A stretch of DNA of 37,289 bases. Source: Robiginitomaculum sp. (GTDB lineage Bacteria; Pseudomonadota; Alphaproteobacteria; Caulobacterales; Maricaulaceae). This document shows, piece by piece, positions 1 through 37,289 of the stretch. The stretch spans positions 1 to 37,289 of the forward strand of contig JAESTZ010000069.1 of the NCBI GenBank assembly GCA_016763315.1. Reading direction: 5' to 3'. The notes beneath the pieces were generated by a model, which saw only the letters and a list, made by a program, of their open reading frames with translations, ran no database searches and was not told the DNA's origin. Each line of letters starts with the position of its first letter. The first letter of the stretch is position 1. The position numbers were made by a program, and so were the translations under genes.

Positions 1-52
1 CCTTGTTTTGCACCTAATGGCAAAGGTGTGACTTTAAGTGAGGGTTATTTAG

Positions 53-130
53 CAAAGATTACACCCTTATTCACCCTTGTTAGCAATCAACAGGCGGGGA
101 TAAGTTTCAAGAATACCCCCAATATCCACA
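53..130 (-). repeat. Phased AAGGGT element, short copy
   Basis: Read on the minus strand this stretch has, in order, a DnaA-box-like TTATCC (103-98), two direct AAGGGT motifs starting exactly 10 bases apart (78-73 and 68-63), and AATCTTTG (60-53). The plus strand carries ATATCCACA at 122-130, one mismatch from the DnaA box TTATCCACA. The same order of motifs recurs at 12953-13014, so the two are related copies. Function is unknown; a protein-binding site is inferred from the spacing. Confidence 0.45.
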
Positions 131-305
131 CTTGCTATAATGGTCATGCAGCAGGTCATAAACTACCTGTTTGCGGATCTTTGACATGGTGAATACGTTC
201 TAAACTCAATAAAACGTGGGTTTGTTAGATGATTGTTACGAATGGTTGCGCCAACAACGAACCTTTTGCGTCGAGCCTTTTAACAATCTCTCCATAGGGA
301 AAACA

Positions 306-348
306 TTGAAAAACTGCCAATAGGTTTTTTACCCGACAGTTTTCAATT
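306..348 (-). terminator. Stem-loop after rluD, possible terminator
   Basis: Arms at 306-317 and 338-348 pair with a single bulged base, and a smaller GGT/ACC stem can form inside the loop. It lies a few bases beyond the rluD stop codon. The run of T after the stem in the rluD direction is short, so intrinsic termination is only a plausible reading. Confidence 0.4.
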
Positions 349-351
349 ATT

Positions 352-1362
352 TTACAAGGCCTTGATGAAATTTAGCAGTCCTTGCATGTCGCTTGGCAGG
401 TCTGCTTCAAAACTTAAGTACTCGCCGGTTACCGGGTGCTCGAAACCTAATAGTCTGGCGTGCAAAGCTTGGCGGCCAATAAACGGTGCGCTGGTTCCGT
501 CCTTGTGGCGCAATTTACGATTGCCGCGATGTTTGCCATAAACCGCATCATCAAGTACCGGACAGCCAATATGCGCCAGATGCACCCGTATTTGATGGGT
601 GCGACCGGTTTCTAGGCGGCATTCTACCAATGATGCTGCTGGCGTTCCGACCGGTTGCCCCTTTTGCTGTCCATAGTGTGACAGACATTGGTAATTGGTA
701 ATGGCGTGGCGACCAAGCTGGCTGTCAGGGTTGCGCACTACTGCTTGTTTCTTGCGGTCATGAGGTGATCTGGCAATACGGGTTTCTATTTTGCCCTCTC
801 TGGGCAGAGGCGCGCCACGGGTCAAAGCTAAATAAGCCCGCTCTACTGTGTGGGCAGCAAACTGTTCCGATAGCCCTTTGTGGGCAGCATCTGATTTGGC
901 AACTACCATTACTCCGGAAGTGTCTTTGTCGAGACGATGGACGATGCCCGGACGCTCGACCCCGCCAATTCCCGATAATGATCCAGCGCAATGAAACAAT
1001 AAGGCATTGACCAATGTGCCGCTCCAATTACCGGCGGCAGGGTGCACGGTGAGGCCGGCGGGCTTGATCAGAACAATTAAATGCTCGTCTTCGAACAAGA
1101 TATCCAGCGGTATGTCTTGTGGTTCGGGATCGGCAGAAACCGGCGGTGGAATGTCCAAAGTAAAACAATCTTTGAACCGGACTTTGGTTTTGGCGCTAAG
1201 TAACGGTTTGTCACCAAGACATAACCTACCCTCGGCCAACATTGCCTGTATGCGAACTCGTGACAGATCCGGCCACTGACTGGCTAAATAGCGATCAACG
1301 CGCTCGCCATCAGCATTTTCAAGCACGCTAAGTTGTCGTAATTGTGGATTTTCAATTGTCAT
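352..1362 (-). CDS. rluD: Ribosomal large subunit pseudouridine synthase, RluA/RluD family
   Basis: This 336-residue protein is a pseudouridine synthase of the RluA/RluD family. RluD isomerises uridines in helix 69 of 23S rRNA (E. coli U1911, U1915, U1917). An S4-type RNA-binding segment occupies about residues 18-75 (VDRYLASQWPDLSRVRIQAM), followed by the catalytic domain. The signature HRLDKDTSG lies at 142-150, with Asp145 as the expected nucleophile, and GRTHQIRVHL is present near residue 255. Length is normal for RluD. It is divergent from the PhoD gene, with 53 bases between the start codons. Closely related RluA-family members (RluC) share the motifs; the S4 domain, the length and the usual alphaproteobacterial annotation favour RluD. 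Confidence 0.9.
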   Translation of the reverse strand: MTIENPQLRQLSVLENADGERVDRYLASQWPDLSRVRIQAMLAEGRLCLGDKPLLSAKTKVRFKDCFTLDIPPPVSADPEPQDIPLDILFEDEHLIVLIKPAGLTVHPAAGNWSGTLVNALLFHCAGSLSGIGGVERPGIVHRLDKDTSGVMVVAKSDAAHKGLSEQFAAHTVERAYLALTRGAPLPREGKIETRIARSPHDRKKQAVVRNPDSQLGRHAITNYQCLSHYGQQKGQPVGTPAASLVECRLETGRTHQIRVHLAHIGCPVLDDAVYGKHRGNRKLRHKDGTSAPFIGRQALHARLLGFEHPVTGEYLSFEADLPSDMQGLLNFIKAL

Positions 1363-1415
1363 CTGCTTGGCTTAAGCGCAGATTGGCATAAAGGCAACGT
1401 TTTAGGGCTTATGAA

Positions 1416-3107
1416 ATGAAAAATGATACTAATAAGGGCTGGACACGAAGGGCAGCGTTAAGTGCTGGCGGGCTTGGGGTTCTTGGTGGAGCTGCTAGCT
1501 GTGCACCAAAAATTGAAGCCCGCTCAAATGTGCCGGTAAACGGTTCATTCCAGCATGGTATTGCCTCTGGTGATCCACTATCGGATCAGGTGATATTGTG
1601 GACGTGCATCACAAAAGGCGGCGGAAGTCTTCGTTGGGAAATTGCAACTGACCCGGAATTCGCTTTCGTGGTAAAATCAGCAGAAAGCGCAGTCGCAGGC
1701 GGAAAAATTGTACCGGTGAAAGTAGATGTCTACGGACTAAAACCGGCAACTGAATATTATTATCGCTTTATTCGCGGTGAAAACATTTCGATGACCGGTA
1801 GAACCAAAACCCTGCCAGTTGGAAATGTGGATCAAATATCCATAGCTGTTGTCTCATGCTCTAATCATCCGGCTGGTTATTTTCATTCCTACGCCCATTT
1901 GGCCACTGCCGATCCAGTTGATGTGGTTCTGGCGCTTGGTGATTATATTTATGAATATGGACTTGGGGGTTATGCTACTGAATTTGCAGAAGAATTAAGG
2001 CGAGTTCCCGAGCCAAAACATGAATGTGTAAGTTATGATGATTATGCCAAAAGATACGCGCAATATCATCGTGATACTGATCTGCAGGCCGCTCATGCCG
2101 TCGCGCCTTGGATATTGACCTGGGACGATCATGAAAGCGCTAATGATAGTTGGAAGGGCGGGGCGCAAAATCATGATGCCAGCACCCAAGGCCCGTGGGC
2201 TGCTAGAGAATCAGCTTCGTTAAAGGCGTTTTACGATTGGACACCAACCAGAGAGCCGCAAAATGGCTTGCCTCTTACCGCCAATTACCGCCGGTTTGAT
2301 TTTGGCAATCTGGCCAGCTTAACCATGCTGGAAACCAGACTTTCCGGGCGTTCCGAGCCAATTACCTTTGATCAGTTTCCGGTTCCTAATGATGCAGATC
2401 CAAATGATAACCAAGTACAGGAAAAGTTACGGGTTTTTGAGCAAGAAGTGCTTGGTGATGAAACCCGTAGAATGCTTGGTGACAAGCAATCCGAATTTGT
2501 GGCAAATGCTTTGCAAACTTCGGTAGCTGGCGGGCAAAAATGGCAAATTATCGGTAATCAAACCTTGTTTGCAGAGATCCGCTCACCGGATTATATGAAG
2601 ACGCTGCCCGCTTGGTTGAAATGGATCGTCAAACGTAGCGAGCCTTTATATTACCAATATTTCCAGCGCTCGCGGTTAAACCCGTTATTAAACCTTGATA
2701 GTTGGGACGGTTATCCGGCAGCAAGAGAACGCTTCTATAATAAAGCTAAAGAAGCCGGAGCTAACTTGTTGGTAGTCACTGGTGATACTCATGATTTTAT
2801 GGCCGCAGATCTTAAAGATAGAAAAGGAAATCGCATTGGAACAGAGCTTGGAACCTCCGGGGTTTCTAGCCCCGGTAACTTTGCTTATGTTTCCGCACCG
2901 GGAGTTAACTTTGGGGAGCTGACCGAGAAGAAGAACCCGGATTTGCTACTGCACGATACTAAATACACAGGCTATATTCGGATGTTGGTCAAACCAGATG
3001 AGGTGTTGGCTGACTTTATTAGCACCTCTGATGTTCGGCAGATAAACTGGAGCGCGAAAACAGAATATAGCTTTGTTGTAACCCAAAATGAGATTTTAAA
3101 GGTTTAA
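1416..3107 (+). CDS. phoD: Alkaline phosphatase D family, Tat-exported
   Basis: A 563-residue PhoD-family metallophosphoesterase (phosphodiesterase/alkaline phosphatase). The N-terminus carries a twin-arginine motif (TRRAAL, residues 11-16), then a small-residue hydrophobic stretch ending at AASC, a weak lipobox, so the enzyme is probably folded in the cytoplasm and exported by Tat. A fibronectin-like PhoD N-terminal domain spans about 40-135. Metal-site motifs of the catalytic domain are visible: LGDYIYE from residue 174, WDDHES from 236, GNQ near 385 and TGDTHDF from 455. The start at 1416 is preceded by TAGGG at 1403-1407. Its stop codon overlaps that of the convergent putP gene by four bases (TTAA). 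A role in scavenging phosphate from organic esters is inferred from the family. Confidence 0.88.
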   Translation: MKNDTNKGWTRRAALSAGGLGVLGGAASCAPKIEARSNVPVNGSFQHGIASGDPLSDQVILWTCITKGGGSLRWEIATDPEFAFVVKSAESAVAGGKIVPVKVDVYGLKPATEYYYRFIRGENISMTGRTKTLPVGNVDQISIAVVSCSNHPAGYFHSYAHLATADPVDVVLALGDYIYEYGLGGYATEFAEELRRVPEPKHECVSYDDYAKRYAQYHRDTDLQAAHAVAPWILTWDDHESANDSWKGGAQNHDASTQGPWAARESASLKAFYDWTPTREPQNGLPLTANYRRFDFGNLASLTMLETRLSGRSEPITFDQFPVPNDADPNDNQVQEKLRVFEQEVLGDETRRMLGDKQSEFVANALQTSVAGGQKWQIIGNQTLFAEIRSPDYMKTLPAWLKWIVKRSEPLYYQYFQRSRLNPLLNLDSWDGYPAARERFYNKAKEAGANLLVVTGDTHDFMAADLKDRKGNRIGTELGTSGVSSPGNFAYVSAPGVNFGELTEKKNPDLLLHDTKYTGYIRMLVKPDEVLADFISTSDVRQINWSAKTEYSFVVTQNEILKV

Positions 3108-4492
3108 TCCCGTTGTCTAAGAAAAAACGCCAATAAAAAAGCAATAACAAATGGGGCTACTCGCTCTAGCACATCTCCTGGAGCATTGGGCAGCAGATAG
3201 AACCAAATGGTTAGAAAGAACCCGGTCAACATTGAAAGTAAAACCCCAATGCCACTTGGTGGCCGGTTCAAGGCTCGTAGTAGCACCACTGGTCCAAAAG
3301 CGGCTCCCATTGCTGACCATGCAAACAATACACGTGAAAAAATTGATGCCGGAACCATTAACGTCAACACCACTGCTATGACACTAACAGCTAAAGTTAC
3401 CATTTGCGAGATCAACAATTCCTTGCCGGCAAACCTTCTGGCCAAACCCATATCATGGGCAGCAGCAGAACCAGCGGCCAGTAACAGGCTATCTGCGGTG
3501 GACATGATCGCGGATAATACTGCGGCAAGAACAATACCGGCCAAAGCTGCTGGTAATAGAGATTGGCTAAGTGCAAAGAACACTGTTTCCGGCGCGGTAT
3601 CTGTGCCAAGCAATGAGCGGGCGCTAAGTCCTAAAACAGCCATGGACGAGAAAATAACAACTGACCAAGTGATGGCAATGGTAAAGCCTGAACGAATGTC
3701 TGCCACTGAACGCAAAGCCATCAATCTGGTTAGTAATTGCGGTTGTCCCAATGGTCCGATACCAATTCCCAAACAGCCAAGAACAAAACCGATAGTGGCA
3801 ATGCCCGCTGCTGGCATAGTAGTTTCACTTCCTGTGGCGGCAGTAAAAACCGCTATGGGGGACCCCAGTTCAATGACCGCCAATATTGCCAATATCAATG
3901 CGACAATTACCATAAACCCTGCTTGCATGGCATCGGTTACGCTTACTGCCCAGAAACCTCCTACCCATGTGTAGAGCAATACCACGCCCGCGCCGATCAT
4001 GACTGCAGTCGTCATCGACAAATCAAATGCAGAAGAAAACGCTTTGCCGGCGCCTTGAAATTGACTGGCAACATACAATGAAAAGCAAAACAGGATTAAC
4101 AAAGCAGCTATTATTTGAATGACGGACTTTAACTTTCCAGAAACCCCCAACACCAAAAAATCGGTTAGCGTTATTAGGTCATACTTCTCGGAAGCTTGTC
4201 GTAATACCGGCCCTATTACCAGCCATACCACTACATAACCCAGCCATACTCCGGGTAATATCCATAAAGCCATTGTCCCGGTAATGTAGAAGAAACCTGA
4301 AAGCCCTAATAAAACCCATGCTGATGAGGAAGATGCAGAATAAGAAAGCGCACTAACCCATGGCCCGAGTGTTCGTCCACCGAGAAAAAAGTCTGCCATT
4401 GAATGGGTACGACTTTTTGCCCAAAAGCCAATGCCTAACAAAGCAAGTTGATACAAAACAAGAGTGATAAGAGTTATGGTGGAAGCTTGCAA
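3104..4492 (-). CDS. putP: Sodium/solute symporter, PutP-like
   Basis: A 462-residue polytopic membrane protein of the sodium:solute symporter family (SSF), closest in pattern to the sodium/proline symporter PutP. The N-terminal helices contain the PutP-like FFLGGRTLGPWVSALSYSA and SSSSAWVLLGLSG segments; about twelve to thirteen hydrophobic helices follow, ending in a short FFLRQRD tail. It is somewhat shorter than E. coli PutP (about 500). The start is a TTG with AGGA/AGGT stretches upstream. It lies 10 bases after the nitroreductase stop on the same strand, so the two are probably co-transcribed. Substrate cannot be fixed from sequence; proline is the family-based guess and other solutes are possible. 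Confidence 0.82.
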   Translation of the reverse strand: MQASTITLITLVLYQLALLGIGFWAKSRTHSMADFFLGGRTLGPWVSALSYSASSSSAWVLLGLSGFFYITGTMALWILPGVWLGYVVVWLVIGPVLRQASEKYDLITLTDFLVLGVSGKLKSVIQIIAALLILFCFSLYVASQFQGAGKAFSSAFDLSMTTAVMIGAGVVLLYTWVGGFWAVSVTDAMQAGFMVIVALILAILAVIELGSPIAVFTAATGSETTMPAAGIATIGFVLGCLGIGIGPLGQPQLLTRLMALRSVADIRSGFTIAITWSVVIFSSMAVLGLSARSLLGTDTAPETVFFALSQSLLPAALAGIVLAAVLSAIMSTADSLLLAAGSAAAHDMGLARRFAGKELLISQMVTLAVSVIAVVLTLMVPASIFSRVLFAWSAMGAAFGPVVLLRALNRPPSGIGVLLSMLTGFFLTIWFYLLPNAPGDVLERVAPFVIAFLLAFFLRQRD

Positions 4493-4502
4493 AACCTATG
4501 TC

Positions 4503-5174
4503 CTATTCAATAAATTTGGCTATTTCATCAAGGGACTTGCGACCAATATCTGGAACCCGTGCATCATCAGTCGCAAACCCGGCAACCACGATCATCACCG
4601 CACGTTCCGACTTTGGTCGGCCAAGTAAGTCTCGTAAAAAATTCATTGGTGATGGGGTATGAGTCAAAGTGGCCAATCCAGCCCGGTGCAACGCGGCAAT
4701 AAGAAGTCCGCTAGCCAAGCCGACGCTTTCTTGAATGTAATAGTGTTTGGATCGCTCGCCGGTGTCTTTATCAATACTGTAGTTCTGTTGAAAAACCACG
4801 ATCAACCAAGGAGCTGTTTCCAAGAACGGTTTGTGTTCATCGGTGCCAAGGTGTGCTAGATCCTTTAACCATTGTTTACCGGCCTTGCCTGCGTAAAAAA
4901 TTTTCTCTTCCTTTTCGGCAGCTTCTCGTATTTTTGCTTTCACCTGTTGGTTTGAGATCGCAACAAATGTCCAAGGTTGCTTGTTAGCTCCAGAGGGGGC
5001 TGTGCCTGCGGTACGTATTGCCCATTTAATGGTGGAAGCTGGTATTGGCTCAGGTGAAAAATCACGCACTGTACGGCGATTGCTCATCTCCGCAAAAAAG
5101 GTTTCGGCTCTGCTAGTGGTCTCATCTGCCGAGAGTTTGTTTCGGTGCGGCAATGCAATGGTTTTAAATTTCAT
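4503..5174 (-). CDS. Nitroreductase-fold flavoprotein, iodotyrosine deiodinase-like
   Basis: A 223-residue FMN-dependent nitroreductase-fold protein. Arginines in SNRRTVRDFS (31-40) and the SGANKQPW loop (61-68) are FMN-contact features of the family. The pattern matches the iodotyrosine deiodinase (IYD) branch rather than general nitroreductases. By my recalled alignment with human IYD, the substrate-covering lid residues Glu157, Tyr161 and Lys182 correspond here to Glu90, Tyr94 and Lys115 with identical spacing. THTPSPMNFL (161-170) and RVPDIGRKSLDEI near the C-terminus are also IYD-like. Such enzymes reductively dehalogenate halotyrosines. It precedes the symporter gene by 10 bases. The N-terminal membrane anchor of animal IYD is absent, as in bacterial homologues. 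Substrate specificity is inferred, not shown. Confidence 0.75.
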   Translation of the reverse strand: MKFKTIALPHRNKLSADETTSRAETFFAEMSNRRTVRDFSPEPIPASTIKWAIRTAGTAPSGANKQPWTFVAISNQQVKAKIREAAEKEEKIFYAGKAGKQWLKDLAHLGTDEHKPFLETAPWLIVVFQQNYSIDKDTGERSKHYYIQESVGLASGLLIAALHRAGLATLTHTPSPMNFLRDLLGRPKSERAVMIVVAGFATDDARVPDIGRKSLDEIAKFIE

Positions 5175-5213
5175 TTGGATTTCTGCGCTATGGTTAATGA
5201 TATTTACCCGATG

Positions 5214-5250
5214 TTAACGCAAATATATGATTTGTTAACCTCGATTAACG
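5214..5250 (+). promoter_or_regulatory. Three phased TTAAC motifs upstream of podJ
   Basis: TTAAC occurs on the plus strand at 5214, 5235 and 5245, so starts are 21 and 10 bases apart, about two turns and one turn of the helix. They sit between the divergent IYD-like gene and podJ. TTAA half-sites are the core of the CtrA box (TTAA-N7-TTAA), but the spacer of the last pair is six rather than seven, so a CtrA site is only suggested. Confidence 0.3.
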
Positions 5251-5364
5251 TGGTGTTACCGGTAGTTCCGGGCAATACCGCAAGATATAGTAGTGTATGA
5301 CTTTGGTTTACACCATATACCATGGTGCTAATGTGGAAACTTGTCCGTTAGGGGAGTGATTCGG

Positions 5365-8300
5365 ATGGCTGGTAACGGTCCTTGGAGTGTTAAGGGAATT
5401 GACCCTAAAGCTCGTGCTGCTGCTAAGGAAGCGGCGCAGCGCCGGGGTATGACTTTAGGCGAATGGTTAAGTGTGAAAATGCTTGAACCTGACACCGGTA
5501 ATTCTGCAACCGGACAAAGCCAAAACAACTTTCCTAGAAGCGTACTTGCTTCTTCCGAATATTTACCGCATCAAAACTTTCCCTCTCGTTCAGCAATAAA
5601 CGCAGATCATCGTCCAGCTGGCGATGAGCATTTGTTCACTGAAATTGAAAACCTTGCCCGTAGGTTAGAGGCTACTGAACACCGTTCAACTTTGGCAATA
5701 ACCGGAATAGACCAGACTGTTCTAGGCTTATTGGCTCGCCTCGAGGGAGTGGAGGGTTCGCAAGTTGACGTTACCAAGCAGTTGGAAAATTCGCTGCAAA
5801 CCTTAGATGTACGTCTTGGGCAAGCTGATATTGAGCTAGATGAATTAACTACCAAATTTTCACGCGAATTAAAAGATACCGCCAGACGCGTTGATACTAT
5901 TGGCGAGCAAACTGATACCAATAATAGCGCCATTCGCCACGAAGTCGGCAAAGATGTGGAACTGATCAACAATCGTTCTGATGAAATAAGTCAACGTTTA
6001 GCTAAGGCTGAAAAACAAACAGATGCGGCGATCCGCACTCTTGAGGCTAGTTTTGTTAGTATTGACACCCGTCTAAAATCTGCTGAAACGAGCTTGGAGC
6101 AAAATTCAGATATCGGATTGTCAAAAAAATTCGATGATCAATTCTCTTTGATCAGCCGTGAATTAATTAAAGTGGTTGCTGAAACAAGAGGCCAGCTTGC
6201 AGCACAGATAGAAGCCCATGCCGCCAATCCAAAGCTGGCGCAAATGGATGATGCTCTTAGTCGTATGCAGCAAAAGTTTGCCAATACTGAAAGCCGTCAT
6301 GCCAGCACTTTGGAAAAAATTGCTGTAGCGGTTGCAAAAATGGGCGATGCTGTTGAAGGTCGATTGCAAAAGTCAGAACAAAAGACAGAAAAGCAACTTG
6401 ATAGCATACAACAAAGCAATGCAAATGCCCTGGACAAGGTTGGTCATTCTATGGCCGAGGTCGCTAAAAGACTTGAAGTTAGATTGGATAGTATAGACCA
6501 GAAAGAGAAAGATAAAGCTGCCGAGAATGATTTAGAGGTGCGCTTACGGGAATCCGAAGCAAGAACCGGGGAACTGGTCGAGCAGGCTTTGCAGAGAGTT
6601 CATCAAAGATTGGATGCAACTGCAGATCAGGTAAGTAATGACCTTTCGCCGTTGCAACAGGCTTTAAATAAATTAACGGATCGTTTGGTGGCTATCGAAG
6701 AAAGTTCAACCCCGCCGTTTTCTGAACCAGATATTGAACAAGGCGATGAAATAGAGAGTAAGTTTCCACCGGAAGACAAGTCTTGGGAACAGGATGAAGC
6801 CTTGTATGGGCAGTCGGAAGAACTGGTTCCTCCAAGCGTTCCAGATGTAGATGTGGTTCACGAAAGTATTTATGGTACTTATACAGAACCCGGTCTTCCG
6901 TCATTAGGTGAGCAAGAGACATTCGGTGCTCCTCCTGAGTATTCTGGCAATTATGGTTCAACAGCTCATGACCAGTCATTGAATATTGGTGCGACCGCTG
7001 GCTCTGATTTTATGGCAGCTGCTCGTCGTTCTGTATTACAATCATCGCAAACCCCGCAAAAGACCGAGTACCCAGCAGGCCCGGCCGCCCCAGTGCAGGC
7101 GGGTATGACAAAGTCTGGTACCGATGGCGGTAATCGAAAGCTATTGGTTGCTGCCAGCCTGTTTGCAATAATTGCTATTGGTGGAGCTGCATCCGTTGCA
7201 GTGCTTGATTTCGGAGGGGCGGCAAATGCTGTGCCTGTGCTGGCTCAACAGGAACTAGCTGATCCAGTTCTTGATGGTTCTGATTCTTTGATGAGTTCGC
7301 GGAACCTAGATAAAAGTGATACTATTGTTCCAAGCCAAGTGAACTCTACCACAGAAACTCCAACATCATCGCCGGTATTGCTTACCAAAACCGAAACTAT
7401 AGTGAAACCAGCAGCACCAAATAGCTCCGGTAACACTGCTAATAAATCAAATGATACTGATGTTAAAGCTATAACGCCATCGGTAAAACAACTTGCTCAA
7501 AGGTCAACGGAACCGAAGAAGACGGTATCAAGAGCGCCAATTCTAACCAACGCTGTACAAACAATCAGCTCTAATCCGCCAGTAACATTGGTAAATACTA
7601 ATCCAATATCTTCTAGGCCAAGTCTACAACAGGCAGCTGTAGCAGGTGACCCTATTGCCCAGTATCAATATGCAATTTCTCTACTTGATAGCCGGCAACC
7701 GGAACAGGCAGCAACTTACATGCAACAAGCTGCAAACCGTGGTTTGCCTGCCGCACAATACCAATTGGCAAAGTATTATGAAAATGGAACGGGCTTAGCT
7801 ATTGATGAAAGCGAAGCTCGCCGTTGGACAGAACGAGCAGCTTATGGCGGTAATCGTCGAGCAATGCATAATTTGGCAATGTTCCATGCCGAAGGTAAAA
7901 CGGTTCCGCAAAGTTACGAAAGTGCGGCTAAATGGTTTGAAGAAGCCGCATTATTAGGTTTGGCGAATTCACAATTTAATCTTGCCTTGCTTTATGAGCA
8001 GGGGTTGGGAGTGCCCAAAAGCGTACCTGATGCTTATGCTTGGTACGCAATAGCTGCCAAGAAAGGTGATCGTGGGGCGGCGCAAAAACTTGAGGCACTA
8101 AAAGCAGCTCTTCCCGCAGAAGCGGTTGTAGAGGCTAATAAGATCACCGAAAGGTTTAAGCCTCGTCCTCTTGATCTGGCAGCAAACGGGGTGTTTCGCA
8201 ATGTAACTTGGGCTCGTCCGCAAGTTAATGACCAGACAGCGGTTAGCCGTGCTCAGGTATTGTTATCTAGAATGGGATATTCGCCTGGCCCAGCAGATGG

Positions 8301-8421
8301 AAATGTTGGTGAAAGAACCAGATTGGCAGTGATTTCGTATGAGCGTGATAACGGATTGGCTCAAACTGGACGAATAGATGCTAGTTTATTGAGTAAGCTA
8401 GAACGGGGCGCTGCAAATTAA
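5365..8421 (+). CDS. podJ: Polar localization factor PodJ
   Basis: A protein of 1018 residues with the full PodJ architecture. The N-terminus (PWSVKGIDPKARAAAKEAAQ and the following RRGMTLGEWLSVKML) is the conserved PodJ signature. A long coiled-coil region runs from about 80 to 450, then an acidic, proline-containing linker, one membrane helix at about 593-613, a Ser/Thr-rich periplasmic linker, Sel1/TPR-like repeats at about 757-905 and a C-terminal peptidoglycan-binding domain at about 960-1015. Caulobacter PodJ (974 residues) organises pole development and is shortened by periplasmic proteolysis. I chose ATG 5365 because AGGGGAG (5350-5356) sits eight bases before it; a TTG at 5341 would add eight residues but lies upstream of this ribosome-binding site. 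A GATTC (CcrM-type GANTC) overlaps the leader at 5358. Confidence 0.9.
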   Translation: MAGNGPWSVKGIDPKARAAAKEAAQRRGMTLGEWLSVKMLEPDTGNSATGQSQNNFPRSVLASSEYLPHQNFPSRSAINADHRPAGDEHLFTEIENLARRLEATEHRSTLAITGIDQTVLGLLARLEGVEGSQVDVTKQLENSLQTLDVRLGQADIELDELTTKFSRELKDTARRVDTIGEQTDTNNSAIRHEVGKDVELINNRSDEISQRLAKAEKQTDAAIRTLEASFVSIDTRLKSAETSLEQNSDIGLSKKFDDQFSLISRELIKVVAETRGQLAAQIEAHAANPKLAQMDDALSRMQQKFANTESRHASTLEKIAVAVAKMGDAVEGRLQKSEQKTEKQLDSIQQSNANALDKVGHSMAEVAKRLEVRLDSIDQKEKDKAAENDLEVRLRESEARTGELVEQALQRVHQRLDATADQVSNDLSPLQQALNKLTDRLVAIEESSTPPFSEPDIEQGDEIESKFPPEDKSWEQDEALYGQSEELVPPSVPDVDVVHESIYGTYTEPGLPSLGEQETFGAPPEYSGNYGSTAHDQSLNIGATAGSDFMAAARRSVLQSSQTPQKTEYPAGPAAPVQAGMTKSGTDGGNRKLLVAASLFAIIAIGGAASVAVLDFGGAANAVPVLAQQELADPVLDGSDSLMSSRNLDKSDTIVPSQVNSTTETPTSSPVLLTKTETIVKPAAPNSSGNTANKSNDTDVKAITPSVKQLAQRSTEPKKTVSRAPILTNAVQTISSNPPVTLVNTNPISSRPSLQQAAVAGDPIAQYQYAISLLDSRQPEQAATYMQQAANRGLPAAQYQLAKYYENGTGLAIDESEARRWTERAAYGGNRRAMHNLAMFHAEGKTVPQSYESAAKWFEEAALLGLANSQFNLALLYEQGLGVPKSVPDAYAWYAIAAKKGDRGAAQKLEALKAALPAEAVVEANKITERFKPRPLDLAANGVFRNVTWARPQVNDQTAVSRAQVLLSRMGYSPGPADGNVGERTRLAVISYERDNGLAQTGRIDASLLSKLERGAAN

Positions 8422-8496
8422 GCCCGGTCATGATTTTTCTATATAGTAAAATCCAGATTTTATTCAGAAAGTGTGCTAAAATAGGAGTTGGTTGCC

Positions 8497-8928
8497 ATGA
8501 CTGTTAATTCGTCAGGAATTTATATGTTGTTGGGGCGTTATCTCCTGGGATTATACTTTTTGGTTCCCGGAGTGGCAAAAGTTTTAGCTCCGGATTTACA
8601 ATTGGCTTTGATGCATCATCATAGTATTCCGTATGCTATTGTGTTATTATATATTGCCGGTATTGCACAAATTGCCGGAGCCATTGCATTGATGAGTAAT
8701 CGCTTTGTGCGAATTGCCTGTATTGGTTTTGTAATTTATATTTTAATTATTAACTTCAGTTTACATGACTTTTGGAATTACTCAGGTGGATCAGCGGTGC
8801 GTGAGCTTCAAAGCTTTATCAAAAACCTAGGAATTCTGGCCGGCCTTTTGGTGTTGACCGGTATTAGTGTGAAGCGTTCATTGGAATTAAAGACTATATT
8901 TAGTACAGATAGAAACTATTCCGGTTAA
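8497..8928 (+). CDS. DoxX-family membrane protein
   Basis: A 143-residue protein with four predicted membrane helices. The opening [20 protein letters not shown] and the conserved [13 protein letters not shown] segment fit the DoxX/DoxD-like family, small integral membrane proteins of mostly undefined function. I chose ATG 8497 because TAGGAG at 8482-8487 lies nine bases upstream; the in-frame TTG at 8488 is too close to that site. It follows podJ by 75 bases on the same strand, and its stop overlaps the stop of the convergent thiolase gene by four bases (TTAA). No specific role can be assigned. Confidence 0.7.
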
Positions 8929-10127
8929 ACAACTTCAAACAATCCTGCTGCACCCATGCCACCGCCGACGCACATGGTGCAGACAACGTATTTTACGCCT
9001 CGTCTTTTGCCTTCGATAAGAGCATGACCAACCATACGTGCGCCGCTCATTCCATATGGGTGACCAATAGAAATGGAACCACCGTTTACGTTCAGCTTAT
9101 CATTGTCGATACCAAGTTTATCGCGGCAATATAGAACCTGTACTGCAAAGGCTTCGTTTAGCTCCCAAAGTCCAATGTCATCCATGCTTAGGCCGTTGGC
9201 TTTGAGCAATTTAGGAACCGCAAACACTGGACCAATACCCATTTCGTCCGGTGCAGTTCCTGCTACGGCAATACCGCGATAAATACCAAGTGGAGTTAAG
9301 TTGCGTCTTGCAGCTTCGCCAGCTTCCATAAGCACGCTAGCCGAACTACCGTCTGAAAGTTGTGAAGCATTACCGGCGGTGATGAATTGTCCTTCGGTAA
9401 TTTGTTGTCCGCCTTTAAATACCGGCTTTAAGGACTGTAGACCTTCCAATGTGGTGGTGGGACGGTTTCCCTCGTCTTTACTTAATGTCAGTTTATGGTC
9501 TGATATTTCTTTAGTTTCACGATCCATGACTTTCATTGAAGAAAGCATTGGTACAATTTCTTCATCAAACTTCCCGGCTTCTTGTGCCGCTGCCGTGCGC
9601 TGCTGTGATTGTAATGCGTATTCGTCTTGGGCTTCTCTGGACACTCCGTATCTTTTACTGACGATTTCGGCGGTTTCCAACATTGATATATAAAGCGATG
9701 GCCTGTGTTCTTTGATCCACGGGTCAGCCGCTCGAAATAAATTCATCTTGTCATTTTGAACCAGTGAGATGCTTTCAGTGCCGCCACCAATGCAAATGTC
9801 CATACCATCGCAAATAATTTGCTTTGCAGCTATTGAAATAGCCATCATGCCCGATGCGCATTGCCGATCGACACTCATTCCAGAAACTGTATCAGGCAAA
9901 CCAGCCCTCATAAGGCTTTGGCGTGCTGAGTTTTGCGCAGCAGACCCCTGTTGCATGGCCGTGCCCATGACCACATCATCAATTTCACCACCGTCTAGTC
10001 CGGCGCGCTTTACTGCATGTTTGATTGCGTGTCCGCCCAGAGCTTGATGCTGGGTATTGTTAAATGCGCCGCGATAGGCTTTGCCGATCGGTGTGCGGGC
10101 GGTTGAGACAATGACAGCTTCGCGCAT
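8925..10127 (-). CDS. Acetyl-CoA acyltransferase (thiolase)
   Basis: A 400-residue thiolase of normal family length. The three catalytic residues are visible: Cys90 in DRQCASGM (acyl-enzyme cysteine), His356 in [10 protein letters not shown] and Cys386 in [16 protein letters not shown], another conserved active-site loop, is also present. The GHPYGMSG form is common in degradative 3-ketoacyl-CoA thiolases. It would cleave 3-ketoacyl-CoA to acetyl-CoA and a shortened acyl-CoA, or run acetoacetyl-CoA formation in reverse. The start ATG follows GGAAATTCCC. No beta-oxidation partner (fadB-type gene) is adjacent, so the exact chain-length preference and pathway are open. Confidence 0.88.
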
Positions 10128-10255
10128 GGGAATTTCCTTTATCCTGATTTATGGTGTTTCATAAAGTTTTTTACCGTTTGGCGCAAATCCTTTACGCAAG
10201 ATTAATCCATGTAGATAATACCTAAAGCTTAAATAGCTTCTATTAGGCAAATTGA

Positions 10256-11200
10256 ATGAGAAACTTGCTTTTACTAACAGGGATTTTGGCGATGCTGTCG
10301 CTAAGCAGTCAGGCGTATGGTGATTTGCGCGATGTATCATTTGCCGCCAAATCCGACACAGCGCAAATATTGTTCTCGTTTGATCAACAACCAAGCGCAG
10401 TCAAAATATTTATCACGGATAGTGGCCTCGATGTGGATATTCTTGGAGTGGATGGCAGCGCCGCCAGCTTAAGTCCGGTTAGTTCTTACCTGGTTCATTC
10501 ATTACGGATTATTCCGGCACCTGGTGGATTAAGGTTGCGTATAAAATTATCTGACCCTGCTTTGAGTGCCACCGCCGATGTATATCGTGGAGCAATTCTG
10601 GTAACGGCAGTATTTGCCCGAGACATTGAACAAAAACCAAGAGTTTTATTGGCGGCAAATCCAGTGGCTCAACCCAGTAAGACGGTAATAGTGCCGCAGC
10701 AAAAGCCAGAATCAGTAACCACGCAGATTATATCGCCAATTAATGACAAGCCGGCAATAGCGGATATCCAGCCTGAAACTGAAATGTACTTAGGTAGTGA
10801 TGGCGAAGAGCAGTTACACAGAGCTCCAGTATCCAAGCCGGTTGGAACCGGCATGATCCGTGAAGCTTCATTAAAAATTGCTGGAAACTTGAGCAAGCAG
10901 CAATGTGATGATTTTGAGCAAGCAATTAGCGTAGATCCATGGGCATTGGACAAACTGGCCAGCTTTGGCTCTTGTTTGGCTCGTGAGGGTAAAGATAAGG
11001 AAGCTAGAGAAGTATTCGAGCGTTTACTTACTTTTGATCCTGAAACATTTGCTGCCTATATCGGTCTTGGCGCTATTGCTCAGGACAATGGGGACAAGAA
11101 CACCGCTCGTAAATATTATGAAGAAGCTTTGTCTTTGGGAGGAGCCGACCAGCAAGCAGCACAGGCAAGGTATCTGTTAAACTCTTTGGGAGATGAATAA
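10256..11200 (+). CDS. Periplasmic AMIN-like/TPR protein
   Basis: A 314-residue exported protein that I do not recognise by name. Residues 1-22 (MRNLLLLTGILAMLSLSSQA then YG) form a signal peptide. Residues about 24-125 are a beta-rich domain (LRDVSFAAKSDTAQILFSFD) resembling AMIN domains, which often target envelope proteins to peptidoglycan or secretin complexes. A low-complexity Pro/Gln/Thr linker follows, then a C-terminal TPR region at about 220-310 with repeat units such as KEAREVFERLLTFDPETFAA and NTARKYYEEALSLGG. Structure suggests a periplasmic scaffold. It is divergent from the thiolase gene, with 128 bases between. The AMIN assignment is by fold pattern only. Confidence 0.5.
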   Translation: MRNLLLLTGILAMLSLSSQAYGDLRDVSFAAKSDTAQILFSFDQQPSAVKIFITDSGLDVDILGVDGSAASLSPVSSYLVHSLRIIPAPGGLRLRIKLSDPALSATADVYRGAILVTAVFARDIEQKPRVLLAANPVAQPSKTVIVPQQKPESVTTQIISPINDKPAIADIQPETEMYLGSDGEEQLHRAPVSKPVGTGMIREASLKIAGNLSKQQCDDFEQAISVDPWALDKLASFGSCLAREGKDKEAREVFERLLTFDPETFAAYIGLGAIAQDNGDKNTARKYYEEALSLGGADQQAAQARYLLNSLGDE

Positions 11201-11247
11201 TTCAATCGGATTTAGATTCTAGCTAGAAACCAGGGAAATGATATTTG

Positions 11248-11706
11248 TTATCGATTATCAAATTCATTGCGTTGGCAACGTCCATTAGTAATCGTAATCA
11301 CCTGATTGTTTTTGATAATTTTGTCAAAAGCCGTTTTCAATCGATCACTAAATTTTTGTGAATCGCCGTTAGGTATAATAAATTGCAGGTTGTTGGTTTT
11401 ATGGTTTTTTATCGCATTATTTTGTTTCCCTAAGTATATAATGCTTAGCTTTTCTAAATCACCAGTAGCACCGGTAGCAATACTGCCAAGCAGTTGATTT
11501 ATGGTTTCTGTAGGTAGATCACTTGTTAGTACCATTAGATCAAAATTATTGAAATATAGTTGGTCTAATGCGCTTTGTACGTCTGCTACCTGTTCAAATT
11601 GATCGAATTGGAAGCCCTCAAAAGTCATTTGCAAAAGACCATATTCAGTTGCATCTGGCTTAACCAATAATATGCGTAAATCTACAAATTGATTTTGCAG
11701 TCCCAT
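11248..11706 (-). CDS. Degenerate receiver-domain (pseudo-receiver) protein
   Basis: A protein of about 152 residues built as one response-regulator receiver-like fold. The hydrophobic first strand LRILLV is followed by KPD where receivers normally carry an acidic pair, and the strand holding the phospho-acceptor reads FDLMVLTSDLP, with Thr at the usual Asp position. It therefore probably cannot be phosphorylated in the standard way. No output domain follows. I prefer ATG 11706 because AAGGGG lies six bases upstream of it. A longer reading frame begins at 11874 (208 residues) but has no ribosome-binding site, and its additional N-terminus looks like no known domain. It is divergent from sapC. 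Function is unknown; protein-protein signalling is an inference. Confidence 0.55.
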   Translation of the reverse strand: MGLQNQFVDLRILLVKPDATEYGLLQMTFEGFQFDQFEQVADVQSALDQLYFNNFDLMVLTSDLPTETINQLLGSIATGATGDLEKLSIIYLGKQNNAIKNHKTNNLQFIIPNGDSQKFSDRLKTAFDKIIKNNQVITITNGRCQRNEFDNR

Positions 11707-11936
11707 GACATTCCCCTTGGGTTGAGCCGGTTTTTCCAGCTTTCTTATTTTTGGTATAACAGGTTTCCTTAAAAACCCGGTAAAATCGATTGCTTGCATT
11801 TTATGAAAATTGTTGCTGCTAATAGTGTTGATTTGCAACAGAATCTTTTTGTTCTCACTAAATGGTGTTGGCATTAGGTGAATGATCCGCTATGACGCGC
11901 CAATAATTATTTTCTTTCAGGCTCAGGGCAATTAAA

Positions 11937-12740
11937 ATGGCAGATGAAATTAAAACACCGGCAACCAGTATTTCAGGAAATATGTTGTTTTATAAACAAC
12001 CGGAATTGCTGAATATCAAGGAACATGGTAAATTGGGGATTACGCCTCTTACTGAGAAGCCGTACGAGTTTTTGCGCGAAACACAATTGGTACCAATTAC
12101 TGTAACCGAGTTTGTTCACGCAGCGATGAATTTTCCGATAGTCTTTGCCGGGGAAGACAAGACACCAGCAGCAGTTATGGGCATGAAAGCGGATTCCAAC
12201 ATATTTGTCGATAATGAAGGACTTTTCGTAGAGGGTGCATATATTCCTGCCTTTATTCGCAGATACCCATTTGCCTCGGCAACACACGATGAGGATCCAG
12301 AAAACATGATGATCTGTTTTGATCGTTCTTCTCCGATGATAACCGAGAATTCTATAGCCCCATTTTTTGCAGGCACCGAGTTATCAGATACTACCAAGCA
12401 AGCAGTTGAGTTTGTGAAAAATTATGAAGCAGAAACTTTAGGCACTAGGAATTTTGTAAGAGTAATGCAGGAACTAGACTTGTTTGAAACACAAGATGTA
12501 AATGTCGCAGTGCCTAAAGAGGGTGAAGCTGGTGTTGTCGAACAGAAAATGGGTACTTATATGGGTATCTCTGAACAAAAAATGTTGGATTTAACACCGG
12601 AAAAACTAGCAGAATTGCGTAATAATGGCGGCCTGTCAGCTATGTATTCACATAGAATGTCACAAGCAAACTGGCAGCGTCTGTTGAACATGGAAATGGT
12701 TCGTGATTATAAAGAGCAACAAGAAGCTGAAAAATCTTAG
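11937..12740 (+). CDS. sapC: SapC family protein
   Basis: A 267-residue protein matching the SapC family (Pfam PF07277), named after a gene of the Campylobacter S-layer locus and widespread in Caulobacterales and related alphaproteobacteria. Typical features are the FVHAAMNFPIVFAG segment near residues 59-73, YIPAFIRRYPFA near 101-112, and a C-terminal helical part (SHRMSQANWQRLLNMEMVRD). It has no signal peptide. Its biochemical role is not known; a link to surface-layer export is inherited from the family name and untested here. A strong intrinsic terminator follows at 12770-12802, so it is probably monocistronic. The start is preceded only by a weak CAGGGC. Confidence 0.82.
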   Translation: MADEIKTPATSISGNMLFYKQPELLNIKEHGKLGITPLTEKPYEFLRETQLVPITVTEFVHAAMNFPIVFAGEDKTPAAVMGMKADSNIFVDNEGLFVEGAYIPAFIRRYPFASATHDEDPENMMICFDRSSPMITENSIAPFFAGTELSDTTKQAVEFVKNYEAETLGTRNFVRVMQELDLFETQDVNVAVPKEGEAGVVEQKMGTYMGISEQKMLDLTPEKLAELRNNGGLSAMYSHRMSQANWQRLLNMEMVRDYKEQQEAEKS

Positions 12741-12769
12741 AGCATTTTTAGTTGAAATTTGAAAAAATA

Positions 12770-12802
12770 TCCCGTTCTGGAATCTTCCAGAGCGGGATTT
12801 TT
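12770..12802 (+). terminator. Intrinsic terminator of sapC
   Basis: Two 12-base arms, TCCCGTTCTGGA at 12770-12781 and TCCAGAGCGGGA at 12786-12797, pair completely with one G-T wobble around a four-base loop, followed directly by five T. Confidence 0.85.
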
Positions 12803-12922
12803 AATGTTTCCCCACTAAATATAACTGTTTCAAAGCCCACCTTTCATTGAGCTTATTATATATTTACCATTTCAAACAGCCGTATCTGGCCATGTACAAG
12901 CCTTTTACCAAACCAGTATACC

Positions 12923-13070
12923 AAGGGTGGACAAAGCGGGCATGGATTGAAGTTATCCACGTTGCTCAAGGGTAGGTAAGGGTGAATGAGTATCAAATAA
13001 GGGTGCAATCTTTGGCAAACCATTATCTTTGTTTGCTAATAAGGGTCAGGCAAGGGTTAGCCCTGAGGGT
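12923..13070 (+). repeat. Helically phased AAGGGT iteron-like array with DnaA-box-like site
   Basis: AAGGGT occurs six times on the plus strand at 12923, 12968, 12978, 12999, 13041 and 13052, with a GAGGGT at 13065. From 12968 onward the start-to-start distances are 10, 21, 42 and 11 bases, each close to a whole number of helical turns. GTTATCCACG at 12952-12961 is one mismatch from the DnaA box TTATCCACA. AATCTTTG follows at 13007-13014, eight bases after the start of the fourth AAGGGT, exactly as in the related copy at 53-103 on the minus strand. This looks like a binding array for a DNA-binding protein; its identity is unknown. Confidence 0.5.
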
Positions 13071-13106
13071 CATGTGACTCTTGTTATGCACCCTAGTTAT
13101 GATTCT

Positions 13107-13233
13107 CGTCACTCCGGTGAAAACCGGAGTCCAGCCACCAATGGGAAACACACCAAGATCAGTCGGTAACTTGCGACCATTCCCTCTCGTTCCACTTGAC
13201 ACCTGTATCACCCGAACAAGTCTGGTGATGACG
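13107..13233. repeat. Composite hairpin repeat, copy 1
   Basis: The left half starts CGTCACTCCGGT with a perfect 8-base stem (13111-13118 with 13123-13130) closed by a GAAA loop and followed by CCAG. The right half is ATCACCCGA...GGTGATGACGG at 13207-13233. The two halves are inverted relatives separated by about 70 bases. Related copies are at 24343-24416 and 35756-35850. Confidence 0.6.
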
Positions 13234-13308
13234 GATTGGTGAAATTCAGTAGGCGTTTTTCCAGCCGGCGTTCTTGTATTTGCAAACCAGCTACCCTAGC
13301 CTAGGTGA

Positions 13309-14592
13309 GTGAAAACTGGACGTATCAAGAAACAAAGTTTTACCAAATTTGCTTTTATCGCTCTGGCAGGTCTCGTTCTTTGGTTGGGGTGGCCAATATA
13401 TGGTTTTGTTTCAAATCAATTCGAGACGGCCAGATTACCTTTTGGTTGGGTAGAGCTGCAAGATAATGCCCCTGCTGGGCAACAGCTTTATGACGAAGCC
13501 TATCTCGCTGCTGGGAATACCAGCTTGCTTCGGCTCATCGACCGCCGTAGCAAAATTCATGCGCCAAGCCTATCGGCTGCAGTTGCAATAGACGGTAAAC
13601 TTGTCTGGGCGGGAGCAGTAGGCTGGCAAGATGTAAAAGCGGGCATTGCTGCTACGCCGTCAACAATTTACCGGATTGGCTCAACATCCAAGGTGGTGAC
13701 AGCAACGGGACTGGCACGGCTTGTAACATCAGGAAATTTTGATTTAGATGTACCCGTTTCATCGTATTCTCCTGACTTACTTAATATTTCATGGGCTGAT
13801 TTAACCGCAAGACAACTTGCATCTCATACGGCTGGCTTGCCAGGATATGAAGAGAATACAGACTGGATCGGTTTCTATAAGAGCCTTGCTTTAACATCTA
13901 GTTTTGACAATCCAAAAGATGCTCTTTCCATGTTTGACGGTTCCGAGCTTGTGTATCAACCGGGCAGTGATTTTCTGTATTCCAGCTATGGCACCATATT
14001 GCTCAGCGCCGTAATGCAAGAGGCAAGTGGGTTGCCCTATTTGAGTTTAATGAACGAGACAGTTTTTGTACCGCTTGGTTTGCGCACTATAGAGCCTGAT
14101 ACAGCCCGTAATAATATGAAACACCGCGCCGTGTCTTACCAGACCAAAGGACGACAGGTTAAACCATGGCGCTCCGCCGATTTGAGTCATAAACTTGCTG
14201 CTGGTGGGTTTGTGGCATCGCCATCTGATTTGGTGCGGCTAGGATCAGCATGGCTTGATGAAGACTTTATTGCCCGCAATGTGCGTGACGACTTTTGGGA
14301 GCCTGTTCGTCTTACCAACGGCAATGTTAACATACAAGATTATGCTATTGGTTGGCGGCGCAAATCACGGACAATAAAGGGTGTTGGCTCCCTTACTCAC
14401 CTCAATCATGGTGGCATTTCGAAGGGTAGCCAGGCTTGGTTAATGATTGTGCCGGAATATGGAATTTCTGTTGCAATATCTACCAATAGACGAACAGATG
14501 TATTTTTTGACTTTGCCGATATTTATGAAAACTTTCTCGAAGAATTTATACCTGCTATACAAAAGCAACGTCTGGAAAACACAGAAAACTGA
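13309..14592 (+). CDS. Membrane-anchored serine hydrolase, beta-lactamase/transpeptidase-like
   Basis: A 427-residue serine hydrolase of the Beta-lactamase family PF00144 (class C beta-lactamases, DD-peptidases, esterases). A hydrophobic N-terminal helix (about 13-31) serves as signal or anchor. The catalytic S-x-x-K is Ser125-Thr-Ser-Lys128 in IGSTSKVV, the tyrosine motif is Tyr224-Ser-Ser226 in FLYSSYG, and the third box is His367-Gly-Gly369 in LNHGGISKGS. Tyr-Ser-Ser in place of Tyr-x-Asn and His-Gly-Gly in place of Lys-Thr-Gly point away from a true class C beta-lactamase and towards a peptidase or esterase. The start is a GTG with no clear Shine-Dalgarno. It stands alone between repeat-bearing intergenic regions. 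Confidence 0.8.
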   Translation: MKTGRIKKQSFTKFAFIALAGLVLWLGWPIYGFVSNQFETARLPFGWVELQDNAPAGQQLYDEAYLAAGNTSLLRLIDRRSKIHAPSLSAAVAIDGKLVWAGAVGWQDVKAGIAATPSTIYRIGSTSKVVTATGLARLVTSGNFDLDVPVSSYSPDLLNISWADLTARQLASHTAGLPGYEENTDWIGFYKSLALTSSFDNPKDALSMFDGSELVYQPGSDFLYSSYGTILLSAVMQEASGLPYLSLMNETVFVPLGLRTIEPDTARNNMKHRAVSYQTKGRQVKPWRSADLSHKLAAGGFVASPSDLVRLGSAWLDEDFIARNVRDDFWEPVRLTNGNVNIQDYAIGWRRKSRTIKGVGSLTHLNHGGISKGSQAWLMIVPEYGISVAISTNRRTDVFFDFADIYENFLEEFIPAIQKQRLENTEN

Positions 14593-14729
14593 TGCGGGAT
14601 TGCATGTTTATCCACCCAGAGGCAATGTAAAATTTAGGTGCATAAAATATTTATCCTATATTCTCTAAGGGCAGCATTGAGGATATTTGTGTCGTCAGCT
14701 TCGGGGCAAGAGGAGCCGTTGGAACAGCG

Positions 14730-16775
14730 TTAGTTCTGTTTTTTCTCACGTAGCCACATCATGGCGAATAATGCTAAAATCAATAATAAATAAACCCAAT
14801 AAGCCAACAAAGGTCGGCTTGTGGTATTGGTTTGTATGCTGAATTTGTTTTGTTGCAGGCCAATCCAGTTGCGGCCTTTTTGCCGGTCTTGTGGTCGTGT
14901 TCGGCGTAGGGAAATTTGCTGATCAGTATCGGCCAGTATAAATTGCCCGCCATTTGTTGCTTTAGCCAAGGAGCCAAGAATTTTTGCATCAGGTTTTAAG
15001 TTTGCCAGTTCCGGTGGGTTGAGCCGTCCTTGTGTTGCCACGGCCAGCAGACCGCCTGCTTTTAATGTTAACATGCCTATGTTTTCAGGCATGTTTATCG
15101 AGCCGGTAAACACACCGGCAGAATTGTTTTTTAGCTGTAATTGCCAACTTTGACCGTCAGCAGATTGAACTTCTATTACCGGCGGGTCTTTGGCTAAGGT
15201 TTGTAAACGAACCTGTAATTGTCCGCCATTCACTTTTGCCCTTAATGCCTCTTCTTCTAGTTCCGGCTCTTTCATTAACCAGTGGGCAAGCCGGCGGTAT
15301 AGCTCAAATTGCGGGCCACCATTTTCAAAGCCTCTTGACCACAACCACGCCTGATCACTTAACAATAATGCTACTCGTCCGTTGCTAACTCGATCCAATA
15401 TCAACAATGGTTTTTCTTCACCAGCGGACAATACGGTTTCTCCACTAATTTTGTTTACGCCGATCACCCGCCCCCAGCGTCCCCAATTATCCTGTTGTTC
15501 TATAAACCCAGAAGTAACAGGGTGACGTTCTCCGATAGTTGTTATTTGCGGCTTAAATGGTTGGGTATGAATGTTTGCATCGGGGCGAGCCGGTAAAACT
15601 CCCGCTAAAAACGTATTTGCCAGCGAGCCATTACCGGCAAATGGCGGGCCGGCGGCAACCATTAACGCGCCGCCATTTTCAACATATCTGGCAACATTTT
15701 CCAGATATAATAATGGCAATACACCTCGTCTGGTATAGCGGTCGAAAATGACTAAATCAAAACTTTGCAATTTGTTGACGAATAGCTCTCTGGTTGGAAA
15801 AGCGATCAAGGCCATCTCGTTTAACGGGGTTGCATCACGTTTTGTTGGTGGGCGTAAAATCGTGAAATGCACCAGATCTACCGCCGGATCGGATTTTAGC
15901 AAATTGCGCCATGCCCGCACTCCGGCATAGGGTTCACCGGAAACCAGCAATACTCGCAAACGCTCTCTAACTCCGGTGATCTCAACCACTGCACGGTTAT
16001 TATTTAAAGTCAGTTCCTCGGTAGCTGGCTCGACGCTTATTTCGACTAAATTACTGCCTCTACTGGTAAGCGGCATATTGACTGTTACATCAATGCCGGT
16101 TTGCACTCGTGTGCGTAATTCTTGTTCTCCGGAAAGCTGTAGAACAATTACGGCACTTGCCGATTTCTCTTGTCCAAAATCATCGACGCGAATTTTGAAG
16201 CTAACCGCTTCGGAAACTATTCCAAACTTTGGTGCTTCGATAATTTTCAAAGCCCGATCACCGGTATTGGGGTTGCCAATTATCATTGCGTGTAACGGCG
16301 TATCAGGTAATTTTGCTGGGGCAGTATCATGAATAATACCGTCACTTAACGTAATTATGCCTGCCAGCCTGCCTTGGGGTATTTGATCAATACCGGAACT
16401 TAAACTGTCAAATAGCCTAGTACCTTGCACGCTGTCGGTAACGGTAGCTTCCAATAATTCAAGATCGCTAATCGCTTCGATTTGGTTACGGATGGTTTCG
16501 AGCATTTGGTCGCGTACTTCTGTTCTTTTTCCCATCTGCATGCTGGAGCTGTCATCTATAACCAGTAATGCAATGTCGGATAAATATTCGTGTTCGGCCT
16601 CTATTCGCTCGAGCCCAAGGGCAATTACGCCCACCACAGCAATTAATGAAATTCTCAAACCCAGCCATATAGGACTATACCAGCCAACCAATATTGTTCC
16701 GATGAGTGCTAATGCACACAATATTGCCAACCAAAGAAGCGGAATAAGCGGCGAGATAATAATGCTGGTTGTCAT
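14730..16775 (-). CDS. VWA-domain membrane protein of the MoxR/DUF58 cluster
   Basis: A 681-residue membrane protein. Two helices lie at about 9-30 and 38-55, and one at the C-terminus (about 655-675) is followed by a basic tail. Residues from about 66 form a von Willebrand A-like domain with an intact metal-site motif Asp74-x-Ser76-x-Ser78 (DDSSS). The middle (about 330-400, VENGGALMVAAGPPF) resembles the glutamine-amidotransferase-like fold found in many proteins of this cluster, without catalytic residues I can identify. The start codon overlaps the stop of the upstream gene as ATGA, so translation is probably coupled. It is the last gene of the four-gene cluster. Role inferred: partner of a MoxR AAA+ ATPase acting at the membrane. 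Confidence 0.68.
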   Translation of the reverse strand: MTTSIIISPLIPLLWLAILCALALIGTILVGWYSPIWLGLRISLIAVVGVIALGLERIEAEHEYLSDIALLVIDDSSSMQMGKRTEVRDQMLETIRNQIEAISDLELLEATVTDSVQGTRLFDSLSSGIDQIPQGRLAGIITLSDGIIHDTAPAKLPDTPLHAMIIGNPNTGDRALKIIEAPKFGIVSEAVSFKIRVDDFGQEKSASAVIVLQLSGEQELRTRVQTGIDVTVNMPLTSRGSNLVEISVEPATEELTLNNNRAVVEITGVRERLRVLLVSGEPYAGVRAWRNLLKSDPAVDLVHFTILRPPTKRDATPLNEMALIAFPTRELFVNKLQSFDLVIFDRYTRRGVLPLLYLENVARYVENGGALMVAAGPPFAGNGSLANTFLAGVLPARPDANIHTQPFKPQITTIGERHPVTSGFIEQQDNWGRWGRVIGVNKISGETVLSAGEEKPLLILDRVSNGRVALLLSDQAWLWSRGFENGGPQFELYRRLAHWLMKEPELEEEALRAKVNGGQLQVRLQTLAKDPPVIEVQSADGQSWQLQLKNNSAGVFTGSINMPENIGMLTLKAGGLLAVATQGRLNPPELANLKPDAKILGSLAKATNGGQFILADTDQQISLRRTRPQDRQKGRNWIGLQQNKFSIQTNTTSRPLLAYWVYLLLILALFAMMWLREKKQN

Positions 16776-19486
16776 TGTTGCAAACGCTCCAGCAAGGTGG
16801 GGATATGTACTTGATCGGCTTTGTAATTTCCGGCTAATACATACATAACTAAATTGATGCCGAACCGGGTTGCCATTTCACGTTGATTGTCCATTTGTGC
16901 GCTTAAGCCGGCCAATGGTTGTCCTTCTTCATCGATCGCCCAAGCCGCTGCCCAATCATTGCTGCCAATAACTAATGAAGAAACGCCGTCTAATGATGAG
17001 CCTTTGCGATCGGCTTCAACCCAAAGCGGAGCATCGACATATCTACCGGGGAAACTTTCAATCAAATAATAAGCTCTGGTCAAAACATGATCTTTTGGCA
17101 CTTGGCGCAAAGCCGGAATGTCAATTTGCGAGAACAGCGACTTAAGAGCCGGATCAACACCGCCGGCACTTAAAGCTCGCAAGCCAGCGTCCTGTGTGTC
17201 AATCACCAACATTCCACCATTTTTAAGGTAAGTGTTTAATTTGATGATCGCCGCATCTGATAACTCTACCTCGCTCAAGAATGGCCAGTACAATAATAAA
17301 ATCACATTTAAATCATCAGTTTCAAGGTTTATCGCCACCGGCTCGGCAGGTTCAACAGTAGTTCGCAAATATAACTCTCGTGATAAGCCTTTAAGCCCTG
17401 CATGACTAAGTCGGTCAATGGCAGCATTATCGATAGCGACATAAGCTAATCTTGTTTGCTCTATTACCGCAAACGGATCAAGTTGTTCGGCGTTAGCCGG
17501 TTTTGCAGCAAACATAAAATTACCAGCCAAACCAAATGCCAATAGGATAATTGCGGTTTTTGCTGATCGTTTGAGAATAGAAGTTTTGCCGGATAGAATC
17601 AAAATTAGAAAATTATCAATGATCAACAAAATCAGCGCCAAGGATAATAGAAACCCGGCAAAGCGAATTGTCTTTGTATTGTCTATATTTCCGATAATTA
17701 CCTCGTCTGAGGTTTGCGGGAAATCGTTTATTTCAAGATTATCAAGAACATTTCTGGCCAGTGAAAATCGTCCATTACTCCACAGGCCGGCTGGGTGTGT
17801 TGCATTTACTGGTTCAGGCTCTGCATTGGCAGGTAATATCTGGTGAGAACCATCAGGAATAGTTAATTGCCCCTTGGCGTTTATGGCCATTTTCAGATCA
17901 AGCATCGGGCTGGGGTTAAGGTTATTATCCAGATCAACAATTGGATTTGCCGCTAATGGTAATATTCGTTTTAACATGGCAACAAAAATTCCCGATAACG
18001 GTAATTGTGACCAGTCTGGAGCCGCCGTTACATGGAACAGGACAATTCGTCCAGAGCCACGAATTGCCGAAGTGACCAAAGGAGTTCCATCGCTAAGTCG
18101 CGCCCAGACATGATCGGATAAGCCCGGCGAGCTGTCGGCAAGAACCTGCATGGTGACATTGATCTGTTGCTGGTGGTCAAGTCCGAAAAACGGGCTATTG
18201 TCGGCAAAAGGTGATAATTGCTGTGGTTGTTCCCAACCTAACGAGCTGCCAAGCAAGCGGCCACCGGATCGTAACGGAACCGGTATTAAATCATCTTGTC
18301 TTGTCGCCAGTCTTGGGCCGGCAAAGCGGATCAATAAACCGCCTTTTTCTACATATTCAGACAGACGTAGATCAGCCGTATCAGATAGTTTTCCAGTATC
18401 AAGCAAGACAATAATTGGCGGTAGTTTTTCTGTCATATTGCTCTGGTCAATTGCACTGATCTTGGCAAATGGACGTAGAGCTTTTTCAAGGTAAAATCTC
18501 TCGGACAATAAAGATTGATCACTATTTCGATTTCGCCCGGCAATGATACCTAATCTGGGTATTGCCCATGAACTATCGAGCAGGTGAACGGCTGCTGCTG
18601 ATGAAACTCCATCTATTCGTACCGCCGTCATTCGATTTCGCAATTCCAGCGGCATTGGCATGGTTACATCAATAGTTGTTTGCTCGCTGGTTAGTTCAAA
18701 TACGCTTCGTTGCAAAACATTGCCGTTTTTATCTTGAGCTAACAGCATGCCTGTTGTTTTAGAGTCAGAGTTAATTCTTATCTTAAGGCCGGATGGCTCA
18801 ATTTGCAGTCCAGCGATTCGCAAATTGTTTTGTTCAGGATCACGTAAAACTTGCAATTTTCCTATAGATGATAAAGTGCCGAGTAAAGCCGTCACCTGAC
18901 CATAATCATTGCCATCACTTAACCAGACAATTTGCATTGGTTGTTGTTTAATAAGCGGTGATTGTTGCAATATACCGGTAAGCAAACCGTGGTTTGGAGC
19001 AAATGCCTGCGGTTTATGGTTTTGTAATTTCTCCAATAATTGACCATAAGGCTCAAAGATAATGCTTTGGTTTTGTTGAACCGTGCTGGTAAATACTATG
19101 GCTATTTGTTGTCCGGCCAGATCAGCAGCGTTAGCAATAGTTTTGGCGCTGGCTTGAACATTTGACCAATTTGCAGCACTGGCCCAACCATCGTCAATGA
19201 TCAGCAATAGCGGACGATCATAAACGGTATCACTGCGCGGCAGTATTACCGGGAAACTAAGCGCCAGTATTATGCTGGCAACTATCGACAAGCGTAAAAT
19301 GCGCAACCACAGGGGAATTTTCTGCGGGCTGGATGTTTTATCCTGCAAGTCCCGTAAATAACGGATTGGCGGGAAGTTTTGCAAAACCGGCTGTGGTGGC
19401 AATGCCGATAATATCAACCAGAAAACCGGCAATAATAACAGAGCCAGCAAACTCCATGGATTTAGGAAAATTAACGAGCCAAGCAT
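16772..19486 (-). CDS. BatA-type N-terminal domain and DUF4159 protein
   Basis: A 904-residue membrane protein. The N-terminus (FLNPWSLLALLLLPVFWLIL, then a second helix at about 65-82) is the BatA-type double-membrane anchor. A VWA-like segment follows (LLLIIDDGWASAANW), but its metal site lacks the serines of a D-x-S-x-S motif. A GATase-like fold lies in the middle (EKGGLLIRFAGPRL), two more helices at about 605-655, and a C-terminal DUF4159 domain (PF13709) at about 680-890 with ELYLRTTVEP, LLLYWPFL and GGMLVIDTQD. It starts on the last base of the DUF58 stop (TAATG). Function is not known; the domain order is typical of this locus in alphaproteobacteria. Confidence 0.78.
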   Translation of the reverse strand: MLGSLIFLNPWSLLALLLLPVFWLILSALPPQPVLQNFPPIRYLRDLQDKTSSPQKIPLWLRILRLSIVASIILALSFPVILPRSDTVYDRPLLLIIDDGWASAANWSNVQASAKTIANAADLAGQQIAIVFTSTVQQNQSIIFEPYGQLLEKLQNHKPQAFAPNHGLLTGILQQSPLIKQQPMQIVWLSDGNDYGQVTALLGTLSSIGKLQVLRDPEQNNLRIAGLQIEPSGLKIRINSDSKTTGMLLAQDKNGNVLQRSVFELTSEQTTIDVTMPMPLELRNRMTAVRIDGVSSAAAVHLLDSSWAIPRLGIIAGRNRNSDQSLLSERFYLEKALRPFAKISAIDQSNMTEKLPPIIVLLDTGKLSDTADLRLSEYVEKGGLLIRFAGPRLATRQDDLIPVPLRSGGRLLGSSLGWEQPQQLSPFADNSPFFGLDHQQQINVTMQVLADSSPGLSDHVWARLSDGTPLVTSAIRGSGRIVLFHVTAAPDWSQLPLSGIFVAMLKRILPLAANPIVDLDNNLNPSPMLDLKMAINAKGQLTIPDGSHQILPANAEPEPVNATHPAGLWSNGRFSLARNVLDNLEINDFPQTSDEVIIGNIDNTKTIRFAGFLLSLALILLIIDNFLILILSGKTSILKRSAKTAIILLAFGLAGNFMFAAKPANAEQLDPFAVIEQTRLAYVAIDNAAIDRLSHAGLKGLSRELYLRTTVEPAEPVAINLETDDLNVILLLYWPFLSEVELSDAAIIKLNTYLKNGGMLVIDTQDAGLRALSAGGVDPALKSLFSQIDIPALRQVPKDHVLTRAYYLIESFPGRYVDAPLWVEADRKGSSLDGVSSLVIGSNDWAAAWAIDEEGQPLAGLSAQMDNQREMATRFGINLVMYVLAGNYKADQVHIPTLLERLQQ

Positions 19487-20358
19487 TATTTAACACCCAA
19501 GTACTGGTATAGTGCTAAAAATACATTTGCCGGGTGTTGATCAGTGCGGTGGTTCAAAAAGTGCCAATTGTTTTTGCTGGCGATGGCTTTGATTTGTTCA
19601 CGACCGGCCTTAAACCTTTGTTGATAGATGGTCTTGGCAGCTTGCGCTCGACCCATATCAATTTTTTCAGCATTTCCACTATCGGCGAATAGCACATGCC
19701 CGGTAAATGGAAAGTTTTCTTCAGCTGGATCACTGATGTGCAGTAAAATCACGGAAATTCCGTTTTGGCTGATACGTTTTAATCTTTGTGTCCAGATTTG
19801 CGCGCCTTCCAAGAAATCCGAAGCAATTACCAAATGCGCATGATTGCGGGAGTTTTCCAATATTATGGAATTGGCTAAACTGGTTCCGGTGATGATTTCC
19901 CGGCTTATGCGCTCTATGGCTCCAATGCCAGTGCCGGGTTTTTGCGAAACTCCGGGAACCATGCACCGTTCTGCCCCTCGTAATAAAACAATGCTTAAAG
20001 CTGTTAATAACACTGCCGCACGGTCGCACTTTAATGGTAGTTTATCGTTTGATCGCCAGTTCATTTGCGGTGAATTATCACGCCACAAGAATACAGTATT
20101 GGCAGCTTCCCATTCGGTTTCGCGGACAAATAAAGCATCAGAGCGCCCTGAACGCCGCCAGTCTATTGCACTGGCCGGGTCTTCGTCTCGAGCACGGCGA
20201 AATTCCCAAAAAGTTTCTCCGCTGCCTCGTTTCCTGCGACCATGTGAGCCATGAACCACATTGGCACTGATCCGTCTGGCTTCACTAAGTAAAGCCGGGT
20301 ATTTTGCTGCTAACTCATTGGCTTGTTGATTAGATGTATGTTGATTTTTTATTGGCAA
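19486..20358 (-). CDS. DUF58 domain-containing protein
   Basis: A 290-residue DUF58 protein (PF01882). The hallmark region is GETFWEFRRARDEDPASAID followed by WRRSGRSDALFVRETEWE at about 45-85, corresponding to the DUF58 pattern of a shared acidic/aromatic turn. A VWA-like core follows, where the metal-site position reads DNSPQM, a degenerate form. No membrane helix is apparent. The start is TTG one to two bases after the moxR stop, with AGGAA about eleven bases upstream inside moxR; translation is probably coupled. DUF58 proteins regularly sit next to MoxR ATPases and are thought to be their partners. Confidence 0.82.
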   Translation of the reverse strand: MPIKNQHTSNQQANELAAKYPALLSEARRISANVVHGSHGRRKRGSGETFWEFRRARDEDPASAIDWRRSGRSDALFVRETEWEAANTVFLWRDNSPQMNWRSNDKLPLKCDRAAVLLTALSIVLLRGAERCMVPGVSQKPGTGIGAIERISREIITGTSLANSIILENSRNHAHLVIASDFLEGAQIWTQRLKRISQNGISVILLHISDPAEENFPFTGHVLFADSGNAEKIDMGRAQAAKTIYQQRFKAGREQIKAIASKNNWHFLNHRTDQHPANVFLALYQYLGVK

Positions 20359-20360
20359 GA

Positions 20361-21356
20361 TCAGATTATTTCCTGCAATAGAGCGTCAATTAATGTCTCG
20401 ACGGTTTCTCCTTCGGCTTTGGCGGAAAACCCCAAAGCCATACGGTGCTTTAGTGCCGCAGGAGCCAAGGCGATCACATCTTCAAGCGTTGGCGCGAAAT
20501 TTCCGCTTAACAAAGCACGCGCCCGACACCCAAGCATTAATGCTTGCCCTGCTCTGGGGCCTGGCCCCCAAACCACGTGTTCTTTAACTCGTTTTGAGCT
20601 GGTTTCTTCTGGTCTGGCCAAGCGTACAAGTTTCAATATCGCAGCAAGCACAGTTTCACCAACCGGCATTTCACGTACCAGATTTTGCATATCAAGTAAT
20701 TTTGCACCATCTAGGCAGGCTTCGGGCGAAGTTGTGGAATTATCAGTAGTGCCGATCAATATTTCCCGTTCGGCATCTTCATCAGGATAGCCAATATCGA
20801 TTTGCAACAAAAATCTATCAAGCTGTGCTTCTGGTAATGGATAAGTGCCTTCTTGCTCGATGGGGTTTTGTGTCGCTAAAACATGAAATGGTTGCGGCAG
20901 GGCATAAGAGGTTCCGGCAATGCTAACCTCACCCTCTTGCATGGCTTGTAACAATGCTGACTGGGTTCTAGGGCTGGCGCGGTTAATTTCGTCGGCCATC
21001 AATAATTGGCAAAATACCGGCCCTTTGATGAAGCGGAATTGTCTTTTACCTTTATTATCGCTTTCCAATACTTCGGAGCCAAGAATATCTGCGGGCATTA
21101 GATCAGGAGTAAACTGGATACGTTTTTCGCTAAGTCCGGTAACTTTTGCCAGCGTTTCAACCAACAAGGTTTTGGCCAAGCCCGGCGCACCAACCAACAG
21201 TCCATGTCCACCAGATAGCAAGGTGATCAAAGTAAGATCAACGACTTTGTCTTGACCGATAATAACTTTGGCAACTTGCTTGCGGGCTTCGGTCAACAAT
21301 TCGGCAGCATTTGTTGCGCGCTTGATAACTTGATCGGTGTAGCTTATTTCGGACAT
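20361..21356 (-). CDS. moxR: MoxR-family AAA+ ATPase
   Basis: A 331-residue MoxR-type AAA+ ATPase (AAA_3). Walker A is GAPGLAKT at 56-63, Walker B is LLMADEIN with Asp122-Glu123, and the sensor region reads VLATQNPIEQEGTYPLPEAQ then LDRFLL. The C-terminal lid domain follows. MoxR ATPases act as chaperones that mature or activate VWA-containing partners, which fits the three downstream genes. I chose ATG 21356 because AGGAA lies about nine bases upstream; the frame is open to 21482 but that extension has no ribosome-binding site and runs through a dispersed repeat. It heads the minus-strand cluster and is divergent from the DUF1285 gene. Confidence 0.9.
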   Translation of the reverse strand: MSEISYTDQVIKRATNAAELLTEARKQVAKVIIGQDKVVDLTLITLLSGGHGLLVGAPGLAKTLLVETLAKVTGLSEKRIQFTPDLMPADILGSEVLESDNKGKRQFRFIKGPVFCQLLMADEINRASPRTQSALLQAMQEGEVSIAGTSYALPQPFHVLATQNPIEQEGTYPLPEAQLDRFLLQIDIGYPDEDAEREILIGTTDNSTTSPEACLDGAKLLDMQNLVREMPVGETVLAAILKLVRLARPEETSSKRVKEHVVWGPGPRAGQALMLGCRARALLSGNFAPTLEDVIALAPAALKHRMALGFSAKAEGETVETLIDALLQEII

Positions 21357-21420
21357 GCAAATAATTTCCTGATATTGTTTCGTGCCCGGACATTGAAACG
21401 AAGTTTGAGTTTTGTCTATA

Positions 21421-21469
21421 CTCCATCGACCCAAAAAGTGGGAACCGGTTTTTGGATAAGTTGATGGAG
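21421..21469. repeat. Dispersed AACCGGTT-centred repeat, copy 1
   Basis: Core AAAAAGTGGGAACCGGTTTTT would be 21 bases; its inner 19 bases on the minus strand are identical to those at 24552-24570. Seven-base arms CTCCATC (21421-21427) and GATGGAG (21463-21469) flank it. It lies between moxR and DUF1285, upstream of both. A motif like this is, by my recollection, common in Rhizobiales intergenic DNA. Confidence 0.5.
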
Positions 21470-21497
21470 CACAAAAGTCCATGAAAGAAGTATTACA

Positions 21498-22061
21498 ATG
21501 CGTTTGGAAAACCTGATCAATGCGGCAAAAGCCAATATATCAGGCGATGACTTGCCGCCAGTGGATCAATGGAACCCTGAAAATTGTGCCAATATGCAAA
21601 TGCGTATTTTGCGTGATGGAAGTTGGCTACATGAAGGCTCTGTGATTACTCGCCCGGCCTTGGTCAAATTGTTTTCAACGATTTTACGCAAAGATGAAGA
21701 CGGGCAAACATGGTTGGTAACACCGGTAGAAAAAGTGAAAGTTATAGTTGATGTTGCGCATTTTATTGCTGTTTCGGTAGAGAAAATAATCGATGAGAAT
21801 GTCGAAAGTCTTTACTTTACAACGAATGTCGAAGATGTGGTGAAGCTGGATAATCAGCACTCGCTAATGATAAACACCAATTCAAAAACCAATACGCCAG
21901 AGCCGGTTATCAGGGTTCGTGGCCGGCTTGATGCGTTATTATCCCGTCCGGTGTATTATCAACTGGTTGAGTGGGCTAAGGAAAAAGACCAACAATTAGG
22001 TGTTTTTAGTGACGACAGTTTCTTCATTTTAGGCGATAAGGGGGAGCATTTAATTGATTGA
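21498..22061 (+). CDS. DUF1285 domain-containing protein
   Basis: A 187-residue cytoplasmic protein of the DUF1285 family (PF06938). Recognisable parts are PPVDQWNPE near 21-29, MQMRILRDGSWLHEGSVITR near 34-53 and the alternating beta segments through FFILGDKGEHL at the end. No function is established for the family. It opens a plus-strand run of four tightly packed genes, overlapping the next by eight bases. The same gene order (DUF1285, nudix, DUF6111, cca) opposite a MoxR cluster is, from my knowledge, common in Rhizobiales and relatives. Confidence 0.8.
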   Translation: MRLENLINAAKANISGDDLPPVDQWNPENCANMQMRILRDGSWLHEGSVITRPALVKLFSTILRKDEDGQTWLVTPVEKVKVIVDVAHFIAVSVEKIIDENVESLYFTTNVEDVVKLDNQHSLMINTNSKTNTPEPVIRVRGRLDALLSRPVYYQLVEWAKEKDQQLGVFSDDSFFILGDKGEHLID

Positions 22062-22656
22062 GTTATTAAGTCATGTATTGGATAAAACTTCTTTATCCAC
22101 TAGTCAGACATTATACTCGGATTATGACTTAAATCCTGATGATAATAAGGATTTATCTAAAGGTCGTGCCGCCGCAGTTCTGTTACCCTTGGTTTTTCGC
22201 GAAGACGGGTGGCAAATAATTATGACCGTTCGTAGCCAACAAATGCCAACCCATGCCGGACAGATTAGCTTTCCAGGCGGCGGGTTGGCAAAGATGGATA
22301 AATCCCTTAGCGATACGGCGTTGCGTGAATGCGAAGAAGAGACCGGTATATTGCGTTCGCAAGTAAATCTGCTTGGCGAGTTTGAACCATACCATACTGT
22401 GACAAATTATAGGGTCACACCGTTTGTTGGAATTGTCGAAGGTGACATACAATTGCGTGCTGATCCGGCAGAGGTGGCTGAAATATTTGAAGTGCCGTTT
22501 TCATTTGTGACAGAGTTGGATAATTTTAGACGTGATTCCAGGCAATGGCAGGGTGTTGAGCGTTTTTTTTATGCTGTTCCGTATAAAAACAGATATATCT
22601 GGGGTGCAACTGCTGGTATTTTACGGGCATTGGCTTTACGTTTAAGCAATGTGTAA
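22054..22656 (+). CDS. Nudix hydrolase, CoA pyrophosphatase type
   Basis: A 200-residue nudix protein of the NudL/YeaB (CoA pyrophosphatase) branch, which hydrolyses CoA or acyl-CoA to 4'-phosphopantetheine compounds and adenosine 3',5'-bisphosphate. The branch-specific motif before the nudix box reads RSQQMPTHAGQISFPGGG, and the nudix box ends in RECEEETGI with its glutamates. PYHTVTNYRVTPFVG, typical of the branch, follows. Its TTG start at 22054 lies inside the end of DUF1285, eight bases after GGGAG at 22041-22045, so translation is coupled. Substrate is inferred from the family motif. Confidence 0.85.
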   Translation: MIELLSHVLDKTSLSTSQTLYSDYDLNPDDNKDLSKGRAAAVLLPLVFREDGWQIIMTVRSQQMPTHAGQISFPGGGLAKMDKSLSDTALRECEEETGILRSQVNLLGEFEPYHTVTNYRVTPFVGIVEGDIQLRADPAEVAEIFEVPFSFVTELDNFRRDSRQWQGVERFFYAVPYKNRYIWGATAGILRALALRLSNV

Positions 22657-22670
22657 AAAGGAATAGAAAA

Positions 22671-22970
22671 TTGTTGCGATTTACTTTGATTGAAATTCTG
22701 TTTCTTGGTCTTCCATTGGCTATTTTTCTTGGCTACCGAGCTTTTTTAATTCATCACCGTAAAGTGGATCGTGAAGAGTTTTCTCCGGTGCCATATCACA
22801 AGCTTTTTGTTGCTGGCGGAGTTGCGGCAATACTAGTTTATTTTGTTATGGCGTTTAGCAACGAAAAAATAACCGATCAAAAATATGTTCCAGCCCACGT
22901 TAAAGACGGACAATTGATACCGGGTGGATTTGTTGAACGCGAGAAACCAGAAACAGAGGAAGAACAATAA
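22671..22970 (+). CDS. DUF6111-like small membrane protein
   Basis: A 99-residue protein with two membrane helices (about 4-22 and 43-63), a basic loop between them (IHHRKVDREEF) and an acidic C-terminal tail. Its position between the nudix gene and cca matches the small DUF6111 protein found there in many alphaproteobacteria; the helical pattern and tail agree. The start is TTG 22671 with AAAGG about ten bases upstream. It ends in TAATG shared with the cca start. Function is unknown. Confidence 0.6.
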   Translation: MLRFTLIEILFLGLPLAIFLGYRAFLIHHRKVDREEFSPVPYHKLFVAGGVAAILVYFVMAFSNEKITDQKYVPAHVKDGQLIPGGFVEREKPETEEEQ

Positions 22971-24226
22971 TGAAATTACCGACTGCGCTGGATGTAAAAC
23001 AACATCAATGGTTGCAAAACGGATCGGCGCTGTCCTTGCTTGATATGTTAAATGATAGTCATGCGGATAATGCAAGGTTTGTTGGAGGCTGTGTGCGTAA
23101 TGCTTTAATGGGCGAAAAAATTGTTGATATTGATATCGCCACTAAATTATTACCAGAAGAAGTGATGAAAATTGTGACCGACGCAGGTCATAAGGTTGTT
23201 CCAACCGGAATTGATCACGGAACCATTACTGCGGTGCTAAATGGCACAGCATTTGAAGTGACGACTTTGCGTAAAGATGTGCAAACCGATGGCCGGCGGG
23301 CGGTTACCGCCTTTTCGCAATCTTGGGACGAGGATAGCTTGCGCCGTGATTTTCGCTTTAATGCAATTTATTGCGATGGTAAGGGGCAGCTTTATGATCC
23401 GCAAAACGGCATTAAAGATGCGATTGAGCGTGAAGTTGTATTTATTGGCAAGCCGGACGATCGTATAAACGAAGATTTTTTACGAATTTTGCGTTATTTC
23501 CGGTTTTTTGCCCATTATGGCTCTGGTCGTCCTGATCGGGCGGCAATTACCGCTTGTACGCGATTAAAAGCTGGTATCGAGAAGCTATCTTCCGAACGGA
23601 TATGGAAAGAATTACAGGCATTATTAGCGGCTCCTGATCCAGTGAAGTCTATTCGCTGGATGCGCACTTCGGAAGTTTTGCAAAAATGTTTCCCCGGCTC
23701 CACCGATGTTGATCAATTGGCGCAATTAGTCGTATCTGAAAAAGCTATGAATTGGCCTATTGATCCGCTATTGCGGTTTATGGCTCTGCTTGATCCATCA
23801 AGGGCACGAGAAGCCAGCAAGCATCTTAAACTGTCTAATGCCCAAAACTCCAGAGTTATGGCCTATGCCAGAAATGGTCCGGTGTTACCGGGCGAGGACT
23901 TTATGGACGTATCAAGGAGGCTTTATCTCAAAGTCGTTTCCGGATATGTTGATGCGGCGAAGCTGGCTTTAGGGAAATATGAAGGCCGCGAGCGCCGTGA
24001 TATTGATGATATGCTGGACTTTGCCGCCGAGTGGGAACGGCCGGTGTTTCCGGTAACTGCCAAGCATTTAATGGAAGTAGGCTACAAACAAGGCAAGGAA
24101 TTGGGTGATTTGCTGTGGAGCCTTGAAGATGAATGGATTAGTTCCGGCTTTGCTCTTTCCATGGACGAGTTACGAGCAAAAATTGGTAATTTGGGAACTG
24201 GCGGTAAGTCCGGCGGGCAGGGTTAA
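22970..24226 (+). CDS. cca: CCA tRNA nucleotidyltransferase / poly(A) polymerase family
   Basis: A 418-residue class II nucleotidyltransferase. The head domain has RFVGGCVRNALMG near 35-47, then DIDIAT, whose aspartates are the metal ligands, and TTLRKDV. The neck motif RRDFRFNAIY and the ERINEDFLRILRYFRFFA-like segment (here DRINEDFLRILRYFRFF) bind nucleotide and tRNA. It would add or repair the 3' CCA end of tRNAs. A very similar family includes poly(A) polymerases, so that activity cannot be ruled out. It overlaps the DUF6111 stop by one base and ends the four-gene run. Confidence 0.88.
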   Translation: MKLPTALDVKQHQWLQNGSALSLLDMLNDSHADNARFVGGCVRNALMGEKIVDIDIATKLLPEEVMKIVTDAGHKVVPTGIDHGTITAVLNGTAFEVTTLRKDVQTDGRRAVTAFSQSWDEDSLRRDFRFNAIYCDGKGQLYDPQNGIKDAIEREVVFIGKPDDRINEDFLRILRYFRFFAHYGSGRPDRAAITACTRLKAGIEKLSSERIWKELQALLAAPDPVKSIRWMRTSEVLQKCFPGSTDVDQLAQLVVSEKAMNWPIDPLLRFMALLDPSRAREASKHLKLSNAQNSRVMAYARNGPVLPGEDFMDVSRRLYLKVVSGYVDAAKLALGKYEGRERRDIDDMLDFAAEWERPVFPVTAKHLMEVGYKQGKELGDLLWSLEDEWISSGFALSMDELRAKIGNLGTGGKSGGQG

Positions 24227-24583
24227 GTTGGGCTTGATCTTGTATCAAGTGCCAATTAAATCTGCCGCAAAACCGATGGTCGCCATTGCATTCTCAAGAT
24301 CAAGTTCGGTGATAATAAATTCGGATCTACAATTCCAATGATTGTCATACTCCGACTTGTTCGGGGTATCCAGTATATGAGAAACTGGATCACCCGACTA
24401 AATCGGGTGATGACGGTGTGTGGTGAGGTTGATTATTTCTACCGTTCGTTGCACGTCGTAGGTCATTGCGCAGCAATCTGACCGCGAGACAGAATAATTA
24501 CCCACTTTTGTTGGCAAATAATTATCTTTAGTGGTCGCATTTGCTCACCACAAAACCGGTTCCCACTTTTGTTGGCAAATGCT
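24227..24583. other. Gene-free stretch with three kinds of repeat
   Basis: No gene is supported. A small hairpin (CTTGAT 24233-24238 with ATCAAG 24244-24249) follows the cca stop and may mark its end. Then come a composite hairpin repeat (24343-24416) and two copies of a 19-base direct repeat (24501-24519 and 24562-24580), the second forming part of the AACCGGTT-centred repeat that abuts the stop of the next gene. Confidence 0.6.
24343..24416. repeat. Composite hairpin repeat, copy 2
   Basis: The cleanest copy. The right hairpin is ATCACCCGA (24389-24397) pairing perfectly with TCGGGTGAT (24403-24411), then GACGG. The left hairpin is ATACTCCGA (24347-24355) pairing with TCGGGGTAT (24361-24369). 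The halves, TGTCAT...ATCCAGT and ACTGGAT...ATGACGG, are inverted copies of each other, so the whole can also fold as one long cruciform. Confidence 0.7.
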
Positions 24584-24586
24584 CTA
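24501..24586. repeat. 19-base direct repeat and AACCGGTT-centred repeat, copy 2
   Basis: CCCACTTTTGTTGGCAAAT occurs identically at 24501-24519 and 24562-24580, starts 61 bases apart. The second copy is preceded by AAAACCGGTT, giving AAAACCGGTTCCCACTTTT (24552-24570), the same 19 bases found inverted at 21433-21453. The repeat ends in GCTCTAG, whose last bases form the stop codon of the HemY-like gene. Confidence 0.6.
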
Positions 24587-26251
24587 GTGCACATTCCTTT
24601 TGCGTTTTAATACACTGGTAGTTGGATCGGCTTTGGCGCCGGGGCCGGGATCATCTGGCTGTCTTGGCATATCATCCATAACCGTTTTTGCTTTGGGTTT
24701 TTTATTTGCCCCAGTCTTTGTCCCAGTCTTTGTCCCGGTCTTTGTTTCAGGTTTTTGTTGCGATTTTTTTGTTGACGATTTCTTAGGTGTTTTCTTTTTT
24801 GGTTTTGTTGTTTTTATCGCCGGTATTTCCGGTATTTCAATTGGATCTTCTTCGGCCAACTCTATTTCAGCAATCGGCTCGTTTTCTTGCGACTGATCAC
24901 TTTCGATCAATAGGAAATGCTCTTCACCACGACTTATTCGCTCGAATCTTTCATGACGAGGATGAATAAGTTCACCGGCATCACCAAAGCTATACACTAG
25001 TCTTGCCCAATCTTCGGCGCGATATCCAAAAGCAGGGCCGTCGGGATCAAGGTCTGACCAGTCGGCTTCATCAGCGGCGGTTAATGATTTTCGCAGCCAT
25101 TCATTGGCCAAGGAAGTATGGTTTTGTGCGCGCTCCAGCCTAGCCATCAAACCGCATAGGCGTGATGATGGCGGGATCTCTGCGGCAATTAAAACTTCTA
25201 ATATTTCCCGCGCTTCATTGTTTTCGTCTATTAGTAATGCTGTCTCGGCCAAGAGAATTTTGCTTTCACGATGATCGATATTTATTTGCGCTAAACCTTT
25301 CATTCTTTTGGCACGTGCAGCATCGCTTTCATCTTCTTTTAGGTCACCATAAGCCAAAGACAATGCCGGGTGCGGTGCATTAGCCCAAGCATCTTCAAGC
25401 AGGCCTGCGGCTCGCCAGTTCTTGCCAGCCAATACCAAAAGTCTTGAGGCCAGAGCTGCGCCAGGGGCAAACCCGGGTGCGGCTGAGACTGCTTTTTCGG
25501 CCAATTTACGTGCCCCTTCCATGTCGCCATCAATTTCAAGGCTTGAACTTTGCGCAGCCAATAAAACGGCTCTGCGTCGGGAAGCCGATAACTTACTAAG
25601 GTGGCCTTTGTTTTGACCGCGACTTAATATTTCTCTGGCATCAACCCAGTTGCGAGCTGAAATTAGAGCATCAAACAGGGTTTCAAAAGCCCACTTTGCC
25701 GCAGGGTCAGCGGCAAAAGCTTGTTTGGCATGAACAATAGCACCTTCATGATCATGACGTTGCAAAGCGGTTTCGGTTAAACCTCGTAATGCTGCCAAAC
25801 GGGTGCGCTTGTCTTCCAACAGGGTTTCGAAATGTCGCTCGGCACCGATAACATCGCCATCTGCCTGCGCTGATCGGGCGGCAATTAGGCCTGACAGAGC
25901 CGGACGATCCATCAATAGCTTGACTTTCTCGGCAAATTGACGGGCGGCCTTTGTGTCGCCGGAGGCTGAGGAAATTAGGGCTTTTTCTAATGCGTCATAA
26001 CCGCGTTCGCGTCTTGATAGGGTTTGTAGTTTTTTTAGTCTTTTAGGTAATGTCACCACCCAGACAACAGCGCTCCAGACAACAAACATAAATAAAGTAA
26101 GCAGTAATAGAGCCGCCATACCAACCGGCAGGGATAAGGATATTTCACGATCAAATGCATGAATAACTACTAAGCCTGTCTGACTGGCCAACCACCAGCC
26201 AGCGGCGGCAATCAATAGAACCGCAAGAACGGTTATAATCAATCTGATCAT
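24584..26251 (-). CDS. hemY: HemY-N/TPR membrane protein
   Basis: A 555-residue inner-membrane protein with a HemY N-terminal domain (PF07219): two helices at about 3-23 and 43-66, then RRERGYDALEKALISSASGD and TPR-like helical repeats through about 440. The name HemY here refers to the TPR protein encoded downstream of hemC/hemD, not to protoporphyrinogen oxidase. The C-terminus (about 470-555) is a Lys/Thr/Pro-rich disordered tail containing ETKT-GTKT-GTKT repeats, ending in a basic RKRNVH. Its start overlaps the mic60 stop as ATGA. By family knowledge it is linked to tetrapyrrole synthesis or membrane organisation; the biochemical function is not settled. Confidence 0.82.
   Translation of the reverse strand: MIRLIITVLAVLLIAAAGWWLASQTGLVVIHAFDREISLSLPVGMAALLLLTLFMFVVWSAVVWVVTLPKRLKKLQTLSRRERGYDALEKALISSASGDTKAARQFAEKVKLLMDRPALSGLIAARSAQADGDVIGAERHFETLLEDKRTRLAALRGLTETALQRHDHEGAIVHAKQAFAADPAAKWAFETLFDALISARNWVDAREILSRGQNKGHLSKLSASRRRAVLLAAQSSSLEIDGDMEGARKLAEKAVSAAPGFAPGAALASRLLVLAGKNWRAAGLLEDAWANAPHPALSLAYGDLKEDESDAARAKRMKGLAQINIDHRESKILLAETALLIDENNEAREILEVLIAAEIPPSSRLCGLMARLERAQNHTSLANEWLRKSLTAADEADWSDLDPDGPAFGYRAEDWARLVYSFGDAGELIHPRHERFERISRGEEHFLLIESDQSQENEPIAEIELAEEDPIEIPEIPAIKTTKPKKKTPKKSSTKKSQQKPETKTGTKTGTKTGANKKPKAKTVMDDMPRQPDDPGPGAKADPTTSVLKRKRNVH
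24711..24746. repeat. Three tandem 12-base units inside hemY
   Basis: CCAGTCTTTGTC occurs twice in a row (24711-24722, 24723-24734) and is followed by CCGGTCTTTGTT (24735-24746). The repeat is in frame and encodes the repeated GTKT/ETKT unit of the C-terminal tail, so unit number can change without a frameshift. Confidence 0.75.
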
Positions 26252-27453
26252 TTTTCACTCTCCGTTGCTTGCTGGTTCAACAAGGCGTTAACAACTTGTT
26301 CGAGCTTTTGTCGCTTCATAGCTTGTTGTAGCCAGTTTTCACTGGCCTTGGCCGCTGCGCCGGCTAAGGATTGCATTTGCAATATTGCTGCATCCAGATC
26401 ATCATTATCCAACGCGTTTTGTACTTGGTCGAGAGTGATTTCCAACAGGCTACCTTTGCCATCGGTTCTGCGAACCACAACCAATCCACGTAAAGAGGCT
26501 GCAGCCTTGGCACCAAGACCGGCATCATCAGCCGGTTGTGCAACTTGCAGCAAAATTTCAGGTATCAGGGTTTGAAACTGCTCTGCTAATTGTAACCTAG
26601 TTGGTGCGCCAGTAGCGGCAATAGCGGATAATTGTTGTAATTGAGAATTACCAGCGTATTGCAAGTCCATGGCCGCGTATTGCACCGGAAACGGCTCGGA
26701 GCCTTGAACTGCCAGTTTTAAGTCAGCCAATACCAGTTTTTTAGCTGCGCTTTGATCATTATTTATTATGCCGGTTTCAAGACTGTCTAACCGGTTAAGG
26801 ATTTCGTCTAAATTTACTGCCTTGGCTGGCATTGTTTTTTGCTGTTCCAATGTTTGCAGTCTATCCAAAATATCAGTCGTATCTGTCACGTTTTCCTGTT
26901 TATTTTCCAACTGGCTCAATCTTTGCTCAAATGGTTGCAGTAAGGGCGCCAGATCAATTTCTTCTGCACTGCTTGCAATAGCTAAGGGGCGGTTTTCAAG
27001 TTGCTGTAGCCGAGATAAAATATCATCAACTTGTTCAGTTGTAATTTCGACCTCCCTCGGCTCGGCTTGGCTTGATTGTAATGAAACGAGTTGTTCGGTG
27101 AGTTCTGTTACTTGCGTTTGCAAACTTTCTGCACTGGATTTGTTCTGTGCCAAAGCGGTTTCAGCTAGTTGCAGGTTTTGGGATATTTCTTCAGTTCGCT
27201 TTGTCAGCATATCGACTTTGCCGGCAAGCTGTTGTTCGTTTATCTGGCTTGTTGGTGCGTTAAATATCTTGCCACCAATAATTCCAAGTAAGCCACCAGC
27301 AAAGATAGCCACAATAAACAAACCCCAAACTAATGGCCATGCAGGGCGTTGGCGCGGTTGTTTTGGCTCACTACGGCTTTCTTCTACCGGCTCGAACTCT
27401 GCATCAATCACATCTTCTGGTGGAGTTGGAGTTTTTGATTGTTTTTTGGTCAT
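26248..27453 (-). CDS. mic60: Bacterial mitofilin (Mic60) family protein
   Basis: A protein of about 401 residues with the layout of alphaproteobacterial mitofilin (COG4223): a charged cytoplasmic N-terminus, one membrane helix (LVWGLFIVAIFAGGLLGIIG), a long periplasmic coiled coil of about 200 residues, and the conserved C-terminal mitofilin signature (VLADLKLAVQGSEPFPVQYA, then LRGLVVVRR and an Ala-rich helical end). Mitochondrial Mic60 shapes crista junctions; bacterial relatives bend membranes and contact outer-membrane proteins. I chose ATG 27453 because the family begins with a short charged segment and ATGGAAAAC lies just upstream; the frame is open to 27513. It is divergent from tsaD; hemC and hemD, which usually precede it, are not here. 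Confidence 0.85.
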   Translation of the reverse strand: MTKKQSKTPTPPEDVIDAEFEPVEESRSEPKQPRQRPAWPLVWGLFIVAIFAGGLLGIIGGKIFNAPTSQINEQQLAGKVDMLTKRTEEISQNLQLAETALAQNKSSAESLQTQVTELTEQLVSLQSSQAEPREVEITTEQVDDILSRLQQLENRPLAIASSAEEIDLAPLLQPFEQRLSQLENKQENVTDTTDILDRLQTLEQQKTMPAKAVNLDEILNRLDSLETGIINNDQSAAKKLVLADLKLAVQGSEPFPVQYAAMDLQYAGNSQLQQLSAIAATGAPTRLQLAEQFQTLIPEILLQVAQPADDAGLGAKAAASLRGLVVVRRTDGKGSLLEITLDQVQNALDNDDLDAAILQMQSLAGAAAKASENWLQQAMKRQKLEQVVNALLNQQATESEK

Positions 27454-27578
27454 TGTTTTCCATTGTAAATAAGGTGTTGCGCTAAACTTAACCAAACGGG
27501 CAAGCATAAGCAAAGCAAAACTTGCTTAGCATAGCTGCATAATGGTATCGAATGTTTATGCAGATGAAAGAATGTAAA

Positions 27579-28679
27579 ATGCCGAACAATACCGGATCTG
27601 TTACCGTTTTAGGGCTTGAAAGCTCTTGTGATGAAACGGCAGCGGCGATTGTGCGCTTGCATGATAATGGACAGGTTGAAATATTGTCCGATTGTATATT
27701 CTCTCAAGTAGAACAGCATGAGCCATTTGGTGGTGTGGTGCCGGAAATAGCCGCCAGGGCTCATGCTGACATTATGGATAAGCTTGTCTTGCGCGCCTTA
27801 AACAAGGCAAATTTGGGTTTAAGCGATCTTGATGGAGTTGCTGCAACCAGCGGGCCGGGTTTAATCGGCGGTGTATTAGTTGGAATGATGACCGCAAAGG
27901 CACTAGCAATTGGCGCCGACATGCCGTTTTTGGGGATTAACCACCTTGAGGGTCACGCGCTTAGCCCACGATTGGCGTCGCCATTGGACTTTCCGTATTT
28001 ATTATTGCTGGTTTCTGGCGGGCATACACAGTTATTGGCGATTGAGGCCTTGGGTAAATATCATCGTTATGGATCAACTATTGATGATGCGGTTGGTGAG
28101 GCCTTTGATAAAACTGCCAAAATTATGGGGCTTGGTTTCCCGGGTGGGCCAGCAGTAGAGAAAATTGCCAGAACCGGTGATGCAAGCCGTTTTGATCTAC
28201 CTAGGCCATTGCAAAAACGAAAGGGATGTGATTTTTCATTTGCCGGTCTTAAAAGCGCGGTGCAGCGACACTGGCAAAATGTGTGTGACCCATGCGAACA
28301 GGCGAAAGCAGACCTTGCGGCCAGTTTCCAGCGAGCAGCTAGTGAGACATTATCAAGACAAACCGCCAAGGCGCTGGTGCGTTTTGCTACTGAGTTCACA
28401 AAAACTAATTTGGTGGTGGCTGGCGGAGTGGCAGCCAACCAGACCATACGCGATGACTTGCAAAATCTTGCGAAGGATCATGGCTTTGGTTTTATTGCGC
28501 CACCTTTGCGGTTTTGTACCGACAATGGCGCAATGATAGCTTTGGCCGGAGCAGAACATTTAGCTATTGGTCGATCAAGCCCGCTTGATCTTGCGGCGCG
28601 TCCGAGGTGGCCGCTTGACGAGAGCGCGGCATTAAATAATCCGGCATCAGGTTCGGGAAAGAAAGGGCCAAAATCATGA
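27579..28679 (+). CDS. tsaD: tRNA N6-threonylcarbamoyladenosine synthase subunit TsaD
   Basis: A 366-residue Kae1/TsaD/Gcp protein that transfers the threonylcarbamoyl group to A37 of tRNAs reading ANN codons. Characteristic parts are [16 protein letters not shown] at the start, [11 protein letters not shown], the metal-binding histidines of [13 protein letters not shown], the nucleotide loop [11 protein letters not shown], and [15 protein letters not shown] near the end. I chose ATG 27579, which gives the family-typical short start and has GAAAG eight bases upstream; in-frame ATGs at 27552, 27558 and 27564 would add up to nine residues. gpsA overlaps its end by four bases (ATGA). It partners functionally with MtaB encoded at 35977. 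Confidence 0.92.
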
Positions 28680-29671
28680 ATGAATTTTCAACTATCGGAA
28701 TTCTTGGCGGTGGAGCGTGGGGCACTGCAATGGCACAAACTTGCGCTAGAGCCGGGCGGGACGTTACAATTTGGGTGCTGGAAGAAGAAGTAAGAGACAG
28801 CATTAACCAAGCTCATGAAAACAATATGTATTTGCCGGGGTTTGCGCTTGAGAAAAATATTATTGCGACTAATGACCCTGCCGATGCAATGGCTTGTGAT
28901 GCGGTGTTATCAGTGGTTCCGGCGCAATTCACCCGTAAGGTTTTTGAAGGTTTGCAATCAAATTCTGTTGAGGGAAAACCGATACTGTTGTGTTCCAAGG
29001 GTATCGAGCAAAATAGCGGTAAACTGATGACGCAGGTTTTGGCCGAAACCTTGCCCGGTGCAGTTCCTGCGGTTTTGTCGGGCCCAAGCTTTGCTGTTGA
29101 TGTGGCGGCGGGATTACCTGCGGCGGTGACATTGGCCTGTAAAGACGGTGTATTGGGACGTAAATTGATGGCAGCCATCGGTACGCCATCTTTTCGACCT
29201 TATTTGGCCAGTGACCTTATCGGCGCCGAAGTTGGCGGAGCAGTGAAAAACGTATTGGCGATTGCTTGCGGCATTGTATTGGGCAAGCAACTTGGTCAAA
29301 GCGCGCACGCAGCATTGATAACCCGTGGCTTTGCCGAAATGGTAAGGCTGGGCTTGGCTTTGGGCGCAAACCCCGAAACATTGCGCGGCCTGTGTGGGCT
29401 TGGTGATCTGGTATTGACCTGCTCATCGGCAACTTCGCGCAACATGTCGTGCGGATTGGCATTGGGAGAGGGCAAACCATTGGCAGAAATTTTATCTGGA
29501 AGATTAGCTGTTACCGAGGGTGTGGCCAGTGCGCCAGCCATGGTCAAATTGGCCAAACAGCTAGACGTTGAAATGCCGATCACCGAAGCAGTAGCGGCAA
29601 TCATTGCCGGCAAATTGGACGTGGATCGGGCGATATCCGAGCTATTATCACGTCCATTACGGGCGGAATGA
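28676..29671 (+). CDS. gpsA: Glycerol-3-phosphate dehydrogenase [NAD(P)+]
   Basis: A 331-residue GpsA, which reduces dihydroxyacetone phosphate to sn-glycerol 3-phosphate for phospholipid synthesis. The Rossmann motif [11 protein letters not shown] is at 11-21, the family loops [20 protein letters not shown] and [18 protein letters not shown] (containing the catalytic lysine) follow, and [19 protein letters not shown] is a C-terminal signature. Length is normal. Its start overlaps the tsaD stop as ATGA, a conserved pairing in alphaproteobacteria. Confidence 0.94.
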
Positions 29672-29710
29672 TAGTGTTTAATGTAAATCAAATTGGCATG
29701 AGGCGGCATT

Positions 29711-30157
29711 ATGAGTGAAGCGGGCAACAAACGTAGATATGGATTTTTCTTCAAAGAAAAAGCCGTGCGGCAGGCAAGAAATTATGCTGATCTGCCATTT
29801 TATAAGAAATCAAAGAATTATCTAACAACTTTCTTTGTTGTTATTTCAGTTTCTGGGTTGTTTTTCGTTTCAATAGAAATGGTTCCAGGGGAGTTTCCTA
29901 CAATTGAAGTTATAGGAGCTATTATTGACTTAATTCTTGCAGGCTTTGTGTTTTTTAACCGCCGCTGGGCTATCATCCTGATCGGAGTGGTTTTCTCAGT
30001 TGCTCAAGTGACGATTGTGGTAGTCGCGCCTGAAACTATGGCGTTTTCGGTAGTGTTTTTGCTGATAGTTACCAGAATGTGTTACACTTCTTTTTTAGTG
30101 GCTTCAGAATTAAAACGATTGAAAAAAGAAGAAAAAATTGCTGATATTTTTTCTTGA
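29711..30157 (+). CDS. Small multi-helix membrane protein, unknown
   Basis: I do not recognise this 148-residue protein. It has a basic N-terminal segment with aromatic residues (RRYGFFFKEKAVRQARNYAD), four predicted membrane helices at about 38-55, 64-83, 85-104 and 108-128, and a basic/acidic C-terminal tail (ELKRLKKEEKIADIFS). AGGCGG at 29701-29706 sits four bases before the ATG. It follows gpsA by 39 bases and is convergent with the TerB-like gene. No motif pointing to transport or catalysis is visible. Confidence 0.6.
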   Translation: MSEAGNKRRYGFFFKEKAVRQARNYADLPFYKKSKNYLTTFFVVISVSGLFFVSIEMVPGEFPTIEVIGAIIDLILAGFVFFNRRWAIILIGVVFSVAQVTIVVVAPETMAFSVVFLLIVTRMCYTSFLVASELKRLKKEEKIADIFS

Positions 30158-30166
30158 TTGATATTT

Positions 30167-30691
30167 TTATATCCCCACCTGTTTGGCGAATTTGTTGAGA
30201 ATTTGCTTTTGTGCCGATGTTGGTTTGCCGACAATATGAGCAACTTGCATCAGCATATCTTCTAACTCGATCAGTTCCTTATTTGATACATGTTGAAGTA
30301 GGAATTTGCTCATTTTTTCTATTGCACTATCGGCATCGGGCAAGTCTTTTGATAGCCATGAGACATGGGTTAACAGCTCTTCGGCATTAGTCGTCGGCAA
30401 TTCAAATCGACCGGTGATCTGGTTTATGATCGTATCTTTTTGGCTCTTGGTTACTTGGCCGCCGGCTCTGGCCACTGATAACATTAACAGGGCTGCTGCC
30501 TCTCTGGGGTCAGTGATCAGTTGTATTCCGTCTTTGCCGGTTTGAGAGCGAAATTTCATTTTGCGAGGTAAGTTTGCTACCTCTTTGGCCACACCATGAA
30601 TTTCTTTGGCCGCTTGAATACCCAGTGATACTTTCCACATCAAAGCGGCAATTCCGCCAATGATTGTCAATAAGCCGATCAACATCGCCAT
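30167..30691 (-). CDS. TerB-like protein with N-terminal membrane helix
   Basis: A 174-residue protein. An N-terminal hydrophobic helix ([19 protein letters not shown]) is followed by a short basic linker and an all-helical domain from about 58 to the end. The segments [32 protein letters not shown] and [19 protein letters not shown] resemble the TerB/DjlA-N helical fold, in which two repeats carry acidic metal-binding loops; those loops look only partly conserved here. Function is unknown. It is divergent from acs by 102 bases and ends 9 bases from the convergent membrane-protein gene. Confidence 0.5.
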
Positions 30692-30793
30692 TTATTTTCT
30701 CCAATAATTGCCTGTGACTATAACGGGGCTTGCATCTGCGGGCAAAGAAAATCATGTTATGTAAAACTCAAAATAATTGGGAGTCGCAATATC

Positions 30794-32731
30794 ATGGCCA
30801 AAGAAGTTTATCCTGTCTCTGATGCGTGGGCACAAGAAGCACATATTGATCTGGCAAAATACGAGAGCATGTATGCGGACAGCATTGCTGATCCGACAAA
30901 GTTTTGGGGTGAAGCCGGCAAACGGCTGGATTGGATCACGCCATACACCAAGGTTAAAGACTGTTCTTGGGGCAAAGAGGATCTGCATGTTCGTTGGTAT
31001 GAAGACGGACGGCTAAACGTCAGCTATAATTGTATTGACCGGCATTTGTTAGATAATGCCGATAAAGTCGCCATCATTTGGGAGGGCGATGACCCGACAC
31101 AATCCAAAAACATTACCTACCGGCAATTACATGAAGAGGTTTGCCGGTTTGCCAATGTGCTAAAATTACGTGGCGTTAAAAAAGGCGATCGGGTAACGCT
31201 TTATATGCCAATGGTGGTTGAGGCAGCTTACGCAATGTTGGCTTGCGCCCGTATTGGCGCGGTGCATTCGGTGGTGTTTGGCGGATTTTCACCCGAAGCA
31301 TTGGCTGGCCGGATCACTGATTGCAAGTCCACCTGTGTTATTACTGCTGATGAGGGAGTGCGCGGCGGCAAAACCATTCCTCTAAAGGCCAATGTTGATA
31401 AAGCATTACAAAAATGTCCCGATGTCAGCACAGTTTTGGTGGTAACTCGTACTGGCGCAGATGTTACCATGCAAATGGATCGTGACTTTGTTTATGAGAC
31501 ATTACGTGATGAAGTGTCTGATGATTGTCCGCCAGAAATTATGAACGCCGAAGATCCGTTGTTTATTCTTTATACTTCTGGCTCGACCGGTAAGCCAAAA
31601 GGCGTATTGCACACTTCTGGTGGTTATCTGGTCTATGCGGCGATCACCCATCAATATGTGTTTGATTATAAACCTGATGATATTTACTGGTGTACTGCCG
31701 ATGTTGGTTGGGTCACGGGGCACAGTTATATTGTCTATGGCCCATTGGCCAATGGTGCCACCACTTTGATGTTTGAAGGGGTGCCGAATTATCCTGATGC
31801 CAGCAGATTTTGGCAAGTTTGCGACAAACATAAGGTCAGTATTTTTTATACTGCACCAACGGCATTGCGGGCGTTGATGGGAGCAGGAGACGATTTTGTC
31901 ACCAAAACCGATCGTTTGTCTTTGCGGTTGTTGGGGTCAGTTGGCGAGCCGATCAACCCGGAGGCTTGGGCTTGGTATTATAATGTAGTTGGTGAGAAAA
32001 AATGCCCGATTGTTGATACTTGGTGGCAGACCGAAACCGGCGGTATCATGATCTCGCCTTTGCCGGGGGCGACTGACCTAAAACCCGGATCAGCAAGCAA
32101 GCCGTTTTTTGGTATAGATCCAATGTTGGTTGATGCCGATGGCAAGGAATTGTTTGGGGAAGCTTCGGGTAATTTATGTATTCGCTCTTCTTGGCCCGGG
32201 CAGATGCGCAGTGTGTTTGGTGATCATCAGCGGTTCTTTGAGACTTATTTTGCTACATATACCAACTTGTACTTTACCGGTGATGGCTGTCGGCGTGATA
32301 GCGATGGTTATTACTGGATTACCGGTCGGGTTGATGATGTGCTCAACGTTTCTGGCCATAGAATGGGTACTGCCGAGGTTGAAAGCGCACTTGTCTCACA
32401 CCCAAGCGTTTCCGAGGCGGCAGTAGTTGGCTACCCGCATGACATAAAGGGGCAGGGGATTTACGCTTACGTCAGTTTGATGGCTGGCATGCAAGCCGAT
32501 GATGAATTGACCAAAGAGCTAAGATTGCATGTGCGTCAAGAAATTGGCCCGATTGCCAGTCCGGATTTGATCCAGATTGCCCCCGGCCTGCCAAAAACCA
32601 GATCGGGTAAAATCATGCGCCGGATTTTGCGTAAAATCGCCGAAAATGATTTCGAAAATCTTGGTGATATTTCTACTTTGGCCGATCCATCGGTGGTTGC
32701 TGATTTGATCGATAGTAGAAAAAACCGTTAG
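30794..32731 (+). CDS. acs: Acetyl-coenzyme A synthetase
   Basis: A 645-residue AMP-forming acetyl-CoA synthetase, converting acetate, ATP and CoA to acetyl-CoA via acetyl-AMP. The N-terminal ACS region ([20 protein letters not shown]), the P-loop [11 protein letters not shown] at 260-270, [10 protein letters not shown] and [20 protein letters not shown] are all present. The C-terminal [11 protein letters not shown] contains Lys606, the lysine reversibly acetylated in Acs enzymes. Length is typical (E. coli 652). It has its own promoter region and no terminator that I can see; petABC starts 311 bases further on. Confidence 0.95.
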
Positions 32732-33042
32732 CTTAAAAGTTGTGATAATTTCCAGCTCCGGTCAGATGTTACCGCCTGTAAGTTGTTTGGGTCACCAATT
32801 ACAGTGAATCATTTGAAACAACCGGCAAAAAATCGCAAAATCAGGTGGTTTTTGGCTTGAATAATTTGCGCGGGCATTTTATCCCTTTGGTAGATAAGTC
32901 GGGGTGGGGGCTCTTTGCATGATTTGATTGCATGCGCTTCTGATGTATGCAGGTTCCTGTTCTGATTCTATTGCTGTAATAGGTATGCCAAACCTATTAC
33001 AAGAATGATTTGATCATTGGCACTTTGAAAGGCTAAATTGAC
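32732..33042. other. Gene-free leader between acs and petA
   Basis: No gene or tRNA is visible in these 311 bases. The last 70 bases hold two perfect inverted repeats directly upstream of petA, described as a separate feature. No convincing intrinsic terminator for acs is seen. Confidence 0.55.
32975..33018 (+). promoter_or_regulatory. Two inverted repeats upstream of petABC
   Basis: TGTAATAGGT (32975-32984) and ACCTATTACA (32992-33001) are perfect 10-base arms around a 7-base spacer. Immediately after, AATGAT (33004-33009) and ATCATT (33013-33018) form a second perfect inverted repeat around TTG. The second ends 24 bases before the petA GTG. They may be operators for a dimeric regulator or leader-RNA hairpins; there is no T-run, so a terminator is unlikely. 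Confidence 0.45.
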
Positions 33043-33609
33043 GTGGATGCAACAACTGACAAGGAAGAACCCACTCGTCGGGACTTCATACATATAGCCT
33101 CCGGCACTGCTGTTGTCGTTGGCACTGGATTCTTTGCTTGGCCACTGATTGATCAGATGAACCCGGCTGCTGATACTTTATCTTTGGCAACGATTGATTT
33201 TGACGTTTCCGACCTTGAAGAAGGTCAACAGGTAGTGGCGAAGTGGCAAGGTAAGCCGGTGTTTATCCGTTACCGCACCAAAGCCGAGATTGCCGAAGCC
33301 GACGCGGTTGATTTAGATGATCTTAAAGATCCGCAAACCGATAATGAGCGTCTTATTGCTGGCCCTGATGGTAAGTTGAAGCCGGAATATCTGGTAACTA
33401 TCGGTATTTGTACGCACCTTGGCTGTGTGCCGTTGTTTGACCCTAATGATGAAAAGGGCGGCGAGTATCGTGGCTGGTTCTGTCCGTGTCATGGCTCACA
33501 CTATGATAATTCTGGGCGGATCCGCAAAGGCCCCGCGCCAACTAATCTGGAAATTCCGCCGTATCGATATATGAGCGATACATTATTACAAATCGGAACG
33601 GAGGCTTAA
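33043..33609 (+). CDS. petA: Ubiquinol-cytochrome c reductase, Rieske iron-sulfur subunit
   Basis: A 188-residue Rieske protein of the cytochrome bc1 complex. The N-terminal [20 protein letters not shown] (11-30) is a twin-arginine-type signal anchor that stays as the membrane helix. The [2Fe-2S] ligands are Cys123 and His125 in CTHLGC and Cys147 and His150 in CPCHGS; Cys128 and Cys149 form the expected disulfide. The start is GTG with GAAAGG about ten bases upstream. The protein moves electrons from ubiquinol to cytochrome c1 at the periplasmic side. petB follows after two bases. Confidence 0.95.
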
Positions 33610-33611
33610 CC

Positions 33612-34898
33612 ATGAGTGGCCCATCAAGATATAACCCATCAACTGGAATTGAAAAATGGCTAGATGCTCGTTTGCCAATTATCCGGCTTGGTGTTGACAC
33701 CCTTATTTTCCCAAGCCCACGCAACCTAAATTATTGGTGGACTTTTGGCGCGATTTTGGCGGTGATGTTGGTTAGCCAACTGATCACCGGCATCATTCTG
33801 GCGATGCATTATGTTCCGCATCCTGAACATGCCTTTGATTCGATCCAGCACATTAACCGTAATGTGAATTTTGGTTGGTTGTTACAGCCAATGCACGCCG
33901 TTGGCGCATCAATGATGTTTTTGGCGGTTTACATTCACATGTTCCGTGGGATTTATTATGGCTCGGCCAAAAACCCGCGCGAGATGATCTGGATCGTTGG
34001 CATGGTAATATACCTGTTAATGATGGCCGCTGGCTTTATGGGCTATGTGCTTCCTTGGGGACAGATGTCTATTTGGGGTGCAATCGTTATTACCAATTTG
34101 TTTAGTGCAATTCCGCCAGAAGCCGCTGGTACCAGTGTTACTCAGTGGCTTTGGGGTGGTTTTGCCGTTGACGGCCCGACCTTGAACCGGTTTTTCTCAC
34201 TGCATTATCTCTTGCCTTTCCTTATTGTTGGTATGGTAATCTTGCATGTTTGGGCTTTGCATATTCCAAGCAATAACAACCCAACCGGTATTTCGATCAA
34301 GACCAAAGCCGATACCCTTGATTTTCACCCATATTACACAGTCAAAGACGCATTTGCGATTGTTGTGTTTTTGATGATCTTCTCATGGTTCTTGTTCTTT
34401 ATGCCGGACAGCATGGGTCACCCTGACAATTACATTCCGGCTAATCCGTTTTCTACCCCGCCGCATATTGTTCCTGAATGGTATTACTTGCCGTTCTATG
34501 CGATCTTGCGCGCTGTTCCCGATAAGTTGATGGGGGTAATAGCAATGTTTGGCGCGATCGGTGTGCTGTTTGCCTTACCATGGCTGGATACCTCAAAGGT
34601 TCGCTCTATGCGTTATCGTCCTTTGGCCAAGCAGTTCTTCTTCTTGTTTGTTCTGGTTTGCCTTGGTCTTGGTTGGTGTGGTGCCAAATTGCCATCTGAT
34701 CTGGTGTTTGCTACCGGCGTTGATGCTGATGGTCATGCCAAGGGTCTGACATTTGTTTGGTTCTCGCGGATTTTGACAGTTTACTATTTTGCATATTTCT
34801 TAGTCATCTTACCAATTCTTGGATTGGTCGAGAAACCCAAACCACGGCCAGCTAGTATCGAGGCTTCGGTCTTAGGCAATTCCAAAGGAGAAGCATAA
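33612..34898 (+). CDS. petB: Cytochrome b of the bc1 complex
   Basis: A 428-residue full-length cytochrome b with about eight membrane helices. The haem ligand pairs are His95 with His198 and His109 with His212, in [20 protein letters not shown] and [20 protein letters not shown]. The quinol-oxidation-site motif PEWY is at 288-291. N- and C-terminal domains are fused as in proteobacterial bc1, not split as in b6f. It lies between petA and petC with two-base and one-base gaps, one operon. Confidence 0.96.
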
Positions 34899-34899
34899 T

Positions 34900-35694
34900 A
34901 TGTTAAAACGTATTGCAAGTTTTGCTGTATTGGCCGCCTTTGTTGCTGGTTCTGCTATCGCTGCCGGCCCCAAAGCCGACTTAAAGGACGTGGATTGGAG
35001 CTTTGAAGGGCCGTTTGGTACTTATGATAAGGCTTCTGCCCAACGTGGTTTTCAGGTTTATCAAGAAGTTTGTGCCGCCTGTCATTCGCTAAAGTATGTG
35101 GCTTTTTATAACCTCACCGACAAAGGTGCGCCGTTTTATAATCCGGATTTTCCTAACTCAAATGAAAACCCGGTAGCCAAGGCGATTGCCAAAATGTTCA
35201 CGGTGAGCGATGGCCCTGATGAAACCGGTGACATGTTTGATCGCCCTGGTGTTATTTCTGATAAGTTCCCTGCGCCATTTGCCAATGATATGGCAGCAAT
35301 GGCTTCAAATGGCGGCGCGTTGCCACCGGATCTGTCATTGATGACCAGAGCTAGAGTTGATGGCTCGAACTATTTGTATTCATTATTGGTTGGCTATAAA
35401 GACGCGCCAGAGGGTGTAGAGCTGTCATCTGGCATGAGTTACAATCCGATGTTCAGTGGCTCGAAAATCGCCATGGCTCCACCATTGTTTGATGGCTCCG
35501 TTGAGTATTCTGATGGCACCAAGGCCAGCGTTGATCAAATGGCAAAGGATCTTACCCAATTTCTTACTTGGGCGGCTGATCCAAAAATGGAACAACGCAA
35601 AGCAACCGGTTGGGCTGTGATGCTTTATTTGCTGATCTTGGCAATATTGCTTTATGGCTCATACCGCGCTGTATGGCGTAATGTGAAGCACTAA
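34900..35694 (+). CDS. petC: Cytochrome c1
   Basis: A 264-residue cytochrome c1. Residues 1-21 are a signal peptide ending SAIA. The covalent haem site CAACH is at 58-62 and the axial methionine is probably Met192 in KIAMAPPL. A C-terminal helix (about 236-254, WAVMLYLLILAILLYGSY) anchors the protein in the membrane with the haem domain in the periplasm. It accepts electrons from the Rieske protein and passes them to soluble or membrane cytochrome c. It ends the petABC operon; a terminator follows at 35717. Confidence 0.95.
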   Translation: MLKRIASFAVLAAFVAGSAIAAGPKADLKDVDWSFEGPFGTYDKASAQRGFQVYQEVCAACHSLKYVAFYNLTDKGAPFYNPDFPNSNENPVAKAIAKMFTVSDGPDETGDMFDRPGVISDKFPAPFANDMAAMASNGGALPPDLSLMTRARVDGSNYLYSLLVGYKDAPEGVELSSGMSYNPMFSGSKIAMAPPLFDGSVEYSDGTKASVDQMAKDLTQFLTWAADPKMEQRKATGWAVMLYLLILAILLYGSYRAVWRNVKH

Positions 35695-35716
35695 CTACTT
35701 TCATATTTCAAGAATT

Positions 35717-35745
35717 AAAGGGCTGCCATTTGGCGGCCCTTTTTG
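35717..35745 (+). terminator. Intrinsic terminator of petABC
   Basis: AAAGGGCTGCC (35717-35727) pairs with GGCGGCCCTTT (35732-35742), with one G-T wobble and a four-base loop, and the stem runs into five or more T. It begins 23 bases after the petC stop. Confidence 0.85.
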
Positions 35746-35755
35746 TTTGTCAAAA

Positions 35756-35850
35756 CGCCGTAATGTAGGCGTAGGCCGGTATCCAGCCTTGCACTTGATG
35801 GGGGTAATGGTAGGAGAACTGGATCACCCGAATAAATCGTGTGATGACGG
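35756..35850. repeat. Composite hairpin repeat, copy 3
   Basis: The right hairpin ATCACCCGA (35823-35831) and TCGTGTGAT (35837-35845) is followed by GACGG, as in the other copies, with one mismatch in the stem. ACTGGATC precedes it. The left half is degenerate, reduced to a GCCGGTATCCAG-like remnant around 35774-35786. It lies between the petABC terminator and mtaB. Confidence 0.55.
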
Positions 35851-35976
35851 ACTTGGTGGGATCGCCCCTTTACGATCTTTTGCTTTAGCCACCTTGCCGG
35901 CATTGCGAGCGTGGTGAAGAAACAAAAACTACACTGTGGCTTGATTTTACTGGCTCTTGCGTCCAATTAGGCAGAT

Positions 35977-37233
35977 ATGAGCCAAGATGTTAAAATCATT
36001 ACCCAAGGCTGTCGCCTGAACACCTTTGAATCCGAGGTAATGTTAAACCATGCCAAAAATTCCAATCTTGGTGAAACAATAATTATCAATACTTGCGCCG
36101 TTACTAATGAGGCGGTGCGTTCGGCCAGGCGCAGTATCAGACTGGCCAGAAGAGATAACCCAAATGCTCGGATCATTGCCACTGGTTGTGCGGTGCAAAT
36201 TGACCCTGAACAGTTTGCCGCCATGGACGAGCTGGATTTCGTGCTTGGCAATTCGGAAAAAATGCAAGCCAAAAGTTGGACGTTTGAACCTGATACACCA
36301 CGGGTTCGGGTGAACGATATTGCCAGTGTCACGACAAATTCTGGGCATCTTATAGACGCATTTTCCACTAGGGCGCGTACTTATGTCGAAGTGCAAAACG
36401 GCTGTGACCATCGTTGTACGTTTTGCATTATTCCGTTTGGTCGAGGTAATGCCAGATCAGTCCCAGCCGGCGAAGTAGTGCGGCAAATAGCATTGTTAGC
36501 AGAACAAGGAGTGGCGGAGGTCGTGCTAACCGGCGTTGATCTTACTTCATGGGGTGATGATCTGCCAAGCCGGCCAAGACTGGGGCGTTTGGTAAGGCAG
36601 ATATTGCAAGGGGCACCGGATCTGCCGCGGCTTCGTTTATCATCAATTGATGCCATCGAAATTGATGACGAATTGTTTGAGTTATTGACTAAGGAGCAAC
36701 GTATTGCCCCGCATTTGCACCTGTCTTTGCAGGCCGGTGATAATATGATCCTCAAGCGAATGAAACGCCGACACAGCCGCGAAAAGGCAATTGAGCTTTG
36801 CAATAAATTGCACTCGATACGTCCAGAAATTGCTTTTGGCGCTGACCTTATTGCCGGGTTTCCTACCGAAACCGATGCAATGTTTGAGAACACTTATGCG
36901 CTGGTAGATGAATGTAATTTGTCATATTTGCATGTGTTTCCGTTTAGCCCACGAGAAGGCACACCGGCAGCAAGAATGCCACAAGTGGACAAGCAAATTA
37001 TTCGTGAACGAGCGGCAAAATTGCGGGAACTTGGCGCGGTGAAATTACAACAACACCTGCAAAAACACTTGCACAAAACCAAAAAGGTTTTGTTTGAGAA
37101 ATCTGGAATTGGTCGTTTGGATGATTTTTCCAAAGTAAAAGTGCAAAATGCAGCTACTGCTCGCCCCGGAGCGATTTTGGATGTAAATATTATTAGCAAT
37201 GATGGCCAGACTCTGCATGGAGAAATTGTTTAG
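35977..37233 (+). CDS. mtaB: tRNA t6A37 methylthiotransferase MtaB
   Basis: A 418-residue radical-SAM methylthiotransferase. The N-terminal cluster cysteines are Cys12 (QGCRLNTFES), Cys40 (NTCAVTNEAV) and Cys71 (TGCAVQ); the radical-SAM C-x3-C-x2-C is Cys143, Cys147 and Cys150 in NGCDHRCTFCIIPFGRG. The pattern QGCRLN and CAVT fits MtaB (YqeV), which converts t6A37 to ms2t6A37, rather than MiaB (which has QMN and CSVR-type motifs). A short C-terminal domain follows. It is directly followed by ftsY, whose ATG abuts the stop codon. Confidence 0.92.
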   Translation: MSQDVKIITQGCRLNTFESEVMLNHAKNSNLGETIIINTCAVTNEAVRSARRSIRLARRDNPNARIIATGCAVQIDPEQFAAMDELDFVLGNSEKMQAKSWTFEPDTPRVRVNDIASVTTNSGHLIDAFSTRARTYVEVQNGCDHRCTFCIIPFGRGNARSVPAGEVVRQIALLAEQGVAEVVLTGVDLTSWGDDLPSRPRLGRLVRQILQGAPDLPRLRLSSIDAIEIDDELFELLTKEQRIAPHLHLSLQAGDNMILKRMKRRHSREKAIELCNKLHSIRPEIAFGADLIAGFPTETDAMFENTYALVDECNLSYLHVFPFSPREGTPAARMPQVDKQIIRERAAKLRELGAVKLQQHLQKHLHKTKKVLFEKSGIGRLDDFSKVKVQNAATARPGAILDVNIISNDGQTLHGEIV

Positions 37234-37289
37234 ATGAAATGGTTTTGGCAAAAAGACAAACCGGAAGCTACTGAGCCGGAAACCGATAA
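37234..37289 (+). CDS. ftsY: Start of signal recognition particle receptor FtsY (partial)
   Basis: The ATG follows the mtaB TAG with no gap, and 18 codons are readable before the window ends: MKWFWQKDKPEATEPETD. A short Trp/Phe-containing opening followed by an acidic Pro/Glu-rich stretch is typical of the FtsY A domain, and mtaB-ftsY is a familiar alphaproteobacterial gene pair. No GTPase domain is in the window, so the call rests on position and on this opening. Confidence 0.55.
   Translation, partial: MKWFWQKDKPEATEPETD

Follow-up and report, generated by a model that had tools for sequence, protein, structure and literature searches.

A phased AAGGGT array in Robiginitomaculum belongs to a dispersed multicopy element that is a candidate small-RNA gene family

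The window analysed here, a stretch of 37,289 nucleotides from Robiginitomaculum sp., contains an array of AAGGGT motifs that forms one end of an element of roughly 300-450 bases, dispersed in about 55 copies over the same genome (G000). The best reading of this element, which we hold with moderate confidence, is a multicopy family of small-RNA genes, specific to the genus, with promoters that would carry a phased array for an activator, both transcription and activator being deduced from sequence. Directly computed are the family itself, its copy number, its near restriction to the genus, the spacing from -10 box to boxA, covarying hairpins and the likeness of the boxA to that of the rRNA leader. 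If transcribed, the family would stand out among small-RNA gene families by its unusual size, its near confinement to one genus and its ribosomal antitermination signal outside rRNA.

The AAGGGT array and its phasing

The initial annotation reported six AAGGGT motifs on the plus strand, and all are exactly in place, at 12923 and at the five array positions in Table 1; the distances of 10, 21, 42 and 11 bases, counted from the second copy, and the TTATCCAC site starting at 12953, 15 bases ahead of 12968, are likewise confirmed. Membership of the array has to be narrowed to the five copies from 12968 on, whereas the motif at 12923 touches the predicted -10 region (12914-12923). Across the window AAGGGT is not enriched (15 observed versus 16.65 expected on both strands). 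The clustering is extreme and far beyond chance: six copies lie on one strand within 135 bp, and none of 300 Markov-simulated windows had more than three. The only other AAGGGT pair 10 bp apart in the window, at 63 and 73 on the minus strand, is explained by a second element copy at the contig start.

Phasing was measured on pairs of words 8-60 bp apart, as the share lying at most 1.5 bp off a multiple of 10.5 (expectation 0.34). The share was 0.71 for AGGGT in G000 and its sister genome G009 (107 copies), 1.00 for AGGGTC in G014 and G006 (28 copies) and 1.00 for G[CT]GTCAA in G012 and G015 (12 copies, 11 pairs). The longer word A[AG]GGGT reached just 0.56 in G000 and G009, because spacings of 13 and 14 bp are likewise frequent. 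Helical phasing, as first proposed for the window array, is thus borne out by phased spacings throughout the element family. The accompanying idea of a multi-site regulator region holds for the layout, in that phased decamers with a word specific to the species group lie upstream of a conserved promoter-like motif, from which we infer binding. Neither the membership in a repeat family nor the promoter- and boxA-like motifs on the other strand had been visible to the initial annotation.

Family size and distribution

A BLAST search of 41 genomes with the intergenic DNA of the window (12741-13330) returned matches in 13 of them; the element itself was matched in G000 and G009, and the matches in other genomes were mostly to short repeats further downstream. 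A covariance model (R1) built from 26 copies (alignment A1, 26 of 28 copies) had, among the matches listed at E<=0.001, 55 in G000, 55 in G009, 34 in G014, 25 in G006, 11 in G015 and 10 in G012, with no more than one in any of the remaining twelve genus genomes; at E<=1, G000 had 59. A sequence-only model built from 41 copies of six genomes (alignment A2, 41 of 147 copies) matched 17 of the 18 genus genomes (E<=0.01, among the matches listed), and the best seven genomes had 63, 58, 50, 34, 24, 21 and 20 listed matches. Both searches scored at most 150 candidates per genome.

A sample of 119 genomes of the taxonomic family, searched under stricter filters, contained 14 genomes with a match at E<=0.001; thirteen of these are genus members, and the only match outside the genus, in one genome of another genus, is weak and covers 44 positions. 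A pattern scan of named species gave, among the 80 matches listed (at least 100 stretches), 68 in Robiginitomaculum MAGs and 12 in scattered taxa, the latter taken for chance. The family is therefore nearly restricted to the genus. The comparisons below use the copies retrieved, namely 53 of 55 from G000 and 54 of 55 from G009, together with 18 of 34 R1 matches from G014, 10 of 25 from G006, 6 of 10 from G012 and 6 of 11 from G015.

Element copies in the window and motif order

The window holds two copies (Table 1). R1 matches copy 1 at G000:C44:12860-13032 (129.7 bits), and the BLAST family match covers query 92-358, equivalent to window 12832-13098, with an M1-like site at 12807. Copy 2 is matched at G000:C44:35-196:- (146.4 bits); its -10 TATAAT is intact (133-142 on the reverse complement), its boxA has one change (GATCTTTGACA) and its M1 lies at 287-303. 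Copy 1 shows decay, its -10 box reading TATACT, GACA in its boxA having become GAAA and its M1 being degraded as well; judged by these motifs, it may be dead.

Table 1. Coordinates of the element copies and associated features in the window
Feature	Position	Strand	Remark
Element copy 1	12807..13098	- (predicted transcription)	end at 13098 approximate
Phased array	12968..13057	+	AAGGGT at 12968, 12978, 12999, 13041, 13052; putative activator-binding region upstream of the minus-strand promoter
Imperfect palindrome, family form AAGGGTCACGTGACCCTT	13065..13082	.	far end of the array
TTATCCAC	12953..12960	+	one-base variant of family motif M4 (TTATCCCC)
Copy 1 -10 region, TGGTATACTG	12914..12923	-	family TGYTATAATG; degraded
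Hairpin P1 region	12880..12910	-	hand-counted position, alignment A3
boxA-like M2, here GCTGTTTGAAATGGTAAATA	12861..12880	-	family GCTSTTTGACATnGTRAATA; degraded
Hairpin P2 region	12833..12854	-	hand-counted position, alignment A3
Degenerate M1 (family TTTCCCCnnnGGATAAA)	12807..12823	+	motif scan
Inverted repeat with A- and T-runs	12765..12802	.	likely sapC terminator, possibly also that of the minus-strand RNA; putative role
SapC-family neighbour gene	11937..12740	+	3' end toward the element
Element copy 2	1..303	+ (predicted transcription)	truncated by contig start

Read in the AAGGGT orientation, the family has the motif order M1, M2, M3, M4, decamer array and, at the far end of the array, complementary words. 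M1 is TTTCCCCnnnGGATAAA and ends 90-92 nt ahead of the model start in most of the G000 and G009 copies listed; M2 is TATTYACnnTGTCAAASAGC, M3 is (C)ATTATARCA and M4 is CTTATCCCC. The array word changes with the species group, being AAGGGT in G000/G009, AAGGGTCA in G014/G006 and AAGCGTCAA in G012/G015. Several more distant members have, by eye, GAGGGACAAT or an AAGGGGC-like word, the G016 copies differ again, and M4 in several distant members is GGGGATAAG or resembles the palindrome TTATCCCGYGGATAA.

Promoter-like and boxA-like motifs and hairpins on the minus strand

The opposite strand reads, with nearly fixed spacing, as an extended -10 box, hairpin P1, a boxA-like GCTSTTTGACAT, hairpin P2 and usually a T-run. 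Reverse-complemented, M3 gives TGYTATAAT, which is an extended -10 box (TGnTATAAT); M2 gives GCTSTTTGACAnnGTRAATA. The interval from the end of the -10 box to boxA measures 34 nt in nearly all G000/G009 copies (100 of 104) and 31-35 nt in most other copies; inspection of the family copies by eye revealed no recognisable -35 box.

A 16S gene was obtained from two of the ten genomes searched, G009 and G014, and the rRNA leaders of both have GGCTCTTTGACATCGT located 235-252 nt ahead of the 16S start motif, with a weaker relative, TTTGACATTGTAAAG, after the 16S gene. This leader motif, shared with the reverse complement of M2, is by its sequence identified as boxA. The gamma-proteobacterial boxA consensus is GYTCTTTAANA (PMC5725501), and the host here is alphaproteobacterial. 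The leader 11-mer GCTCTTTGACA occurs exactly in 9/50 G000, 26/54 G009, 17/18 G014, 10/10 G006, 3/6 G012 and 3/6 G015 copies. At boxA position 4, where the rRNA leaders have C, 35 of 50 G000 and 17 of 54 G009 copies have a different base. In form, the putative boxA of the element is that of the same lineage's rRNA leader, some copies excepted.

The hairpins were assessed on an alignment (A3) of 98 of the 107 G000/G009 copies, from which seven broken or near-duplicate copies had been removed by hand and two by script (N or identity). The P1/P2 cells pair in 89.5% of cases, against at most 50.7% with slid partners, and the covariation score was 0.215 versus 0.187 +/- 0.005 in shuffles, none of the 500 equalling it. 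Paired cells, double-change cells and covariation score each exceeded all 500 shuffles; the other two of the five measures, pairs with double change (7 versus 6.7) and further pair types, stayed at shuffle level. The copies share a conserved, covarying RNA structure, measured among relatives whose kinship is not fully controlled. At P1/P2 pairs G-U outnumbers A-C by 352 to 44, or by 186 to 44 once two almost invariant U-G pairs are set aside, figures that are not independent events because the copies are related; this excess indicates an RNA read from the minus strand.

Folding of P1 against shuffles gave mean z values on the minus strand of -1.43 in G000 (n=50) and -1.97 in G009 (n=54), compared with -0.93 and -0.94 on the plus strand and -0.21 and -0.24 in the neighbouring upstream stretch. 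The preference runs the same way in G006 and G012; the strands are equal in G014 (minus -1.21, plus -1.19) and the preference is reversed in G015 (minus -0.17, plus -1.18, n=5). Global consensus folds of the minus strand are weak in G014/G006 and in G012/G015, probably because the variable parts align poorly. An RNA from the plus strand was rejected, as its consensus folds are weak and its covariation slight (one fold on 95 copies), and so was a coding function, the frames being closed, with only 0-4 of 105 copies per frame open over 200 nt.

Ends and gene context

Beyond M1 a T-run is present in 41/45 G000, 49/52 G009, 13/18 G014 and 7/10 G006 copies. A hairpin signal ahead of it is absent in G000 and G009 (mean z 0.02 and -0.13) and weak and uneven in G014 and G006, where it occurs in some copies only. 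Because the T-run lacks a preceding hairpin in G000/G009, the 3' end of the predicted RNA is uncertain; its length would be about 150-200 nt. Among the copies examined, the upstream gene has its 3' end toward the element in 20/32 (G000), 28/34 (G009), 14/18 (G014), 7/10 (G006), 5/6 (G012) and 5/6 (G015).

Inferred mechanism and alternative explanations

We propose that an activator could bind one DNA face of the phased array, and perhaps also M4 (TTATCCCC), and would bring RNA polymerase to a promoter of the extended -10 type in which no -35 box is recognisable. In the predicted RNA, a hairpin at the 5' end would be followed by a boxA of the rRNA type and then by another hairpin, after which a variable stretch would lead to a T-run close to the neighbouring gene's 3' end; the boxA would recruit Nus factors. 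It is quite doubtful, but conceivable, that abundant boxA RNA from about 55 genes soaks up NusB-S10 and so ties rRNA synthesis to the array activator, with word and activator co-evolving and exchange among copies changing the word, within each species group, at dozens of loci. Against such a Nus-factor decoy stands the base other than C at boxA position 4 in most G000 copies (35/50), and function in E. coli is abolished by boxA mutations, those at position 4 among them (PMC5725501). The family would also provide a natural example of a phased regulator-binding array that has apparently shifted in concert across dozens of loci, a good many of which have kept their position, and co-variation among sister species would be a route to finding the regulator.

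An untranscribed DNA site is an unlikely explanation that still deserves some weight. Here the array would be bound by a nucleoid- or chromosome-organising protein at about 55 sites per chromosome, and phased arrays, palindromic motifs, dispersal and words specific to the species group would all fit; the order and spacing of -10 box, hairpin and boxA and the strand-specific G-U excess would not be expected. The iteron origin with a DnaA box that was initially considered shares only its layout with the element (phased repeats, TTATCCAC and nearby A+T-rich DNA). This reading is contradicted by a copy number of about 55 dispersed sites per genome, most of which have TTATCCCC in place of TTATCCAC, and nine scanned window proteins include no replication initiator, nor was there a plasmid match, so that its probability is practically negligible. 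Searches for an origin in phages, plasmids or viral contigs were likewise without match.

Somewhat less likely than a DNA site is a non-autonomous, MITE- or REP-like mobile repeat, with a transposase encoded elsewhere and promoter and hairpins merely incidental. Dispersed intergenic copies, recent near-identical copies and mosaics would suit it, but 31 of 53 G000 copies have their upstream gene in common with a G009 copy, and an unsystematic look noticed no terminal repeat, target duplication or autonomous copy. At the one locus inspected for this, that of L010 in G009, the DNA behind the same gene is unrelated and unreadable as a clean empty site. We think it improbable, finally, that the element is a dispersed promoter and boxA leader for long transcripts, running antisense into a convergent gene or serving as the leader of co-directional genes. 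Long untranslated transcripts, rRNA and CRISPR arrays among them, are known to be sustained by boxA (PMC7862264), the next gene is co-directional in 12/32 G000, 6/34 G009 and 4/18 G014 copies, and G000 and G009 have no clear terminator hairpin; in most copies, however, the next gene is convergent, usually preceded by a T-run.

Possible exchange and rearrangement among copies

The upstream flank is common to G000 and G009 copies in 31 of the 53 retrieved from G000 (L037 and L225 omitted as ambiguous), and a small number of positions have a counterpart in G012, G014 or G015. Inside the stretch from about -100 to +290, G000/G009 pairs from the same locus show no more likeness than random pairs, while their flanks do (25 upstream and 18 downstream pairs compared); saturation of neutral sites could partly account for the missing likeness inside the element. 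Exact tracts of 50-278 nt link different loci of one genome, mostly inside the element, although some extend to the ends of contigs, points at which shared words make assemblers break off, and there are near-identical recent copies such as L242, L244 and L245. Mainly because the exact tracts join different loci within one genome, this pattern suggests sequence exchange among copies.

Fourteen elements have both flanks beside G009 elements, six with the same partner and eight with different ones (L020, L037, L040, L048, L049, L228, L229 and L231); L049, L228 and L229 form a closed three-way exchange. L039 was left out of the partner-switched set for its repeat-like downstream match of 202 bp. 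The upstream match of L037 is ambiguous, the downstream matches of L020 (318 bp, 70%) and L231 (219 bp) are short, and L048 lies within a stretch nearly identical to G009. These switches suggest that elements may sit at rearrangement points, with misassembly at repeats also possible. Half-elements that seemed 100% identical between species, the far half of the window copy among them, were discarded since an exact-match search disagreed for that copy, short end-gap-free overlaps being the likely cause.

Separately, stretches of 1171 nt (G000:C91 / G009:C21; L012, L024) and 716 nt (G000:C2 / G009:C12; L048, L246) are identical between species, with flanks that differ by about 4-12%, and reflect either recent between-species recombination or MAG cross-contamination. 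The G014 copy L080 and the G015 copy L094 lie in the same gene neighbourhood with the element oppositely oriented, as minus-strand flank matches indicate.

Relation to known systems

The window has no Rfam match at the gathering threshold, and one better copy, L026, none at E<=1. Literature searches over open-licence full texts, subscription papers being outside their scope, brought up no description of such an element among the titles and abstract openings listed. By analogy, the closest kinds are multicopy sRNA families, such as FopS of Bacteroides with 14 members (PMC11697453) and SisA-D/alphaR8 of Caulobacter (PMC12559287). Like these, the element would make up a clade-conserved group of related small RNA genes spread over several loci of a single genome. 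Unlike FopS and SisA-D (4-15 copies), it has about 55 copies, a boxA inside the predicted RNA and a long phased array upstream.

A further related kind is the dispersed intergenic repeat, examples being REP/BIME, MITE and Neisseria NIME. The element resembles these repeats in being dispersed, intergenic, mosaic and mostly placed behind genes, and differs in its promoter-like motif order, RNA-type pairing and phased array specific to the species group.

In the rRNA leader, boxA is the NusB-S10 antitermination signal (PMC5725501). The GCTCTTTGACATnGT motif is common to the element and the G009 and G014 leaders, and a hairpin comes before boxA. In the E. coli rRNA leader, the boxB hairpin precedes boxA. 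In contrast to such a leader, the element has no rRNA downstream, its boxA position 4 is often altered in G000, and leader, promoter and array are by eye otherwise dissimilar.

Other repeats and genes observed nearby

Downstream of the element, at window 13108-13134 and about 13203-13233, are two short repeats found in many genus genomes, one the palindromic GTCACTCCGG..CCGGAGTCCAG and the other near GGATCACCCGAACAAG; the palindromic one presumably resembles Neisseria dRS3. Upstream of the element in L019, L021 and L221, among others, there is another repeat of about 55 nt, AGCAATGCTAACAAAAGTGGGAACCGGTTTTGTGGTAAAGCATTGCG, which takes the place of the M1 part in a small number of copies; in further copies it is located downstream. 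A short repeat of about 65 nt, partly tandem, occurs dozens of times in G014 (L041 query 1587-1654, L010 query 419-493). Elsewhere in the window, 5341-8421 encodes a protein of 1026 aa that has Sel1 repeats and, at its C terminus, a peptidoglycan-binding domain.
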